Below are positions 1-64,000 of a stretch of 64,000 bases of DNA, piece by piece. The notes below the pieces were generated by a model. That model did not search any database and was not told where the DNA came from. It saw only the letters and a program-made list of their open reading frames with translations. Each line of letters begins with the position of its first letter. Position 1 is the stretch's first letter. The DNA comes from Cohnella herbarum. Lineage in GTDB: Bacteria; Bacillota; Bacilli; Paenibacillales; Paenibacillaceae. The stretch covers positions 1,674,001 through 1,738,000 of the forward strand of contig NZ_CP051680.1 of NCBI RefSeq assembly GCF_012849095.1, given 5' to 3'. A program made the position numbers and the translations under genes.

Positions 1-2
1 CA

Positions 3-1016
3 GAGGAACATGACATTGACGTTTTGATACCGGTATGCGAAGAGATCTTCTACATCTCCAGGGAACTTGACCGGTTTGACGGCGTCTGCCGGGTGTTCGC
101 TACTCCGATCGATGAACTGGAACGCGTTCATCACAAAGAAAAATTTATACGATTCGCCGAGCGTATGGGCTTGCCTGTTCCGGCAACCGTGCTGATCGAG
201 TTTCCGGAAAGCTGGCTGCCGCTGCTCGAAGACTCCCGGTTCGGCGAAGGACTCGTGCTCAAACCGGCTTACTCCCGGTTCGCATCGCGTACTTTGTTCA
301 TGGATTTGAGCCGAGGTTCCTTATCTGCCGAACAGCGGCAACATTTTGTCCGTAAGTTGGAAAATGCCAAGGCGTCGCCAACTCTTCCTTGGGTTGCGCA
401 AGAACTGCTGCGAGGCGAAGAATGGTGCACTTATAGCGTGGCGCACGACGGCGTGATCACCGCTCATGCCGCCTACCGCAGTCGTTTTCGAGCCGGGCGC
501 GGAGCTAGCATTCATTATGAGCCGGCTATACAGCCTCAGCTATTCGAGTGGGTACGAAACTTCATTAGTCGAAGCAGCTTTACCGGTCAGATCGCGTTCG
601 ACTTCATGGTATCTCCGGAAGGAGCCGTCATGCCGATGGAATGCAACCCTCGCGCGACGAGCGGGGTCCATCTGTTCGGCTCCTCGGACGGCAGTCTGGC
701 GGAGGCATTACTGACTCCGTCGGGCCTCATCGCGAACGGTCGAATCGCGACGCCTTCGGAGATAGCCGGAAGCGGCGCCATGCTAACAGCCGCAATGCTG
801 TCGTTCGGGTTGACGCAAGCCGTCAGGCAGCGCATGCTTCGCGAATGGCAGCGCGCTTACCGGAGCAGCCGAGACGTCGTGTTTCGTCGGGAGGATCCGA
901 AGCCGTTCGCGGAGCAATTCCGGCTTCTCGCTTGGACTCGTCGCGTCGCGCGTCGCCGGGGCTTCTCCCTGCAAGAGGCTTCAACATCCGATATAGAATG
1001 GAATGGTGAACGATGA
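3..1016 (+). CDS. ATP-grasp family ligase, 5' end cut by window
   Basis: The reading frame is open to the window edge, so the true start is upstream; a TTG at 24 is in frame but has no ribosome site. The visible part has ATP-grasp features: a lysine strand (VLKPAYSRFASR), a partner-strand segment (WVAQELLRGEEW) and the Mg-binding end (MPMECNPRATSG). Such enzymes join a carboxylate to an amine or thiol through an acyl phosphate; the substrate cannot be read here. It overlaps the next gene by 4 bp (ATGA), so translation is probably coupled. It belongs with the following five genes, which look like one biosynthetic operon. The ATP-grasp call is firm; the role in a pathway is inferred. Confidence 0.8.
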   Translation, partial: EEHDIDVLIPVCEEIFYISRELDRFDGVCRVFATPIDELERVHHKEKFIRFAERMGLPVPATVLIEFPESWLPLLEDSRFGEGLVLKPAYSRFASRTLFMDLSRGSLSAEQRQHFVRKLENAKASPTLPWVAQELLRGEEWCTYSVAHDGVITAHAAYRSRFRAGRGASIHYEPAIQPQLFEWVRNFISRSSFTGQIAFDFMVSPEGAVMPMECNPRATSGVHLFGSSDGSLAEALLTPSGLIANGRIATPSEIAGSGAMLTAAMLSFGLTQAVRQRMLREWQRAYRSSRDVVFRREDPKPFAEQFRLLAWTRRVARRRGFSLQEASTSDIEWNGER

Positions 1017-2011
1017 CTAAGGCGCTCGTGACTGGCGCAACGGGATTTCTAGGACGGGCGACGGCCCTTCGTCTTAGAGATTTGGGCTGGGACGTGCAAG
1101 GGCTCGGCCGCGACCCGCAAGCCGGACGCTTGCTGACCGAGCAAGGTATCCCCTTCGTTCAGGCGGATTTGCGTAGTACAAAGGAGATCGAGAAAGCTTG
1201 CGCGGGACAGGACTACGTCATCCATTGCGCGGCGTTGTCCTCCCCCTGGGGGCGTTACCGGGATTTTTACGAGATGAATGTAACCGGTACGGAGAATGTC
1301 GTTACCGGCTGTCTTCGTCACGGCGTGCGTAGACTCGTGCACGTCTCGACGCCAAGCGTCTATTTCGATTATTCCGATCGGCTGCTTATCTCCGAACAAA
1401 CGGAACTTCCGAGAAAGCCGGTGAATGCCTATGCCGCTACCAAGCTTATCGCGGAGAGAATCGTATCGGATGCCGGAGCTAATGGCTTGCCTTCGGTCAT
1501 TATCCGTCCGAGAGCCATTTTCGGGCCGGGCGACACTTCGCTTTTTCCGCGTCTGCTGCGCGTGAACGAGTCGCGGGGTATTCCGATGATCGGCGGAGGT
1601 CAAGCGGAGCTTGATCTGACCTTCATGGACAATGTCGTAGATGCGCTTCTTATGGCCTGCCGAGCGCCGGATGACGCTACCGGACATATCTACAATATTT
1701 CCAACGGCGAACCCGTCAAGTTGATCGAGTTGCTAAGGCAATTGTTCGATGAGTTGCAATTGCCTCTTCGCGTCAAGCCTGTCTCTCGTCCGATCGCGTT
1801 GGCTGCGGGACAAGGTTTGGAATGGTTATACCGGGCCCTTCCTTCGCTTGGTCCGGAACCGAAGTTCACGCGGTACACGGTCGGGCTGCTCGCCTATAGC
1901 CAGACGCTCAATATATCCAAAGCGCGCAAATCCCTTGGGTATGAACCGCGAATTTCCATAAAAGAAGGATTGCGCCGGTTCGCGGACTGGTGGCGGAACG
2001 AACGCCTATGA
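1013..2011 (+). CDS. NAD(P)-dependent epimerase/dehydratase (extended SDR)
   Basis: The protein has 332 residues and begins with the Rossmann nucleotide motif GATGFLG. The catalytic pair lies in YAATK (about residues 142-146), preceded by HVSTPSVY carrying the usual serine. The length fits extended SDRs of the 3-beta-HSD/OleD type, which oxidise or reduce a hydroxyl or keto group on an activated intermediate. The start ATG overlaps the upstream stop, and its own stop overlaps the start of the metallo-hydrolase at 2008, so it is an internal gene of a coupled operon. With an adenylating enzyme downstream, a beta-hydroxy/keto step on an acyl chain is plausible, but the substrate is not visible. 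Confidence 0.88.
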   Translation: MTKALVTGATGFLGRATALRLRDLGWDVQGLGRDPQAGRLLTEQGIPFVQADLRSTKEIEKACAGQDYVIHCAALSSPWGRYRDFYEMNVTGTENVVTGCLRHGVRRLVHVSTPSVYFDYSDRLLISEQTELPRKPVNAYAATKLIAERIVSDAGANGLPSVIIRPRAIFGPGDTSLFPRLLRVNESRGIPMIGGGQAELDLTFMDNVVDALLMACRAPDDATGHIYNISNGEPVKLIELLRQLFDELQLPLRVKPVSRPIALAAGQGLEWLYRALPSLGPEPKFTRYTVGLLAYSQTLNISKARKSLGYEPRISIKEGLRRFADWWRNERL

Positions 2012-2874
2012 CGCATCATCTTCGAACGGTACCGGTCGAGTTGCTTCTATTATCCGCGGGTTATTGTTTACATCCCGAATTCGTGACGCTACGAGGCGGC
2101 TCCATACGTCCTGCCGCTTATCCGGCCGGCTTCGCTTGTATCCGCCACCCGTCGCGCGGCTGGATTCTGTTCGATACCGGCTACTCCTCGAGGTTTCGAG
2201 AATTGACGATGTCGCTCCCTTATTCGTTATACCGCCACCTTACCCCCGTCCGGTTGCAGGAAGAGAATACCGCCGTCCGCCAACTGGCCAAGCTCGGTAT
2301 TGGCGTAGAGGAAGTCCGTTATGTGATCCTCTCGCACTTTCATGCCGACCATATCGGGGGAGCGCGGGATTTCCCTTCTGCCCGGTTCCTTTATCCGCAG
2401 TCTGCTTATGACGCCGTTCGGACGCTCGGGCCTGTCCCTGCGACCCGCGCAGGTTTCATTGCGGGCTTGCTGCCGGATACCTTTGACGAAATCGCGCAGC
2501 CGATCGAACGTGCGTCAATGGAGATATCACTCTCTGACGACATCCCTTTTTCCGGCGGTCGCGATATTTTCGGAGATGGCAGTCTGATCGCCATCCCTCT
2601 ACCGGGTCATGCAGCGGGACAGATCGGCCTGTTGCTTTCCACGGCTAACGCAAGGGTGTTGCTCTGCGCCGATGCCGCCTGGTCGAGCCGCGCGCTTCGC
2701 GAGAATCGGCCGCCTCATCCTATCGCTGGCATCGTCATGTCCGATCGAACGGCATACCGCGAAACGTTCGATCGGTTGAGAAAATGGCAAGTCGCAGATC
2801 CGGAGCTTATCTTGGTACCAAGCCATTGCAAGGAATTTTTCGATATCGATAGCGAGGAGGTTCACCGTCTGTGA
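2008..2874 (+). CDS. MBL-fold metallo-hydrolase
   Basis: This 288-residue protein has the metallo-beta-lactamase metal site HFHADH and the downstream metal ligands in PGHAAGQ and LCADAAW, the arrangement seen in lactonase-like MBL enzymes. The chosen ATG at 2008 shares bases with the stop of the epimerase (ATGA). An earlier in-frame codon at 1990 would give a longer overlap without any advantage. The stop overlaps the GTG start of the next gene. In this context it may hydrolyse a thioester or ester intermediate. Family membership is certain; the reaction is inferred. Confidence 0.87.
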   Translation: MTHHLRTVPVELLLLSAGYCLHPEFVTLRGGSIRPAAYPAGFACIRHPSRGWILFDTGYSSRFRELTMSLPYSLYRHLTPVRLQEENTAVRQLAKLGIGVEEVRYVILSHFHADHIGGARDFPSARFLYPQSAYDAVRTLGPVPATRAGFIAGLLPDTFDEIAQPIERASMEISLSDDIPFSGGRDIFGDGSLIAIPLPGHAAGQIGLLLSTANARVLLCADAAWSSRALRENRPPHPIAGIVMSDRTAYRETFDRLRKWQVADPELILVPSHCKEFFDIDSEEVHRL

Positions 2875-4190
2875 GGAATATATTTGCTTTTATCAAGCAT
2901 TATCGGGATGGCAAGAGACGCGGCGGAAGGGCGGACAGCGCGTCATTCGAACGACGCCGCGAGCGCCGAGTCGTTCGGCATGTCGAATTCATTCGAAGAC
3001 GATCCGCTTTTTATCGAGATTGGTGGGGTGAAATCCCTTCTCGGCAATGGAGGTCCTTCCCTCTAATCGACAAATCGATCATGATGGAGCATTTTGACCG
3101 TTTGAATACAGCGAGTATCACCAAAGATCAGGCTTTTGCCGTGGCGAGTGCGGCGGAAGCCTCTCGGGATTTCAAGCCTGCCGTAGGCGAAGTGACAATC
3201 GGATTGTCTTCCGGCACGTCCGGCAATCGAGGACTGTTCCTCGTCGGAAGTCGCGAACGAGCGGGTTGGGCGGGAGCGATGCTGGGCAAGATGTTGCCCG
3301 GTTCGATCCTCGCCCGCACGTCGATCGCCTTCTTCCTGAGAGCGAACAGCAATTTGTACGAATCCGTTCGCAGCAAGCGGCTCACCTTCAGCTTCTATGA
3401 TCTTCTCCTTCCGTTGTCGGACCATCTCAAGTCACTCGGACGACAGCAGCCCGACGTGATCGCGGCACCTCCTTCCGTACTGCGCGTGCTTGCAGAAGCA
3501 CTCCGGTCCGGCAAGCTAGACGTTCGTCCCCGTCGGATCATCTCCGTCGCCGAGGTACTAGATCCGCTGGACCGGGAGGCGATCGGTCAAGCGTTCGGTC
3601 AAACCGTTCACCAGATTTATCAATGCACGGAGGGCTTTCTGGGCTGCACATGTCCGCACGGAACGCTTCATTTGAACGAAGATCTGGTCTATATCGAAAA
3701 GGAGTACGTGCCGGGTAGGTCTCGAACATTCGTACCGATCGTCACAGACATCTCCCGCACGACCCAGCCCATCGTCCGCTATCGGTTGAACGATCTGCTC
3801 ACCGAGAGCGAATGGCCCTGCCCATGCGGGTCGCCTTATACCGCTATCGAACGGATTGAAGGCCGCTGCGACGATATTTTCTATGCAACCGGCAAGCAGG
3901 GAAACGGAGAACTGGTAACGGTTTATCCCGACTTCGTGACCCGCGCGATCATCGAATCCTCATCTGCTATCGAACAATACCGGACGGTTCAGACGGCGTT
4001 GGACAAATGGACGATCGAGCTTGAGCTGACGGAACATGGACGCGCTTCGACGGAGGATCTCGTTCGTCAGTCGATCGCGGCGTTATGCGATCGGTTGAGT
4101 TGCCGAATGCCCGAACTTGAATTCGCAGCTTACTCTTATCTTGCCGGGCCCAATAAGCTTCGGCGCGTCGAAAGGAAATACAAGCCGTGA
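2871..4190 (+). CDS. F390 synthetase-related adenylate-forming enzyme
   Basis: The protein has 439 residues and resembles the phenylacetate-CoA ligase/coenzyme F390 synthetase branch of adenylate-forming enzymes. The AMP-binding loop is visible as GLSSGTSGNRG, and a cysteine-rich patch (CTEGFLGCTCPHG, then CPCGSP) matches the metal-binding segment common in this clade. The usual reaction is carboxylate plus ATP to acyl-AMP, then transfer to a thiol or amine. The GTG start at 2871 overlaps the upstream stop. Genes of this type often sit beside an NAD epimerase and an MBL hydrolase, as here. The substrate is unknown. Confidence 0.82.
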   Translation: MRNIFAFIKHYRDGKRRGGRADSASFERRRERRVVRHVEFIRRRSAFYRDWWGEIPSRQWRSFPLIDKSIMMEHFDRLNTASITKDQAFAVASAAEASRDFKPAVGEVTIGLSSGTSGNRGLFLVGSRERAGWAGAMLGKMLPGSILARTSIAFFLRANSNLYESVRSKRLTFSFYDLLLPLSDHLKSLGRQQPDVIAAPPSVLRVLAEALRSGKLDVRPRRIISVAEVLDPLDREAIGQAFGQTVHQIYQCTEGFLGCTCPHGTLHLNEDLVYIEKEYVPGRSRTFVPIVTDISRTTQPIVRYRLNDLLTESEWPCPCGSPYTAIERIEGRCDDIFYATGKQGNGELVTVYPDFVTRAIIESSSAIEQYRTVQTALDKWTIELELTEHGRASTEDLVRQSIAALCDRLSCRMPELEFAAYSYLAGPNKLRRVERKYKP

Positions 4191-5341
4191 GCCCGCGAGT
4201 CGATCTGTTCGACGCATCTAATGTGCATGAGTATACTTGGCCGGATACGGAATACGGCCTCTATGCCAAGCGATTCCTACTTCCGATGTTAAAGCATGGC
4301 TCCGAGCTGTACGTCCGGAATGTCCGTACGCGGCTTCTCATTCTCTCCATTGACGGAATACCGGTCCCCATCACCGTGAACGACTCGGAGTACGATAATT
4401 CCTACGTCTGCTCGCCTTATACCCATTATGTCAGCTATGCCAAGCAAGAGCTGGACCTGTTAGGCAATCGTATGCTTATCGCTAGCCTAGGCGCGCTGCT
4501 ATCCGGGATCGGGGTATTGCTGAAGCGGGCGAGCTTTAATCGCATCGTTCACGTTAACAACTGGCTGTTGTCGACCAACCTTTTCCCTGCTCTTGCCGAG
4601 GAACAATGGGAGGCCGCGTTGGACAAGCTTCTGGCGGCATTTCCCGATCATGCCATCGCATTCCGCTCGTTAAATCCGTCCCTGAACGCCCGGGAGCTTG
4701 ATCGGTTAGGTTCAAGGAAATGCCGACTCGTCCCGAGTAGGCAGATCTATCTGCTACGGACCGATGATTCCAACTTCGGCAATGCCAAGTCGCGCTGGTT
4801 GCTTAAACGAGACGACGCGCTAGCCGACAAGCACGGGTATGAGAAAGTTGACGCTAGCGGGATGACCGACGAGGATGTCCCTCGCATCGCAGAGCTATAT
4901 CGGATGCTCTATTTAGAGAAATATTCCTTCTACAATCCGCAGTTCTCTGAAAGATTGTTGGAGGAAGCGCTCCGAGAAGGGACGCTTGAATTATTCGGTT
5001 ATCGCCGCAATGGCCGCCTCGATGCCGTGCTCGGCTTCTATGCGCGGAACGGCGCAATGACGACGCCTCTCTTCGGGTACGATACGTCTCTCCCGCAGGA
5101 GCTTGGCTTATATCGGATGTTGTCTTCGTTGCTGATCGAACTGGCTAGAGATCGCGGTCTATTGCTGCATGAAAGCTCCGGGGCGGCCCAATTCAAACGG
5201 AATAGAGGCGCCGTTGCCGAGATCGAATATACGGCGGTTCATATCCGTCATTTGCCGTTAAGCCGCCGCTGGTGCTGGTCCGCGCTCGAATGGCTTCTAG
5301 TTAGGATCGGCGTACCGTTACTACGCAAATACAAACTTTAG
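4187..5341 (+). CDS. GNAT/FemAB-like acyltransferase
   Basis: This 384-residue protein starts at GTG 4187 inside the stop of the adenylating enzyme (GTGA overlap). Its C-terminal third has the look of a GNAT fold (ELFGYRRNGRLDAVLGFYAR, then a helix and HESSGAAQFKRNRG near the end). The N-terminal half is not one I recognise. It could use the acyl product of the upstream enzymes as donor. Family assignment is moderate; being the fifth gene of a run with 4-bp overlaps strongly suggests a shared pathway. Confidence 0.6.
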   Translation: MSPRVDLFDASNVHEYTWPDTEYGLYAKRFLLPMLKHGSELYVRNVRTRLLILSIDGIPVPITVNDSEYDNSYVCSPYTHYVSYAKQELDLLGNRMLIASLGALLSGIGVLLKRASFNRIVHVNNWLLSTNLFPALAEEQWEAALDKLLAAFPDHAIAFRSLNPSLNARELDRLGSRKCRLVPSRQIYLLRTDDSNFGNAKSRWLLKRDDALADKHGYEKVDASGMTDEDVPRIAELYRMLYLEKYSFYNPQFSERLLEEALREGTLELFGYRRNGRLDAVLGFYARNGAMTTPLFGYDTSLPQELGLYRMLSSLLIELARDRGLLLHESSGAAQFKRNRGAVAEIEYTAVHIRHLPLSRRWCWSALEWLLVRIGVPLLRKYKL

Positions 5342-5365
5342 TCTATGGGTGAAGGAGGATCGAAG

Positions 5366-6214
5366 ATGGCAGACGTAGAGAAAATAGCGCTAGTCACAGG
5401 CGCCTCCAGCGGTTTTGGTCTGCTGATCGCAGTCGCATTGGCGCAAAAAGGACTCCGGGTCGTCGCCACGATGCGCGATCCGGAACGGCAAGCGACATTG
5501 TTGCGGGAAGCCGAACAGTCCGGTGTTGGCGCGAGAATAGATGTCGTGAAGCTCGATGTCACGGATGCTACAACGATTGAGGAAGCCGTATCGCAAACGA
5601 TAAGCAAGCACGGTAAAATAGACGTGTTGGTGAATAATGCCGGATTCGCCGCGGGAGGCTTCGTCGAAGAGGTACCGATGGAAGCTTGGCGAGCGCAGAT
5701 GGAGACGAACTTCATGGGAGCCGTAGCCGTGACTCGCGCCGTTCTGCCCCTGATGCGCCGGCAAGCAGACGGCGCTATCATTCAAATCGGCAGCGTTAGC
5801 GGCAGGATCGGCTTACCCGGATACGGCGCTTATGCCGCATCCAAGTTCGCGGTCGAAGGCTTCTGCGAAAGTCTTCGCCATGAGGTTGCGCCATTTGGCA
5901 TCCGAGTCTTTCTCGTGGAGCCAGGTGCTTATCGCACGCCGATCTGGAGTAAAGGCTTCGCAGGTATTCATTCGCAACCGAATTCACCGTATAAGCGGAT
6001 GATGGATCCCGTGCTCGAATATGCCCGCAAAGCGGCTGAAACCTCTCCGGATCCTCAGGAGGTCGCGGATCTGGTGGCCCGTCTTGCCGTTGGCAAACGT
6101 TCCCGGCGCCTGCGCTATCCGATCGGTCGCGGCGCGCGGTTGCTTATTCTGGCAAGCAAACTGATTCCCTGGGGCTGGATCGAAGCAGCCGTCCGCAGGA
6201 CTCTGGGCAAGTGA
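5366..6214 (+). CDS. Short-chain dehydrogenase/reductase
   Basis: This is a classical SDR with cofactor motif TGASSGFG, the NNAG structural motif and the catalytic YAASK preceded by the serine strand IGSVSG. The start is placed at ATG 5366 because GAAGGAGG at 5351-5358 lies seven bases before it; an ATG at 5345 would put that ribosome site inside the gene. The product has 282 residues. It follows the GNAT-like gene after a short gap and is probably the last gene of the operon. Reactions of such enzymes are NAD(P)-linked carbonyl or hydroxyl conversions. Confidence 0.9.
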   Translation: MADVEKIALVTGASSGFGLLIAVALAQKGLRVVATMRDPERQATLLREAEQSGVGARIDVVKLDVTDATTIEEAVSQTISKHGKIDVLVNNAGFAAGGFVEEVPMEAWRAQMETNFMGAVAVTRAVLPLMRRQADGAIIQIGSVSGRIGLPGYGAYAASKFAVEGFCESLRHEVAPFGIRVFLVEPGAYRTPIWSKGFAGIHSQPNSPYKRMMDPVLEYARKAAETSPDPQEVADLVARLAVGKRSRRLRYPIGRGARLLILASKLIPWGWIEAAVRRTLGK

Positions 6215-6269
6215 TCGGCTTTGTTACGATTTCAACATAATCGTTATTCATGAATCCTCCATTATGGGA

Positions 6270-6941
6270 TTAACTACTCACGGCTTGTTTACTTAGCTTA
6301 AGCGCATGTATCCCAACGGTGAAGAGCCACCCGAAATAGGACAAGATCAATAATCGTCCGAATAGACCGGCAAGAATGTCGGGGCCAAACTGTCCATCGT
6401 GAGGAATCTGAAACATAAAAGCAGCCATGGCAATCAAGGTAATACCAGCGGTAATAAACAATCGCTTGCGAATAGGCCTCCAAGCTTGGTTGCGAACCAA
6501 AGCAAAGCTGAGCAGAAGAGCAGCCACCGGGGTATAATCTAATGTTGCTCCGAGTACGTGCATTTTGCCGTTAAACGTAGCTTCATCTGGACTTGCGGTC
6601 ATCGGGTCGGTAACGAAAATCGCCGCGAAGAACATGCCGACCGCGCTTATTCCAAGGATTACGAGTCCGATAAATCCAACAATCGTGCGGATTTGCGAGA
6701 AGATTGCCACGCAAGTGCTAATCAGACACATAGCCAGAACTCCGAATGCAAGATGCATCATCCAACCGAAGTCGCCAAGTGCGTATTCGCTAATAAAGCG
6801 CCACATCGGATCAAATTCCGGCTCCAATAGATGAAGACACCCTAGAAGAAGAACGAATAGAATCCCTAAGACGACGGACAGCAGGGCGGCATTGACGGCA
6901 ATCGGAGATAAAGGTTTCAAGATGAATTTCGGTTCAACCAT
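6270..6941 (-). CDS. DUF998 family membrane protein
   Basis: This 223-residue protein has about six hydrophobic segments and the N-terminal pattern of DUF998 proteins: one membrane segment, an FISEYALGDFGW loop, then a second segment. A GGAGG site precedes the ATG. The function of DUF998 is unknown. It lies just downstream of the hydrolase at 6992 on the same strand and probably shares its transcript. A broken DUF998 gene also sits beside a paralogous hydrolase near 24.7 kb, so the two families tend to travel together in this genome. Confidence 0.85.
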   Translation of the reverse strand: MVEPKFILKPLSPIAVNAALLSVVLGILFVLLLGCLHLLEPEFDPMWRFISEYALGDFGWMMHLAFGVLAMCLISTCVAIFSQIRTIVGFIGLVILGISAVGMFFAAIFVTDPMTASPDEATFNGKMHVLGATLDYTPVAALLLSFALVRNQAWRPIRKRLFITAGITLIAMAAFMFQIPHDGQFGPDILAGLFGRLLILSYFGWLFTVGIHALKLSKQAVSS

Positions 6942-6991
6942 TACTTTCTTCCTCCAATTCCGTTACTCGGTAATCTGGCCGATTTCTTAGA

Positions 6992-8332
6992 TCAGTCACT
7001 CAAATTCACCTCTTGTTTGGCCACGGGAATACGAAGAAAATCGACGATTATCGAAGCCAAGGATTCTGGCGCCATTACGACTGCCGAATGATCTTGTCCG
7101 GCGAGAAGCCGGTGCTCGGCTTGCGGCAATAGATCGGCAAGCGCTTTGGCCGCGTCATGGAACAACGGTTCGCTGTTCTCTCCGGTCATAATCGCAGTTG
7201 GTACGTTAACCTGCCACCGGTCAGTCGGGAGCGGATTACCGGATTGGGTATCGCCCATAATGCGGCCATCGTAAGCTAGCGTATGCGCCATACGCTCCAT
7301 GTTCTTCCAGGATGGATCTGCTTTCATGTACTCGACAAACTCGGCGGGGATTCCGACGGCTGCGGTCATGAAATATTCGACGGCATCGCTTCTTCTGTCG
7401 GTTTCGATCAGTTCGTTCAGGCGACTAACGTAATCTGCCGGCACTGGCGAACGGCTATCATTAATAATAAACGGCGGTTCGTACAGAAATAGCTTAGTCA
7501 CTTGCTCGCCCAACTTGCTCGCCGCATCAAGGGCTAACACGGCGCCGGACGAACTTCCGAACAAGTAGGCTTTACCTCCTGCGGCGGCAATAATGGCTTG
7601 GATGTCCTCGACTTCCCGTTCGGGCGCATATGTAGCGGCATCGGAGCTTTGACCGCGCCCGCGGCGATCGAAGTTGTAAACTGTAAAATGATTAGCAAGC
7701 TGATCGGCCAATTGTGCGGCATCCCTATGGTCGGCAGCAGCTGCCGCTACTAATATGATCGCTTGTCCATTTCCCTTTTTGTCATAGGCAATCTTTGTTC
7801 CATCTTTAGAAAATATCGTTTGCATAGTCGTACCTCCAGTAATTGTGTTCAAGTATTGTTCAAGGCGACTAAAGGCATCCGTAAACCCTTCAACCATCCC
7901 CATAGCTTCGGCATTGTCCAAGTCTTGAACATTCGCGAACCGCGTAACGATGCGGAGTCTAGTTCCGTTGCTGACCTCTTTAAATGAAACGGTCGTTAAC
8001 ATGTCGCTGTTCTCTACGATATTCCAGTCCTTGTCGGCGAAAGAGTCGGTGTAGACAAGTTCGGATGGTTCGTTGACTTCGTGATAGACGGCTCTGCAGA
8101 AAGCCTCTTCCCCGTTTCCGTCGTCCGATATCAGACTATAGCGCCAGAGCCCGCCAGGTCTAACATCCATTTCGTGCACGGTAGCGGTCCATGATCGAGG
8201 TCCCCACCAACGCGCGATATGTTCCGGTCGAGTCCAGCCTTCCCATGCAAGATTAGGATGCAAGGCAACGATTCTTTCGACTGTGAGTTCTCTTAGTTTC
8301 CTGTCCTTGCTCACTTTAGTTCGACTGTTCAA
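6992..8332 (-). CDS. SRPBCC (AHSA1) domain fused to alpha/beta hydrolase
   Basis: One open frame of 446 residues joins two normally separate proteins. The N-terminal part (about residues 1-165) is an AHSA1-like SRPBCC domain (ARWWGPRSW, DVRPGGLW). From MQTIFSKDG onward it is a complete alpha/beta hydrolase with nucleophile elbow GSSSGA and a C-terminal histidine in GQDHSAV. Start chosen: TTG at 8332 preceded by AGAGGA; farther upstream the frame runs antisense-like through the ArsR gene and loses similarity. A full ribosome site and ATG lie at the domain junction (7825), so a separate hydrolase may also be made. The natural substrate is unknown. Confidence 0.8.
   Translation of the reverse strand: MNSRTKVSKDRKLRELTVERIVALHPNLAWEGWTRPEHIARWWGPRSWTATVHEMDVRPGGLWRYSLISDDGNGEEAFCRAVYHEVNEPSELVYTDSFADKDWNIVENSDMLTTVSFKEVSNGTRLRIVTRFANVQDLDNAEAMGMVEGFTDAFSRLEQYLNTITGGTTMQTIFSKDGTKIAYDKKGNGQAIILVAAAAADHRDAAQLADQLANHFTVYNFDRRGRGQSSDAATYAPEREVEDIQAIIAAAGGKAYLFGSSSGAVLALDAASKLGEQVTKLFLYEPPFIINDSRSPVPADYVSRLNELIETDRRSDAVEYFMTAAVGIPAEFVEYMKADPSWKNMERMAHTLAYDGRIMGDTQSGNPLPTDRWQVNVPTAIMTGENSEPLFHDAAKALADLLPQAEHRLLAGQDHSAVVMAPESLASIIVDFLRIPVAKQEVNLSD
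7832..7837 (-). promoter_or_regulatory. Internal ribosome site at the domain junction
   Basis: GGAGGT lies six bases before the ATG at 7825 that begins the hydrolase part (MQTIF). The stand-alone hydrolase paralogue at 24905-25711 begins at the equivalent residue. This shows where the old gene boundary was and allows independent or re-initiated translation. Confidence 0.7.
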
Positions 8333-8372
8333 ATCGATCCATCCTCTCTTTAATAAAAGCTGTTCATCGCTG

Positions 8373-8714
8373 TCAAGGCTTCTCCTTCTTGGAATAGTCG
8401 AGCATATAATCCTCGAAATTGTCGAGACGTTCTTCCCACAAGCGGCTGAACGAATCGAACCAAGCATCGAGATCCTGAAACGGCTGAGCTTCAAGGCTAT
8501 ATATTCGCTGTTGTGCTTTGGTACGCGATCGTACCAACCCTGCCTCGCTCAATATTCGCAAATGGCGCGACACTTGCGGTTGTCCGAGGTTAAGCGCCTG
8601 AACGATTTCGCTTACCGAACGAGGCGCTTGTTTGAGAAGCTCTACGATGTTAAAACGGTTTGGCTCTGAGATCGTAAATAGATTTTGTTGCAATAGGGTT
8701 ATGTTCATATCCAT
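8373..8714 (-). CDS. ArsR-family winged-helix repressor
   Basis: A 113-residue protein with the ArsR/SmtB helix-turn-helix (SEIVQALNLGQPQVSRHLRI) and wing (GLVRSRTKAQQRIYSL). No metal-binding cysteine pair is visible, so it more likely belongs to the non-metal ArsR group that is often paired with SRPBCC proteins. The ATG at 8714 is preferred because AGGTG stands six bases before it; a GTG at 8723 is also in frame. An inverted repeat over the ribosome site suggests autorepression. It is the first gene of the set ArsR, SRPBCC-hydrolase, DUF998. Confidence 0.88.
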   Translation of the reverse strand: MDMNITLLQQNLFTISEPNRFNIVELLKQAPRSVSEIVQALNLGQPQVSRHLRILSEAGLVRSRTKAQQRIYSLEAQPFQDLDAWFDSFSRLWEERLDNFEDYMLDYSKKEKP

Positions 8715-8715
8715 A

Positions 8716-8735
8716 ATATACACCTAAGTGTATAT
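8716..8735. promoter_or_regulatory. Probable ArsR operator
   Basis: A perfect inverted repeat with 8-bp arms (ATATACAC and GTGTATAT) around CTAA lies directly at the ArsR start. It overlaps the likely ribosome site and has the size expected for an ArsR-type dimer. Confidence 0.65.
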
Positions 8736-8772
8736 ACATGTCAACGTATATAAAATTTTTATTTTAGATTGC

Positions 8773-8809
8773 AAAAATAAAAGGAAATGCGCCGTGGCAT
8801 TCCCTTTTA
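8773..8809 (-). terminator. Terminator of the nik operon
   Basis: Reading on the minus strand, an imperfect stem (AAAGGGAATGC with GCATTTCCTTT) is followed by TTATTTTT just after the stop of the last transporter gene. Confidence 0.7.
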
Positions 8810-8834
8810 CATGCAACATATTAAAAATGAGCGT

Positions 8835-9431
8835 TTACCAGAAGGATATCCGCCTATCGCAAATTCGTTCGACTAATTGCTGGTCATGGCTGATTACAAG
8901 AAGTCCAAGGTTTCGAGCTTTGGCCGCTTCGAGCACGGCATGCCAGATTTGCGCTTGCGTGATCGCATCGAGCATCGTGGTCATCTCGTCGGCAATGAGG
9001 AAACGAGCGTTCCCGCCCAAAGCCCTCGCGATGCATATTCGCTGCAACTCTCCGCCGGATAATTCACTAGGCGTTCGCTGCAACCAGCTTTCCTGAATAC
9101 CCAACGCATCCATGAATGCCGGATCGGGTATTCCTCCCTCATCTAAAACACGGCTCATACGCCACCGCGGGTTGACCGCTCGTTCCGGATGCTGAAACAC
9201 CAATTGAACCGGATGATAGCCACTTCTCGGCAAAGCCTGTCCATTCAGGGCAATCACACCTTCCACAGGCAATTGATGCCCTGCAAGGACTTGCCCTAAC
9301 GTCGTTTTGCCGCATCCGCTTGGTCCGACAAGACCTACGATCTCGCCGGAATGAACGGTCACATCCAGATTCCGGAACAACCAATCGTTCCCGTCGTATC
9401 GGAAGCCGAGATTCTTCCCCTCAAGAAGCAT
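8835..9431 (-). CDS. nikE: Nickel/peptide-type ABC transporter ATPase 2
   Basis: A 198-residue ATPase with Walker A GPSGCGKTT, signature LSGGELQR, Walker B FLIADEMTT and switch histidine in ISHD. The start at 9431 is set by GAGGTG five bases upstream and overlaps the end of nikD by 11 bp; upstream in-frame sequence is out of register with the family. It lacks the C-terminal oligopeptide domain and is short, as NikE-type subunits often are. It powers import together with NikD. The nickel assignment rests on operon context and the adjacent nikR. Confidence 0.82.
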   Translation of the reverse strand: MLLEGKNLGFRYDGNDWLFRNLDVTVHSGEIVGLVGPSGCGKTTLGQVLAGHQLPVEGVIALNGQALPRSGYHPVQLVFQHPERAVNPRWRMSRVLDEGGIPDPAFMDALGIQESWLQRTPSELSGGELQRICIARALGGNARFLIADEMTTMLDAITQAQIWHAVLEAAKARNLGLLVISHDQQLVERICDRRISFW

Positions 9432-10344
9432 GGATACACCTCGCCGACCCGCCTCGAACTTCGCGCATCTCCGGTCGCGACTCCGTACAAGCGTCCGTAA
9501 CCCGAGCGCAACGCGGGGCGAACAGACAACCCGAAGGCAAATGATCGGGTCTAGGCTGAGCGCCCGGAATCGGAACGAATGCATTTTGCGGCAACGCCTG
9601 CCATAATGCTTTGCTGTAGGGATGCCGAAGCCGTTCGCCATCTCCCGCGAAGTCCGCCGCTAGCGCGGTTTCCACTGTCGTTCCTGCATAAAAAACGGCA
9701 ATGCGGTCTGCAATACGCAGCGCCGCCTCGATATCGTGCGTGATGAACAATACGGCACAGCCGTTATCCGCCAATTCTCTAAACGTGTTAAGAGCTTCCG
9801 TTACGTCGTCCGGGTGCATGCCCGGCGTCGGTTCGTCCGCTATGATCAGTCGGGCACCGCTGATCGCGGCCGTGGAAACCAACACTCGACGCGCCATACC
9901 GCCCGACAATTGAAACGGAAACATTCGCTCTACGTTGTCGTTAAGCCGATACCGCTTAAAGATAGCTCGCTGCGCGGACGCCCGATCCTCTCCGACGGCA
10001 GTCGTCCTTACCTGCGCCCCGACTCTCATAAGCGGATCCAGATAGTTCACCGACTGCGGCACCAGCGCGATTTCTTTACCCCGAAGAGATAACGCTCTAT
10101 CCTGATCCAATATTCGGCCATCGAAGTGGATCGTCCCGGACATTGTGGCATTATCCGGTAGAATTCCCATAATCGCGTGCGCAAGCAGGCTCTTGCCCGA
10201 TCCGCTTGAACCGAATACGGCGACGATCTCGCCGGCATTCACAGATAAATGCAAATCGGTGATCGTCTGAACGATTTGTTGCCGTAGGCCACCCGTGTAT
10301 TGCATAAAAGATACGGAAAGCTTATCGACCTTTAATAGAGCCAC
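9421..10344 (-). CDS. nikD: Nickel/peptide-type ABC transporter ATPase 1
   Basis: This 307-residue protein has Walker A GSSGSGKS, signature LSGGMARR and Walker B LIIADEPTPG. The C-terminal cysteine motif (GCLFAPRCARVTDAC) is typical of OppD/NikD ATPases. It lies between the permease nikC and the second ATPase in the usual nikABCDE order. One subtle feature is the threonine-proline-glycine after the Walker B glutamate, where OppD proteins usually have TTALD. Substrate specificity comes from the binding protein, not from this subunit. Confidence 0.85.
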   Translation of the reverse strand: MALLKVDKLSVSFMQYTGGLRQQIVQTITDLHLSVNAGEIVAVFGSSGSGKSLLAHAIMGILPDNATMSGTIHFDGRILDQDRALSLRGKEIALVPQSVNYLDPLMRVGAQVRTTAVGEDRASAQRAIFKRYRLNDNVERMFPFQLSGGMARRVLVSTAAISGARLIIADEPTPGMHPDDVTEALNTFRELADNGCAVLFITHDIEAALRIADRIAVFYAGTTVETALAADFAGDGERLRHPYSKALWQALPQNAFVPIPGAQPRPDHLPSGCLFAPRCARVTDACTESRPEMREVRGGSARCIHAS

Positions 10345-10378
10345 CCTGCATCCCCCCGCTTAATCTTTAGGCTTACTA

Positions 10379-11242
10379 TTAATCGTTCGCATGACGCGGA
10401 TCGATTAATGTCCGCAATCTGTCCCCGAGGCGATCGAACATACGAACCACAACGAGAAGGCCTAACCCCGGAAATACGGCCAGCCACCACATGCCGGTTG
10501 ATAAATAACGCATCGCTTCCGATAAAATAATGCCGATTGCAGGCTGATGCGGGGACAAGCCAAGTCCTAGAAACGTAATCGAGGCTTCATGCAATATCGC
10601 ATGAGGAAATAGCAGCAACACCCCGATCAGCAGTTGGGGGACAAGATGCGGCATTAGATGCCTGGTCGCGATCCACCAACTCGATTTTCCAAGTCTCTTC
10701 GATACTTTAATGAATTCAGCGGATCGCAATTGCAGCACTTCGGCTCGAATAATTCGCGACAAGCTTGGCCAATGCGTAAGCGCAACGCCAATAATGACGC
10801 CTCTAACACCGCCTCCGCTAACGAAGGCAATAAGAATAAGAGTTACGAGATGCGGCACGCTCAGGAACAGATCGATAAGCCAGGAAAAGAAACGATCCGC
10901 GGTTTTTCCAAGCAAGGCGGCCGCAAGTCCGACGGCGGTCGCGATGAATGCGCTGCAAACGGCAGCGAGCATTCCCACACCTATGCTAAGCGTAAGACCT
11001 TTAACTGTACGAGCGAACATATCTCTGCCGAGCCAATCCGTCCCAAAAAGATGGGATAACGACGGCTGTAAGTTACGATTCCCAAGATTCGTAGTTAACC
11101 GGTTATCCCCCATCACCATCGCGCTCGATACAATGAGGATCAAAAATCCCACAATGGCTACTACCGTATACAACGCTCTTTTCCGCCGATTAATCCGAAG
11201 AGAAGGTTTCAATTGAACACCCGAATAAACCCCGCGTGCCAT
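10379..11242 (-). CDS. nikC: Nickel/peptide-type ABC permease 2
   Basis: A 287-residue DppC/NikC-like permease with about six membrane segments. It contains the EAA loop where the ATPases dock (RLGKSSWWIATRHLMPHLVP) and the family signature FGTDWLGRDMFAR near the N-terminus. Its ATG shares one base with the stop of nikB (TAATG), a sign of translational coupling. It forms the channel with NikB. Confidence 0.87.
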   Translation of the reverse strand: MARGVYSGVQLKPSLRINRRKRALYTVVAIVGFLILIVSSAMVMGDNRLTTNLGNRNLQPSLSHLFGTDWLGRDMFARTVKGLTLSIGVGMLAAVCSAFIATAVGLAAALLGKTADRFFSWLIDLFLSVPHLVTLILIAFVSGGGVRGVIIGVALTHWPSLSRIIRAEVLQLRSAEFIKVSKRLGKSSWWIATRHLMPHLVPQLLIGVLLLFPHAILHEASITFLGLGLSPHQPAIGIILSEAMRYLSTGMWWLAVFPGLGLLVVVRMFDRLGDRLRTLIDPRHAND

Positions 11243-12231
11243 TAAACCACCCTACCTTTCCGGACGCGCGGATCAATTGCCCGATAGAGTAGATCGGCGA
11301 TCGTGTTCCCCGTAAAAACGAATATCGTGCTGAACAAAACAAGCCCCATGAGTAGAGGCACATCCCCTCTCAGACCCGCTTCTACCGTCGCCTGTCCAAG
11401 TCCCGGGTAGGAGAACACTTGCTCCGCTAGAACAGCGCCTCCGAATAGCTCGCTGAACGACGCGAACTGTAGCGTGATCGCAGGAAGGGCGATGTTGCGC
11501 AAACCATGCCTTCGAATAAGTCCAAACCCTCGCTCGCCTCTCGCTCTCGCGAACAACACGTAATCGCTCGACATGACTTCCAGCAACTTCTGGCGCGTAT
11601 GCAGAGCTATCGGAGCAATCCCCACAATACTGAGCGTCATGGCAGGCAATAGAATATGCCGTACGCGGTCAACCAAAGTGACTTGATCCGCAAGCACCCC
11701 TGCCGGTACGCCCAACCCGACCGGGAACCATCCGAGCCACACCGCGAAAACCATCAACAGCAGCAACCCTAACCAAAACGTCGGAGTAGAAGCCAGCGTA
11801 TAGCAATACCATTGGATCAACCTGTCTATCCAAGTGTTTTTTTTCATTGCCGCAACTACGCCAGCCGTAAATCCGACCAAGCCGGAAATTAACCAGGCAA
11901 CGGCCATTAACGCGATAGAGTTTATGAACCTTTCGCTTATCACTTGGTCTACCGGCTCACGGAAGATCATCGAAGTTCCTAAGTCTCCATGCAGAAGCGC
12001 ATTGACCCATCTCATGAATTGCTCCGGCGGGGATTTGTCCAGTCCCCAGTATTCCGAGATGAACAAGCGTTGCTCAGGTCCTACCCGCATCATGTCCGAA
12101 CCGATGAAAGCTTGTACCGGATCAATAGGAGAGATGCTGATCAGCGTGAACGAAAGGATGCTGACGGCTGCGAGAAGCGTAGCTAGCCGGATCAGCTTCA
12201 AGCCGAAAAACAGGCTTAGATTTCGCAGCAT
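11242..12231 (-). CDS. nikB: Nickel/peptide-type ABC permease 1
   Basis: A 329-residue DppB/NikB-like permease with six membrane segments and an EAA-type loop (ARGERGFGLIRRHGLRNIALP). The start is placed at ATG 12231 with GGGGGAG upstream. An in-frame codon at 12300 would overlap the binding-protein gene by 50 bp and adds a polar stretch absent from the family. It lies 19 bp after nikA and overlaps nikC by one base. Confidence 0.86.
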   Translation of the reverse strand: MLRNLSLFFGLKLIRLATLLAAVSILSFTLISISPIDPVQAFIGSDMMRVGPEQRLFISEYWGLDKSPPEQFMRWVNALLHGDLGTSMIFREPVDQVISERFINSIALMAVAWLISGLVGFTAGVVAAMKKNTWIDRLIQWYCYTLASTPTFWLGLLLLMVFAVWLGWFPVGLGVPAGVLADQVTLVDRVRHILLPAMTLSIVGIAPIALHTRQKLLEVMSSDYVLFARARGERGFGLIRRHGLRNIALPAITLQFASFSELFGGAVLAEQVFSYPGLGQATVEAGLRGDVPLLMGLVLFSTIFVFTGNTIADLLYRAIDPRVRKGRVV

Positions 12232-12250
12232 GTCCGCTCCCCCTTGTCGT

Positions 12251-13849
12251 TTATTCGTCCCATTTCCATTGCTCGATGTTATCCGCGATCGGCCATCCAT
12301 GGCCGTGCGGTTGGATACGTTGCTTGCCGATGTTCAGCTTATCCTTTACCAAATACAGGTGGTCGATGTTGACGAGCCACGCCCATGGCGCGTCTCCAAG
12401 ACCGCTCAGCCCCGTCTTGCCGTCCCATTGGGATTTCTTCCAATATCCCATTGCTTCCTCTTCATTAGTTGCGCGCAATGCTTTACTCATCCAGTCGTCA
12501 ACGACTGGATTGCTATAGTAACCGGCATTGTAGTATTCCATTCCTCGATAGGAGCTGCTATACAGATTGTACATCTCGAGCGGATCATGGCTTCCCCACC
12601 CGAATAGAACAGCATCGGCGTGCATTCTTTTCCCGATGTCGTCCCAGCTTTTCCCTTCCACTTTGATACGGATGCCTGCCGGAAGAACCATGTCCGCAGC
12701 CGCTAAGGCCAGAGACTGTCTCAACACGTCGCTAGAGGGATAGATCATAGAAAATTCGGCTTTCAAAGCCCCTTTCTCCACGATCCCGTCTCCGTCCGCG
12801 TCTTTCCACCCTGCGTCGTTCAATATTTTTTTCGCTTCGTCGATGTCGGCATCCTTCAACACCGTTTGATCGTTCCACCATGGAAGCTCATCGTTAGCCG
12901 AGTAAGCCGGGGTGCCATAACCTTCGAGAATTCCTTCTACCAATGCCTTTCGATCGATGGCCGTATTTACGGCTTTACGGATGGCAATATCGGCGGTCAC
13001 GTCATTCCCGATCGGGTTACCGTCGTCGGTTTGACCGCCTGAAGGTACATATGGAAATTGGATGCCACGGTTGTCTACCGTCTTGATATCTTCAAGCCGC
13101 ATACCAGGCACAGTCTGCTTACTGTAAGCCGACGGAATATAAGCCACGTCCGCCTTCCCGGCTTTGGCCGCCGCAAAAGCCGCATCCTCGCTTAGAAACA
13201 AGAAAGTAAGCTTCCGGAAAAACGGTTTGGCTCCGTAATAGTCGGGATTCGCTTCAACGATGACTTGCTGACCTTTGTCCCATTGCACGAACTTATACGG
13301 CCCGGAACCAATCGGATGCTCGGCGTAATTTTCTCCGTATGCATGCTTCGGCACGATCCCGGTAGAAACCAGATGAGTGATGAAGGTGGAATCCGGCTCC
13401 TTCAACGTAAAGATAACCGTATCATCCCCGCTCGCTTCCATACTTTGCAAATTCGTCAGATCGATAGCGGAACCGTTGTTTGCCGCCGTATCGAAAGTAA
13501 ATATAACATCTTCGGCCGTAAGCGGAGTCCCATCGGAAAATTTCACGTTCGGCCTCAGCTTGACCGTCCACTGAGTTCCGTCTTTGTTCACCTCGTATTC
13601 GTCCGCCAAGTCGTTTACGATCTTCAATTCGTCATCGCGCTTGAGCAGCGTGCTCTGGAACAACGGTGAACCATAACGGCCCCACCCTGTCGTCGGGTCG
13701 AACCCTGATTCCGGCTCGGAGCTTATAGCCAATATTAATTCGTCTTTGTTCGGTTTGTCGCTTTCCCGGTTGTCCGCGGCACACCCCGCGAGCAAGAGGC
13801 TACAGAGCATAATGATTAATAAAATGACAATCGATGCTTTTTTCTCCAT
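12251..13849 (-). CDS. nikA: Nickel/peptide-type substrate-binding lipoprotein
   Basis: This 532-residue solute-binding protein begins with a lipoprotein signal (LLLAGCAAD) and carries the SBP_bac_5 hallmarks, such as DGTQWTVKLRPNVKFSDGTP and GSGPYKF. The ATG at 13849 follows GGAG; a GTG at 13864 is less likely. As first gene of the operon it sets specificity. Its closeness to a clear nikR argues for nickel or nickel-chelate import, but the same family also binds peptides or other metallophores. Confidence is high for family and moderate for nickel. Confidence 0.82.
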   Translation of the reverse strand: MEKKASIVILLIIMLCSLLLAGCAADNRESDKPNKDELILAISSEPESGFDPTTGWGRYGSPLFQSTLLKRDDELKIVNDLADEYEVNKDGTQWTVKLRPNVKFSDGTPLTAEDVIFTFDTAANNGSAIDLTNLQSMEASGDDTVIFTLKEPDSTFITHLVSTGIVPKHAYGENYAEHPIGSGPYKFVQWDKGQQVIVEANPDYYGAKPFFRKLTFLFLSEDAAFAAAKAGKADVAYIPSAYSKQTVPGMRLEDIKTVDNRGIQFPYVPSGGQTDDGNPIGNDVTADIAIRKAVNTAIDRKALVEGILEGYGTPAYSANDELPWWNDQTVLKDADIDEAKKILNDAGWKDADGDGIVEKGALKAEFSMIYPSSDVLRQSLALAAADMVLPAGIRIKVEGKSWDDIGKRMHADAVLFGWGSHDPLEMYNLYSSSYRGMEYYNAGYYSNPVVDDWMSKALRATNEEEAMGYWKKSQWDGKTGLSGLGDAPWAWLVNIDHLYLVKDKLNIGKQRIQPHGHGWPIADNIEQWKWDE

Positions 13850-13884
13850 GGCTTCTCCACCCACTCTCCCTATACTCCCTCATA

Positions 13885-13913
13885 TGTAACACGATTTCTT
13901 AACATTGTAACAC
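13885..13913 (-). promoter_or_regulatory. nik promoter with direct repeat
   Basis: On the minus strand an extended -10 element (TGTTACAAT, core 13904-13909) precedes nikA. The octamer TGTAACAC occurs twice on the plus strand (13885-13892 and 13906-13913), 21 bp apart, and one copy covers the -10. It is a candidate NikR-responsive site. No sequence like the E. coli NikR palindrome was found. Confidence 0.45.
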
Positions 13914-13976
13914 ACTTTTACGTCAGGAAATATACCATAACCCTAACTAGGAAGTTAACTATTTCTGTTTTTACAC

Positions 13977-14016
13977 AAAAAAAACGACCAACCCTATCAG
14001 CAGGGGGTCGTTTTTA
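13977..14016 (-). terminator. Terminator of nikR
   Basis: Stem AAAACGACC / GGTCGTTTT with A- and T-runs on both sides, six bases after the nikR stop; it could work in both directions. Confidence 0.8.
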
Positions 14017-14021
14017 TGCCA

Positions 14022-14474
14022 TTACGGATGAACATGAGCATGAGGTGCCGTGTCCTGTTCATCCGCATAGGTCACGGACAGCTCGGCGTAATTTACGCCT
14101 TTTTGGACTTGAATCCGCTGATGAAGCGCACGAAGTCCGGACAGCTTGCCTCGAACGACGATCACTTCCAAGCACTGCGAATGATTCAAATGAACATGCA
14201 TAGTCGAAATAATATGATGATGAAATTGATGTTGCGCCTCGGTTAAGAAGTTCGGCAGGTCTTGGATATGATGATCGTACACCAACACGATCGTACCGGC
14301 GACGATCTCATCCGCGCGAAGCTGCTCTGGATCGAGTATCGCTTTCCTGGCCAAATCCCGAATAGCTTCAGATCGATTCGTATACCCTTGCCCCGCGATG
14401 TATCGATCAAACTGCTCGATCAGCGCTTCGGGAAACGAGACTCCGAACCGAATCAATTCTTCCTTTTCAGACAT
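14022..14474 (-). CDS. nikR: Nickel-responsive regulator NikR
   Basis: The protein has 150 residues: an N-terminal ribbon-helix-helix domain (RFGVSFPEALIEQFDRYI, then NRSEAIRDLARKA) and a C-terminal ACT-like metal domain. The four square-planar nickel ligands known from E. coli NikR align with His82, His93, His95 and Cys101 (spacing MHVHLNHSQC). It should repress the adjacent importer when nickel is plentiful. It has its own terminator and lies upstream of nikA on the same strand. A histidine-rich tail (HAHVHP) may also bind metal. Confidence 0.95.
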   Translation of the reverse strand: MSEKEELIRFGVSFPEALIEQFDRYIAGQGYTNRSEAIRDLARKAILDPEQLRADEIVAGTIVLVYDHHIQDLPNFLTEAQHQFHHHIISTMHVHLNHSQCLEVIVVRGKLSGLRALHQRIQVQKGVNYAELSVTYADEQDTAPHAHVHP

Positions 14475-14745
14475 GTTATCACCCAGTCCGCTTTCAATTT
14501 CCTAAATTGTATCACAGGCTTTACGCATTGGAAATGAAAGCGAGCCGTAACTCTTCTATTATTCCGACTTATGTTTCGCCTTCACTAGAAACTCGGAATC
14601 CTTCGAGATTTTTCGACCGATATATCTAGGCCAAGTTGCCGGATAAGCGCGGAAATGAGCATTCGAAAATGATCCCTTCCAAGCATATATCCCTGCCGAG
14701 TCGAATAAATTGGGATGCTAACGTAAATTACGAGGGGGGATCTCA

Positions 14746-17700
14746 TTGCCCTTTGTCAACCGATTTTTCTTGAACGACAACGGTGCTATCACTTACACCG
14801 GAAACACACTAGGACTTAGCCGTTCGAATACCGTGGCCGTGCCGGGAACGGTGGATAGCATCGGCGCATTCGTAACGACTGACACCACAATGACCTTCGG
14901 AGCTTATCCCGCAGGAACGACAAGTTCCTTCGATCTGAACAGCGCAACCGCCGTACTCCAAATACCGGCGGGAAGTACCGTCTTGTACGCGGAATTAATC
15001 TGGGGCGGGACGTACATCAACAACGGGGTGGATAACAGCGCTTTTATTAACGATGACGTGCAATTTACGACGCCAATGGCTACGTTTTCGGTTTCTCCCG
15101 ATACGGACACCGCATTCCAGGTCCTTCTTTCGAACTCGCCTCCCTTCCCGCCTGCTTTCGCCTACGTACGATCGGCCGATGTAACCTCGCTTGTTCAGGC
15201 AGGCGGTGCGGGAAGTTACACGACCGGTAGCGTTGTAGGAACGATCGTCGTCCCCGATCCGACTTCCAATCATGCCGGTTGGACTTTAGCGGTCGTATAC
15301 CACAATGCCTCCTTACCGCTTCGCAACTTGTCGATCAGGGTCGGGGCGGACGTCATCCAATCTACATCCGGGCCGGTGACCACAGTCGTCAACGGATTCG
15401 CTACTCCTTTCGCAGGTGCGTTAAACGGAAGGGCGCTTATTAGCGCTCAAGAAGGGGATGCCAATAAGACTGGCGATCAAGCCTTATTCGGTCCTACGCT
15501 TGCAACCTTAACGACGCTGTCCGGACCCAATAACTTTGTAGACAACTTTTTCGCTTCGCAAATTAACCAAGACGACGGAACATTGGATACGTCGGGAACT
15601 TTCGGACTCCGTAATCAGATCAATGGAGAACCCGGTACTAATATTATCGGAGGACGCCAGGGCTGGGATATTACGAACGTCGACGTCAGCTCGACTTTGT
15701 TGAATGCGCAAACCGATGCGGTATTCCAGCTAGAGACCAACGGGGATGGTTACCTTGTGAACAGTATCGGCTTACAGTTCGATATAGCCACTCCTATTCT
15801 AAGCATCGTAAAATCCACTCCCACCATCAGCGCGGTTGTCGGAGATGTCGTTACTTATTCGGTTACGATCAAAAATACGGGAATTGTGGATGCGACGAAT
15901 GCCGTATTTACGGATAATATCGATCCGGAGGCCACTTTCGTCACCGGCAGCGTTACGGTGAACGGCTCTCCGGTGATGAATGTGGATCCCGCAACGGGTG
16001 TGCCGTTAGGAACGGTTTCACCAAATCAGACCATAGTCGTAACTTTTCAATACACGGTGGCAAGCTTACCGAACGACGGCGAGATTACAGACCAGTCATT
16101 CGTCGCATTCGACTTCGTCCCGACTCCCGGAAGCCCTGTCATCTCTACGTTCTTGCCATCCAATATCATCAATATACCGATCTTCCAGCCCAACGTAATC
16201 GTTCAGAAATCCGGATCGCCCAGCCCGGTTCTGCTTGGTAACGTGGTGACTTATGTCGTCAACGTCATGAATGCAGGCGATTTACCGATTACAGCGGTAT
16301 TAACAGATCCTTTGCCCCTCGGTTCGAGCTTAGTGGCTAATAGCGTTACGGTAAACGGAGTTAGTATAATAGGCGTCAGTCCTGTCGTAGGCATCCCGCT
16401 AGGTACGCTCTCCGTTGGAATGTCATCCGTCGTAACGTTTCAAGTTCATGTCGATGCCGTTCCTCCGGGCGGGAACTTAATTAACCAATCTACGGTCGAC
16501 TTTACGTTCACTCCTCCCGGTCACCTTCCGATCCAAGGTTCTATGCTCTCTAATCAAGTGATAATACCGGTTCTTAATCCAATTTTTATGCCGATCGTAA
16601 ACGTCGTAAAATCATCGAACGAGACCGAGGCTATCGTAGGCGAGACGATTACGTACAGGATTACCGTAACGAATAACAGCGTATTGCCGATCCAAAACAC
16701 GTTATTAACGGATTCGATCGGACCCGGCGCCGCATTCGTTCCCGGCAGCGTTCAGATCAACAACATTCCGGATCTAAATGCTAATCCGGAGACGGGAATC
16801 GTGTTGGGCATTTTAGACGTTGGCGTATCCGTCATCGTTACTTTCCAGTATACGATCGTATCGCTCCCCACTCCTCCATTCATCGTGAACACGGCCAATA
16901 TCGCCTTCAATTTTCAGAATTCGCATTTTAACCAACCCTCTAATCCAGTAACTGTCGAAGTGCTACAGCCGGTTATAACACTTCTTAAACGGGCAGGCTT
17001 GGATTCCGTCAGCGTCGGTCAAACTCTCAATTATTCGGTTACCGTTACGAACACCGGAAACATCGCGGCGAATACTACCGTTAGGGATCCATTGAACGCT
17101 TACAGCAGCTTCGTCCCAGGTACCGTAAGAATCGATGGCGTGTTGAATTTTACCGATTCTCCCCTGACCGGCATCCCGATCGGTTCCGTCTTACCGGGGC
17201 AATCGATCGTCGTCTCATACGACGTCTTAATAACGGCAGTACCTCCGACACAGTTTTATTTGAATCAAGCTAGCGCGACTTTCACTTTCCAATCTCCCGG
17301 CGGTCAGATCGGAAACGGCAATACCGTCTCCAACGTGGTGGAAGTTCGCAATGTTTCATTTCATCTCGTAGTCGTCAAATCGGTTTCGAATAGTATGGCT
17401 CTAGTCGGAGATCGAGTGACTTATGCTGTATCCGTATCGAATACCGGCAATACGAGTGCCACGGACGCAGTGCTCGTCGATCTTACGAGCCCCGGGACCC
17501 AATTTGTCCCCGGCAGCGCGACCGTTAACGGCGCACCCGTGACCGGAGACGTAACGCAAGGCTTGCCGCTAGGCACGATTGCCCCCGGTCAAAGCGTCTT
17601 CGTCACGTTCCAAGCAGACATTATATTTATCCCTCAACCAACCGGTAACATCATCGATTCGGCTTTAGTCAGCTTTACCGAGGCTGGCGTGCCGAGTGCC

Positions 17701-18528
17701 GCGGTTTCCGAGCCGGTGACCGTGAACGTAACACAACCGATCGTATCTGCGCAGAAGTCAGCTAGAGAACCGTTCGTATTCGTGGGAGATCTGGTTCATT
17801 ATCAGACGAACGTGCAGAATATCGGGAGTTTCAACGCTTTGGCCACATGGTTCGATCTGCTTCCGGAAGGTTCCGTGTTCGTAGCTAACAGCTTAACGTT
17901 AAGTGGAATCCCGGATCCTGGCGTTAATATGCTGACGGGCGCCTTATTAGGTACGATTGAAGCGAACAGAAACAACATGATTACATTTTTATTGAGAGTC
18001 GTATCCTATCCACCGACAGGCGTCTTATTTAATCAAGGTAGAATCGTTCTTGATTTCGTTTTACCGAACGGTCGACCCTTCCAGGAATTCGTAGAGACGA
18101 ATCCGGTGACGGTGCCCGTATTGGCTTTGCCGACGCTTGTCAAATCGGCCGGAGTCACCGAAGCGCAAGTCGGAAGCAGCTTTTACTATACGATCATTGC
18201 TACGAATCCGAATGTAACGCCGATCGAAAATGTCCAACTAACCGATATACTCCCGTCGGGGCTCTCCTTCATCCCGAATAGCGTTAAAATAAACGGAGCG
18301 ACGGCAGCTGGGTTTTCTCCTTTAACGGGTATTCCGCTTGGCACTATCCCGCCTAAAGGAACAGCGGAAGTTCGCTTTCAAGTAAACGTCGATTTCGAAC
18401 CAGAGTTTCAATCAACCGTCAATACCGCTCAGATTACATTCCAATTCGTACTGCCTAACGGGCAAAGATTTCCGCGAACGGTCATTTCCAACCCCGTCAT
18501 TGTCGCGATCTCCGAAGAAGAAGAATGA
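14746..18528 (+). CDS. Large DUF11-repeat protein
   Basis: The protein has 1260 residues: an N-terminal domain of about 345 residues followed by seven DUF11 repeats of about 130 residues. Each repeat shows the pattern 'VTYSVTVTNTGN', a 'PGSVTVNG' strand and 'GIPLGT' before a closing 'VVTFQ' strand. The TTG start at 14746 is fixed by GAGGGGGGA five bases before it. There is no signal peptide, membrane anchor or sorting motif, although DUF11 proteins are normally surface or spore structural proteins. Similar signal-less proteins are common in Bacillus and Paenibacillus; the role is unknown. It is flanked by its own terminator. Confidence 0.88.
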   Translation: MPFVNRFFLNDNGAITYTGNTLGLSRSNTVAVPGTVDSIGAFVTTDTTMTFGAYPAGTTSSFDLNSATAVLQIPAGSTVLYAELIWGGTYINNGVDNSAFINDDVQFTTPMATFSVSPDTDTAFQVLLSNSPPFPPAFAYVRSADVTSLVQAGGAGSYTTGSVVGTIVVPDPTSNHAGWTLAVVYHNASLPLRNLSIRVGADVIQSTSGPVTTVVNGFATPFAGALNGRALISAQEGDANKTGDQALFGPTLATLTTLSGPNNFVDNFFASQINQDDGTLDTSGTFGLRNQINGEPGTNIIGGRQGWDITNVDVSSTLLNAQTDAVFQLETNGDGYLVNSIGLQFDIATPILSIVKSTPTISAVVGDVVTYSVTIKNTGIVDATNAVFTDNIDPEATFVTGSVTVNGSPVMNVDPATGVPLGTVSPNQTIVVTFQYTVASLPNDGEITDQSFVAFDFVPTPGSPVISTFLPSNIINIPIFQPNVIVQKSGSPSPVLLGNVVTYVVNVMNAGDLPITAVLTDPLPLGSSLVANSVTVNGVSIIGVSPVVGIPLGTLSVGMSSVVTFQVHVDAVPPGGNLINQSTVDFTFTPPGHLPIQGSMLSNQVIIPVLNPIFMPIVNVVKSSNETEAIVGETITYRITVTNNSVLPIQNTLLTDSIGPGAAFVPGSVQINNIPDLNANPETGIVLGILDVGVSVIVTFQYTIVSLPTPPFIVNTANIAFNFQNSHFNQPSNPVTVEVLQPVITLLKRAGLDSVSVGQTLNYSVTVTNTGNIAANTTVRDPLNAYSSFVPGTVRIDGVLNFTDSPLTGIPIGSVLPGQSIVVSYDVLITAVPPTQFYLNQASATFTFQSPGGQIGNGNTVSNVVEVRNVSFHLVVVKSVSNSMALVGDRVTYAVSVSNTGNTSATDAVLVDLTSPGTQFVPGSATVNGAPVTGDVTQGLPLGTIAPGQSVFVTFQADIIFIPQPTGNIIDSALVSFTEAGVPSAAVSEPVTVNVTQPIVSAQKSAREPFVFVGDLVHYQTNVQNIGSFNALATWFDLLPEGSVFVANSLTLSGIPDPGVNMLTGALLGTIEANRNNMITFLLRVVSYPPTGVLFNQGRIVLDFVLPNGRPFQEFVETNPVTVPVLALPTLVKSAGVTEAQVGSSFYYTIIATNPNVTPIENVQLTDILPSGLSFIPNSVKINGATAAGFSPLTGIPLGTIPPKGTAEVRFQVNVDFEPEFQSTVNTAQITFQFVLPNGQRFPRTVISNPVIVAISEEEE

Positions 18529-18657
18529 TAAATGATTGGATCATTCGCTATAAGTGGGATCGTGGCTGGTTACCGCAACGCGCGGCTCCCTAAGCGTGAT
18601 TCTGCGCATAGTGTAGCGTTGCATGGCGTTGTGACCACCTCGCGCCGCCATTCCCAA

Positions 18658-18695
18658 GAAATAACCCGGCTGAGCCGGGCTATTTCTCGTTTTGC
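18658..18695 (+). terminator. Terminator of the DUF11 gene
   Basis: A long hairpin: GAAATA and TATTTC outer arms and CCCGGCT/AGCCGGG inner arms with one mismatch, followed by a T-rich stretch. Confidence 0.65.
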
Positions 18696-18760
18696 GGCCT
18701 TTCCCCACGCTCTAACCCGGCTCAGCCGGGCTAGGCTAGGCGGATCATCCAACTAAATGT

Positions 18761-18820
18761 GCTGCAAACCGCTAACAGCGGTCTAATTGGTCCGATTCCG
18801 AGGAATGCGTGCTGTAAATT
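18761..18820. repeat. Single copy of the CCGCT-N3-AGCGG repeat unit
   Basis: The stretch CTGCAAACCGCT, AACAGCGGTCTA and TTGGTC matches the start of the units arrayed at 39.57-39.70 kb, including both hairpin arms. A second CTGTAAA follows about 50 bp later, so it is one unit plus the beginning of another. Confidence 0.6.
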
Positions 18821-18894
18821 CACTTGCCCCCTATTCAATCACGCACTATAATCAACTGAAAACGTCTAACTTAGTCGGATTGGAGAAATGAAGT

Positions 18895-19221
18895 TTGTTT
18901 TTATCTATTGTTCTATTCGTTATCGCGGGACTGGCCGAAATCGGCGGAGGTTACTTGGTTTGGCTCTGGCTGCGAGAGTCCAAGTCTTACTGGTACGGTA
19001 TAGTCGGAAGTCTTATTCTGATCGCATACGGGGTTATCCCGACGTTACAGAACTTCCCGTCGTTTGGACGAGTCTATGCAGCTTACGGGGGTATTTTCGT
19101 CGTTCTCGCCGTTCTTTGGGGATGGCTCGTCGATAAGAAGGCACCGGATATGTACGACTGGATCGGAGCGTTCGTGTGTATCGTTGGAGTTTCCATCATG
19201 TTATGGGCGCCCAGAAGTTGA
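18895..19221 (+). CDS. YnfA/UPF0060 family small membrane protein
   Basis: This 108-residue protein has four hydrophobic helices and the family signature AGLAEIGGGYLVWLWLRE, with GVYAAYGG-like (RVYAAYGGIF) and DWIGAFVCIVGV segments. It is related to small multidrug-resistance-like transporters. The start is TTG 18895, eight bases after GGAGA; an ATG seven bases earlier is out of frame. It appears monocistronic. The transported substrate is unknown. Confidence 0.9.
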   Translation: MFLSIVLFVIAGLAEIGGGYLVWLWLRESKSYWYGIVGSLILIAYGVIPTLQNFPSFGRVYAAYGGIFVVLAVLWGWLVDKKAPDMYDWIGAFVCIVGVSIMLWAPRS

Positions 19222-19225
19222 AGTT

Positions 19226-19262
19226 AAAAAGAAGAAGCCCTTAACAGGCTCCTTCTTCCGAC
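19226..19262. terminator. Hairpin after the YnfA-like gene
   Basis: GAAGAAGCC pairs with GGCTCCTTCTTC with a 3-base bulge. A T-run exists only on the minus strand, so it may serve either direction weakly. Confidence 0.4.
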
Positions 19263-19486
19263 GGTGGTTGATTGTTGAGTCTCAGACATCACACTTCGCG
19301 ACAATGGAATCACTTGGGTAAATCCTGTGTTCAGAGATACTCTGCAGCACAACCCCTCGCTTCCTAGGCTAAGTGATTAGATAAGTTCCCCCTGCAGTCC
19401 TTGCACCAATTGGCCCAATGGAACCACGCCTCTCTTACACCGTCCTTATTATTTTGCGATAGGAAGCCTAAAATTATTCACGCGGC

Positions 19487-19867
19487 CTATAGCTTGTCCT
19501 TTGATGCCGGTAACCAGCAATTAAAAGTCGTTCCCTCGCCTAGTTGACTCTTTACGCTTATATCGCCGCCCATCAAATGAATGAAACGTTGACTGATCGC
19601 AAGCCCTAGTCCCGTTCCCCCGTATTTGCGCGTAGTCGAAGAATCCGCTTGCGTAAAGGGTTGAAAAAGCTTGCCGATTTGATCGGGAGACATGCCGATT
19701 CCCGTATCTTCAACGAGGAAACGATATCCCGAACCGTGCGGTTTATCTTCCTTGCTAACTTTGAATAGGATTGATCCCTTATCGGTGAATTTGTTCGCGT
19801 TGCTAAGCAAATTGATCAGAATCTGTCTTAGCTTCGTTACGTCGACTGTCTTGACTTCTCCCTTCCA
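19487..19867 (-). pseudogene. Histidine kinase C-terminal relic
   Basis: Only the ATPase part of a sensor kinase remains. It has the N box (ILINLLSNANKFT), G1 box (VEDTGIGM), F box (FQPFTQADSS) and G2 box (YGGTGLGLAIS). The frame opens directly after a TGA at 19868-19870, with no start codon or ribosome site and no dimerisation or sensor domain. The asd terminator lies immediately upstream. It is a 5'-truncated remnant and should not signal. Confidence 0.85.
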
Positions 19868-19880
19868 TCATCTCCCACAT

Positions 19881-19932
19881 AAAAAAGGACTAACTCCTAT
19901 CGCATAATCTACGACAAAGTTAGTCCCTTTCT
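19881..19932 (-). terminator. Terminator of asd
   Basis: AAAGGACTAAC and GTTAGTCCCTTT flank a 24-base loop; on the minus strand a run of Ts follows. It lies 30 bp after the asd stop. Confidence 0.75.
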
Positions 19933-19962
19933 TCAACTTAACAAGACGGTAGAACCTTTTGA

Positions 19963-21048
19963 TTACTTCGGCTGAATATAACCTTCCGCTTTAAGCAATT
20001 CGGCGATCAGAACCGCGCCGCCTGCCGCGCCGCGTAACGTATTGTGCGAGAGTCCGACGAATTTATAATCGAACAACGTATCCTCGCGCAATCTTCCCGC
20101 CGAAATCCCCATGCCGCGTTCGATATCGCGATCAAGCTGGGTTTGCGGTCTGTTTTCTTCCTCGAAATAAGTGATGAACTGCTTCGGCGCGCTAGGTAAG
20201 CCTAACTCCTGCGGACGTCCTTTGTATTGGGACCAACGGGCAAGAATCTCTTCCTTCGATGGTTTGTTCTCGAACGAAGCGAACACGGTAGCCATATGTC
20301 CATCGAGCACGGGAACGCGAATGCACTGGGTTGTAATGAGCGGCGCGTTCGCTTTAACGATTTCATCGTTTACGATGCTGCCCCAGATGCGCAACGGCTC
20401 CTGCTCGCTCTTCTCTTCTTCCCCGCCGATGTAAGGAATGACGTTATCCAGCATTTCCGGCCAATCGGTAAAGTTCTTGCCCGCTCCGGATATCGCCTGG
20501 TACGTAGAAGCAACGATCTTAGTCGGTTTGAATTCAAGCAAAGCGTGAAGCATAGGAACATAGCTTTGAATGGAACAGTTGGGCTTCACGGCGATAAATC
20601 CGGTCGAAGTTCCGAGACGTTTTCTCTGAGCCGCAATGACTTCAAGATGGCCGGGGTTGATTTCCGGAATGACCATCGGAACGTCCGGCGTCCAACGGTG
20701 AGCCGAATTATTGGAGACGACGGGAGTGCCCGTTCTGGCATACGCCTCCTCCAACGCTTTGATTTCATCCTTCTTCATATCCACCGCGCAAAATATAAAG
20801 TCGACTTCGGCGGAAACTTCCTCCACTTTCGAAGCATCCAGAACGATAATATTTTTAACTCCGTCGGGAATCGATCCGGTCAGTTTCCATCTGCCTCGAA
20901 CCGCTTCTTCATATGTTTTCCCTGCCGAACCGGCGCTGGCCGCGATGGTAGTCACCGTAAACCAAGGATGCTGGTCGAGCAATTGAACGAACCGTTGGCC
21001 GACCATGCCCGTTCCTCCGACAATACCGACTTTCAATTTTTGTGTCAT
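19963..21048 (-). CDS. asd: Aspartate-semialdehyde dehydrogenase, archaeal/fungal type
   Basis: This enzyme reduces aspartyl phosphate to aspartate semialdehyde with NADPH in the pathway to lysine, diaminopimelate, methionine and threonine. The 361-residue sequence has the nucleotide motif GGTGMVGQ, the active-site cysteine in KPNCSIQ and the later HMATVF histidine. Length and motifs fit the branch otherwise typical of archaea and fungi (TIGR00978), not the usual bacterial Asd. It is transcribed alone behind a T-box leader, so uncharged tRNA should raise its expression. Confidence 0.93.
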   Translation of the reverse strand: MTQKLKVGIVGGTGMVGQRFVQLLDQHPWFTVTTIAASAGSAGKTYEEAVRGRWKLTGSIPDGVKNIIVLDASKVEEVSAEVDFIFCAVDMKKDEIKALEEAYARTGTPVVSNNSAHRWTPDVPMVIPEINPGHLEVIAAQRKRLGTSTGFIAVKPNCSIQSYVPMLHALLEFKPTKIVASTYQAISGAGKNFTDWPEMLDNVIPYIGGEEEKSEQEPLRIWGSIVNDEIVKANAPLITTQCIRVPVLDGHMATVFASFENKPSKEEILARWSQYKGRPQELGLPSAPKQFITYFEEENRPQTQLDRDIERGMGISAGRLREDTLFDYKFVGLSHNTLRGAAGGAVLIAELLKAEGYIQPK

Positions 21049-21159
21049 TCTCTATTCAAATCCTTCCTATTTGTTTGATCATGGGCAAATAACGAGTCCA
21101 AAAAATATGATTTTATCTACCGTATGCGGCAGGCGTTCCCGAGTTCTCTTCGCGACAAT

Positions 21160-21447
21160 AAAAAAAACCCACCCCCAAGACAGATGTCTTAGGGACGAGA
21201 TTTGAATGCTCGCGGTACCACCCCAGATTCGTTAACATGTCGCCATATTAACCTCTTCAAGTACGGCATTACCAAGTAATGCTTATACTCTAGCCCTGTA
21301 ACAGGAGCCCCTGTCACGCCATCCCCTTGAGGTTCCGACGCGCTGCTCAGAGTCTTTTTTCAATAATGAACTCTTTACTCCTTTTCAGCTGCCGGAGCTC
21401 TCTGCCAAAGACTTCATTTATTTACTCGTCTCTTCGTTGCATTTGTT
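21160..21447 (-). ncRNA. T-box leader of asd
   Basis: On the minus strand the leader contains the T-box core GGTGGTACCGCG (core at 21211-21220), which pairs with the tRNA acceptor end. It is followed by a strong terminator stem (CCCTAAGACA / TGTCTTGGGG, 21160-21198) and a run of eight Ts. A -10 element TATAAT lies at 21454-21459. Stem I with its AG-rich distal loops is visible between about 21340 and 21430, but I could not fix the specifier codon with confidence. It ends about 110 bp before asd. Confidence 0.92.
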
Positions 21448-21559
21448 ATTGCGATTATACTATCAAAAAACTTCGCCAAGGTAAACAAAATTTTTCGTGT
21501 CCGGTTAGTTATTGAACGTAAAAGTTCTCATCCATGTATGACGAGTACGCCGACATATG

Positions 21560-22063
21560 CTAGATAGCCGGTGCCGGAGCGCCAAACTCTGCCCACTGCT
21601 CTTTCGTCGGGCCGTATAAATCCGGCACTCGGAGTCCGGCTTGACGCATGAGTACCGTCATTTGACCGCGATGGTGAATTTCATGTTTCACGAGAGCGTC
21701 CAGCGTCACTCCGTTGGGCCACTGATCGCCGTACATATCGCTCGTTTCTAGCAGATTAGCGTCTGTCCATTGGGATTGAACGGCATCAAGCATGGCTTGC
21801 GAAGTCCGCTTATAGACTGCCGCAATTTCCGCTGCGGATGTCGGCACCGCTTCCTCTTCGCCCGGGCCAACGAAAGACAACCCGGTTCTCGATGGCATTT
21901 CGTGCAAAGTCTGCGTCAAATGCCACGCAATGCGTCCGAGTGTACGATGGCCGTCCGTTATTTGCCGGCTTAGCGATTCATCCGTTAGCAGCTCCAACGT
22001 TCTTAACGTTGCAGCCGTTTCAAACTGCCAAGCTGCGACAAAATCCTCGATATGTTTATACAT
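21560..22063 (-). CDS. DinB-family protein
   Basis: A 167-residue four-helix-bundle protein of the DinB/YfiT type. The three metal-binding histidines are visible in the expected places: one in HLTQTLHE near residue 48 and two in KHEIHHRGQM. Members are metal-dependent thiol or small-molecule transferases of mostly unknown substrate. It lies 57 bp after the DUF1801 gene on the same strand and may be the last gene of the ECF42 operon. Confidence 0.88.
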   Translation of the reverse strand: MYKHIEDFVAAWQFETAATLRTLELLTDESLSRQITDGHRTLGRIAWHLTQTLHEMPSRTGLSFVGPGEEEAVPTSAAEIAAVYKRTSQAMLDAVQSQWTDANLLETSDMYGDQWPNGVTLDALVKHEIHHRGQMTVLMRQAGLRVPDLYGPTKEQWAEFGAPAPAI

Positions 22064-22120
22064 CCTAACAGCTCCTTAACGTAAATGGAATAACACCAGT
22101 ATACCATGGTTTGCGCTCAA

Positions 22121-22462
22121 TTAAAGCGAGCTTGAGGATTGGCTCAACCATGACACCAATTGTCCGGATTCAAACGTATCCCCTTTGCGCAATTTCATCG
22201 TTTTTCGTTCCGGGGGACCTTCGAACAAGCTATCCGGCACGCTCAGCGCGGCTGCATTAAAGATCGTAAAGCTAACAGCGTCTTTCGAAGTCGAGATGAC
22301 GGCGGCGTATTTTCCGTTTTTCAAAAAATGGGGTTTCTTATATTGAATACGTTCGTTAACATCAGGTATTGCTTGGAAAACAACGTCGCGTAATTTGGCG
22401 GACATTTCCTTCTGCCATGGTTCATTTAACGCATCGATAAAATCGGTAACTTCCTGGTTCAT
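22121..22462 (-). CDS. DUF1801 family protein
   Basis: A 113-residue protein with the DUF1801 (YdhG-like) pattern: early LRDVVFQAIPDVNERIQYKKPHF and a later AVSFTIFNAAAL. The fold is simple and the function unknown. Its start overlaps the upstream DGPF gene by 4 bp, so translation is coupled. Small DUF1801 proteins are regular companions of ECF-DGPF operons. Confidence 0.82.
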   Translation of the reverse strand: MNQEVTDFIDALNEPWQKEMSAKLRDVVFQAIPDVNERIQYKKPHFLKNGKYAAVISTSKDAVSFTIFNAAALSVPDSLFEGPPERKTMKLRKGDTFESGQLVSWLSQSSSSL

Positions 22463-22914
22463 AGTTTGAACTCTCCTTCGGGTATGTTTTGTAACATATT
22501 GATTTGATCTTCTAAATCGGCTTCCAGAGCCAAAGCTCTAGGATCGCGTATCGAGTCCGTTTCATCGTTAAGTTTCCGCAGCTCGATTTCGAATGCACCG
22601 AATCCTGGCGGTACCGGCATCCTAAGCGCCCAATCCATAGCTTCGGTTTCCGTCCCGACGTCGATCAGTGTATATTCCGCTATAAGCTCTTGATCTATTG
22701 CAAAAGGACCGGACTTGATCTCGGGCTCTCCGCCATTCGACGGATAACATATCCGGATCCCGCTGGAGCTTGGCTGACATTGTTCCTCCGCAAGCAATAT
22801 GCCGGCTTTGGCCAAAACTTTCTTAAACGCTCTTCTGGCATCGTCATATTCCCGGCTGAATTTTACCCCCGCCTCGGAATATCCCGTCGCTTTGACGATC
22901 AACATAAATCGCAT
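22459..22914 (-). CDS. DGPF/YciI-like protein 1
   Basis: This 151-residue protein starts MRFMLIVKATGYSEAG and has the DGPF-domain core, here SGPFAIDQELIAEYTLIDV, with the final MPVPPGFGAFEIEL strand. The family is YCII-related; in ECF42 loci such proteins are the regulon members. It lies 12 bp downstream of the sigma factor and overlaps DUF1801. The DGPF tetrad is degenerate (SGPF), unlike its paralogue at 24195. The biochemical role is unknown. Confidence 0.88.
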   Translation of the reverse strand: MRFMLIVKATGYSEAGVKFSREYDDARRAFKKVLAKAGILLAEEQCQPSSSGIRICYPSNGGEPEIKSGPFAIDQELIAEYTLIDVGTETEAMDWALRMPVPPGFGAFEIELRKLNDETDSIRDPRALALEADLEDQINMLQNIPEGEFKL

Positions 22915-22926
22915 ATCGTTCCCTCC

Positions 22927-24198
22927 TTAATCCGCTTTCGTTATTTTCGATTCGCATTCCGCGGCCCTGTTCCGTAGTAGCTTCCGCTCGCGATCGTTCT
23001 TGGTCATCGAAGCCGCAAGTTCAAATTCCGTACTGGCCTCTTCATACCTTCCAAGCTTCGTCAGAAGATCGCCTCTTACGCTTGGCAGAAGGTGGTATTC
23101 CTTAAGGGCCGCTTCGCTTCTAAGCTCATCGACGATTTGGAGTCCGAAGGCCGGACCGAACGCCATGGATAGGGCGACCGCCCGGTTTAATTCGACGATC
23201 GGCGATGGCGTTACTCTAGACAACGCTTCATATAGGGCCGAGATGCGTATCCAATCCGTCTCTGCTACAGTCCGAGCCTCGGCATGGCAAGCCGATATCG
23301 CCGCTTGCAAGGAATAGGGACCTAGCGGTCGTCCCTGCTTCCGGCTGCGATCCAGCGCCGACAACCCGCGGCGGATCAACAGGCGATCCCACTGAGTACG
23401 GTTCTGATCCATCAGAAGTACGGGTTCACCCAACGAGTTTACGCGGGTTTTAAACCGCGAAGATTGAATTTCCATTAAGGCGACCAAACCGTGAACTTCC
23501 GGCTCATGCGGAGCAATCTCGGCAAGGACGCGCCCCAACCTCAGCGCCTCCTGACAGAGCAACGGTCGCATCCAATGATCTCCCGAGGTTGCCGAATACC
23601 CTTCGTTAAACATCAAATAGATTACCTCGAGGACGGCGGACAAACGACTATGAAGTCGTTCGCCGGTTGGTAATTCAAATGGAACTTTCTCGGCGCTAAG
23701 CGTTCTTTTGGCACGGACGATTCGCTGAGCAATCGTCGATTCGGCTACGAGGAATGAACGCGCGATTTCATCCGTCGTAAGTCCGCACAATAAGCGAAGC
23801 GTCAACGACACTCTGGCATCTTGCGATAATACCGGATGGCAGGTCATGAAGATCAAACGAAGAAGATCGTCGCCGATCTCTCCGTCCAATACTTGATCTA
23901 TGTCGTCTTCCGTAAACAAATCCATATTGTGAGCGATCTCTACGTATTTCTGATCGCGCAGCTTAGTCCTGCGCATAAGATCGATGGCGCGACGTTTAGC
24001 GGTCGTCATCAACCAGGCCCCCGGATTTTCCGGTATGCCGCTCTCCGGCCATTTCTCAAGAGCAACGACCAGAGCATCCTGAGCCAAATCTTCCGCGAGA
24101 CCTACATCCCTGACCATTCGCGTCAACCCCGCGATAAGCTTCGCCGACTCCATTCGCCATATCGCGTCGATGGTTCGATGGGTACGGGACGAACTCAC
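22927..24198 (-). CDS. ECF42-group sigma factor with TPR-like C-terminal domain
   Basis: The 423-residue protein has sigma-70 region 2 (GLAEDLAQDALVVALEKWP, then AWLMTTAKRRAIDLMRR) and region 4 (LRLLCGLTTDEIARSFLV). A helical C-terminal extension of about 230 residues follows, as in ECF42 sigma factors. This group is known for adjacent DGPF proteins and for having no anti-sigma factor, matching the neighbours here. Its start overlaps the upstream DGPF gene by 4 bp. An ECF42-like promoter lies upstream of the operon at 25820-25846, suggesting autoregulation. Confidence 0.92.
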   Translation of the reverse strand: MSSSRTHRTIDAIWRMESAKLIAGLTRMVRDVGLAEDLAQDALVVALEKWPESGIPENPGAWLMTTAKRRAIDLMRRTKLRDQKYVEIAHNMDLFTEDDIDQVLDGEIGDDLLRLIFMTCHPVLSQDARVSLTLRLLCGLTTDEIARSFLVAESTIAQRIVRAKRTLSAEKVPFELPTGERLHSRLSAVLEVIYLMFNEGYSATSGDHWMRPLLCQEALRLGRVLAEIAPHEPEVHGLVALMEIQSSRFKTRVNSLGEPVLLMDQNRTQWDRLLIRRGLSALDRSRKQGRPLGPYSLQAAISACHAEARTVAETDWIRISALYEALSRVTPSPIVELNRAVALSMAFGPAFGLQIVDELRSEAALKEYHLLPSVRGDLLTKLGRYEEASTEFELAASMTKNDRERKLLRNRAAECESKITKAD

Positions 24199-24629
24199 GC
24201 TTTCTTCCGCTCCTCGACTTGTTTGCGCAGTTCCGTTTCTCTCTCTTGCGTTTTGGAGTCTTCCATAATATCTTCGAATTCGTACACTTGTCTGAGCTCG
24301 ATCTCACCTTGTCCGTAACCATGCGGATCCGGCATGCGCAGCGCCCATTCGATAGCTTCTTCTCTGGATTTCACTTCGATCAGCGTATACCCCGCGATCA
24401 TTTCTTTGGCCTCCGTGAACGGACCATCCAGCACTTTCGCTTTGCCTCCGGGCTCCGGATAGGATATCCGAATTCCGCTAGAACTCGGTTGCAGGCCGTC
24501 GGCAGCCAATAACACGCCCGCTTTCACCAATTCCTCGTTATATTTCTGCATCGCTTCAATAAGTTCTTGGCTAGGCGGCAATCCCGCCTCTGAATCCGTT
24601 GTCGCTTTTACGATCATCATAAATCTCAT
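24195..24629 (-). CDS. DGPF/YciI-like protein 2
   Basis: This 144-residue protein has the intact family motif DGPFTEAKEMIAGYTLIEV. The start is the ATG at 24629 with AGGAGG upstream. The frame continues without a stop into the remnant of a DUF998 gene, so an automated call could extend it wrongly to 24818. It overlaps the sigma-factor gene by 4 bp. A basic/acidic C-terminal tail (ETELRKQVEERKKA) is added to the domain. Confidence 0.9.
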   Translation of the reverse strand: MRFMMIVKATTDSEAGLPPSQELIEAMQKYNEELVKAGVLLAADGLQPSSSGIRISYPEPGGKAKVLDGPFTEAKEMIAGYTLIEVKSREEAIEWALRMPDPHGYGQGEIELRQVYEFEDIMEDSKTQERETELRKQVEERKKA

Positions 24630-24880
24630 TTTCGATTTCCTCCTCTTTTTTATATAAACCTGGGCGGCGAACAATCCTGTGACGATGAAATTAGAGCTCT
24701 GAATCCAACCCGCATCACCCAACGTTAGAGAACTGATGGCATGAATCTTAATATCGAACCCTTCACGCGTGAAGATTTGAGCAACGGTTATCGCGTAGAA
24801 CAATGGCGCTGTTATCATGCCGCCGATGAGAAGAAGTTTAATGCCCTATTATTGATCCGTTTTGCGTTTATCGCATGCAT
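24630..24880 (-). pseudogene. Broken DUF998 membrane-protein gene
   Basis: The gene has a good start (AGGAAGGAG, ATG 24880) encoding MHAINAKRINNRAL. The frame then shifts: the continuation KLLLIGGMITAPLFYAI is in another frame and goes on through AISSLTLGDAGWIQ, a DUF998 signature. The sequence stops after the second membrane segment and runs directly into the ribosome site of DGPF protein 2. It therefore has both a frameshift and a loss of about two thirds of the gene. Confidence 0.8.
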
Positions 24881-24904
24881 AATATTTATCTCCTTCCTAT
24901 TTTT

Positions 24905-25711
24905 TCATCCTCCATAAAATGCCGCAAGCTCCGCGGAGATTTTTTTCGCATCGAGCTTCTTCGTATGGCCAAGCCCCTTTTTACTTAGCAGCTTAGCATT
25001 CGGAAGCACGTTGGTCAGTCCCTTGGCAGCATGACGCAGCGAAGCGGGACTTTCCGTACCTTCGAGTACTAACGTTGGCATCGTAACCATGCTCCACAAT
25101 TCGGACGGCAACGGGTTGCCTTCCATAAAACCATCCAATATTTTCGCGTCGTATGGCAACGTGTGAGCGACGGCCATCAGATTCCGCCACACGCCGGGCA
25201 TCAATCGCATCAAGCCGACTACGAATGAAGGAGCGCCCATTCCTTTGGTCATAAAATACTTGATAGCCTCAGCTCGTCGATCGGCGGCAATCAGCTCCGT
25301 AACGTGCGAGACGAAATCTTCAGGCGGTTTACGATCATTCGCTCCGACTACGAAAGGAGGTTCATGTAAGGCTAGTTTTGTAATGTTTAGCCCGCTAGCC
25401 GCTGCTTGCAGGGCAAGAACCGCTCCGGATGACAATCCCCAGACATGAGCCGAACCGCCTGCTTCATCGATGATGGCTTGAAGATCTTCAATCTCCCGCG
25501 CGAGCTCATAGAGCTGCTTGTCTCCGCTATCTCCTCGGCCGCGGCGGTCGTAGTTGTACACGGTGAAGCTCTTCGACAAAAGTTCAGCGAGTTGTACCTG
25601 ACCGGGGAACTTCCGGTAGCTGAAGGCACCTGTTACAAGGATGAGAGCCGGCCCTTGTCCGGTCTTGTCGTAAGCGATTTTGGTTCCGTCTTTGGAAGTT
25701 ACTGCGTGCAC
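24905..25711 (-). CDS. Alpha/beta hydrolase, first gene of the ECF42 operon
   Basis: This 268-residue hydrolase has nucleophile elbow GLSSGA, an FTVYNYDRRGRG strand and a histidine in GLGHTKK near the end. It is a close paralogue of the hydrolase part at 6992-7825 (shared SKDGTKIAYDK, VYNxDRRGRG, HEPPF/YEPPF). It reads toward the DUF998 remnant, DGPF2, the sigma factor, DGPF1 and DUF1801, with small gaps throughout. The substrate is unknown. Confidence 0.9.
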   Translation of the reverse strand: MHAVTSKDGTKIAYDKTGQGPALILVTGAFSYRKFPGQVQLAELLSKSFTVYNYDRRGRGDSGDKQLYELAREIEDLQAIIDEAGGSAHVWGLSSGAVLALQAAASGLNITKLALHEPPFVVGANDRKPPEDFVSHVTELIAADRRAEAIKYFMTKGMGAPSFVVGLMRLMPGVWRNLMAVAHTLPYDAKILDGFMEGNPLPSELWSMVTMPTLVLEGTESPASLRHAAKGLTNVLPNAKLLSKKGLGHTKKLDAKKISAELAAFYGG

Positions 25712-25819
25712 GGTATCTCTCCTTAGTTACGATCGAATATCATTTAGTCCTAACAGACTTCGATTCATCTCAATGAAGTTTTCCTCCTTTTTATCGGATT
25801 TCCGAGCCTCTATTATGAC

Positions 25820-25846
25820 GACGAACGGCCATCGACAGAATCGACA
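25820..25846 (-). promoter_or_regulatory. Candidate ECF42 promoter
   Basis: On the minus strand TGTCGA (25841-25846), a 17-base spacer and CGTC (25820-25823) match the form reported for ECF42 promoters (-35 TGTCGA, -10 CGA/TC). It lies about 110 bp before the first gene of the ECF42 operon. A second TGTCGA lies at 25832-25837. Confidence 0.65.
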
Positions 25847-25935
25847 GATTCGGAAAAAATAATTTTTAAGTTATCAAATAAATTCATGTAGACTGTAAAT
25901 CTGTAGGGTACGAATAAACGAAGACTTAAACGACA

Positions 25936-25998
25936 AAACCCCAGAGCAACCTCGGACGAATCCCAATGGATTCGTTCAAGGTTGCTCTGGGGGCTTTC
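25936..25998 (-). terminator. Terminator of the uvrA-like/MFS operon
   Basis: A strong 14-bp stem CCCCAGAGCAACCT / AGGTTGCTCTGGGG, with an inner GAATCC/GGATTC hairpin, is followed on the minus strand by TTTT. Confidence 0.85.
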
Positions 25999-26009
25999 AA
26001 CTCAATTTG

Positions 26010-27533
26010 TTAATGCGAAGCCGAATACTCCTTCATCTCTGCCGCCGGGTCGAATCGTTCTTTGCTCATGGCGAACGCGGCAAGAAGCGCAATGACGGAC
26101 GGGATAATCGCCCAGGCAAAAGTTTGAACGATCGACGAGGACAGCGCCTCCGTAATCTTATCCAGAATCGAATCCGGAATTTGCCCCCGGGTTTCGGGAG
26201 TTAAGATTTTGCGAGGGTCGCTTAGATCGACGCCTTTCGGCATTTGAGCTCCGCCGCCGAACATGGCGCCTAGTTTATTCATGAACACATGACTTTGAAT
26301 GATGCCGAATACCGTAATCCCAAGCGTCATTCCCAATGAACGCATGAAATTGAGCGTCGAGCTGGCGGAACCGCGCTGTCTTGCGGAAAAGCCATGAATC
26401 GCCGCATTGCTTAATACGGAGAACGATGCTCCGATTCCCAAACCGACCAGAATCATAAAGACCGTAACGATGAACCGCGTCGATCCCGTCGTTAACGTAG
26501 TAAGCAGAGCAATGCCGACGACCAGGAGCGCCAAAGTAGGGATCATGATCGAGCGATACTTGAACTTGGCTAACATGGAGCCGCCGCCCGCGGCCGTTAC
26601 GACGGAACCTAACATCATCGGAAGCAGGACAAGTCCCGAATTCGTTGCCGATCCTCCTAATACGCCTTGGATAAAGATCGGAATGTAAATAGATGCCGTT
26701 ATGAACGCCGCGCCGGCAAACATAGCCATGATATTGCTTGTCGCGTAGAGACGGTTCTTGAACATTCCGAAGGTAATAATGGGTTCTTCCGCGCGTCGTT
26801 CGATGAAAATAAAAGCAACGATAAGCACCGCGAAAGCCGCGAACAAACCGAGGATCACGCCGGAATCCCAAGCGTATTGCTTGCCTCCAAGCTCTAAAGC
26901 GAACATTAAACAGACAATGGATGCAACTAGCGCGAACGCGCCCAAGTAGTCGATCTTTTGTTTGGAATGCTCTACGGACTCTTTGTAGAAGAAAGCAATC
27001 ATGACGAATGCAACGAGACCAAGCGGCAAGTTGATGTAAAAAATCCAAGACCAATGGATATAATCCGTAATATAAGCTCCGAGAAGAGGTCCGAAAATAC
27101 TGGATAAACCGAATACGGCGCCGAACAAACCGCCCATCTTGCCTCGTTTATCCGCGGGAACGACATCGAACATGATCGTGAAGGCAATAGGCATTAACGC
27201 CCCTCCGCCAATCCCTTGAATCGCGCGGTAAATACTAAGTTCTATGATCGTGTCTGCCGTACCGCATAGCGCCGAACCGACCATGAATACGATGATTCCA
27301 AAAATAAAGAAGCGCTTGCGCCCATACATATCCGACAACTTACCGAAGATCGGCATTCCCGCCATCTCCGCTACCAAATAAGCCGAGGTCACCCACATTA
27401 ATTTGTCGAAGCCGCCGAGGTCGCCAACGATCGTGCCGATAGCCGTGGCTACGATCGTGTTGTCCATCGATGCCATAAGGATGGATAGCAGCAGTCCTCC
27501 AAGGATTATGCCCATATTATTTTTCTTTGTCAT
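26010..27533 (-). CDS. DHA2-family MFS drug exporter
   Basis: A 507-residue 14-helix transporter of the EmrB/QacA type. Motif A reads GKLSDMYGRKR, and motif C is in GPLLGAYITDY, as in proton-drug antiporters. It starts one base after the uvrA-like gene, with GGGGA inside that gene's end, so the two are co-translated. It should export a hydrophobic or DNA-active compound, with its partner acting on the same threat. Expression is probably controlled by the divergent MarR regulator. Confidence 0.92.
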   Translation of the reverse strand: MTKKNNMGIILGGLLLSILMASMDNTIVATAIGTIVGDLGGFDKLMWVTSAYLVAEMAGMPIFGKLSDMYGRKRFFIFGIIVFMVGSALCGTADTIIELSIYRAIQGIGGGALMPIAFTIMFDVVPADKRGKMGGLFGAVFGLSSIFGPLLGAYITDYIHWSWIFYINLPLGLVAFVMIAFFYKESVEHSKQKIDYLGAFALVASIVCLMFALELGGKQYAWDSGVILGLFAAFAVLIVAFIFIERRAEEPIITFGMFKNRLYATSNIMAMFAGAAFITASIYIPIFIQGVLGGSATNSGLVLLPMMLGSVVTAAGGGSMLAKFKYRSIMIPTLALLVVGIALLTTLTTGSTRFIVTVFMILVGLGIGASFSVLSNAAIHGFSARQRGSASSTLNFMRSLGMTLGITVFGIIQSHVFMNKLGAMFGGGAQMPKGVDLSDPRKILTPETRGQIPDSILDKITEALSSSIVQTFAWAIIPSVIALLAAFAMSKERFDPAAEMKEYSASH

Positions 27534-27534
27534 C

Positions 27535-30039
27535 TCAACGAATTCCCCTCAAAATCGGTTTTAAAAACTTTCCCGTGTAAGAAGCCGGTACATCGGCGAT
27601 TTGCTCAGGAGTTCCTTCGGCAACGAGCTTACCGCCAGCCGATCCCCCTTCCGGACCGATGTCGATTACCCAATCGGATTCCCGGATCAATTCCAGACTG
27701 TGCTCGACAACGACGACGGTATTTCCGGAATCGACCAGTTTGCTCAATAAAGCATGTAACTGGTTAATGTCCGACGGATGAAGACCCGTCGTGGGCTCAT
27801 CCAACAGATAGAGAGTATGATTTTTGGAAGGTTTGCTCAGCTCCTTCGCTAATCTAATGCGCTGTCCCTCGCCTCCGGATAAGGTTTTGACAGACTGACA
27901 CCATTTCAAGTAACCAAGCCCGACCTCGCATAACGTCTCGATCAAACCGGCGATTTTGGTTTCGGACTTAAGAAGAGGCAGGCTTTCCTGAATAGACATG
28001 TTCAGTACATCCGATATGGAGAAGCCTTCATAAGTCACCAGGAGCACTTCGTTCGTAAACCTTCTTCCCTTGCAGTCGTGGCACTTTACTTCCAGATCGG
28101 GCATGAAATTCATATCCAAGCTCAGCACGCCCAACCCCTGGCAAGTCTCGCAACGTCCTCCCGGCGTATTGAACGAGAAATGCTTAGCGGATAGCTTCCT
28201 CGTCTTCGCCTCCGGAAGATTAGCATACAACTGACGTATTTGAGTGAACGCATCCGTATAAGTCGCGACATTCGAACGCTGCATTCTCCCCATTGGCGAT
28301 TGGTCGATGATTACGATGTTACCGACTTGCTCCATACCGGACATTTCCTTGCATCCTGTCTTTTCGCGGCTTTCAGGGTTCCACCGGGCAAGAATATCGA
28401 ACACAAGCGTGGATTTTCCCGAGCCCGATACCCCGGTAACCGACACTAGACATCCGAGCGGGAAGGTCACGACAGGGATATCGATATTGCGGGACCGCGC
28501 TTGCCGAATCGTGATCTGCCCCCCATTCCCTTGCCTGCGGACGCGAGCGGTTGACTCGAGATTCTCCGCTCTCAAGTAAGCGCCGGTAACCGAAAGCTCG
28601 CTTGCCATTAAATCCTCCAAGCTGCCTTGGCCCACAACGTTACCGCCATGCACGCCGGCACCAGGGCCGATATCGATAATATGATCGGCGGCTCTCATCA
28701 TCTCGACATCGTGCTCGATAACGAGCACGGTATTGCCGAGATCCCGCAATTGCTGAAGCACTCTAATCAGTCCTTGCGTATCCCGAGGATGAAGCCCAGT
28801 CGTTGGTTCGTCCAGAATGTACAGCACTCCGGTCAACCCCGAGCCAAGCAACGAAGCTAGACGCATTCTTTGCGCTTCTCCGCCGGACAACGTCACCGTC
28901 TGACGGTTCAGGGAAAGATAGCCGAGCCCGACGTCGATAACCCGCTTTAGCCGCATAGGCATATCGTGGAGTATCGGCTTCAGTAAATGATGACCTTCGA
29001 CGGGCAGCGCCTCCATCAGTCCTTTCGTCCACTCGTATACTTCGCCGAGCGACCAGTCCGACACGTCGGATATGGAACAACCCGCTACTCGAACGAGAAG
29101 AACTTCCTTCTTCAACCGAGCGCCGAGACAATCGGGACATAACTGCTCGCGGAAAAATCCTCCCTCCTTCTCCTGGGAGCCGACTTCCCCGTCTTTCTCC
29201 TTGTAACGCCGCCATAACCCGGGGATGACCCCCTCGAATTTCGTCCCTTGAATCGGCTTTACGTTCGGATAATGGCGCTTGAAGGCGTCGCTTTCGACTC
29301 CGTAGTAAAGCATATCCCGCTGGACTTCGCCGTAATCCTTCAACCGCTGTTGGGGATCGAACTCGAATCCGAAATGTTTGCCGGCGGCCATTAGAATTCG
29401 GGTTTGAATATCGCGATGGACGCCGTTCAGAGAGGCAACGCCCCCTTCGCTCAAACTCAGATCCCCATTGAATACCGCCGCTTCATTAATGCTAGCCACA
29501 TGACCGAGTCCGCCGCACGATTCGCAAGCCCCCTCGGGTTTGTTGAAAGAAAAGTGCGACATTCCCACCTTCACGAGCTCAGTACCGCAATGCGGACAGT
29601 CCATTGTCTGACGATCCATCCACTCGTCTTCCTCATCCGGTCTGCCGGATGGTTCGAAAGATGGCGGAATGCTGCCCTTGCAGGAAGGACATTTCCTTTC
29701 TCCCAATCTGGCAAAAATAAATCGTACATAAGTGTAGAGGTCGGTTGCGGTTCCTACGGTCGAACGGGGATTGCGATTGGTCGCATGCTGGCCGACGCTA
29801 ATGGAAGGCGATAAACCTTCGATTGACTCTACTTTCGGCCTGCCGATCGCGTCCGCCATCATTCCCATGGAATCCATGTACTGTCTCTGACATTCCCGCT
29901 GAAGCGTATCCATCGCTAGAGTAGATTTGCCCGAACCCGAAGGTCCGGTCAGAACGACCAACTTGATCTTCGGTATTTCGAGAGAAATATTTTTCAAATT
30001 ATTTTCCCGAGCGCCATTAATGACTATCGTATCTTTCAT
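27535..30039 (-). CDS. UvrA-like ATPase (drug-resistance type)
   Basis: The protein has 834 residues, about 100 shorter than housekeeping UvrA. Both ABC modules are intact: Walker A GPSGSGKST and GVSGSGKST, signatures LSGGEAQR and LSGGEGQR, and Walker B LYILDEPTTGLHP and LYLLDEPTTGLHP. Zinc-finger cysteines are present (CPSC, CPHC, CESCGGLG, CETCQGLG, CHDCKG). This is the UvrA2/DrrC-like group linked to tolerance of DNA-binding drugs. It is first in an operon with the MFS exporter and faces a marR gene. A GAGGAGAG site precedes the ATG. Confidence 0.9.
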   Translation of the reverse strand: MKDTIVINGARENNLKNISLEIPKIKLVVLTGPSGSGKSTLAMDTLQRECQRQYMDSMGMMADAIGRPKVESIEGLSPSISVGQHATNRNPRSTVGTATDLYTYVRFIFARLGERKCPSCKGSIPPSFEPSGRPDEEDEWMDRQTMDCPHCGTELVKVGMSHFSFNKPEGACESCGGLGHVASINEAAVFNGDLSLSEGGVASLNGVHRDIQTRILMAAGKHFGFEFDPQQRLKDYGEVQRDMLYYGVESDAFKRHYPNVKPIQGTKFEGVIPGLWRRYKEKDGEVGSQEKEGGFFREQLCPDCLGARLKKEVLLVRVAGCSISDVSDWSLGEVYEWTKGLMEALPVEGHHLLKPILHDMPMRLKRVIDVGLGYLSLNRQTVTLSGGEAQRMRLASLLGSGLTGVLYILDEPTTGLHPRDTQGLIRVLQQLRDLGNTVLVIEHDVEMMRAADHIIDIGPGAGVHGGNVVGQGSLEDLMASELSVTGAYLRAENLESTARVRRQGNGGQITIRQARSRNIDIPVVTFPLGCLVSVTGVSGSGKSTLVFDILARWNPESREKTGCKEMSGMEQVGNIVIIDQSPMGRMQRSNVATYTDAFTQIRQLYANLPEAKTRKLSAKHFSFNTPGGRCETCQGLGVLSLDMNFMPDLEVKCHDCKGRRFTNEVLLVTYEGFSISDVLNMSIQESLPLLKSETKIAGLIETLCEVGLGYLKWCQSVKTLSGGEGQRIRLAKELSKPSKNHTLYLLDEPTTGLHPSDINQLHALLSKLVDSGNTVVVVEHSLELIRESDWVIDIGPEGGSAGGKLVAEGTPEQIADVPASYTGKFLKPILRGIR

Positions 30040-30145
30040 AAATACTTCTCTCCTCAGTCCAATATCGTTCCCCTTTGCAAATTTATCATCGTTTCGCTAA
30101 AATGAACTTAAACAATCATCCGTTTATCAAGTATCTTATTAAACG

Positions 30146-30168
30146 AATATCTTGATAATCAAGATATT
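30146..30168. promoter_or_regulatory. Probable MarR operator
   Basis: A perfect palindrome with 11-bp arms (AATATCTTGAT, one base, ATCAAGATATT) lies between the divergent marR and uvrA-like genes. A related weaker copy (ATCAAGTATCTT) lies about 20 bp away near 30126-30138. Size and position fit a MarR dimer site. Confidence 0.8.
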
Positions 30169-30193
30169 TTTATCTTAAAAGGAGGGGTGTCTT

Positions 30194-30688
30194 TTGTCAA
30201 GCGATCAACAGGACCAACCAACGGAGCAGCAGGAAAATTTCACCTTACGCATGCGCGGTCTGGGTTCTCGAACGGTGCTGTACCAGCAAAAAGTAGCAGC
30301 CTCGCTAGGGTTATATAATAACGATTATTTATCCGTAGACATCCTGCGCGAGAAAGGTCCCATCACCGCTGGAGAGTTATCCAATTTAACCGGGCTATCT
30401 ACGGGCAGTATTACCGCGTTAATCGACCGGCTTGAAAAAAACGGCTTCGTACGCAGGCAGAATGACCCTAACGATCGTCGTAAAGTGATTATTGTCCCCT
30501 TGTATGAAAATAGAGAAGAAGTTAGCCGAACGTACGAACCGCTTCATGCGGCAATGATTAGACTGGCCTCCTCTTATAAGGAAGACGAGTTGGCGCTCAT
30601 TACGCAATTTTTGGACAACGCCAGTTGGGTACTGGAAGAGCAAATTATTCAATTGGGCTCAACGACGCGCGGCAAATCTTCATCCTAA
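30194..30688 (+). CDS. MarR-family regulator
   Basis: A 164-residue winged-helix protein with the MarR recognition region (LSNLTGLSTGSITALIDRLE) and the wing motif NDPNDRRKVI. TTG 30194 is the start, preceded by AAGGAGGGG. It is divergent from the uvrA-like/MFS operon and the palindrome between them is its probable operator, so it is likely a drug-sensing repressor of both. It has its own terminator. Confidence 0.93.
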   Translation: MSSDQQDQPTEQQENFTLRMRGLGSRTVLYQQKVAASLGLYNNDYLSVDILREKGPITAGELSNLTGLSTGSITALIDRLEKNGFVRRQNDPNDRRKVIIVPLYENREEVSRTYEPLHAAMIRLASSYKEDELALITQFLDNASWVLEEQIIQLGSTTRGKSSS

Positions 30689-30703
30689 TCTTATGTTCTA
30701 GCT

Positions 30704-30753
30704 AAAAAAGCCGTAACCCAAAGTGTAGTCACTTCTGGATTGCGGCCTTTTTA
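30704..30753 (+). terminator. Terminator of marR
   Basis: AAAAAGCCG pairs with CGGCCTTTTT around an inner AAGTG/CACTT stem, 16 bp after the stop. Confidence 0.8.
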
Positions 30754-30760
30754 TGCGTAA

Positions 30761-31236
30761 TCATTGCCTAAACGCTAATCCTTTCAGCTTGGAGCCTACC
30801 CACACCCCGATAAGGCCGCGGACTGTCTGCATCGCGGACATCACCAAGAAAGTCGATCCGAGCCCGAGCACGACCCATAGGAGTGCGGATCCCGTATTCT
30901 TGGGCTGGAGCACGCACATCGTCGATCATGATCTTCGTCAGATAGGGAGGAATCAACTCCACGGCCGTGGTCAACATAAGTAGGATGATAGCGACCGCCA
31001 TCTGCGTTTTATAGGGTTGCGCGTACCGCAACATGCGGAAGAGCACCTTGCCCTTGCTCTTGCAGATCGGGCAGGATTGCGTTTCCTCGGACAGCGGGTT
31101 CCCGCAGCTCGGACAATAACGGGGAAATTCTTTCTCCGAAATGTCCGTCGGGCATCAAATCCGTCTTAACGCTAAAGACCGGCTCACCGGATAGTCGGAT
31201 GCGAATAGGTTCCGGGAGCATACTTTGAATCGCCAT
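30761..31236 (-). pseudogene. Decayed ABC transporter with zinc ribbon
   Basis: Pieces of one ABC exporter lie in different frames. From ATG 31236 (GGAGG upstream) the frame reads IRIRLSGEPVFSVKTDLMPD. A frame change then gives a zinc ribbon CPSCGNPLSEETQSCPIC followed by FRMLRYAQPYKTQMAVAI and PPYLTKIMIDDV, the start of a transmembrane domain. After another frame change it continues LLWVVLGLGSTFLVMSAMQ to a stop at 30761. The rest of the membrane domain and the whole ATPase are missing. It cannot make a working transporter. Confidence 0.82.
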
Positions 31237-31528
31237 GGGTTCCTCCGCCGACAATCGATTGTCTACGTGATTTTATGATGATTTTTCGAATACTCTCGGT
31301 GGTCAAATGGTACTTAAGTTCAAGCTCCGCGATAGTCGATCCGTCCTTATGCAAGCGGCAGATCTCCTTGTTGCGTTCCGCCAGCAGCTTTCTCGTTCCG
31401 CTGACTTCTCCCCAGCGGGCGCGCTGTTCGTCCAATCTAGGAATATAGACCAGTTCGCCGTTGATATATTTCTGCAGCTCCTTAAGCAAGCTAGGGGGAA
31501 GCACATCTCTCCCGTTTTTGTAGATCAA
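31184..31528 (-). CDS. CD3324-family small helical protein
   Basis: A 114-residue protein whose first 88 residues match the CD3324 family: IYKNGRDVLPPSLLKELQKY, YIPR, then a helix-turn-helix-like stretch (STIAELELKYHLTTESIRKII). A DNA-binding role is plausible but unproven. Start TTG 31528 has AGGAGGG upstream. The last 26 residues are unlike the family and overlap the start of the decayed ABC gene, so the natural stop may have been lost in the same rearrangement. Confidence 0.8.
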   Translation of the reverse strand: MIYKNGRDVLPPSLLKELQKYINGELVYIPRLDEQRARWGEVSGTRKLLAERNKEICRLHKDGSTIAELELKYHLTTESIRKIIIKSRRQSIVGGGTHGDSKYAPGTYSHPTIR

Positions 31529-32055
31529 GTTGGCCCTCCTTCGTTTCTAAAGCGTTCGTGGCTACTTTCATCCGTTCCGCAACTGCCATTCCCATATCTT
31601 TCATCCTCCTCTCGGTTATTGGTTAATAAAATAACAAAAACACGAACGCAAGGCTCGTGCTCCCCAGATACCTATTCCATTGCACGGACTTCCAGAGCGG
31701 ACGGTATTCGGTTAGCGTTCTCTCACCTTGTTTGCTTGCGGCATCTTGAATATCCCCTTTCCATTAAATGTAATGCACGGTTACAGTATATAGAAGGCCT
31801 TTTCATTTCACAACAGCTTTAAGCGAATTTTACTTTCCGATAAGCTGAAAAAGGGAGGCTTGCGGCCTCCCCCCTAATTGGCGATCCTCGATTAAGAGGA
31901 AATCACCTCATATTGGTAGATCAATGCGATCAGCTCCTTTCTTGGAGATTAGTCGGGCCCGACACCTTTTATTGTACGACCGACCGGTCCCTGACGAAAG
32001 CGATTAAACGGCTATAATTAAACTTTCCGTTCGACATCGAATATCCGAAATGCGT
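31529..32055. other. Gene-poor stretch
   Basis: Apart from two minus-strand terminator-like hairpins (CACGA/TCGTG at 31636-31660 followed by TTTTTG, and 31853-31871) I see only short frames without convincing starts or similarity. It adjoins the decayed ABC gene and may be part of the same degraded zone. Confidence 0.5.
31853..31871 (-). terminator. Terminator hairpin
   Basis: GGGAGGC-5-GCCTCCC with TTTTT following on the minus strand, about 185 bp past the HAD-like gene. Confidence 0.6.
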
Positions 32056-32613
32056 TCAATCGGCCAATATCTGATCTACTCTTTCTTTGGCGTTCTTCCA
32101 CTCCGTCATCAACGGAAAATCGTACTGTTCCCGCGCGCGCAGATTCCATGGATGCGGAATGCAGAGTACTTTTCTCCCCGCTTCCAACGCCGGGACTAGA
32201 TTATGGGCGCCGTCGTCGATGAGGAGATCGTAAGCGATCAGGCTTTTTCGTTTGCACGCGATGAAGTTTTCCAGAGGAATAAACGGCATATGCTTTTGGA
32301 GCCAGTTCCATTTCTCCAACACCGATGACGGTTGCGCGGCCGTAACGATAACGACGTCGTAAGCCCCGTGAAGCTTCTCCATCTCCTCGACGACGTGTTC
32401 GTCGAACAGATCAAGTTCCTCATACAGTCCCGGGCGTCCAAAAAAGATTTCATGCGAACTATCCGGATGACGCAAATGATCCGTGTTCCAGTCGAACATT
32501 TCTTCATAGCGAAGCGGGTGAGTCGGGAAGTCGATGTTGTTGTGGTAGATAGCGCGCTTGACGAGATGGCATATCGTATCGTCCATATCGACCGCGATGA
32601 TGGATTTCCGCAT
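32056..32613 (-). CDS. HAD-like 5'(3')-deoxyribonucleotidase
   Basis: This 185-residue protein has the HAD motifs of the deoxyribonucleotidase family: motif I AVDMDDTIC, motif II in VIVTAAQPSS and motif III/IV in DLLIDDGAHN. Such enzymes remove the phosphate from deoxynucleotides. It appears monocistronic. The substrate is inferred from family only. Confidence 0.85.
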   Translation of the reverse strand: MRKSIIAVDMDDTICHLVKRAIYHNNIDFPTHPLRYEEMFDWNTDHLRHPDSSHEIFFGRPGLYEELDLFDEHVVEEMEKLHGAYDVVIVTAAQPSSVLEKWNWLQKHMPFIPLENFIACKRKSLIAYDLLIDDGAHNLVPALEAGRKVLCIPHPWNLRAREQYDFPLMTEWKNAKERVDQILAD

Positions 32614-32712
32614 GATTGACCTCCCTTTAACGTATGTAATGCTTAGATAACCTTATTATATCTCGTGACGTTGAGTTATCCAAAACGCCATCCATTTCTA
32701 GTGGATATGACG

Positions 32713-32763
32713 CAAAAAAAGACGCGGGTTATCGCCAAATCGCTTGGCAGAAACCCGCGTCTT
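32713..32763 (-). terminator. Terminator of metE
   Basis: AAGACGCGGGTTT pairs with AACCCGCGTCTT, followed by a T-run on the minus strand, just after the metE stop. Confidence 0.85.
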
Positions 32764-32790
32764 ACTTGGAACTATATCATCTTCGCTTTC

Positions 32791-35070
32791 TTACGCGTGC
32801 TTCGAACGCGCGATCCGCGTCGCTTCGACCATGTTGCGCAAGGAAGCGACCGTTTCTTCGGTTCCTCTCGTTTTCAAGCCGCAATCCGGGTTGATCCAGA
32901 ATAGCTTCGGATCGAGAACTTGCAGGGCGCGATCGATCATGCCCGTCATCTCTTCGACTTCCGGAACCCGAGGACTGTGAATGTCGTATACGCCGAGGCC
33001 GATGCCCAACTTGTACGTATTCAGCTCGAAGCTATGGATCAATTCCCCATGGCTACGGGAAGTCTCGATCGAGATGACGTCCGCGTCCATCTCTTCGATC
33101 GAATCGATCATATCGTGGAATTCGCAATAACACATATGCGTGTGAATCTGCGTCGTCTCTTCAACCGTACAAGTCGTCATGCGGAAAGCTTTGACGGCCC
33201 AAGCCAAGTACTCGGCTTGATCTTGCGCTTTCAATGGCAATCCTTCGCGAACGGCAGGTTCATCCACTTGAATCATCCCGATGCCCGCGCTTTCCAGCGC
33301 CTCTACTTCTTGTCTGAGCGCATAAGCCAATTGGTAGGCGATTTGCTCGCGCGGAATGTCGTCGCGGACGAACGACCAGTTCATGATCGTAATCGGGCCA
33401 GTCAGCATGCCTTTAACCGGGTGCTTCGTCTTGGACTGGGCATATTTCGTTTCTTCGACGGTCATTGCATTTTCGAACGCCACGTCTCCGTAAATAATTG
33501 GCGGTTTTACGCAACGGGAACCGTACGATTGAACCCAACCGTTTTGCGTGAACGCGAATCCGGCCAGTTTCTCTCCAAAAAATTCGACCATATCCGTTCT
33601 CTCGAATTCCCCGTGCACGAGAACGTCCAACCCGATCTCTTCTTGCAGCTTAATCCAGAGGTCAATCTGCTCGCGAATGAATCCTTCGTACTTCTCTTGA
33701 TTCCACTCGCCTTTGCGCCACAGCTGACGGGCTTTGCGAACTTCCGCGGATTGCGGAAAGCTGCCGATGGTCGTCGTCGGGAACAACGGCAATTGCCATT
33801 TTTCCTGTTGCGCGATTTGACGTTCGGAGAACGGACGGCTGCGCAATGGTTGCTGCGCGCTAATGGCAGCTACGGCGTTCTTCACTGCCGTACGGTTGCG
33901 CTCATCCGATTGCTTAAGCGCTTGAACCGCGTTTTCGCTGTTTGTGAGCTCTTCGCTGATCGCGGATTCGCCGGAAGTAAAGGCTTTGGCCAACAACACG
34001 AGCTCATCCAGCTTCTCGTCCGCGAATGCTAGAGCGTTCTTCAACTCGGGAGCGAGCTTCGTTTCGTATTGCGTCGAGACCGGTACGTGAAGCAAGCTGC
34101 ACGACGATTGCACGACGATCCGATCAGCGCCGACATATTCGGTTAACGTTTCCAGCAGAGACAGCTTTTCACGGAGCGAAGCCTTCCAAATACCGCGGCC
34201 GTCGATGACTCCAGCTCCTAGAACTTTGCCGGACGGGAAGCCGAATTGTTTGATCGCCTCGAGGTTGCCCGACAATCCGTGAACGAAATCGAGTCCGATA
34301 CCTTGAACGGGCAGCGCAATGAGATCGCGATAGCTTTCAGCCGATTCGAAATAAGTTTGCAGCATGACATTCAACTGAGGCACCGCTGCAGCGATCGTGC
34401 CGTAAATCGTGTTCAGACGACGCAAATCGTCTTCGTTGATCGAGGTGACAAGGATCGGCTCGTCGATCTGAACCCATTGTACGCCTTCATCCGCCAGCTC
34501 CCGAAGGATCTGAACGTAGAGCGGAAGCAAGCGATCTACCCATGCATCCGTTTCCGATGCTTTATATCCTTTGGACAGCTTCAAGAACGTTAAAGGTCCC
34601 AAGATGACCGGCTTGCCTTCGATTCCAAGCTCCGATTTGGCTTCCCGGTAAGCCGCGAGAGGTTTATTTTCCGTCAAAGTCGGTTTTGCCCCGTCTAATT
34701 CAGGCACGATGTAGTGGTAGTTCGTGTTAAACCACTTGGTCATCTCGCTTGCCGTTGCTTCCTTCGTTCCTCTGGCCATGCCATAGTACACGGACAAAGG
34801 CACGGCGCCGCCTTCGTAAGGGAAACGATTCGGTACGATTCCGAACATCGCGGCCGTATCCAACACGTGATCGTAATAACTGAAGTCGTTAACCGGAATG
34901 ATGTCTATGCCTTTCAAAAGTTGCTTGCGCAAATGATTCAAGCGAATCGCCTTCAGTTGGCTTTGAAATTCCGTTTCTTCCAGCTTTCCTGCCCAGAACG
35001 CTTCCAGAGCCTTTTTCCACTCTCGCTCCGCGCCAATGCGCGGATAACCCAATACGCTGCTTTTCGCCAT
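32791..35070 (-). CDS. metE: Cobalamin-independent methionine synthase
   Basis: The 759-residue enzyme transfers a methyl group from 5-methyltetrahydropteroyl-triglutamate to homocysteine. The zinc site is visible as MCYCEF (His-X-Cys with IHTH just before) and NPDCGLKTR near the C-terminus; the N-terminus SVLGYPRIG is diagnostic. No SAM riboswitch or T-box is seen upstream. Instead a LysR gene lies 109 bp upstream, and the intergenic region carries TATAG-type half-sites. Confidence 0.97.
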   Translation of the reverse strand: MAKSSVLGYPRIGAEREWKKALEAFWAGKLEETEFQSQLKAIRLNHLRKQLLKGIDIIPVNDFSYYDHVLDTAAMFGIVPNRFPYEGGAVPLSVYYGMARGTKEATASEMTKWFNTNYHYIVPELDGAKPTLTENKPLAAYREAKSELGIEGKPVILGPLTFLKLSKGYKASETDAWVDRLLPLYVQILRELADEGVQWVQIDEPILVTSINEDDLRRLNTIYGTIAAAVPQLNVMLQTYFESAESYRDLIALPVQGIGLDFVHGLSGNLEAIKQFGFPSGKVLGAGVIDGRGIWKASLREKLSLLETLTEYVGADRIVVQSSCSLLHVPVSTQYETKLAPELKNALAFADEKLDELVLLAKAFTSGESAISEELTNSENAVQALKQSDERNRTAVKNAVAAISAQQPLRSRPFSERQIAQQEKWQLPLFPTTTIGSFPQSAEVRKARQLWRKGEWNQEKYEGFIREQIDLWIKLQEEIGLDVLVHGEFERTDMVEFFGEKLAGFAFTQNGWVQSYGSRCVKPPIIYGDVAFENAMTVEETKYAQSKTKHPVKGMLTGPITIMNWSFVRDDIPREQIAYQLAYALRQEVEALESAGIGMIQVDEPAVREGLPLKAQDQAEYLAWAVKAFRMTTCTVEETTQIHTHMCYCEFHDMIDSIEEMDADVISIETSRSHGELIHSFELNTYKLGIGLGVYDIHSPRVPEVEEMTGMIDRALQVLDPKLFWINPDCGLKTRGTEETVASLRNMVEATRIARSKHA

Positions 35071-35123
35071 CTCGTAACACTCCTAAATGAATTGTTACAA
35101 GAAAGATATCATGTTTCATCGGA

Positions 35124-35171
35124 TATAGCGTAACTGGATTAAACTATAGCTAGACATAGCCTCAGGCTATA
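35124..35171. promoter_or_regulatory. Candidate LysR/MetR-type sites before metE
   Basis: Half-sites TATAG (35124-35128), TTAAACTATAG (35139-35149) and the palindrome ATAGCC-TCA-GGCTAT (35156-35170) cluster in the 109-bp gap. TATAGTTTAA on the minus strand resembles half of the MetR box known from streptococci. Confidence 0.5.
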
Positions 35172-35179
35172 CCGGACAC

Positions 35180-36088
35180 TTAAAGGGCTGTAACCGTCGC
35201 CTCGATCAGCGCTTCGATGTAGGCTGTTCCGAGCTTGGATAGTGTCGTGTTCCTATGGGAAATCCAACCGACGTTAATCGTTTCCCCGCAATCCAACGGA
35301 ACGGGAATGATCTCGTTACCATTCAAATCCGCGCTAAGCACCCCAGTCGATATCGTATATCCGTTCAAGCCGATCAATAGGTTGAATAACGTCGCTCTGT
35401 CGGTGACCCTAACGCTTTTCTTATGCGACAACGTACTGAGAATTTCTTCGGAGAAATGAAAGGAATTATAGTCGCCTTGATCAAAAAACAAATAGGGATA
35501 GTTCTGAAGCTGATCTATCGTCACGATAGATTGTCTCGCCAACGGATTGTTAATGCTGATGAAAATATGCGGATTTGCCGTAAATAAGCTGTTGAATTGT
35601 AAATTCGCGGATTTAAGCAGCTTGTTGATGACTTTGCCGTTGAACTCGTTCAAATATAATATCCCGATCTCGCTTCGCAAGGTTTTGACATCTTCGATAA
35701 TCTCGTAAGTTTTGGTCTCTCGTAAGGATAACTCGTATTCTTCCTGACCATGCTCGCGAACGAGACTCACGAACGCATTTACCGCGAAAGCGTAATGCTG
35801 TGTCGATACCGAGAAATGCTGCGGAGAAGGCTTGGCATTCAAATACCGGCTCTCCAGCAACTCCGCCTGCTCGACGACCTGTCGCGCATAACTTAAGAAC
35901 TCGACGCCTTCTTTGGAAAGCGAAATCCCTTTGTTCGATCTCTCGAAAATCTCTAATTTCATTTCTTCCTCTAAATCCTTGATCGCATTCGAAAGGCTTG
36001 GCTGAGATATAAATAACCGCTTGGCAGCTTCGTTAATCGAACCCTGATTGGCGACTTCGATAACGTACTTTAATTGTTGCAGAGTCAA
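35180..36088 (-). CDS. LysR-family regulator, probable metE regulator
   Basis: A 302-residue LysR protein with the N-terminal helix-turn-helix (GSINEAAKRLFISQPSLSNAI) and a substrate-binding co-inducer domain. It lies upstream of metE on the same strand and divergent from the permease pair at 36244, so either could be its target. The TATAG sites before metE favour methionine control, as with MetR/MtaR, but this is inference. Confidence 0.9.
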   Translation of the reverse strand: MTLQQLKYVIEVANQGSINEAAKRLFISQPSLSNAIKDLEEEMKLEIFERSNKGISLSKEGVEFLSYARQVVEQAELLESRYLNAKPSPQHFSVSTQHYAFAVNAFVSLVREHGQEEYELSLRETKTYEIIEDVKTLRSEIGILYLNEFNGKVINKLLKSANLQFNSLFTANPHIFISINNPLARQSIVTIDQLQNYPYLFFDQGDYNSFHFSEEILSTLSHKKSVRVTDRATLFNLLIGLNGYTISTGVLSADLNGNEIIPVPLDCGETINVGWISHRNTTLSKLGTAYIEALIEATVTAL

Positions 36089-36243
36089 TGAAATACTCCC
36101 CTTCCGATATTTCCGATAAACGTCGTTATTGGCAAGTATATCAGATCGATGGTTACGGATGATTTCGAAATTTCATATCGCCATATTATTCGTGTAAAAG
36201 TTATACTAGATGTAACAAATATTGGAGAAAGGAAGCTGACCGA

Positions 36244-37131
36244 ATGGCAAGGGTTGTCAAATCAGCAATGACCGTACCGCTCGCATTCGTATTTATTTTC
36301 TTCATGGCCGTTCTTCCTCATTTGCTTCAACTTAACGAGAGCGGCAGTTCCCTTCGTTTGGACTGGTCGCAGAGCTTTACCGCAGTAAAGGACTATTTTA
36401 TAGGGATCGGGACGGGCGAGTCTTTTCGCTTCTTGGCTGGTCGATCCGAGCTTGTCTTCTGGGAGCAAATCGGAGGTTATTTCAAAGTCTCGTTACTCAA
36501 TATTGCCGGAGGCGCGTTGATCGGAACGACGATCGGCATCCTGATCGGTATTTATTTTGCGTTATCCGGCGCCGACTGGTTGAAGCGAACCGTTGAATTT
36601 ATCGGTGTTGTGCCCGATTTTATCATGATTCTACTGCTTCAGTTTCTTATCGTTTTCGTCGCTTCGGAAACCGGAGTCGTCCTTTTCCAGGTCGCCAGCG
36701 TAACCGCCGACGATCCCGCGATTATTCTGCCTCTGATCTCTTCTCTCATCATTCCCGCTAACTATATGATTCGGAACGTGGCTTTACAGATGAAGCTTAC
36801 GCTGACGGAAGATTATATTAGCTTTGCCAAATCCCGCGGGTTAGGCAAATGGTATATCGTTTTTTATCACGCCTTGCCGAACGTATTGCCGTTTATCAAG
36901 GCCGATTTACATAAGTTGTTAGGCATTTTGATGGGAAATATTTTTATCGTGGAATATTTGTACAACATGCACGGAGTAACGATGTTATTGTTCGCCGATG
37001 CCTTTGCCAACGAAGGTTACCAGTATGCCCTTGTCGTAAACGGGCTGCTCACTTTATTAGTCCTGTACGCTGTTGTGTTCGCGCTTCTTAAGACATACCT
37101 ATGGGGATGGGAGAAGGTGTTGGTCCGATGA
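36244..37131 (+). CDS. ABC transporter permease (DppB-like), orphan pair 1
   Basis: A 295-residue inner-membrane permease with about six helices and a recognisable EAA loop (SRGLGKWYIVFYHALPNVLP). The start is ATG 36244 after GGAGAAAGG. It overlaps the second permease by 4 bp. No binding protein or ATPase gene is nearby, unlike a normal peptide/nickel importer. The substrate is unknown. Confidence 0.85.
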   Translation: MARVVKSAMTVPLAFVFIFFMAVLPHLLQLNESGSSLRLDWSQSFTAVKDYFIGIGTGESFRFLAGRSELVFWEQIGGYFKVSLLNIAGGALIGTTIGILIGIYFALSGADWLKRTVEFIGVVPDFIMILLLQFLIVFVASETGVVLFQVASVTADDPAIILPLISSLIIPANYMIRNVALQMKLTLTEDYISFAKSRGLGKWYIVFYHALPNVLPFIKADLHKLLGILMGNIFIVEYLYNMHGVTMLLFADAFANEGYQYALVVNGLLTLLVLYAVVFALLKTYLWGWEKVLVR

Positions 37132-38048
37132 ACAAAACTTTACTGGCCGGACTGCTCATAACGGCGATCATGATTGCGGTAGCCTTGTTCGGAGGGTATT
37201 TCGCCCCCCATGATCTGAAAGACCAAGTAAAAATCGAGTACATCGTCAACGATCAGGGGAAAGGAGAAGTCATCGCTCCGCCGGTTCGACCGGGCTCGAA
37301 TTACCCGTTCGGAACCGATAAGAACGGTTACGATCTGATGGCCAAACTCATGGACGGCGCGAAATATACGATCTTTCTTTCCGTAGGAATTGCGTTCATG
37401 CGAGTATTCATAGGCGGTATGCTGGGCATGTTGCTTGGCTATTTCAGGACGAATCCGGCGGGTCGCCTTCGCGCTCCCTCTTCCTGGAACTTCCTAAACG
37501 GGATCCCGATATTTTTGATTTTCTGGTTGATGTTGATCGGGATATCCATAAATCCAAGCCTTTCGCCGCTCGCAATCTCAATCCTAATGGGGGCGGTGCT
37601 TACTGTTGTCGGCCTTCCCTCCGTCGTATCCTCGATCAAGGATAAAACGTCGGTCATTCGCGACAGAGCTTTCGTCGTAGCTTCCCAATCCATCGGGGCG
37701 GGACATTGGAAAATCATTCGATCCCACCTGTTCCCGCACCTGAAAGAAAGTTTTTTAATCATGACCGTGCAAGAAGTCATACTCGTTTTAACTTTATTCG
37801 GTCAATTGGCGATCTTTAATCTCTTCGTTGGCGGAACGACCATGAACTTCGATCCTGCCGAGTATTTCAGCCGTACCAACGAATGGGGCGGATTAATCGG
37901 GCAAGCGAGAAATAGCATGTATTTATATTCGTGGATCCTGTTCATCCCTCTTGCCTCTTATATGTTGCTGATCACGGGATTTCACTTGGTTTCCAACGGG
38001 CTCGAAGCGCTGTATAAGAAACGATACGCCAAGTTCTCTCATTTTTAG
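37128..38048 (+). CDS. ABC transporter permease (DppC-like), orphan pair 2
   Basis: A 306-residue permease with the DppC signature PFGTDKNGYDLMAK and EAA loop SIGAGHWKIIRSHLFPHLKE. The ATG at 37128 shares its last bases with the stop of the first permease (ATGA); an earlier in-frame codon at 37101 would lengthen the overlap without support. It probably borrows an ATPase and binding protein from elsewhere on the chromosome. Confidence 0.85.
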   Translation: MNKTLLAGLLITAIMIAVALFGGYFAPHDLKDQVKIEYIVNDQGKGEVIAPPVRPGSNYPFGTDKNGYDLMAKLMDGAKYTIFLSVGIAFMRVFIGGMLGMLLGYFRTNPAGRLRAPSSWNFLNGIPIFLIFWLMLIGISINPSLSPLAISILMGAVLTVVGLPSVVSSIKDKTSVIRDRAFVVASQSIGAGHWKIIRSHLFPHLKESFLIMTVQEVILVLTLFGQLAIFNLFVGGTTMNFDPAEYFSRTNEWGGLIGQARNSMYLYSWILFIPLASYMLLITGFHLVSNGLEALYKKRYAKFSHF

Positions 38049-38094
38049 AATGAAATTGATTAGAACGGAGTTGCTTCTTGCACGATGGTCGTCA

Positions 38095-39381
38095 CTAGTT
38101 CTGTTTGCCGCGAGACCAAATGATAACCGGAATTAACATTAAAGAAAGGGCGCCTCCGATAAGCGACAGGGTTGCGAAGCTGGAGCCTGCGACGACCATT
38201 CCGGACAACATCCCGCCGGAAGCCCCTGCCAAGGCGACTAGAACATCGATATTCCCTTGCACTTTCGCGCGCGTTTCCAAGGTAGTTGCATCTACGATCT
38301 GCGCCGTACCGCTAATTAAACCGAAGTTCCAGCCGAGTCCGAGCAGCGCGAGAGCGACGATGAGAAGAAACATTGAATTTGCCGGTGCCAGCGCGGCTAA
38401 CAAACCGGCGGATAACAACGTAATCCCCGAGGCGCAAGCCATTACGGTACGGCCGAACTTATCCACGAGGACTCCGGTCACGAGGGACGGGAGAAACATC
38501 GCGGCGATGTGAATACCGATGACAAGTCCTACATCTCCTAATCCATGGCCATGGTTCTTCATGTGAATCGGCGTCATCGTCATGATGGCGACCATTACGA
38601 TCTGAGTTAACACCATTACGGTCGTCCCGACGATGATTCCCCGGTTATTCACGGCCGAAATCTTGCCAATCGCGGTTGTTGCATTCTTCCGGTCGACTTT
38701 GTTGGCTTCGGCAATAGCCTTAGCTACGATTAAAGGATCGGGACGCAGGAAGACAAGAAGAGCAACGCCCGCAAGCAGGAAAGCCACGGCTGCCAATAAG
38801 AACGGACCGGCCAAGGCCGGAACATCGATGGACGTAGCGAATCTCCCCATGGCATCGACTAGGTTTGGACCTGCGACAGCTCCGAACGTCGTCGATACCA
38901 TCGCAAGACTGACCGCTCGAGCTCGTTGCGTGGGTTTCGCCAAATCCGTACCCGCGTAACGAGCTTGCAAGTTCGAAGACGTGCCCGCTCCGTAAATAAG
39001 CAAGGATACAAAGAGAAGCGCGAGCTGATCTGCAACCGCGGCAAGCACGATACCGATCGCGCCTATACCGCCGGCTATAAAACCCGATGCAAGTCCGGTA
39101 CGTCGACCGAACCGCTGCGAAAGTCGGCCGACAAGCAGTGCCGACAAAGCGGAGCCGAACGTAATTAACGCTGCCGGCACCCCTGCGAAGCTGCTGGCTC
39201 CCATCATATCTTGAGCTAGCAGCGCTCCGACGGTTACCCCGGCTGCCAGTCCCGCTCCCCCGAAGATTTGCGAAATAACGATAACAATCAGCGTCCGTTT
39301 ATACAACTTTTGCTGTTTATCCGGTGAATCGATATACCCTTGATAGGGGTTTGATTGAACTTCTATTTCCGCTGCATTCAA
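38095..39381 (-). CDS. MFS transporter
   Basis: A 428-residue, 12-helix major-facilitator protein with motif A-like GRLSQRFGRRTG after helix 2 and a second copy (VLVDKFGRTVM) in the C-terminal half. The N-terminal 30 residues are cytosolic and basic. It is convergent with the permease pair. The substrate is unknown; the motif pattern is that of small-molecule exporters. Confidence 0.88.
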   Translation of the reverse strand: MNAAEIEVQSNPYQGYIDSPDKQQKLYKRTLIVIVISQIFGGAGLAAGVTVGALLAQDMMGASSFAGVPAALITFGSALSALLVGRLSQRFGRRTGLASGFIAGGIGAIGIVLAAVADQLALLFVSLLIYGAGTSSNLQARYAGTDLAKPTQRARAVSLAMVSTTFGAVAGPNLVDAMGRFATSIDVPALAGPFLLAAVAFLLAGVALLVFLRPDPLIVAKAIAEANKVDRKNATTAIGKISAVNNRGIIVGTTVMVLTQIVMVAIMTMTPIHMKNHGHGLGDVGLVIGIHIAAMFLPSLVTGVLVDKFGRTVMACASGITLLSAGLLAALAPANSMFLLIVALALLGLGWNFGLISGTAQIVDATTLETRAKVQGNIDVLVALAGASGGMLSGMVVAGSSFATLSLIGGALSLMLIPVIIWSRGKQN

Positions 39382-39511
39382 CGATATCCCTCCAATTTTC
39401 CCTTTTCCGACTCCTCCTCTATAATTGAAAGTAACATTCTTATCCGTAAACTGTCCATCCCCGCGACATTCAGTTCATGAGTGTAATTGGCTTACTTTCG
39501 CCGCACTCGTC

Positions 39512-39550
39512 GTACTTCCGTCCAACAAGGTACTTTTTTGGCCTCGTTTC
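39512..39550. repeat. Leader segment shared with the 51.4-kb array
   Basis: The run TACTTCCGTCC, ACAAGG and TTTTGGCCT followed by TTTCG is nearly the same as 51434-51472. In both places it stands just before an array of roughly 51-bp hairpin units. Confidence 0.6.
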
Positions 39551-39570
39551 GTTGAACTCTACTGTAAGCC

Positions 39571-39700
39571 GCTGTGAGCGGTCTATTTGGTCGAAAACCG
39601 CGGAGCTGTGGGCTGTAGACCGCTGTGAGCGGTCTATTTGGTTGAAAACTGCGGAACTGTTGGCTGTAATCCTCTGTGAGCGGTCTATAAAAATCGCATT
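39571..39700. repeat. 51-bp tandem repeat, about 2.5 units
   Basis: Units start at 39571, 39622 and 39673, exactly 51 bp apart. Each begins CTGTGAGCGGTCTAT, and the first two contain the hairpin CCGCT-GTG-AGCGG. The third is cut after about 28 bp. Confidence 0.8.
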
Positions 39701-39860
39701 CTCTAACCATCATCGGCGGAATTTCATGGAACGACCTGCCGTTAATCGTATTGACGAACAAAGATTGACCGAGTCTTAGCTCGTAGCTGCGATCCGGTTC
39801 GATCTTGTGCAGTCGGTCGTCAGGTAAGGGCTTGTTGCAATCGAGGAGCGATCACTAAAG

Positions 39861-39884
39861 GAGCCGCCCAATCGATCGGGCGGC
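39861..39884. terminator. GC hairpin before the AraC-like gene end
   Basis: AGCCGCCC and GGGCGGCT flank AATCGATC. The T-run is weak, so termination of the AraC-like gene is likely but not sure. Confidence 0.45.
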
Positions 39885-39911
39885 TGCTTCTAGCATATTA
39901 ACGGGAGCGGA

Positions 39912-40799
39912 TTATTCGAATTCCGTATTTCCTTTCGTTACCGGAATCCAGATTTCGCTTCGATAATTCGGCGAGGTCGTATCGGGATGCTCGTTCCACA
40001 ACAATTCCGGCCCTTCCGATAGTTGATAATTCGAAGACGGGAACCATTCGGAATAGATGCGGCCCCATACATCCTGAAGGGTATCGGGAAAGGGACCAAC
40101 CGCTTCGAAAACCGCCCAAGTCGTAGCAGGAACCTCAAGAAGAGCCAGATGCGCCGGGCATTCCATCGTCGTAGCCACGCCGATATAATGATCAAGCTCT
40201 CCCTGTTCCTCCATTCTGCCTTCGGAAAAATTCGTCGATGCGCTGACGATTCCGAGCGGCTCGACATTAGACAGTCGTTTAAGAATTTGGATCGTTTCGG
40301 CATCCAAGCTCTTAGCCATCTCCGCGATCTCCGGGTTCACCCCGTTGAATACGACAGGTACTCTTTTCATCATCCCGGCAATGCGGAACGCCTCTTTCTC
40401 TACGATGCGATAATTCATTTCAATTCCTCCTCTAATGGATAATTGAAAGGACATGCGCGGGAAGGATTTAAGAGATCGGCCGGTTCTCCTCGCATCCGAA
40501 GGCGTGACGCCATGCATGCTCTGGAACGCTCTCGCAAAAGAATCCGGCGAATCGTAACCGTACTTAACGGCGACGTCAATGATCTTAGCGTTGCTGTTAT
40601 TCAACTCGAATGCGGCAAGCGTAAGCCTCCTGCGGCGAATATATTCGGACAAGGTTACGCCCGCGAGAAAAGAAAACATTCTCTTGAAATGGTATTCCGA
40701 ACATAAAGACCTTCTCGAAACTTCCTTATAGTCGATTTCATTCGCGAGATTATCTTCGATATAGCTTATGGCTCCGTTCATCTTCTCCAGCAAATTCAA
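39912..40799 (-). CDS. AraC-family regulator with GyrI-like effector domain
   Basis: A 295-residue protein. The N-terminal 110 residues are the double helix-turn-helix of AraC/XylS ([19 protein letters not shown] and [20 protein letters not shown]). The C-terminal 155 residues form a GyrI-like small-molecule domain ending EIWIPV. Such regulators answer lipophilic drugs, as with Rob/SoxS-like proteins. TTG 40799 follows GGAGGGGGAGG. Its targets are unknown; the MFS gene at 38095 is a possible one. Confidence 0.9.
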
Positions 40800-40888
40800 T
40801 TCCTCCCCCTCCTTTCACCATTAGAGTAGCAGGATTGGAAAACTCGAACCCGACATTCCGTGCACCGTTATGAGGGGTATTGATCGCC

Positions 40889-41344
40889 TCATAGCTTCAA
40901 AGACATAAATACGCTGTAGGGGTCTTCCTTATAATCCGCGAACGGCCCGCATTCTTGAAAACCGGCGTTCGCATATAGTTTTCTCGCGGCTTCGAAAGCT
41001 TCCCCGGAACCCGTTTCCAAGCTTAACAGACGATATCCGCGTTGTTTGGCTTCATTAATGATGTGTTCGAGAAGAGTCTTAGCTACGCCTTTGCGCATAT
41101 GCACGGAAGCTGTCCTCATCGATTTTAACTCTCCGTGTCTGCCCTCAAGCTCTTTAAGCGCTCCGCAGCCCAGTAGCTCGTCCTGTTCCCATACGCTCCA
41201 GAAAGTAATATCCGGTTTTCTAAGCCCATCGAGATTTAAGGCATGTACGCTTTCCGGAGGCGTATTGTCCGCCATCCCCCGCAGATGTTCCCCGATTAAC
41301 CGAACGATTTTGGCACCGGTTAGATCATCGATTCTAATCTCCAT
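40889..41344 (-). CDS. GNAT-family N-acetyltransferase
   Basis: A 151-residue acetyltransferase with the acetyl-CoA binding loop (MRKGVAKTLLEHII) and the terminal KLYANAGFQECGPF typical of small GNAT enzymes. It stands alone. The substrate is not evident. Confidence 0.9.
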   Translation of the reverse strand: MEIRIDDLTGAKIVRLIGEHLRGMADNTPPESVHALNLDGLRKPDITFWSVWEQDELLGCGALKELEGRHGELKSMRTASVHMRKGVAKTLLEHIINEAKQRGYRLLSLETGSGEAFEAARKLYANAGFQECGPFADYKEDPYSVFMSLKL

Positions 41345-41409
41345 CTCTTAATCTCCTCATTGGAAAATTGTTAAAATTATAACATAGCTTTCGCGAGGAT
41401 TGGCGAAAA

Positions 41410-41445
41410 AAATCGCGAAAAGAGGAGCTCCGAAGAGCTCCCCCC
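41410..41445 (-). terminator. Terminator of the GH87 gene
   Basis: GGAGCTC-4-GAGCTCC followed on the minus strand by a T-rich run, 20 bp after the stop. Confidence 0.75.
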
Positions 41446-41464
41446 ATTCATTTAGCTTGAGTTC

Positions 41465-44400
41465 TTAATGAATGATCAGTCCGAAACCGCTCTGAATGAA
41501 ATACAGATTCGGATGAGCGATATTGCTGGTCGTCAGATTATTGAAAGTAGCGCTACCGTTGCCCGTGTAAGTGTAGATTGCCGCACCCGGGTGAGGCGTC
41601 GTGAACCGCGAAGTGGTAATCCCGTCTAAGCCGGTACCGTTAATATTGATAGTGTTGAACACGATATTCTCGAATCCGCCGCCGTACCCGAACTGGATAG
41701 CGCTGCGCTGAGTGTTCAGGATATCGATGTTCGTAAAAGTGACGTTCTTAATGGAATCGTTGGAAGCTTCCAGATCGATCGCGCCGCGTTCGCCGTTGTA
41801 CAGATCTTTACTTGTTCCGCTGTTGATGATAGTCGTGTCCGAGAACAGAATACCGGTATTGTTCTGGAAGTGGTAACCTGGGAACACGGTATTCATTCGG
41901 ATTGCGGAACCGCCTACGGTGTCTTTGATCAAATTGTTAGTAGCCTTGTGACCGCCGCCTCCGAAAAACGCGATGCCTCCCGCGCGCCAGTTGTTCTCGA
42001 TCGTGTTAAAGGAGAACGTATTATTCACTCCCGCGGGCGCCCCGTTAACGTTACTCGTCCATACGGCAAGTCCGTCATCGCCGTTATTGCGAATGCTGCT
42101 GTTGCGTACGGTCGAGTTGCTTGTTCCTTGCGCGAAATTAACGCCGTCGGCTAAGTTGTTCCGGATCCGACTGTTCTCGATCACCAGTCCGCTCGCAATG
42201 ATTGCCGGCGTATGCGCGTAGTCTCCGACCCAGAACCCGCATTCGAAGTGCTCTACCCAGACGTTGTGCACTTTGGAATTGGTTCCGAAGTTATCCATGA
42301 AAGCTTTGTATATGGCTCCCTCGTGATAACGAGATCGCAAGTTCGAATTCATATAGATGTGGCTAAAATCAAGCTGTCCCTGGATGCGGAAAGAGATACC
42401 GCCTCCCGACACATTGGGGTTGGTGAACTGGATGTTCGTGTGCCAGATTCCGGCGCCCATGATCGTGAAGTTGTTGAGCTTATTAGCGACGGTACCGATC
42501 TTCCACATGCTGCTAAGATGAAAAGTTCCTTCAGGGATATACAAGGATTTGCCGCTCGCGACCGCCGCCGTTACCGCGGCTTCGAAGGCCGCAAGATCAT
42601 CCTGACCGTCGTTCGCGACGGCTCCGTGATCGGTTACGGAAACGGAGTTGGCCGGACGCGCGATGGCTGTCGGAACCGGCTCGATCTCCAGGAAGTCGAC
42701 GCCGTATTCAATGCTGTCGTTGGCTTTTTGAATGCGAATCGTGTCTCCGGGTTGTAGAGGCGTATCCAGTTTCCAATGAACTTCATCGAATCGGAACAGC
42801 GGCCGTCCACCGGAAGGCGTATCGGCAGGTTGATCGCTCGAGAAATACTGCCAGTTGTAGTAGGACGTCAAAGGCACGGTTTTGACCTTGGCTCCGTTCA
42901 CGTAAACGTCAAGCGATCCGTTTAGTCCCATGCCGTTCGACGAATCCGGCATCGTAAATCTCATCGTAACGCCCGCGCCGCCTTGCCCTTGCTTAACGGT
43001 CCATTGCAAGTAGGAGCCGTTCGAAGGAAGCGAGATATAGCGTTGATCGGAAGCTTCGGAAGCGATCAGCGATTGATCGAACGTCGGCGCCGTCTGAAGC
43101 GTCGCTCCTCCGCCGCGGGTAGCGTCGTCGGTATCGTATCGGCTATACGGCATGCTCGCTCCTCGAGCGGAATAGACGACAAGATTCGTTGTACTCGTAT
43201 TATTCGCTTGCTTAATCGCTAATTCGTTAGCGTCTACCGCTGCGGTAGTCGTAACCGTATAGCTGCCGTTAATCGCCGTCCACGTCCCCGGAATGTTAAC
43301 GATCGCGGATGCTCCCGTGGCTAAAGTGCCGTTATAGGATCCGCTAAAGCTTTGGATCGTTGCCCCGGCGGCATTTTTAAGCACGACTGTAATTCCGTGG
43401 GCTCCGGCTGCGGAAGCAATCGTTCCTTGGTTTTTCAGATTGACGGCAAAGGAAACCGAATTGTTGGCGACCGGAGTGGTCGGAGTCCAAGATACGGCGG
43501 CTACGAGATCGGAGCTTGAAACGGGAACAACGGTAAGCGAAGTCGGTTGCGTATAATTGTTGTTCGATTCGTTCTGCTCGATGATCGCGTTGTTCTCGTC
43601 TACCTTGGCGCTGACCGAGTAGGTAGCGGAGGATTTCGTACCCGCGTTTACCGATACCGTGGTTGTAGCGCCAGCCGCAAGTCCCGCTACCGGAGCGGTG
43701 CCCGCCAACTCGTTGTTCAGATAGAAATTCACGTTCGTCGCCGCGGAGCTGGCGGTTCCGTTGTTCTTAACCGTAGCGTTCAAAGTAATGGCGCTGGTCT
43801 CGACCGGAGACGTCGGCGACCAAGATATGCCGGTGATCGTCAGATCCGGATTCGCCGAAGGCGTTCCGAACGCTTGGAACTCGGCGATCTGTCCGGCCGG
43901 TGCGCCGGTGTTGGACGTAATGTTAAGCTGTAGACGTTTCACCGTCGCCGTTACCGGAATCGTTACCGAATTGCCGGAGGCCGGATTAAACGTATACGAT
44001 TGCGCGGATACGAGATTGCTAAAGGTCGTCGTGTTCTGATTGTGGCCGAGCACTTGAATCGTTTGCGTGCGCGTGCCCCATATCGAAGCCGGATTCAGCT
44101 TAAGCACGATAGACGTAATGTCATGGTTCGCCGCGAGATCAAGCGTTAACGTGCTTGGATTGCCGCCGCCTTCCCAATAGGTGTTGGTGTCGTTGTCGTT
44201 AGCGTTGGATGCCACGAAAGTTTGCGTGTTGGAGGATGCGGTGATCGATTTGCCGATCGCGATGTTGCTGCCGGGAGGCGGTGTCGGTGTTGGTGTTGGT
44301 GTCGGTGTTGGTGTTGGTGTCGGTGTTGGTGTTGGTGTCGGTGTTGGTGTTGGTGTTGGTGTCGGTGTTGGCGTAGGAGTTGGAGTCGGTGTTGGAGTCG

Positions 44401-45355
44401 GTGTTGTTGTCGTATCTACCGTGATTTGGTCAAGGTTAACGTTGCCGGAATCGCCCGCATCGTATTTGTAGGCAATCGTGTTGTTCCCCCCATTGAGGGT
44501 AAGAACTTCTTGTTTGCTCCCCCACGTATCCCAGTTCGCCAGACTAGGCAGAGAGGTTTGAAGGATTTTCGAACCGTTGACGTAGACGCTTACCGTCTTC
44601 GCGCTTCCGCTTGCGTTGGCGTACTTAAGCGTAACGTTGCGACTGCCAGCAGTCGGCACGGTAACGGTGAACGTCGTCGCCGCCCCTTGCGTCCAATATC
44701 CGTCAACAAAACCGGTTCCGGAGTAGCCGCTATGATCCGTATTCACTTTCGCCCCTCCCGACAATGCGGCAGCTTCGGCTTGGTAAGTGCCCGACGGCGG
44801 AGGCGTTGGCGTCGGACTTGGCGTCGGCGTTGGCCCGCTCGTACCGTATATTTCGAATTCCGACAGCTGAGCTGCCTGCCAGCCCGTATTCCCGGTAACG
44901 TTCAGCCGAACGTATCGGGTACTCGTAGCCGCAAAGTCGATCGTGACCGAGTTGCCTGCGACCGTAGGATTGAACGCATAACCCGCGGACCCTACGATGT
45001 TCGAGAATGTCGTTCCGTTCTCGCTCCCCTGCACGGCCAGCGTTTGCGTACGCGCTTCCCAACCTGCGGGAATTTTCAGAACGATCTGATCAATGCTCGT
45101 ATTCGCCCCAAGATCAACTTGAATCCATTGAGGGAATGCATTGTTCGTGCTCTCCCAATAGGTGCTTGCGTTGCCGTCTTTCGCGTTATCCGGTCCGTAG
45201 ACGTCGGCGTACCCGCTCGCCGTTACGGTTTTGCCCAGTGTCAGATTCGTCCCGCCAGCCGCGGAAACAACATCTGGAGATCCGACAGACAGAAAAAAGC
45301 CCGAGATTAGCATGGTAACGATAAGAGACCATGCGACGTACTTGCCTGTGCGCAT
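41465..45355 (-). CDS. Secreted alpha-1,3-glucanase (GH87), multidomain
   Basis: The 1296-residue protein should cleave alpha-1,3-glucan (mutan, fungal wall glucan) outside the cell. Order of parts: signal peptide (1-32), discoidin domain (33-170), CBM6-like domain (190-315), Thr-Pro linker (316-361), second discoidin domain (365-498), two CARDB domains (503-735), a beta-sandwich, and a right-handed beta-helix catalytic part (about 885-1296). Asp1070, Asp1093 and Asp1094 have the same spacing as the catalytic aspartates reported for Paenibacillus GH87 enzymes. The layout matches Agl-KA of Bacillus circulans apart from the CARDB pair. Confidence 0.9.
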   Translation of the reverse strand: MRTGKYVAWSLIVTMLISGFFLSVGSPDVVSAAGGTNLTLGKTVTASGYADVYGPDNAKDGNASTYWESTNNAFPQWIQVDLGANTSIDQIVLKIPAGWEARTQTLAVQGSENGTTFSNIVGSAGYAFNPTVAGNSVTIDFAATSTRYVRLNVTGNTGWQAAQLSEFEIYGTSGPTPTPSPTPTPPPSGTYQAEAAALSGGAKVNTDHSGYSGTGFVDGYWTQGAATTFTVTVPTAGSRNVTLKYANASGSAKTVSVYVNGSKILQTSLPSLANWDTWGSKQEVLTLNGGNNTIAYKYDAGDSGNVNLDQITVDTTTTPTPTPTPTPTPTPTPTPTPTPTPTPTPTPTPTPTPTPTPTPPPGSNIAIGKSITASSNTQTFVASNANDNDTNTYWEGGGNPSTLTLDLAANHDITSIVLKLNPASIWGTRTQTIQVLGHNQNTTTFSNLVSAQSYTFNPASGNSVTIPVTATVKRLQLNITSNTGAPAGQIAEFQAFGTPSANPDLTITGISWSPTSPVETSAITLNATVKNNGTASSAATNVNFYLNNELAGTAPVAGLAAGATTTVSVNAGTKSSATYSVSAKVDENNAIIEQNESNNNYTQPTSLTVVPVSSSDLVAAVSWTPTTPVANNSVSFAVNLKNQGTIASAAGAHGITVVLKNAAGATIQSFSGSYNGTLATGASAIVNIPGTWTAINGSYTVTTTAAVDANELAIKQANNTSTTNLVVYSARGASMPYSRYDTDDATRGGGATLQTAPTFDQSLIASEASDQRYISLPSNGSYLQWTVKQGQGGAGVTMRFTMPDSSNGMGLNGSLDVYVNGAKVKTVPLTSYYNWQYFSSDQPADTPSGGRPLFRFDEVHWKLDTPLQPGDTIRIQKANDSIEYGVDFLEIEPVPTAIARPANSVSVTDHGAVANDGQDDLAAFEAAVTAAVASGKSLYIPEGTFHLSSMWKIGTVANKLNNFTIMGAGIWHTNIQFTNPNVSGGGISFRIQGQLDFSHIYMNSNLRSRYHEGAIYKAFMDNFGTNSKVHNVWVEHFECGFWVGDYAHTPAIIASGLVIENSRIRNNLADGVNFAQGTSNSTVRNSSIRNNGDDGLAVWTSNVNGAPAGVNNTFSFNTIENNWRAGGIAFFGGGGHKATNNLIKDTVGGSAIRMNTVFPGYHFQNNTGILFSDTTIINSGTSKDLYNGERGAIDLEASNDSIKNVTFTNIDILNTQRSAIQFGYGGGFENIVFNTININGTGLDGITTSRFTTPHPGAAIYTYTGNGSATFNNLTTSNIAHPNLYFIQSGFGLIIH
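44275..44410. repeat. 6-bp microsatellite encoding the Thr-Pro linker
   Basis: Alternating GGTGTT/GGTGTC units on the plus strand encode about 22 Pro-Thr pairs of the glucanase linker. Such runs are prone to length change in frame. Confidence 0.9.
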
Positions 45356-45535
45356 TATTTTCCTCCTCGATTAAATGTGCAAACCTCCGAAAGTCCACAA
45401 ATGTTAGCGCTTTCAAGTCCTCCTTTCTTGTAACAACCTCATTATAGAAACAGAGTGGATCAAGACATAAGAGGTAATCCTACGGAAAAGATATGCGATT
45501 CCAAGGTATTGCGCGTCCTGAAGCCCGATTGTTCA

Positions 45536-48500
45536 TTATCCATGAAAAATCCAACCGTCAAACCACTTCAGAACGCCGTCCGCGTAAGAAACATAGATTT
45601 CCGTCCCCGATAGAATCGGGTAATACAACAGGAACAACAGCACGACAGCTCCGGCATAGAGATGCGTCCATTTCCGATTTTCGGGCTTGCCTTCTTCTAT
45701 TTTCCGAATCCAATACACGATACATAAGACGATAAACGGTACGCAAGCGAAAAAATGATAAATGAAGGTCAGTCTAGGGACGAGTACCCACGGCAAATAA
45801 GCAGCACCGATCCCGACTAATACGACCGCCATGCTGGAATCTTGCTTTTTCCATGCCGCTCGTAAGGTCGCGATAACAGCGATCGTCCCCACCCACCATA
45901 CCGCCGGATTTCCCATCGCAACAATGCTAGCCATCTTACTTGCCGGCAATTCCGAACCTCCGTAATACCAGATCGGTTTGCGAATGAGCGGCCATTCCCA
46001 CCATGTCGACGAGAACGGATGCGTAGCGACCAGCTTGCTATGGTAAGAGTACATAAATTGCTGATACGACAAGACGTCCTTCCATCCGTGACCAGGACCC
46101 GGAACGAGCAGGAAAGGAATGTACGATGCCAGGTAGATCATCAACGGAACGACAACGAAGAACAAACCGGCATAAAGGATCGTCCATAGCGCATGATTCG
46201 CAAAAGGCAATTGCCTGTTTTCCCGGTACTCCTTATACCGGTTCCACAGCGAAAGAAAGAACAAGATCGCCAAACCCGCTCCCGCGTAAAGTCCGATCCA
46301 TTTGGTCGCCGTGGCCAGTCCGAAAGCTAATCCGCTGATCGCAAGCGGTGGGATCGTCTTCAGCAGCTTATCTCGATGAAAGTTCATTTCATAATAGCGA
46401 TGCATACGTTCGTAAGCCAACAAAATAAAAAACACGGCGAACGTATCGACGGTAGCCAGACGGCTTTGCGTAAATAGCATGAAGTCGAAAGCGACCAATA
46501 TAGATGCCAGCGCCGCATAACGGGTTTCTCTGAACAAACGTTTACCGAACGCATATAGAAGAGGCACGATAGCAATCCCGAAGAGAACGCCCGCGATCCG
46601 CCAACCGAACGGATTCATCCCCAGCAAGGCCACTCCGGAAGAGATGAGAACCTTCCCGAGGGGCGGATGGGTCGTCTCGTAAGGTTCCATGCGATGTATA
46701 TTCTCATAGGCGGTTCTGGCGTGATAGATCTCGTCGAAATACATGCTGTTCTTGAAAGAGCTTAGTTTCGGAACCGAACCTTGTTCATCGAATGCCGGTG
46801 AAGTCGAAGTCGAGTCGGAAAAAGGAACGAGTTGCTTCTCGGTTCCTCGAAACCCTATCTCCCCTAACGAAGCTCCGGGATTAACCGCCGCTATTTTCAC
46901 GAAACGCGCCGTAAAACTCGCTTGGACTTTTTTCCATTGAAATACGGAGCCGTCGTTAAGATCAACGGTCGTCACCGGAGTCCATCCGATTCCGTCTTCC
47001 GATTGCTCCACTTGGAAGCTCCCGTTTCCGATGCCTCCGTACCATAAGATCGATTTCACCTGCTCGGCGGCTCCGAAATCCGCAATCGCGCTTTCCCCCT
47101 GCGTCCCTGCTTTCCAGAAACTCTGCGGAGCGACGGTCGAACCGAGTTGGAACAAAGCGATGGCCGCGTACACGAATGTAATGCCTACCATTGCGAAATA
47201 ATCCTTACGCGTCATCGTAACGTTTGAAGGCGGCGCTGCAGCTGCGACAGGCTTAGGCTTGATTGATTGTATCGGTTTGCTGCTCGGCTTCTTGATGAAT
47301 AGCTCATAGCCGATCCATGCGGCATATCCGGCAAGAAATACGTTGCCAAGGGAGACGAGGTTCATGAATCCGTTGCCGTTCGGAATGAAATAATTTTGGC
47401 TCAGACCGTATTTCAGGACGTAAGCCACGTTAGCGAAGTTCGTAAGCGTAACGCCAAGGAATAATCCGAACACGCGAACGTCCCGTATCCATATCCAGCT
47501 CATTAGCGCTAACGGTATGGTCATATATCCGTATCTTTCGTGCAGTCCCGTCTTGAACGCGAATACGAGTACGGCGATTAGGAATGCCGCGTAAATGATT
47601 TTGCCGTCTTTGCGGCTTCTAAGCATAAGAACTCCTACCAGACCAACGATCGCCAAGATAAAGAGTATATCCCAGCCCGCGAAAGGAATCCCCCACCATT
47701 TTCGACTCGTTTCCACGCCGTTAGCACCCAGTAGCGCATACCCGTTAAACGCGTTGAAGGTAGCATAGGGGTACATGCCGAACATCGCTTGATAGTGCTT
47801 GAAGATCCACCAAGGCCCCTGCTGAAGCGCGAAGGGTAACGTCACGACGATAAAAGCGACTAGAGCGTAAACGACTGCTTTGGCCGTCTCTTTCCAAGAA
47901 CGGATCGAGAAGAGCAGCAACGGAGCGAACATGAAAGATTGAGGCTTGATCAGCACGGCGATCATGAACAGAGCCGAAGCCGTCGGAAGCCGCTTGATAT
48001 GAAGGGAGTAAACCATGATTACGATGAACAAAGCAAATACCGAATCCATCTGACCCCAAACGACGGAGTCCAAAAACACGAGCGGATTTAAAACGTAGAG
48101 CAGCGCCGCCAGAAGAGCCGATCTTGCGTCCGCATGGCGCAACGCCAGTCTATAAATGAACAAACCCGCTAAGAGATCGGCAACGATTGCCGGAAACTTA
48201 ATCAGGATTATGGAGGTAGACGATGCCGGATCCAAGCCAAGCCACGACTTGATCATGCCGAGCGCGTATAACACGTAAATATAACCCGGAGGATAATCCG
48301 CGAATACTTCCCCGTTATAGAAGCCCCCTAATCCTTCATGGTAAGCTCTATCCGCCCAAGCCATAAAATCGAAAATGTCTATCGGGTGGCCTTGAATAAT
48401 AGGAGCGCATACAATCCTAAGCAGCAACGCGCCCCCGAACAGAAGAACGATGATCGACACTCGATGTTTGTCCAGTGCCGGCATGCGATCGGATAAATTA

Positions 48501-49240
48501 GCCTTCGGGTTGCGGAACCTTGAAATCAAATAGAAGCCTAATGCCGCATACGCTAAACCATAAAAAACCATCCAGCCCGAATATCCGGCATGCGAAGAAG
48601 CGAGTTCGGATGGACCGGGAACCGTGCCCCCGTCCCCTTGCGCGACGACCGGATCGAACGATACGACGCTAACCCCTGAAGGCGCCTCGTCCAGCCGTTC
48701 CATGCGAAAGTCGTCGAAATCGGCCTTCCCCGAATTCAGGCTGCCGTAACCTCCGATCCGAACCGCTACCGTTAATTGGAGCTGCTCTGCGCCCGTCCGT
48801 CCGATCAGTTCGAGAAGTTCCCAGCTTCCGGAAGCCGATTTCTTATCCGGCGATGTCGTTCCGATGCCCAGCACGGATAAATTGGCCCCGGTCGCTCCTT
48901 CATTATCTATTCGGGCAACCCGAACCCAACCCGATAGCTTGTACAACGTATCGGGTTCTACGGAAACCGTCTGCGTCCACTTGGCGTCGTTCGGCTGCAA
49001 GCTTTCAATCGTCGCAAACCGGGAGCCCGTGCGAGCGTCACCTTCCGCGACCTTCATCTGACTATAATCATCGCCTACGTAATAGGCATCCCTGATCCAA
49101 CTCGCCGGCTCGCCGACGTTAACTTCTTCGAAGCCTCCGTTCAGAACGAGATTCCTCTCGGCATCTTCCCCATATACAGTCATGGAGGGGATCATAGAAG
49201 CCAATAACAACAGTACAAACAGAGCGCTTCGCCTAAACAC
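45536..49240 (-). CDS. Fused double GT-C glycosyltransferase (PMT-like)
   Basis: A 1234-residue membrane protein joining two lipid-phosphate-sugar-dependent transferases. Residues 1-24 are a signal peptide and 25-185 a carbohydrate-binding-like beta domain. About 225-650 is a first GT-C module (FDFMAWADRAY, YPPGYIY, KTGLHERYGYM). About 710-800 is a discoidin-like domain. About 835-1234 is a second, protein-mannosyltransferase-like module (FDEIYHARTAYE, THPPLGK). It may mannosylate exported proteins or wall polymers. It lies 180 bp upstream of the glucanase gene. The fusion is intact, with no frameshift visible. Confidence 0.88.
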   Translation of the reverse strand: MFRRSALFVLLLLASMIPSMTVYGEDAERNLVLNGGFEEVNVGEPASWIRDAYYVGDDYSQMKVAEGDARTGSRFATIESLQPNDAKWTQTVSVEPDTLYKLSGWVRVARIDNEGATGANLSVLGIGTTSPDKKSASGSWELLELIGRTGAEQLQLTVAVRIGGYGSLNSGKADFDDFRMERLDEAPSGVSVVSFDPVVAQGDGGTVPGPSELASSHAGYSGWMVFYGLAYAALGFYLISRFRNPKANLSDRMPALDKHRVSIIVLLFGGALLLRIVCAPIIQGHPIDIFDFMAWADRAYHEGLGGFYNGEVFADYPPGYIYVLYALGMIKSWLGLDPASSTSIILIKFPAIVADLLAGLFIYRLALRHADARSALLAALLYVLNPLVFLDSVVWGQMDSVFALFIVIMVYSLHIKRLPTASALFMIAVLIKPQSFMFAPLLLFSIRSWKETAKAVVYALVAFIVVTLPFALQQGPWWIFKHYQAMFGMYPYATFNAFNGYALLGANGVETSRKWWGIPFAGWDILFILAIVGLVGVLMLRSRKDGKIIYAAFLIAVLVFAFKTGLHERYGYMTIPLALMSWIWIRDVRVFGLFLGVTLTNFANVAYVLKYGLSQNYFIPNGNGFMNLVSLGNVFLAGYAAWIGYELFIKKPSSKPIQSIKPKPVAAAAPPSNVTMTRKDYFAMVGITFVYAAIALFQLGSTVAPQSFWKAGTQGESAIADFGAAEQVKSILWYGGIGNGSFQVEQSEDGIGWTPVTTVDLNDGSVFQWKKVQASFTARFVKIAAVNPGASLGEIGFRGTEKQLVPFSDSTSTSPAFDEQGSVPKLSSFKNSMYFDEIYHARTAYENIHRMEPYETTHPPLGKVLISSGVALLGMNPFGWRIAGVLFGIAIVPLLYAFGKRLFRETRYAALASILVAFDFMLFTQSRLATVDTFAVFFILLAYERMHRYYEMNFHRDKLLKTIPPLAISGLAFGLATATKWIGLYAGAGLAILFFLSLWNRYKEYRENRQLPFANHALWTILYAGLFFVVVPLMIYLASYIPFLLVPGPGHGWKDVLSYQQFMYSYHSKLVATHPFSSTWWEWPLIRKPIWYYGGSELPASKMASIVAMGNPAVWWVGTIAVIATLRAAWKKQDSSMAVVLVGIGAAYLPWVLVPRLTFIYHFFACVPFIVLCIVYWIRKIEEGKPENRKWTHLYAGAVVLLFLLYYPILSGTEIYVSYADGVLKWFDGWIFHG

Positions 49241-49340
49241 GATTTCCCTCCTCGTCGATTCGTGATTCCATTAATTACATGATTCAACAATTCCGGTTCA
49301 TTTCCTTCAAAAAATTATTAATCGTCTCCATCTGATGTAC

Positions 49341-49387
49341 AAAAAAACAAGGCGGCTCCTAAGATTCTCCTAAGATCCGCCTTGTTA
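49341..49387 (-). terminator. Terminator of the NIPSNAP-like gene
   Basis: AACAAGGCGG and CCGCCTTGTT flank a loop holding two TCTTAGGA copies; seven Ts follow on the minus strand. Confidence 0.75.
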
Positions 49388-49493
49388 CGCCATTTGTTTT
49401 CACACCATTGTAACGGTCAGAATGACCGTCTCATGAGTTGAAAGCCGAACACATGCTGCTATCTTTAATGATTTCAAGGTGCGTTGCCGAAGT

Positions 49494-49826
49494 TTACAAG
49501 GTCGAAATGATCTCTGAATCATTCACATGAAATATGCATTCTTTATATACTCTCTCTCTACCGCCTTGACTATCATACCAAGCATTGACCCTTTTCGCTT
49601 GTTCAGGGTTTCGAACATTTCGTTCGATTTCTTCATATCGTTCTTTACTATCATATTCCCATATTGCAAAAATCTCAGTTGTTGTCTCCGAATGCGGAGC
49701 CATCCATCTCCCGACTAATCTAGAACCATGTTTCAATTGATTCGGTAAGTTGTTTTCCATGAAATGCCTGTTAAACACTTCCACGAAATCATTGCTGACT
49801 ACATAATACTTCCTTCTAAAAAACAT
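49494..49826 (-). CDS. NIPSNAP-like dimeric alpha-beta barrel protein
   Basis: A 110-residue protein with the NIPSNAP/ABM pattern: an N-terminal strand, FNRHFMENNLPNQLKHGSRLVGRW, and then FAIWEYDSKERYEEIE. The role is unknown; proteins of this type bind or turn over small organics. It is the last intact gene of a decayed stretch. Confidence 0.7.
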   Translation of the reverse strand: MFFRRKYYVVSNDFVEVFNRHFMENNLPNQLKHGSRLVGRWMAPHSETTTEIFAIWEYDSKERYEEIERNVRNPEQAKRVNAWYDSQGGRERVYKECIFHVNDSEIISTL

Positions 49827-49861
49827 ATATGACCTCCAGAAATAAGGGACGAGTGCCCGAG

Positions 49862-50666
49862 TTAATCCTGTTTAATCCATACTTCAGGAAATTCTCCGTC
49901 TAATAACTGTGGTCCAGATACAATAATTTTGTCCGCGTCGATTGTGATTTGTATAGGAAATGATTCAACCGCATATTGATTTATCGCTCTCGGCAAAAGC
50001 CTGCAATTGGGCCATATCCCTTGAATTCCAGATATATATATATAGCTCGCCATCATCGCTTTTTATTTTACATGTCGTTGTTCCGCTTCTATAAATTCCA
50101 ATATAGGAATCAATGTCTTCTAAATTCGCTACTGTCGCAGCTTTCGTGATTCCCAAAAAGTCAGAAACATCTTTCAAATATTCATCCCAATCCCCATTTG
50201 CAGTATCAACTGCGATTTTCCTAAATCCGATATTTTCAACGATCCCATCTGTAAACTGACGGTAATCTTTCCAAAATGAAACCATACCTTCAAACCCTGT
50301 TAGATTCCTCTTCCTCCCATAGATTGATTCGCAAGCATTATGTATAAACCGTTCCGATGTGCCATTGCCTCTTTTATCACAAATATTTTTAAGAGATTGA
50401 TACACGTCATTCTGATAAAAATAAATCAAGGATGGTTTGCAAGGGCTGAGGATATTTTCGATGGCGTATAAGTAAACTTCAATTTCTTCAATCGGCACAT
50501 CCATTGGGAATAGAGACCAAGTTAAATATCCAAAGAAAGTACTGTCTATTAGAACAACGCAATCCTTCTCTTGCACGGAATCGGAAAAGGATTGCCATTG
50601 CTTTAAAGCTCTATCCACTAGCTTTGAATACATCCCACGATTAAGATCATTGAGAGTATCAAGCAT
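49862..50666 (-). pseudogene. Truncated P-loop kinase-like protein with frameshift
   Basis: The first part (about 230 residues from 50666) resembles the C-terminal two thirds of a family of small P-loop proteins (IYFYQNDVYQSLKNICDKRG, then YGRKRNLTGFEGMV), but the nucleotide-binding N-terminus is absent. Near 49983 one extra base breaks the frame: FAESD is followed by NQYAVESFPIQITIDADKI in another frame, to a stop at 49862. It is truncated at one end and frameshifted at the other. Confidence 0.72.
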
Positions 50667-50762
50667 AGTTCATCTCAGGATCGTCCATTTCTGGAACTAC
50701 ACGTCCTCGGTGCGGGAAGTCATAAAGTATTTGTGCGTCCAAATGATTGTTTGTTCAGCCAT
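50659..50762 (-). pseudogene. ParE/RelE-like toxin relic
   Basis: From ATG 50762 the frame reads MAEQTIIWT, like a ParE N-terminus. After a frame change the sequence YDFPHRGRVVPEMDDP follows, which matches the conserved end region of ParE/RelE toxins. The middle is deleted and no antitoxin gene is seen. Confidence 0.55.
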
Positions 50763-51396
50763 TTATCCATCCTCGCTTTGACTTCGTCATGGGATAGTAA
50801 ATTGGCTTCGTCGATATCTCAATACATTCCCTTACTGTTCTTTCAAGAATATCAACAACTTCATCGAAATCAAGAATCTCCAATTCCTGATCTTTCGCTT
50901 CATCTTTCATTGCAAAATCTAATTCTAATTCCTTTATCAACTCCGGGAGGAATCTGTAGTCAATTTCGTCAATCTCGATAAATTTAACTTCCAACTGTTT
51001 GATCTCTAAAGAGTAATAATCGATGAGTTTACCGTTCAATCTCCAGAAATCCCTATAATACTTTAATTGCGCTTCCTTCTTGTCGGGTTGAGGCAACGCC
51101 CTTATTTTCTGATTATATACTCTTTCCACCCAAATAACGTCAGACACCAAATGATAAAAGTAACCTAAGTAAAATGGATCCATCATATTACTTAAATATT
51201 TTTCATGAAATCCATACAAATCGACGAACAATTTCCCTTCACTATCGGTTCTTGCAAAATGGGATATTTTCTTAGTTGTATTCATATTTTTATGCACATC
51301 CGGTGCAATGCCGCCTAATAGAAACTGTTCGTCATCAATTCGTAATTCTTTAGCAAGTAGCGTTGATATGCAATAGTGCATTACTCTCGATCCCAT
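50755..51396 (-). CDS. Zinc-dependent phospholipase C-like protein
   Basis: A 213-residue protein of the Zn_dep_PLPC type. It begins MGSRVMHYCIS and has GGIAPDVH and FYHLVSDVIW, giving the histidine/aspartate pattern of the metal site. Start is ATG 51396 with AAGGAG upstream; an in-frame codon at 51456 is too far from any ribosome site. There is no signal peptide, so it is likely cytosolic, unlike secreted phospholipases. The substrate is uncertain. Confidence 0.8.
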   Translation of the reverse strand: MGSRVMHYCISTLLAKELRIDDEQFLLGGIAPDVHKNMNTTKKISHFARTDSEGKLFVDLYGFHEKYLSNMMDPFYLGYFYHLVSDVIWVERVYNQKIRALPQPDKKEAQLKYYRDFWRLNGKLIDYYSLEIKQLEVKFIEIDEIDYRFLPELIKELELDFAMKDEAKDQELEILDFDEVVDILERTVRECIEISTKPIYYPMTKSKRGWING

Positions 51397-51433
51397 AGTC
51401 TGCTCCTTTACATAGAACTCGGTGCATTCACCA

Positions 51434-51472
51434 TACTGCCGTCCCACAAGGCACAATTTTGGCCTACTTTCG
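51434..51472. repeat. Leader segment shared with the 39.5-kb array
   Basis: TACTGCCGTCCCACAAGG, TTTTGGCCT and TTTCG correspond to 39512-39550 and again precede a repeat array. Confidence 0.6.
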
Positions 51473-51489
51473 GCGAGCGCGCTATAGTT

Positions 51490-51612
51490 GTCTATCTATC
51501 CCTGCTAAGAATACTTGCTACGAGAATTTAGGCCGGATTTCCGGCTATCTCCCTCACGTTAAGGGCTTACCCAGAGAAGATAGGTCGAAAATCCGTCTAT
51601 CTTCCCCTCCTC
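51490..51612. repeat. Degenerate array of about 51-53-bp hairpin units
   Basis: Three copies of a CTATC-T-CCCT core occur at about 51490, 51543 and 51595. Hairpins GCCGG-ATTT-CCGGC and GAAGATAG/CTATCTTC are visible. The units are diverged but keep the spacing of the other arrays. Confidence 0.5.
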
Positions 51613-51621
51613 GCACGCGCA

Positions 51622-52914
51622 CTAGCCCCTTATCGCCGAAATTCCGTTCCAGCCGGCATTGTCCTCCAACATTTCGATGTTCGCACCGATCGATTGGAAC
51701 GATGCGACGATGTTCTCGTAACCTCGCTCGATATGGCCTACGCCCGTGATGGAAGTAACCCCTTCGGCGGCCAATCCGGCGATGAGCAGGCAAATGCCCG
51801 CCCGAACATCGGTGGCATGGACGAGCGTTCCCCTCAACGGCCTGCCGCCTTTAATAAGGGCGACGCCGGAACGAACGTTAATATCCGCCCCCATCCGGTT
51901 CAATTGGGCAACGTGCTGGTACCGCTTCGGATAGATCCGGTCGGCGACGATGCTTCTGCCGGATGCTTGCGTTAACAGCGCGGTCAGCGGTTGCTGCAGA
52001 TCGGTCGGAAAACCGGGATACATAGCGGTTCTTACCCGTGTTGCCCTAAGTCTACCGTATCGATAAGCGGTGATGGAATTGTCGGTCGTTTCGATGCCGA
52101 GGCCGATCTCGGTTAGTTTGGAGAGGCTTACGCCAAGATGCTCCGGGATGACGTCGTTAATCGTAATTGAACCTCCCGTTGCCCCCGCCGCGATCAAGAA
52201 GGAACCCGCGATCAGCCGATCCGGTATCGCCGTATAGTCGCAGCCGCGCAAAAAGGGTACGCCTTCGATCGCGATCGTGTCGGTGCCGGCTCCTCTGATT
52301 TTCGCTCCCATGCAGACGAGCATATTGGCGGTATCGACGACTTCCGGATCTCTGGCTGCTTGGCGCAATACCGTTTTCCCTTTCGCCCGGACGGCGGCAA
52401 GCATTGCGTTAATGGTCGCTCCAGAAGATATCGTATCGTAGTAAATATCCGCGCCATGAAGGCTCGAAGTTTCTACGTCGTAATAATCGCTATGGAAAGT
52501 AAACCTCGCGCCCATGGCTTCGAGCGCTTTAATATGCTGATCGATGGGACGGCTCACGAAGTCGTCGCCGCCGGGATATCCTAGGCTGACGTTACCGTAT
52601 TTGGCGAGCAATGCGCCGACGAAATAATACGCCGTGCGGAAGCTCGAAGCTTTAACCGGATCGATCTCCGTGGAATGAATGCCGCGCGAGTCAATCAGCA
52701 CGTCGTTATCCGCGTCGCGGCGGAAGTCGATGCCGATCTCTTCACCGATGCGGAAGAACACGTCCAAATCGGATATTCGCGGCATTCCGCGCAATATGAC
52801 GGGCTCGTCCGCGAGACAGGCCGCCGCCAACAAAGCAAGCGAGCTGTTCTTGGAGCCCGGAATCGCGATCGAGCCTCTGAGCGGGTAGGATGATTGAACT
52901 ACGATTCGTTTCAT
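51622..52914 (-). CDS. murA: UDP-GlcNAc enolpyruvyltransferase with Asp in place of catalytic Cys
   Basis: MurA adds enolpyruvate from PEP to UDP-N-acetylglucosamine, the first committed step of peptidoglycan synthesis. The 430-residue protein has the substrate lysine in PGSKNSS (about residues 19-25) and the arginine of SRPIDQH. The fosfomycin-target loop reads PGGDDFVSRP: Asp117 stands where nearly all MurA enzymes have Cys (E. coli Cys115). Natural Cys-to-Asp MurA enzymes (Mycobacterium, Chlamydia) are active and fosfomycin-resistant. The neighbouring FHA regulator and PBP suggest a wall-related locus. Whether another murA exists outside the window is not visible. Confidence 0.92.
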   Translation of the reverse strand: MKRIVVQSSYPLRGSIAIPGSKNSSLALLAAACLADEPVILRGMPRISDLDVFFRIGEEIGIDFRRDADNDVLIDSRGIHSTEIDPVKASSFRTAYYFVGALLAKYGNVSLGYPGGDDFVSRPIDQHIKALEAMGARFTFHSDYYDVETSSLHGADIYYDTISSGATINAMLAAVRAKGKTVLRQAARDPEVVDTANMLVCMGAKIRGAGTDTIAIEGVPFLRGCDYTAIPDRLIAGSFLIAAGATGGSITINDVIPEHLGVSLSKLTEIGLGIETTDNSITAYRYGRLRATRVRTAMYPGFPTDLQQPLTALLTQASGRSIVADRIYPKRYQHVAQLNRMGADINVRSGVALIKGGRPLRGTLVHATDVRAGICLLIAGLAAEGVTSITGVGHIERGYENIVASFQSIGANIEMLEDNAGWNGISAIRG

Positions 52915-53480
52915 GAAATCGTCTCCTCGTCGAGTGAGTGCGCTAACCGATTGCCAATTACTGAATCTATTGCCGCAGACAATCGCTTATGAAATGATAA
53001 TATTTCCATTTTTGGATCTTGGCGACGAATCACTCGATTATTTCGAGTAACTCTGGCACTCTTGGCTACGTGGCGACGAATTACTCGATTATTTCGAGTA
53101 ACTCCGACGCGTTTGGTTGCATGGTGACGAATTACTCGATTATTTCGAGTAACTCCGGCGCGTTTGGATGCGTGGCGACGAATTGCTCGATTATTTCGAG
53201 TAACTCTGGCGCGCTTGGCTGCGTGGCGACGAATTACTCGATTATTTCGAGTAACTCCGGCACTCTTGGCTGCGTGGCGACGAATTAGTCGATTATTTCG
53301 AGTAACTCCGGCGCGAGTGGCTGCGTGGCGACGAATTACTCGATTATTTCGAGTAACTCCAGCGCGTTTGAGCATTTGCCTTTTGCCGCTTGCAAATCCG
53401 GTAACCTTGGCCCATAATCATTCGTTATATGTAGAAGAAGCCTTCTTCTCTCAAAATTGTTTACGGAAAGAGGTTAATCT
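52915..53480. other. Intergenic region dominated by the 7-unit array
   Basis: Between murA and the divergent FHA gene there is a 51-bp tandem array (53021-53377) and then about 100 bp with the FHA gene's promoter region and ribosome site. Long frames across the array on both strands are by-products of the 51-bp period. Confidence 0.75.
53021..53377. repeat. Seven-unit 51-bp hairpin array
   Basis: Units start at 53021, 53072, 53123, 53174, 53225, 53276 and 53327, each exactly 51 bp. Almost all contain TTACTCGA-TTATT-TCGAGTAA, a perfect 8-bp inverted repeat with a 5-base loop, flanked by a GGCGACGAA segment. Occasional changes (CACTCG, TGCTCG, TAGTCG) fall in the left arm only. There are no spacers, so it is not CRISPR. 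Confidence 0.95.
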
Positions 53481-54179
53481 ATGAGTCTCAATTCCTGTCT
53501 CGTGGTCGTACGAGGATTTCCATATGACGAAGGATCAACGCTTCAGATCCAACGTAACAGCGTTATTCTAGGAAGGAAAGACGCGGAATGGGAACCGGAC
53601 ATCGGATTCGAGAACGTCTACGTCTCCAGAAAACAGGCCTCCATCAGCTATGAGAACGGAAACTATACCGTCATGGACTTCGATAGTAAACACGGGACGG
53701 AAGTTAACGGAATAAAGCTAACTCCGTTCGTACCGTCCGCTCTCCGTTCGTCGGACGTCATCACCTTCGCCAAAGGGATGATCTGTCTGACCTTCTCCAC
53801 GCGAATGTGGGAGGAGACGATGGACTTCTCGCCGGTGACCCATGCCTCCGCCGCCTCTGCCTCCGACGACTATCAATTGGATCCGGTTAGGCAGCTTCTC
53901 GTCCTGCAAGATCTAAACTATTCCTTCTCCGACAAGGAATACAAATGTCTGGAACTGCTCTTGCGCAAGGAGCGACAATTCGTCGGCAAGGAAGAGATCA
54001 TTCGTTACGTGTGGCCGGAAAGATACGAAGAGGACGAGATTCCCGCCGCAAGCTCCGAGGAGATCAATTCTTTGCTCTACCGGATTCGCAAGAAGACGCA
54101 TCCCGTCATCTCCATCGAAAATATTCGCGGCAAAGGCTATATTCTTACTCTTTCAAGGTTTGCTGAAAAATACGTTTAA
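53481..54179 (+). CDS. FHA domain fused to OmpR-type winged helix
   Basis: A 232-residue regulator. The N-terminal 100 residues are an FHA domain (ILGRKDAE, VSRKQASI, DSKHGTEVNG). The usual phosphothreonine-site histidine and asparagine are replaced by glutamine and histidine, so binding may differ. The C-terminal part is a winged helix (LRKERQFVGKEEIIRYVWP, RIRKKTHPVISIENIRGKGY). The order is the reverse of M. tuberculosis EmbR. It may link Ser/Thr kinase signals to the adjacent cell-wall genes. It converges with the PBP gene, overlapping it by 35 bp. Confidence 0.88.
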   Translation: MSLNSCLVVVRGFPYDEGSTLQIQRNSVILGRKDAEWEPDIGFENVYVSRKQASISYENGNYTVMDFDSKHGTEVNGIKLTPFVPSALRSSDVITFAKGMICLTFSTRMWEETMDFSPVTHASAASASDDYQLDPVRQLLVLQDLNYSFSDKEYKCLELLLRKERQFVGKEEIIRYVWPERYEEDEIPAASSEEINSLLYRIRKKTHPVISIENIRGKGYILTLSRFAEKYV

Positions 54180-56265
54180 CCTTCGGCGTGACGTACTTAC
54201 TTCCTCCGCGCCCTTTGACTTCCTCGATCATGACGGCGACCAGCAGCCGCGGATCGTCCGCGTTGAACCCTACGAACCAGCCATTCTCTTGACCGTCGTC
54301 GCCTTTGCTTGTTTTAAGCTCCGCAGTTCCCGTCTTGCCGGCGATAGAAGCGCCCTGAATATAGGCTCCGTGTCCGACGCCTTCGGGGCTGCTGACGGCT
54401 TTGACGAGATCGTCTTTCAAGATCGCGGCCGTATCCTGGGACATCGCTTGCTCCTTCCAGATAGACGGCAGATTCGCTTGATCGTCTATCGTCAACCTCG
54501 GATACGCGATATTCCCCTCGTTCACGATCGCCGAGAAAGCAAGCGCGACGTGAAGCGACGTCATCGTCACCTGCCCTTGCCCGTAACCGGAATCCGCGAG
54601 CTGAATGTCGCTTCGGATATCCCCGTTCGCCATCTGCGACTTACTAAGCGGATAAGCGATCGGAATCTCTTCGCCGATTCCGAACTTGGCCGCCTCTTCG
54701 ACGAATTTCTTTTTCCCGACTTGTAACGCCGCTTGAGCGAAATAGATATTGTCCGAATAGACGAGCGCCTTCGTGAGATCGACCGGATCAACGGCGTGTA
54801 CCCGCTTCACGTAATAGTTGCCCCAAGATCCGTCTTTGGCCCAAGTCAGACCGGCTATGGATTTCTCTTCGTTCGAATCCAAAGTTTTGGTGTCCATTCC
54901 GATCGCGGCGGTAACGATCTTGAAAGCGGAGCCCGGCGCATACCCTTTCGAGAAACGATTCAGGAAAGGATGGCGAGGGTCGTTATTCCACGTCTCGTAT
55001 TGCCCGCTGGATAAGCCGCGCACGAAAGCGTTCGGATCATAGGACGGACTGCTGAGCAGAGCCAATATTTCTCCCGTGGTCGGCTGAACGGCCGCGACGG
55101 AAGACGCGTCTTCCTTGACTTCGTTATAGATCTTCTTTTGCAATTCCGAATCGATCGTTAATTGAAAAGAGGTACCCGGAACCGCCGCCGATTCGGCAAG
55201 CACGGACTTACGAACGCCCCTATCGTCCGTAATCGTGATCAAGATGCCGTCTTTCCCTCTCAGTCGATCTTCTAATACTTGCTCCAAGCCGGCTTTGCCG
55301 ATGGAATCGCCAACCTCGTAACCCTGCGCCTTCCGTTTCTCCAATTGTTCCGCGTTAATCTCTCCGACATACCCGGTTAAATGGGCAGCGGCTTCTCCCA
55401 GCGGATAGACGCGTAGTTTCTTTTCCTGAATGACGACCCCGGGAAGATCCGGAAGGTCTCCGATTTCGTCTTCCGACACGAGAGCGATCGGCACGAAAAG
55501 ATCCGGCTTGACCCACGTCGCGCCTAGCTTGCGGTTAATTTCATTTATGCCGATGCCGAGTTTATTCGCAATGGAAGCTTTAACGTCTTCCGCGGTTTCG
55601 CCCAGTTTGCCGGGAACAATGCCAAGTTGCAGCACGTTGCCGTTAACGGCAAGGCCGTTGCCGAATTTGTCCATGATCTCTCCTCGCGGCGCGTCGACGG
55701 TTTGAACCCGGACTTTATCCCCTTCTTCCATATCCGGGAATATCAGCGACGGTTCCCACTGCACCAACCACTTCTCTTCATCGCTCTCTAGCATCTTGCG
55801 GATCGTGCCTTGGTGCTGGAATTCCACCGGTCCGGCAATCGTATCCATTCGTACGTTATATTTGAATTTGCGTACCTTTTCTTCGGAATTGACTGCTCCT
55901 TGCGAACTTTGCGCGTTTTGCGAGTTTTGCGCGTCCTGCGATTCTCTCGGTTCACGAGGAATCTCGGTAATGACGATGTTCTTGGCTTCGATTCCGGCGT
56001 AAATTTTCTCGTAGCGCTCGGCAAATTGTTGTTCGGTCATTCCGTCCTTCGATTGCGGGGTCAGTAAGGCGTACATTCCCGCGAAATCCAACTGCTGCCA
56101 TTCGGATAAGTAGCTTTCGCTCCTATCGGACGGAACGATAGACGGGATCGGCGTCGGGTTCTGGTTCGGTTTCGGCACGGCCGTCGATTCGTCGGCCGAG
56201 TTGCTGCATCCGAACAATACCAGAACGATTAAACCGCAGGCTAATGCTCCTTTACGCAACTTCAT
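54145..56265 (-). CDS. Class B penicillin-binding lipoprotein (MecA/PBP3-like)
   Basis: The 706-residue protein has a lipoprotein signal (LVLFGCSN), an NTF2-like MecA_N domain (about 50-180), a PBP dimerisation domain and a transpeptidase. Catalytic motifs are present: SAFK (Ser446), SDN (504-506) and KTG (644-646). It resembles B. subtilis PbpC and staphylococcal PBP2a, which tolerate beta-lactams. It crosslinks peptidoglycan outside the membrane. A low-complexity insert near residues 108-130 (SQDAQNSQNAQSSQ) comes from short DNA repeats. Confidence 0.93.
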   Translation of the reverse strand: MKLRKGALACGLIVLVLFGCSNSADESTAVPKPNQNPTPIPSIVPSDRSESYLSEWQQLDFAGMYALLTPQSKDGMTEQQFAERYEKIYAGIEAKNIVITEIPREPRESQDAQNSQNAQSSQGAVNSEEKVRKFKYNVRMDTIAGPVEFQHQGTIRKMLESDEEKWLVQWEPSLIFPDMEEGDKVRVQTVDAPRGEIMDKFGNGLAVNGNVLQLGIVPGKLGETAEDVKASIANKLGIGINEINRKLGATWVKPDLFVPIALVSEDEIGDLPDLPGVVIQEKKLRVYPLGEAAAHLTGYVGEINAEQLEKRKAQGYEVGDSIGKAGLEQVLEDRLRGKDGILITITDDRGVRKSVLAESAAVPGTSFQLTIDSELQKKIYNEVKEDASSVAAVQPTTGEILALLSSPSYDPNAFVRGLSSGQYETWNNDPRHPFLNRFSKGYAPGSAFKIVTAAIGMDTKTLDSNEEKSIAGLTWAKDGSWGNYYVKRVHAVDPVDLTKALVYSDNIYFAQAALQVGKKKFVEEAAKFGIGEEIPIAYPLSKSQMANGDIRSDIQLADSGYGQGQVTMTSLHVALAFSAIVNEGNIAYPRLTIDDQANLPSIWKEQAMSQDTAAILKDDLVKAVSSPEGVGHGAYIQGASIAGKTGTAELKTSKGDDGQENGWFVGFNADDPRLLVAVMIEEVKGRGGSKYVTPKVKRIFQQTLKE

Positions 56266-56505
56266 TATTCCGACCTCCTAGACTACGATAGAATACTCTT
56301 ATTCCTATTCGCTTCGTAATCTCTATTGCCTGCCGATCGATCGCAAAATAGCTTAATCGGTCCTGCTCGATCCAAAGCTATCATAGACCGGAGTCCCGTT
56401 TCATTCAATAGATGGACAATCATAGCCGGATGATAGCTTCGTAACAGCAGAAGAAGCCCGCTTCGGCGGATTGCCGAAACAGACTTCCAATCAAGCAATC
56501 ATGTT

Positions 56506-57645
56506 CTAAATCCCCAACTTATGCCCCTTTTCCAATCGCTGAATCTGCTTCTCTCCTTGGTCGGCTAACTCCCTGAACTGATTAATCGTATCCCGCATCT
56601 TAGGCAGAGCTTCCTGTTTGTAAGTGCTAATCGAATCCAATGCCGACAATACGTCGGTAAACGCCTGCTTCAGCGTATCCACGGAAATGCTCGTTTCTAG
56701 CGATTGCTTATGAATTTCGGTTCCCTGCTCCTTCAACATTCTGGACGTGCCCGCGATCAAGTCGTTCGTGGTTTGGTTTAGCAACTGGATTTTCTGCAGA
56801 ACGATTTTCTGATTATAGAGAGCGCTAGCGACGGTAACGGATATCTTCAATGCCGAGATCGTTACGTTCTTCGCCCTGTCTACCCCGCGGATCAGTTCCT
56901 TATTGTTGCGGATGACCACTTCGATGGCCATGATCCCTTGCTGATTCACGACTAACATTTGCTGCAAATCCATCATGCGCTGGCGGAGGGGAAACAGAAC
57001 TTCCTCGGTAATGAACCGAATCTTATCGGGATCTTCGTTACGCTGTTTGGCCTCCTCGATCTGCTGCTCGATCGATTCGTCCATCATGGCCCCGAGCTGT
57101 ATTTCCTTCTGAAGCTTCTTGGTCAATTCCCGGAGCGTCTGTTGCTCGATCTCGAGCGTGGTGTTGTCATTCTTGAGCGTTGTTTTTCCCTTATCCAACG
57201 AAACGACGATATCCGCAATGACGCTGTCTGCTTTCTCATATTTGATAAAATAAGCACGCAGTGGATTGAACAGCTTACCCAGGAAACCTCTCTTGGCAAA
57301 GTCCACTAGGCTTGGGTCTAAATCCTTCAGTTGCGTATGCAACTCGGAAAGCCCCTTAGCTACTTGCCCGCCCTCGTCTCCCGTCTTGGAGAGATTACCG
57401 ACCGAAATCTGCAGCAGCGAATTTTTGTCCGAAGACGATTTCATCGTTTGAAGGCCGAAAGCGTCGATCGATTGCAGAATTTCCTTCCGCTTCTCCATCG
57501 ACTCGATATCCATGGCCATTATCGTCGCTACGTTTAAATCCGCCGTCTCTTTCAGTTTAGCGAGTTCCTCCGGCATAGGCTTTACCTCTTGTTCAATGAC
57601 CGACTTAATCTCTTCCGGACTAGCGACTTCCATTGTGAACGACAT
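56506..57645 (-). CDS. TelA/YaaN family protein
   Basis: A 379-residue, mostly helical cytosolic protein matching TelA (toxic-anion resistance; YaaN in Bacillus). It has the family stretches KRGFLGKLFNPLRAYF and MMDESIEQQI, and VVIRNNKELIRGVDRAKNVT. ATG 57645 is favoured because GAGGAGG lies six bases before it; the ATG at 57651 directly abuts that site. It is the third gene of an operon with the SBP-vWA and coiled-coil membrane proteins. The molecular role of TelA is still unclear; stress or envelope protection is usual. Confidence 0.9.
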   Translation of the reverse strand: MSFTMEVASPEEIKSVIEQEVKPMPEELAKLKETADLNVATIMAMDIESMEKRKEILQSIDAFGLQTMKSSSDKNSLLQISVGNLSKTGDEGGQVAKGLSELHTQLKDLDPSLVDFAKRGFLGKLFNPLRAYFIKYEKADSVIADIVVSLDKGKTTLKNDNTTLEIEQQTLRELTKKLQKEIQLGAMMDESIEQQIEEAKQRNEDPDKIRFITEEVLFPLRQRMMDLQQMLVVNQQGIMAIEVVIRNNKELIRGVDRAKNVTISALKISVTVASALYNQKIVLQKIQLLNQTTNDLIAGTSRMLKEQGTEIHKQSLETSISVDTLKQAFTDVLSALDSISTYKQEALPKMRDTINQFRELADQGEKQIQRLEKGHKLGI

Positions 57646-57668
57646 GGCCATCCTCCTCAGGTTTCTGA

Positions 57669-59366
57669 TTACATTTGAACGTTAAACAAATTGCCGATCT
57701 TGTAGACGACATCATCCGTATCCGCATTGATGCTAGCTGCTTCGTTAATGCTCGAAATGCTCTGAAGAGCCTTGATGTTCGCATTGTATCCGATCGTATA
57801 GATAGGGATCTTGTAGGTCTGGACTAACTCCTTAATATCGTTAAGCGAATACCCTTCGTTCGTCTCCCCGTCGCTCAGGACAAAAATAACCGGCTTCTGA
57901 TTCGGATTAATCTTCAACTCGTCCTGAAGCAGCTTTAACGCAACGACGATTCCATCGAAAGTAGCCGTCCCTCCGCCGGATTGCAGGCTGTTCACCGCGC
58001 CGACGAACATCGACTGCTGCAACGTATCAAACTTCGCTATAGGCAAGTTAATGGTAACGTCGCTGGAATAGGAGACGAGACCGATGCTGTTGTCTTTCCC
58101 CAAATATTTCTGTCCTTTCAGCAACGATTCCTTAAGCCGGTTCAACGGTTCGCCGTCCATGCTGCCCGACACGTCCGTTACGAACACGGCCGCAATCGGG
58201 TGGCTGCCGTTTTTCTTCTCTTTCCACAGCTTCTGCGCGGAAGACAGCAAGCTTCCATCGACCGCCGCCAGTTCCGGCTTGTAGTCTTCAAGCTGATTAA
58301 AACCTTTGTCCTTGGCAAAGCTTTGATATTTATCTTGCAAAACGAATTCCGCGAACTTCTTAAGGATGTCTAGCTTTTCTTGGGGGAGCTGACCTAACGC
58401 ATACAACGGACTGTCATGCCTCACTCCGAATGGCGTGAACACGTATCCGCTCTTCAAATCCTCCGCGTTGACGTAGGTCTGGTATTCCAACACGAAACCG
58501 TCCAACCTTCCGGACTTGGCCGCGTCTCGCATCTGAATGGTCGTCGAAGCTATGAAGGGAACGTTCGCTTGAAATTGCTGGAACCCTAGAACCGCTTTCT
58601 CGCTTAAGATGTCAGAGCTATCGAACGAATCGAGAGCCGTAAGGAGGAAGTTGATCCCCGTCGAACTGGCGAAAGGGTCCGTATATCCCATCGAAAATTC
58701 GTTGTTCGCTATCGCTTCCGTTACGGTTTTGACGTTAACGGAGCCATACTTCTCCACCAATGCATCGTACTTCGCTTTGGATATGACGATACCCGGCACA
58801 TTCCCGACTAGTCGCTTGGATATCATTACCGTCGGGACTCCGCTCGACTTTATCATCTCGCCCCACAGTTCATTGGAAGGCGTGAAGGCGTCGGGAACGT
58901 ATTTCCCGGATTTGATGTAATCGGTCGCCGTTCCGGAAGCGATATTCCGTACGAGAACGGATGCGGTCATCCCGTTCACGTCGATATTGGCTTTGTTAAA
59001 CTCGGTCGCGACCTCGGTTAACCAACCGTCTACGCCGGTTCCCGACTTTTCCGTAGAGGAGAAAATTTCAACGAACTGATCCGTCGTGTTGTTTACGGTT
59101 ATCGGATACTTGGATATATCCGGCAACGAGGCCGCGACGTCGACGGGATCCAGATCGATCTGCCCCTTGACCGGCTCCGCGGAAGTTACGGATATTTTCG
59201 AATATAGCTTGCTTAATTTCTTACCGGCGTCCTCCGTGGTGACTTGCGATTTGGACTTCCCTAAGTCGGAGGTCAGATTCACCCCGTAATACACAAGCGC
59301 GAACACCAAAACCAAAACCAGTCCTGCCAACAGTAAAAACTTACGCGAATTAGCCACTCCCCTCAC
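57669..59366 (-). CDS. Membrane-anchored SBP-like plus vWA domain protein
   Basis: The 565-residue protein has one N-terminal anchor, then a periplasmic-binding-like (SBP_bac_11) domain (about 90-370) and a C-terminal von Willebrand A domain. The vWA metal site is complete: DVSGSM, a threonine in GGTATF and VLSDGETNEG. The domains face outside the cell. It lies between TelA and the coiled-coil gene with gaps of 23 bp and 3 bp, so all three are one transcript. The combination suggests ligand or ion sensing joined to adhesion or assembly; the function is not known. Confidence 0.88.
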   Translation of the reverse strand: MRGVANSRKFLLLAGLVLVLVFALVYYGVNLTSDLGKSKSQVTTEDAGKKLSKLYSKISVTSAEPVKGQIDLDPVDVAASLPDISKYPITVNNTTDQFVEIFSSTEKSGTGVDGWLTEVATEFNKANIDVNGMTASVLVRNIASGTATDYIKSGKYVPDAFTPSNELWGEMIKSSGVPTVMISKRLVGNVPGIVISKAKYDALVEKYGSVNVKTVTEAIANNEFSMGYTDPFASSTGINFLLTALDSFDSSDILSEKAVLGFQQFQANVPFIASTTIQMRDAAKSGRLDGFVLEYQTYVNAEDLKSGYVFTPFGVRHDSPLYALGQLPQEKLDILKKFAEFVLQDKYQSFAKDKGFNQLEDYKPELAAVDGSLLSSAQKLWKEKKNGSHPIAAVFVTDVSGSMDGEPLNRLKESLLKGQKYLGKDNSIGLVSYSSDVTINLPIAKFDTLQQSMFVGAVNSLQSGGGTATFDGIVVALKLLQDELKINPNQKPVIFVLSDGETNEGYSLNDIKELVQTYKIPIYTIGYNANIKALQSISSINEAASINADTDDVVYKIGNLFNVQM

Positions 59367-59369
59367 CTC

Positions 59370-60104
59370 TCACTGTTTGTAATATTTCGTCTGCTTGATC
59401 AACGAGTCGATCTCCTGCATCCCGGGCATGTTTTCGATTTCTCCCGGATCAAGACCGTCTAGGCGCGAAATTTCCATCAGCAACTTATCCAGCTTCAACA
59501 GCATTTCTTCGTTCGCATCCAGAGAGCTCTTCACGAAAGCAAGATGTTCGTTATGCATATTCGCTTTCTCTTGCTGAAGCTTCGAAGATAAGCGCTCCGG
59601 ATCCCGCCTCCAAGCGCCTTCGAGCTCCGACTCGTCGAAGACGGAAAACCTGTTCAAGACGCTCCTTACATTCATGTAGAAGAGCTTCTCTACCGTCAGA
59701 ACGACGGAAGCAAACTTCTTGTAGCTTAACTCGTTCGGTTCGAATCGCTGGTTAAGGACTTGAAATAATGTCAGTTGCTTCTTTCTCATTCTCTCGAGTT
59801 GCTCCAAGGCGAGCGAAATATCTTCCCGAAATGACTTGACGTGCTTGTAGCGAACAATGGCTTGCACGAAGTCTTCATGGGTTTGGAGTTGCTTTACCGG
59901 GAGCGCGACCGATGACTTAAACAGTAATGCGTAGCTGCCGTAAAGCACGGCAAACGTGCTTGCGAACAGCAAAGTGACTCCTGATGCCGTAGCGAGAGCA
60001 TTCTCGCCGAACGTTACTCCGATAAGTCCTGGCGACAGCACGACAATGTTTACGACCGCGACGCCAACAATGAGTCCGAGCAGCTTAACGAACTTTGCAC
60101 CCAT
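59370..60104 (-). CDS. Two-helix membrane protein with cytosolic coiled coil (XpaC-like position)
   Basis: A 244-residue protein with two hydrophobic helices in the first 65 residues and a long charged helical C-terminal part. It takes the place that XpaC has beside YaaN in Bacillus, but I cannot confirm homology. It is first in the operon and its ATG follows GGGGTAAG-like sequence. It could be the membrane partner of TelA. Confidence 0.7.
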   Translation of the reverse strand: MGAKFVKLLGLIVGVAVVNIVVLSPGLIGVTFGENALATASGVTLLFASTFAVLYGSYALLFKSSVALPVKQLQTHEDFVQAIVRYKHVKSFREDISLALEQLERMRKKQLTLFQVLNQRFEPNELSYKKFASVVLTVEKLFYMNVRSVLNRFSVFDESELEGAWRRDPERLSSKLQQEKANMHNEHLAFVKSSLDANEEMLLKLDKLLMEISRLDGLDPGEIENMPGMQEIDSLIKQTKYYKQ

Positions 60105-60171
60105 CGACGCTTACCCCTCTATCGTCCATTTCTATATGTGTACGCGCCAAGGTCGCAAATCATGGATAATA

Positions 60172-60205
60172 AAAATAAAGGAATGCCCAAATCCGGCATT
60201 CCTTC
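60172..60205 (-). terminator. Terminator of mnmH
   Basis: AAGGAATGCC-7-GGCATTCCTT, followed on the minus strand by TATTTTTATT. Confidence 0.85.
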
Positions 60206-60223
60206 CGTTTAACCTATTTGATT

Positions 60224-61285
60224 TTAATGGGCACGCTGATCTTCTGCTGCTCTTTGTTTGTTGGATATGACCGCTTCCACGGCTTGAATAGCCTCGTCCA
60301 CCGAATCGGCCTGAATAACCGCTTTATTCATCGGTTCGTACTGATCGAAGGAATGCTCGTAACGAGGATCATAGTAATATTCGAGAAGCAGTTCCACCGC
60401 CCGGTCATACTTACTATCCTTCAGGCTCTGCTCGATTTCAGCCGCAATGGGCGTATGGATCCGGGATTTGATCTTATGAAACGCCAACAGGCACGCATCG
60501 TGATTTTCCCATGGCCGATAGTCTTTAAGAATCTGATCGACCCGCGCCTTCAACGGAAGCTCAAGTAAAATCTGCGTTCCTTCTTCCTTCTTGCGCATGA
60601 GGAAATCGGGAAGCACGACTTTGCCGATTCGTTTGCTTTCCGCTTCGAAAATCACGTAAGGAGCATTGTGGATATGCAGCATTTCATCCAAGAGCAAGGA
60701 ATCGAACGTCTTCTGGTTATGAGCCTTCAAGCCGATATGTCCGAAAATGGATCCGCGATGTCCCGCTAGCCGTTCCAAGTCCAACACTGCCGCCCCTTGC
60801 TCTTGCAATGCGCTTAACACGGCGGTTTTACCGCATCCCGTAAGTCCTTGAAGGATAAAGGCAGGCGATTCGAACGGAATCGACTCCAGGGAGTCGATCA
60901 CCCATTTGCGATAAGCCTTGTATCCCCCGATTAATCGGTATACGCGAATGTCCATCAAGGATAAGAGTGTCGCCGTCGTCCGGCTCCGCATCCCTCCGCG
61001 CCAACAGAAAACCGCTTTTTTCCCGGGGATTCGCCCGAAACTCCTCACGAATGAAGGCAACTTGGCGGAGACGATCTCTAGCCCCCTCTCCTTCGCGGCC
61101 TGAATGCTCGTCTGTTTATACAGCGTTCCGATCTCGGCGCGTTCCGCGTCGTCGAAGATCGGAATATTCAGGCTGCCCGGTATCGTAGCTTCTTCGAATT
61201 CGGAAGGGGAACGGACATCGATTAATGTAAGCTCTTTGGTATTGCGTAACGAAGCCCATTCTTCTAACGTTAAATCTTGCAACAT
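60224..61285 (-). CDS. mnmH: tRNA 2-selenouridine synthase
   Basis: The 353-residue protein (SelU/MnmH) replaces sulfur by selenium at wobble 2-thiouridine in tRNA using selenophosphate. The N-terminal rhodanese domain has its cysteine in FCWRGGMRSR, and a P-loop (LTGCGKT) follows. Start is ATG 61285 after AAGGAG, 22 bp past the selD stop; the earlier in-frame codon at 61351 overlaps selD. It is co-transcribed with selD, its selenium donor. Confidence 0.93.
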   Translation of the reverse strand: MLQDLTLEEWASLRNTKELTLIDVRSPSEFEEATIPGSLNIPIFDDAERAEIGTLYKQTSIQAAKERGLEIVSAKLPSFVRSFGRIPGKKAVFCWRGGMRSRTTATLLSLMDIRVYRLIGGYKAYRKWVIDSLESIPFESPAFILQGLTGCGKTAVLSALQEQGAAVLDLERLAGHRGSIFGHIGLKAHNQKTFDSLLLDEMLHIHNAPYVIFEAESKRIGKVVLPDFLMRKKEEGTQILLELPLKARVDQILKDYRPWENHDACLLAFHKIKSRIHTPIAAEIEQSLKDSKYDRAVELLLEYYYDPRYEHSFDQYEPMNKAVIQADSVDEAIQAVEAVISNKQRAAEDQRAH

Positions 61286-61307
61286 GTCGACGTTCTCCTT
61301 CGCAGGG

Positions 61308-62351
61308 TCAAGCAACGACGATTCGGCTAGGATGATCCGTAGTAATTTCACCGATCAGGCTTGCTTCGACGCCTGCTTCCTTCATTTCTTGGAGTAGCTT
61401 CTCCGCTTGTTCCGAGTTGACGGATATCAATAATCCGCCGGAAGTAACGGCATCGCACAAGATCCAGCGACTGACCTGATCCATGTCTTCAGGAAACCGC
61501 ACATGGTCTTGTACGTGCAAAAAGTTGTTTTTCGTGCCGCCCGGCACGAAGCCGTTCTCGGCCAACTCCTTAACGCGAGGAAGAAGCGGAACATCCCGGT
61601 GATTAAGGATTAAGCCTACGTTACTTCCTCGGGCCATTTCCAAAGCATGTCCGATTAATCCGAATCCGGTCACGTCCGTGCAAGCATTCACATCGTAAGG
61701 CTCCATAATTTCGGCGGCTTTCTTATTTAACGTAGCCATAACTTCGGTTAATCGTGCGATCTCATCGGAGGATAATTGGTCTTTCTTGATCGAGGTCGTC
61801 AATATGCCGACGCCGATCGGTTTGGTCAGAATTAATTTGTCGCCGGGCTTAGCTCCCGCATTCGTGCGGATTCTGTCCGGATGAATTAATCCGGTAACGG
61901 CGAGACCGAACTTCGGTTCTTTGTCGTCAATGGAATGCCCTCCAACGAGCGTGGCTCCGGCTTCTCTGACTTTATCTCCGGCTCCGCGCAAAATATCGGC
62001 AAGAACTTGTTTGTCTAAAGTCGTAATCGGAAAAGCAACTATGTTCAATACCGTTAAGGGCTTGCCGCCCATCGCGTAAATATCGCTGATCGCGTTAGCC
62101 GCGGCGATTCGTCCGAAATCGTAAGGATCGTCTACGATCGGCGTAAAGAAATCGACGGTTTGTACCAATGCCATTTCATCGTTCAAACGATAAACGCCTG
62201 CGTCATCGCTAGTGTCTAGACCGACCAGTAGATTCGGGTTAGGCTCGGACTTAGGAAGGCTTTGAATCACCTGTTGCAGATCCCCGGGGCCGATTTTGCA
62301 TCCGCAGCCGCCCTTACTGGAAAGCGAAGTCAATTTAACTGTATCTTGCAT
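61308..62351 (-). CDS. selD: Selenide, water dikinase
   Basis: The 347-residue enzyme makes selenophosphate from selenide and ATP. The catalytic position is cysteine (GGCGCKIG), not selenocysteine, so it is made without the Sec machinery. ATP-site aspartates are visible in DTSDDAGV and TVDFFTP. It lies upstream of mnmH in one operon. No selA, selB or selC is seen in the window, so selenouridine formation is the obvious use of the product here. Confidence 0.96.
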   Translation of the reverse strand: MQDTVKLTSLSSKGGCGCKIGPGDLQQVIQSLPKSEPNPNLLVGLDTSDDAGVYRLNDEMALVQTVDFFTPIVDDPYDFGRIAAANAISDIYAMGGKPLTVLNIVAFPITTLDKQVLADILRGAGDKVREAGATLVGGHSIDDKEPKFGLAVTGLIHPDRIRTNAGAKPGDKLILTKPIGVGILTTSIKKDQLSSDEIARLTEVMATLNKKAAEIMEPYDVNACTDVTGFGLIGHALEMARGSNVGLILNHRDVPLLPRVKELAENGFVPGGTKNNFLHVQDHVRFPEDMDQVSRWILCDAVTSGGLLISVNSEQAEKLLQEMKEAGVEASLIGEITTDHPSRIVVA

Positions 62352-62431
62352 GAATCATTCACTGTCCTTTCCTGTTGTTTCCTACCTTAAATCGTACACT
62401 AACTGCTCCGATGAACGCAATTCAAACAAGC

Positions 62432-62476
62432 AAAAACGGATTCCGCCGTCCTTAGGAATGGCGGAAAACCGTTTTT
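62432..62476 (-). terminator. Second hairpin between ctaB and selD
   Basis: AAAAACGG-TTCCGCC and GGCGGAA-CCGTTTTT; symmetric, so it may work in both directions. Confidence 0.75.
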
Positions 62477-62526
62477 GTCGGAGACGATTCATATAAGTAG
62501 AGCAAATTAACTACTTACTGAATCGT

Positions 62527-62567
62527 AAAAAAATCCCGCTCTACGCCTTCGAGGCGAAACGCGGGAT
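62527..62567 (-). terminator. Terminator of ctaB
   Basis: TCCCGC pairs with GCGGGA around an inner CGCCT/AGGCG stem, with seven Ts on the minus strand; it lies 10 bp past the stop. Confidence 0.8.
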
Positions 62568-62576
62568 GAAGTTCGA

Positions 62577-63497
62577 TTAGAACAATGGCATGAGCAGCGA
62601 GTAGCCGATAACGAACAGCAAAACGACCGTAATGTGATTCAACGAGAAAATGAACATCGATCTCGCCCAGCCGCTCTCTTGCATGCGGCGATATCCGACG
62701 AAGCTCAGAATCAGCCATGCCGCGCTGAGCAACGCGTTCGTTATGGCGATATAAGGGTTAAACGACCAGAACAAGAAGCTGGAGGCGATAAGCGCCACGA
62801 GATACGCGTTCATCTGAAGGTATGTTCTCCGAATGCCTTTGGCGACAGGCAACATCGGAATGTTAGCCGCGCGATATTCCTCCATACGACGAATCGCGAT
62901 CGCGTAGAAATGCGGCATTTGCCAGATCACCATCAACAAGAATAGAGCGGCGATACCGGGATGCATCATATCGGACGAGATTGCGGCCCACCCGATAAGA
63001 GGCGGTGTCGCTCCCGATAAGCTCCCAACTTCCGTATTATAGACCGTTCTGCGTTTCGTCCACATCGTGTAAGGGACGACATAGAGGAACAGGCCGAGGA
63101 ATCCGAACAACGCGGCAAGCGGCGAAGCCATGTACAGGACGAACAATCCGACGATCGCCATCCCGATCCCGATGACCAATCCGGTAGTCATGCTCACACG
63201 ACCGGTTACGGTAGGTCGCCTCTTCGTTCGTTCCATGATGACATCGATATCCCGATCGTACAAATTATTGAACGCTCCCGCGGAACCGATCACCAAAGAG
63301 GAACCGATGAACGCGAGCGCGATGCTTCCGATTTTATCGAAGAACGGGATTTCATTGACGAACAATGCCATGCTAAGCCCCGCGAACATCGCAATGAGAT
63401 TAGACTTAATGATACCTATTTTTATCGTATCGAATAATACTTTCGAGAATGAGTTCGTTGACAAGTCGAAACTCAATTGACCGGTTTGCGTACGCAT
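62577..63497 (-). CDS. ctaB: Protoheme IX farnesyltransferase
   Basis: A 306-residue membrane enzyme of the UbiA fold that adds a farnesyl group to heme b to make heme O for cytochrome oxidase. The prenyl-diphosphate metal site is visible as NNLYDRDID, and a second acidic/loop region as MERTKRRP. Nine or so hydrophobic helices are present. Other oxidase genes are not in the window. Upstream (63498-63706) I see nothing else. Confidence 0.95.
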   Translation of the reverse strand: MRTQTGQLSFDLSTNSFSKVLFDTIKIGIIKSNLIAMFAGLSMALFVNEIPFFDKIGSIALAFIGSSLVIGSAGAFNNLYDRDIDVIMERTKRRPTVTGRVSMTTGLVIGIGMAIVGLFVLYMASPLAALFGFLGLFLYVVPYTMWTKRRTVYNTEVGSLSGATPPLIGWAAISSDMMHPGIAALFLLMVIWQMPHFYAIAIRRMEEYRAANIPMLPVAKGIRRTYLQMNAYLVALIASSFLFWSFNPYIAITNALLSAAWLILSFVGYRRMQESGWARSMFIFSLNHITVVLLFVIGYSLLMPLF

Positions 63498-63706
63498 GAC
63501 ACAAACACTCCTCCCTGTTCCTTCTCACCTCCACATGCTAACATAAATTTTCATCCGCGTACTCGTTAGTTGCAGAGCCATCATCATTCTGTCATAAACC
63601 TGTGGCACTTTCGTTAACAATGTGTCGAATCCGTGAACGGAAGGCGTTTTTGATCTGGTAAGACTCGCCGATGATCATGTGATTTTTCGTTCTTTCAAAA
63701 TAATAC

Positions 63707-63735
63707 TTGCTTCTTCACGTGAACTGCTGTAAAGT
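63707..63735 (+). promoter_or_regulatory. Probable tRNA promoter
   Basis: TTGCTT (63707-63712), 17 bases, TAAAGT (63730-63735), ending 45 bp before the tRNA. Confidence 0.45.
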
Positions 63736-63780
63736 ATGAATTCTGGTCGATGAAATAAATATGATGCTCGTTTTTACTTT

Positions 63781-63860
<80 letters not shown>

Positions 63861-63938
63861 CGCATTCGAATTTACACTCTATATACAGATACCTTTAAAC
63901 CGGAAACAACGGTAGGAAGGTGTTTTTTTATGTAACGA

Positions 63939-63967
63939 AGAAGTCCGCGATTCAGTCGCGGACTTCT
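63939..63967. terminator. Strong hairpin near the window end
   Basis: A perfect 12-bp stem AGAAGTCCGCGA-TTCAG-TCGCGGACTTCT. It probably ends a minus-strand gene that enters from beyond the window. Confidence 0.6.
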
Positions 63968-63975
63968 CTGCTTCA

Positions 63976-64000
63976 TTACCGCAAAGTCTTCAATGCTCCG
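63976..64000 (-). CDS. Possible C-terminal end of a minus-strand gene
   Basis: On the minus strand GALKTLR is followed by a stop at 63976-63978 and then by the strong hairpin. Too short to name. Confidence 0.3.

Follow-up and report, generated by a model that had tools for sequence, protein, structure and literature searches.

What kind of element is a run of seven tandem 51-bp units, each with two complementary arms around a short loop, that lies between two divergent genes of Cohnella herbarum, and what may keep the length and the symmetry of its unit? The array was found in a stretch of 64,000 nucleotides of contig NZ_CP051680.1 (positions 1,674,001 to 1,738,000), here called the window, and the coordinates of the array, its dyads and its neighbours are given in Table 1.

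Table 1. Repeat arrays, dyads and flanking genes in the window
Feature	Position	Strand	Remark
MurA-type protein, EPSP synthase family (EPSP_synthase PF00275), neighbour	51622..52914	-	
FHA and Trans_reg_C protein, neighbour	53481..54179	+	
Seven-unit array, family 1	53019..53375	+	51-bp units; TRF and unit alignment
Dyad 1, one arm change	53030..53050	.	core search and unit alignment
Dyad 2, perfect	53081..53101	.	core search and unit alignment
Dyad 3, perfect	53132..53152	.	core search and unit alignment
Dyad 4, one arm change	53183..53203	.	core search and unit alignment
Dyad 5, perfect	53234..53254	.	core search and unit alignment
Dyad 6, one arm change	53285..53305	.	core search and unit alignment
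Dyad 7, perfect	53336..53356	.	core search and unit alignment
Second window array, family 2, ~2.5 copies of 51 bp	39562..39688	.	three dyads at 51-bp spacing, beginning with 39565-39585

The seven-unit array and its gap

Cut at 51 bp from position 53019, the array consists of seven gapless units with a mean column identity of 92%, and TRF reported it at 53020-53370 with a period of 51, 6.9 copies, 0% indels and a score of 555, which bears out the seven units of constant period described in an earlier note on this DNA. All units have the same 3' arm, TCGAGTAA, and the same loop, TTATT; TCGA and its reverse are present in all seven, and the spacers are near-identical between units. Base changes are confined to the spacer or the 5' arm, as had been claimed, whereas the description of all seven hairpins as perfect was too strong: the stems are perfect in four units, and units 1, 4 and 6 carry one 5'-arm change each. 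Moreover, the array does not fill its gap, as had been stated: 104 bp (52915-53018) separate it from murA and 105 bp (53376-53480) from the ATG start codon of the FHA gene. Rfam assigned no family to the array at gathering score; its matches in the window were a T-box and tRNA only, the T-box leader being located at 21188-21446 on the minus strand. With repeated spacers, a genome without Y1 transposase and no Rfam family, the view that the array is not a CRISPR, a REP or a known riboswitch is upheld.

The unit of the window array, designated family 1, recurs in the genome. Its 19-bp core gave 85 matches with up to three mismatches in the whole genome (8.52 Mb, two contigs) and none with a backward-read control, so the window array is not a product of chance. 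As counted from the listed match places, the unit forms 13 tandem clusters, the window one included, and five matches lie outside tandem runs, one of which is a solo unit behind a gene (L045), while the other four have no second copy nearby and are chance-like. With up to two mismatches the core was found in 11 of 37 genomes of the genus, host included. The earlier note had reserved the interpretation as a local slippage product for a unit found once per genome, and the 13 arrays here and the 11 genus genomes depart from that case, so that the check speaks in favour of the note. Among 295 family genomes drawn from a larger group, a 17-mer with up to one mismatch matched 27, of which ten belong to the host genus and 17 lie outside; all genomes with more than one match are in the host genus, and the 17 single matches outside it compare with 14 single control matches. 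An exact 21-mer had no match in a genome-contig collection that may omit the host genome. Finally, no replication-strand bias of family-1 arrays was seen by eye when the origin was assumed at the contig start (first contig half, 4 arrays plus and 3 minus; second half, 3 and 3).

The position of the array between two divergent starts could point to a regulatory element particular to the murA-FHA promoter region. This is very unlikely, given that the same units constitute 12 other arrays of the genome and that the orthologous gap of genus genome G024 (L105), ~110 bp long, holds no array, although the stretch upstream of the FHA gene appears similar by eye in that genome and in the window. G024 (MurA 75%, FHA 69%) was the only case of a divergent murA-FHA pair among 18 FHA-gene loci from other genus genomes; among the best 80 of 324 confirmed stretches, MurA relatives were found in C. 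endophytica (81%) and Cohnella sp. SGD-V74 (75%). In the earlier description of two divergent cell-wall-related genes, a cell-wall role of the FHA and Trans_reg_C protein is only putative, and with the unit in 12 other arrays and the array-free G024 gap, the proposed link of the array to murA, FHA or the cell wall is unsupported.

One unit length, many sequences

DNA like the second window array occurs at ten other places in the genome, two of which are only 28-32 bp long, and TRF analysis of fetched loci revealed many arrays of 50-52 bp with differing sequences, some of them back to back. In forty hand-spread 20-kb stretches of the host genome (800 kb; arrays counted at a period of at least 20 and a score of at least 100), seven of 11 noncoding arrays had a period of 51 bp and the others one each of 58, 184, 191 and 258, and from these seven a rough extrapolation gives ~75 arrays per genome. 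In 700 kb of other genus genomes (35 stretches, 15 of them on contigs known from earlier matches, after exclusion of five stretches on known matches), 12 of 18 noncoding arrays had a period of 51 or 52, the remainder having 27, 30, 36, 41, 64 and 118. None of the eight coding arrays in these two samples had a period of 51-52. A 12/18-bp in-gene tandem repeat was observed in the window at 44279-44412, within a large predicted gene (41465-45355). Outside the genus the arrays are rare in the sampled DNA: none was found in the 337 kb obtained from other family genera (17 of 20 stretches), two in 589 kb around murA in the Paenibacillus group, and none in 834 kb around murA of other bacteria.

A genus set was compiled of 85 non-redundant array entries with periods of 49-53, in which many loci were selected by matches rather than at random and one array was entered twice. 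The period is 51 in 62 entries, 52 in 20 and 50 in 3, and a multiple of three, to which the earlier note had drawn attention, is therefore not the constraint. The same counts bear on a coding repeat, in which 51 bp would correspond to 17 codons of a repeated peptide and for which three frames through the window array are open for 89, 106 and 154 codons. Besides the 23 entries at 52 or 50, arrays with a period of 51-52 have 0% overlap with predicted genes, apart from one at 2%, and a protein search with the 154-residue frame gave no homologue at E <= 1e-3; on these three grounds the coding repeat was rejected and can practically be dismissed. Single linkage at 18 of 24 matches divides the 85 arrays into 14 families, the largest of which chains 62 of them together.

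Several observations concern the immediate surroundings of these arrays. In L033, L035, L036 and L041, family-1 arrays adjoin 52-bp arrays with another kind of dyad at a distance of 10-90 bp. A 50-bp element end starting with GGTAGCGTCAAGTAGTCTGTG, probably the end of an insertion sequence, abuts 51-bp arrays at two places and lies near one at a third (L084:14661-14710, L278:10523-10572, L034:7979-8028), and a short element with GAGGCTGTCGATT inverted ends occupies the loop of one dyad within a 51-bp array (L034:7722-7890). A 41-bp array, about one helical turn under the usual unit, is found in genus genome G018 (L221:18519-18788), and arrays of 40-42 and 62 bp (~4 and 6 turns) occur in Ruoffia, Fundicoccus, Heyndrickxia and Ornithinibacillus (L175:7148-7497, L176:17061-17643, L139:3544-3748, L148:1563-1685). 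A helical quantisation of periods, with values near 40-42 and 62 in other genera, is suggestive only, because 27, 30, 36, 58, 64 and 118 also occur within the genus.

The arrays occupy particular gaps. With the analysis's own gene finder and loci that were partly array-selected, 35 gaps with arrays comprised 25 co-directional, 8 convergent and 2 divergent ones, as compared to 356, 51 and 133 among 540 other gaps of 150-2500 bp, so that divergent gaps are depleted (2/35 versus 133/540, p = 0.007) and convergent gaps enriched (8/35 versus 51/540, p = 0.019). Arrays lie nearer to gene ends than to gene starts, with median distances of 95 bp to a 3' end and 260 bp to a 5' end. Since arrays avoid divergent gaps, the site of the window array, which is among the two divergent-gap cases, is atypical. 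A terminator detector too strict to discriminate between the two sets found terminators before 4 of 31 arrays and at 57 of 457 other 3' ends. In three relatives, ~80-86% alike over the locus, a 51-bp array is kept at the same place past what by eye appears to be the end of the same gene, which suggests that arrays can be old.

Tandem repeats with a constant length (52 or 20-21 nt) and a variable sequence were described in Bacillus and other Firmicutes by Subirana and Messeguer, who called them enigmatic, length being conserved and sequence not; the repeats are said to be abundant in Paenibacillus, short signals are noted within the unit, often with their reverse, and nucleoid binding or small RNA is proposed as a role (PMC8161180). 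Each testable feature of this class is found in the Cohnella arrays: units of 51-53 nt in most noncoding arrays (7 of 11 at 51 bp in the 800 kb), several families of the same length per genome, at least four repeats of which at least 60% have equal length (in the window array, all seven units of 51 bp), a noncoding location, and short signals often with their reverse (TCGA in the window units, TA-flanked dyads in 25 of the 85 entries). The window array very probably is one of the noncoding constant-length satellites, of the class of '52-nt tandem repeats', that extend throughout the genus, and there is little doubt that the units of this genus-wide set measure 50-52 bp, many with one TA-ended dyad of span 19 or 21 bp and a spacer of ~30 bp.

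The dyad and its possible reader

A strict dyad test, which called for TA at each end and for complementarity in 4 or more of the 5 inner pairs at spans of 15 to 29 bp, was passed by only 25 of the 85 entries. The span is 19 bp in 17 entries and 21 bp in 8, and any other span has 0 or 1 entry; shuffles predict 0.0 at span 19 and 0.17 at span 21, and across 200 shuffles of the set the two spans combined averaged 0.39 and reached 3 at most. Examples are TACTCGATTATTTCGAGTA, TAGGCGGAAAATCCGTCTA, TAACCCGACTGGGTCGGGCTA and TAACGGTGCTAGGCACCGCTA. The span counts are inflated by related arrays, and one array entered them as two pieces: grouping at 70% identity reduces the 17 span-19 dyads to 2 groups and the 8 span-21 dyads to 6. 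Diversity of arms at one span is therefore shown mainly at span 21, span 19 representing mainly one family and its variants.

Palindromes are likewise more frequent than expected, 36 of the 85 arrays having a best palindrome of 7 or 8 of 8 positions (6.7 expected), but the longest perfect stem averages only 4.6 in the 85 entries versus 3.8 in shuffles. When each of the 14 linkage families is represented once, only a weak palindrome excess remains: 7 families pair at 6 or more of 7 positions (3.7 expected, with shuffles up to 9) and 2 at all 7 (0.22 expected). Common descent with changing arms accounts for the dyads as well as convergence does. A degenerate pattern for another family gave 186 matches versus 250 in its control. 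A dyad per unit is common in published Bacillus units too, with other ends: of the 24 units tested, out of 27 consensus units in Table 1 of PMC8161180, 19 pair at 6 or more of 7 palindrome positions (4.5 expected) and 9 at 7 of 7 (0.25 expected), and four of the tested units, from three species, have a common 27-bp TGTC..GACA form.

In 46 arrays, the centres of successive dyads are separated by 51 bp in 174 of 229 cases, by 52 bp in 41 and by 50 bp in 5; exceptional spacings are few (37 twice, 41, 81, 100 twice and 103), and 37 is off the helical phase. Divergence from the array consensus, determined for 188 units of 28 arrays, is lowest at the TA ends (5.6%) and increases through the arm (7.1%), the loop (8.4%) and the next five bases (9.1%) to the other spacer (16%). 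The dyad is better kept than the rest in 24 of the 28 arrays (p = 1.1e-5) and changes about half as fast as the remaining unit, a comparison in which the dyad-anchored alignment may inflate spacer divergence and in which gene conversion could be an alternative cause. Double changes that keep a pair numbered 13 versus 3.2 expected, in copies that share descent and are not independent. Outward from the terminal dyads of 43 arrays, the identity to the spacer drops from ~0.8 to 0.3-0.5; a good part of these arrays start or stop at a dyad, and the others continue into spacer.

We propose, with a probability of about 0.42, that the dyads are putative dimer-binding sites placed five helical turns apart and bound cooperatively. 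Each dyad would be the site of a dimeric DNA-binding protein, and since the units recur about every five helical turns, the dimers would be aligned along one side of the helix, each in contact with the next. The result would be a cooperatively bound stretch just behind genes that may, for example, help to fold the nucleoid or form a topological or transcription barrier. The differences between arms could mean that the protein reads mainly ends and geometry, or that related proteins read different arms, and arrays would grow, shrink and homogenise by slippage or unequal recombination. The earlier suggestion that the period reflects about five helical turns is retained to the extent that the length fits regular protein binding or nucleoid organisation, an idea shared by the authors of PMC8161180. 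The fixed period, the preferred spans, the slower change of the dyads, the 3'-proximal place, the Bacillus palindromes and the persistence at one place are in support of cooperative binding, and the inflation of the span counts by related arrays, the weak palindrome excess at one array per family, the short perfect stems, the off-phase spacing of 37 and the passing of the strict test by 25 of 85 entries count against it.

A neutral or selfish satellite is almost as likely. Its palindromic unit would promote slippage, spread by recombination and be tolerated behind genes; the period and the dyad would be inherited from a few founders, and the position would result from purging from promoters, harmless insertions being expected to avoid divergent gaps as well. 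Such an origin agrees with arrays at different places that are alike lengthwise (84% over 439 bp for L041 and L042; by eye, in their consensus units, for L034 and L035), with higher-order repeats of 102-104 bp and 153 bp, which show growth in blocks, and with the chaining of 62 of the 85 arrays and the derivation of the span-19 dyads mostly from one family, which make inheritance possible. However, slippage sets no length, yet dissimilar families and separate genera hold 50-53 bp; moreover, span 21 is common to six unlike dyads, and a single solo unit of family 1 stands against 13 arrays. Because the span-19 dyads are mostly one family, the probability of cooperative binding was lowered to the value given above and that of the neutral satellite raised, and the two are close, with binding ahead.

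The 3'-proximal position could also reflect a role in RNA, the arrays being transcribed from the upstream gene and their hairpins acting as 3'-UTR stabilisers, sponges or small RNAs. Relative to co-directional neighbours, family-1 arrays are oriented one way in 17 cases and the other way in 6 (33 entries, one array counted twice among the 6; hand-worked binomial p about 0.035), a preference that fits transcription and is not predicted by the binding model, and for B. coagulans, transcripts of 52-nt repeats have been reported from RNA-seq (PMC8161180 and PMC8625621). Nonetheless, such a role is unlikely. An RNA helix under selection should favour G-U, and no RNA-pairing signature was found: in co-directional gaps the mismatches on the transcript strand comprise 22 G-U, 41 A-C and 129 others, with G-U ahead in 9 arrays, A-C in 11 and 10 ties. 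Furthermore, the family-1 consensus dyads often have G-G, A-G or A-A mismatches by eye, Rfam gave no family at gathering score, and 1 of 85 units is terminator-like by the strict detector.

It is conceivable, though improbable, that one protein or a small protein family of Bacilli reads geometry, namely the two ends of a fixed-span dyad and the dyad that follows five turns later. The arm letters could then drift freely provided that they stay complementary, for instance if the protein bound an extruded hairpin, and constant-length satellites would amount to a bacterial chromatin element coded by spacing and symmetry and not by sequence. The preferred-span dyad and the Bacillus palindromes provide a concrete target, a reader of a TA-ended dyad of 19 or 21 bp every 51 bp.

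Comparison with known repeats

The Cohnella arrays share with the 52-nt repeats a constant unit of 51-53 nt, many families per genome, a noncoding location, mostly short arrays and lineage-specific sequences; unlike the Bacillus repeats, their modal unit is 51 and not 52. The preferred-span TA dyads, their slower change, the 3'-proximal place and the lack of an RNA-pairing signature in Cohnella go beyond the published description. The words 'Cohnella', 'palindrom' and 'intergenic' have no occurrence in the available main text of PMC8161180, and the dyad-span rule was not found in that text; as judged by titles and abstract starts, no literature on Cohnella satellites was found. New here is the dyad-span rule (19/21 bp) in the arrays of the genus, the class itself being published.

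REP elements have a RAYT partner, and a REP-like element moved by a Y1 (RAYT) transposase would explain extragenic palindromes that are dispersed and have a T-A-R foot next to the stem. For the host genome this origin was rejected and is extremely improbable, as PF01797 had no match at E <= 1e-5 (completeness 100, two contigs), matches being present in 11 of 37 genus genomes; in addition, the units are tandem with almost no singletons (of five non-tandem family-1 matches, one solo unit), unlike the singletons and inverted dimers of REP, and a constant GTAG or CGTC tag is absent, the letters GTAG occurring in a few dyad flanks. Like the arrays, REP and BIME are dispersed extragenic palindromes, some in tandem, for which roles in supercoiling have been proposed (PMC3733652), and they differ in carrying a GTAG or CGTC tag, whereas the Cohnella arrays are head-to-tail in a genome without Y1 transposase. 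CRISPR resembles the arrays in its palindromic repeat and regular spacing, and some arrays end at a dyad, but the spacers of the window array are near-identical and not unique, and there are many arrays per genome. The MIRUs of mycobacteria are dispersed intergenic minisatellites of about 50-100 bp that constitute one or a few related sequences; unlike these, the Cohnella arrays combine several unlike arm sequences with one unit length.
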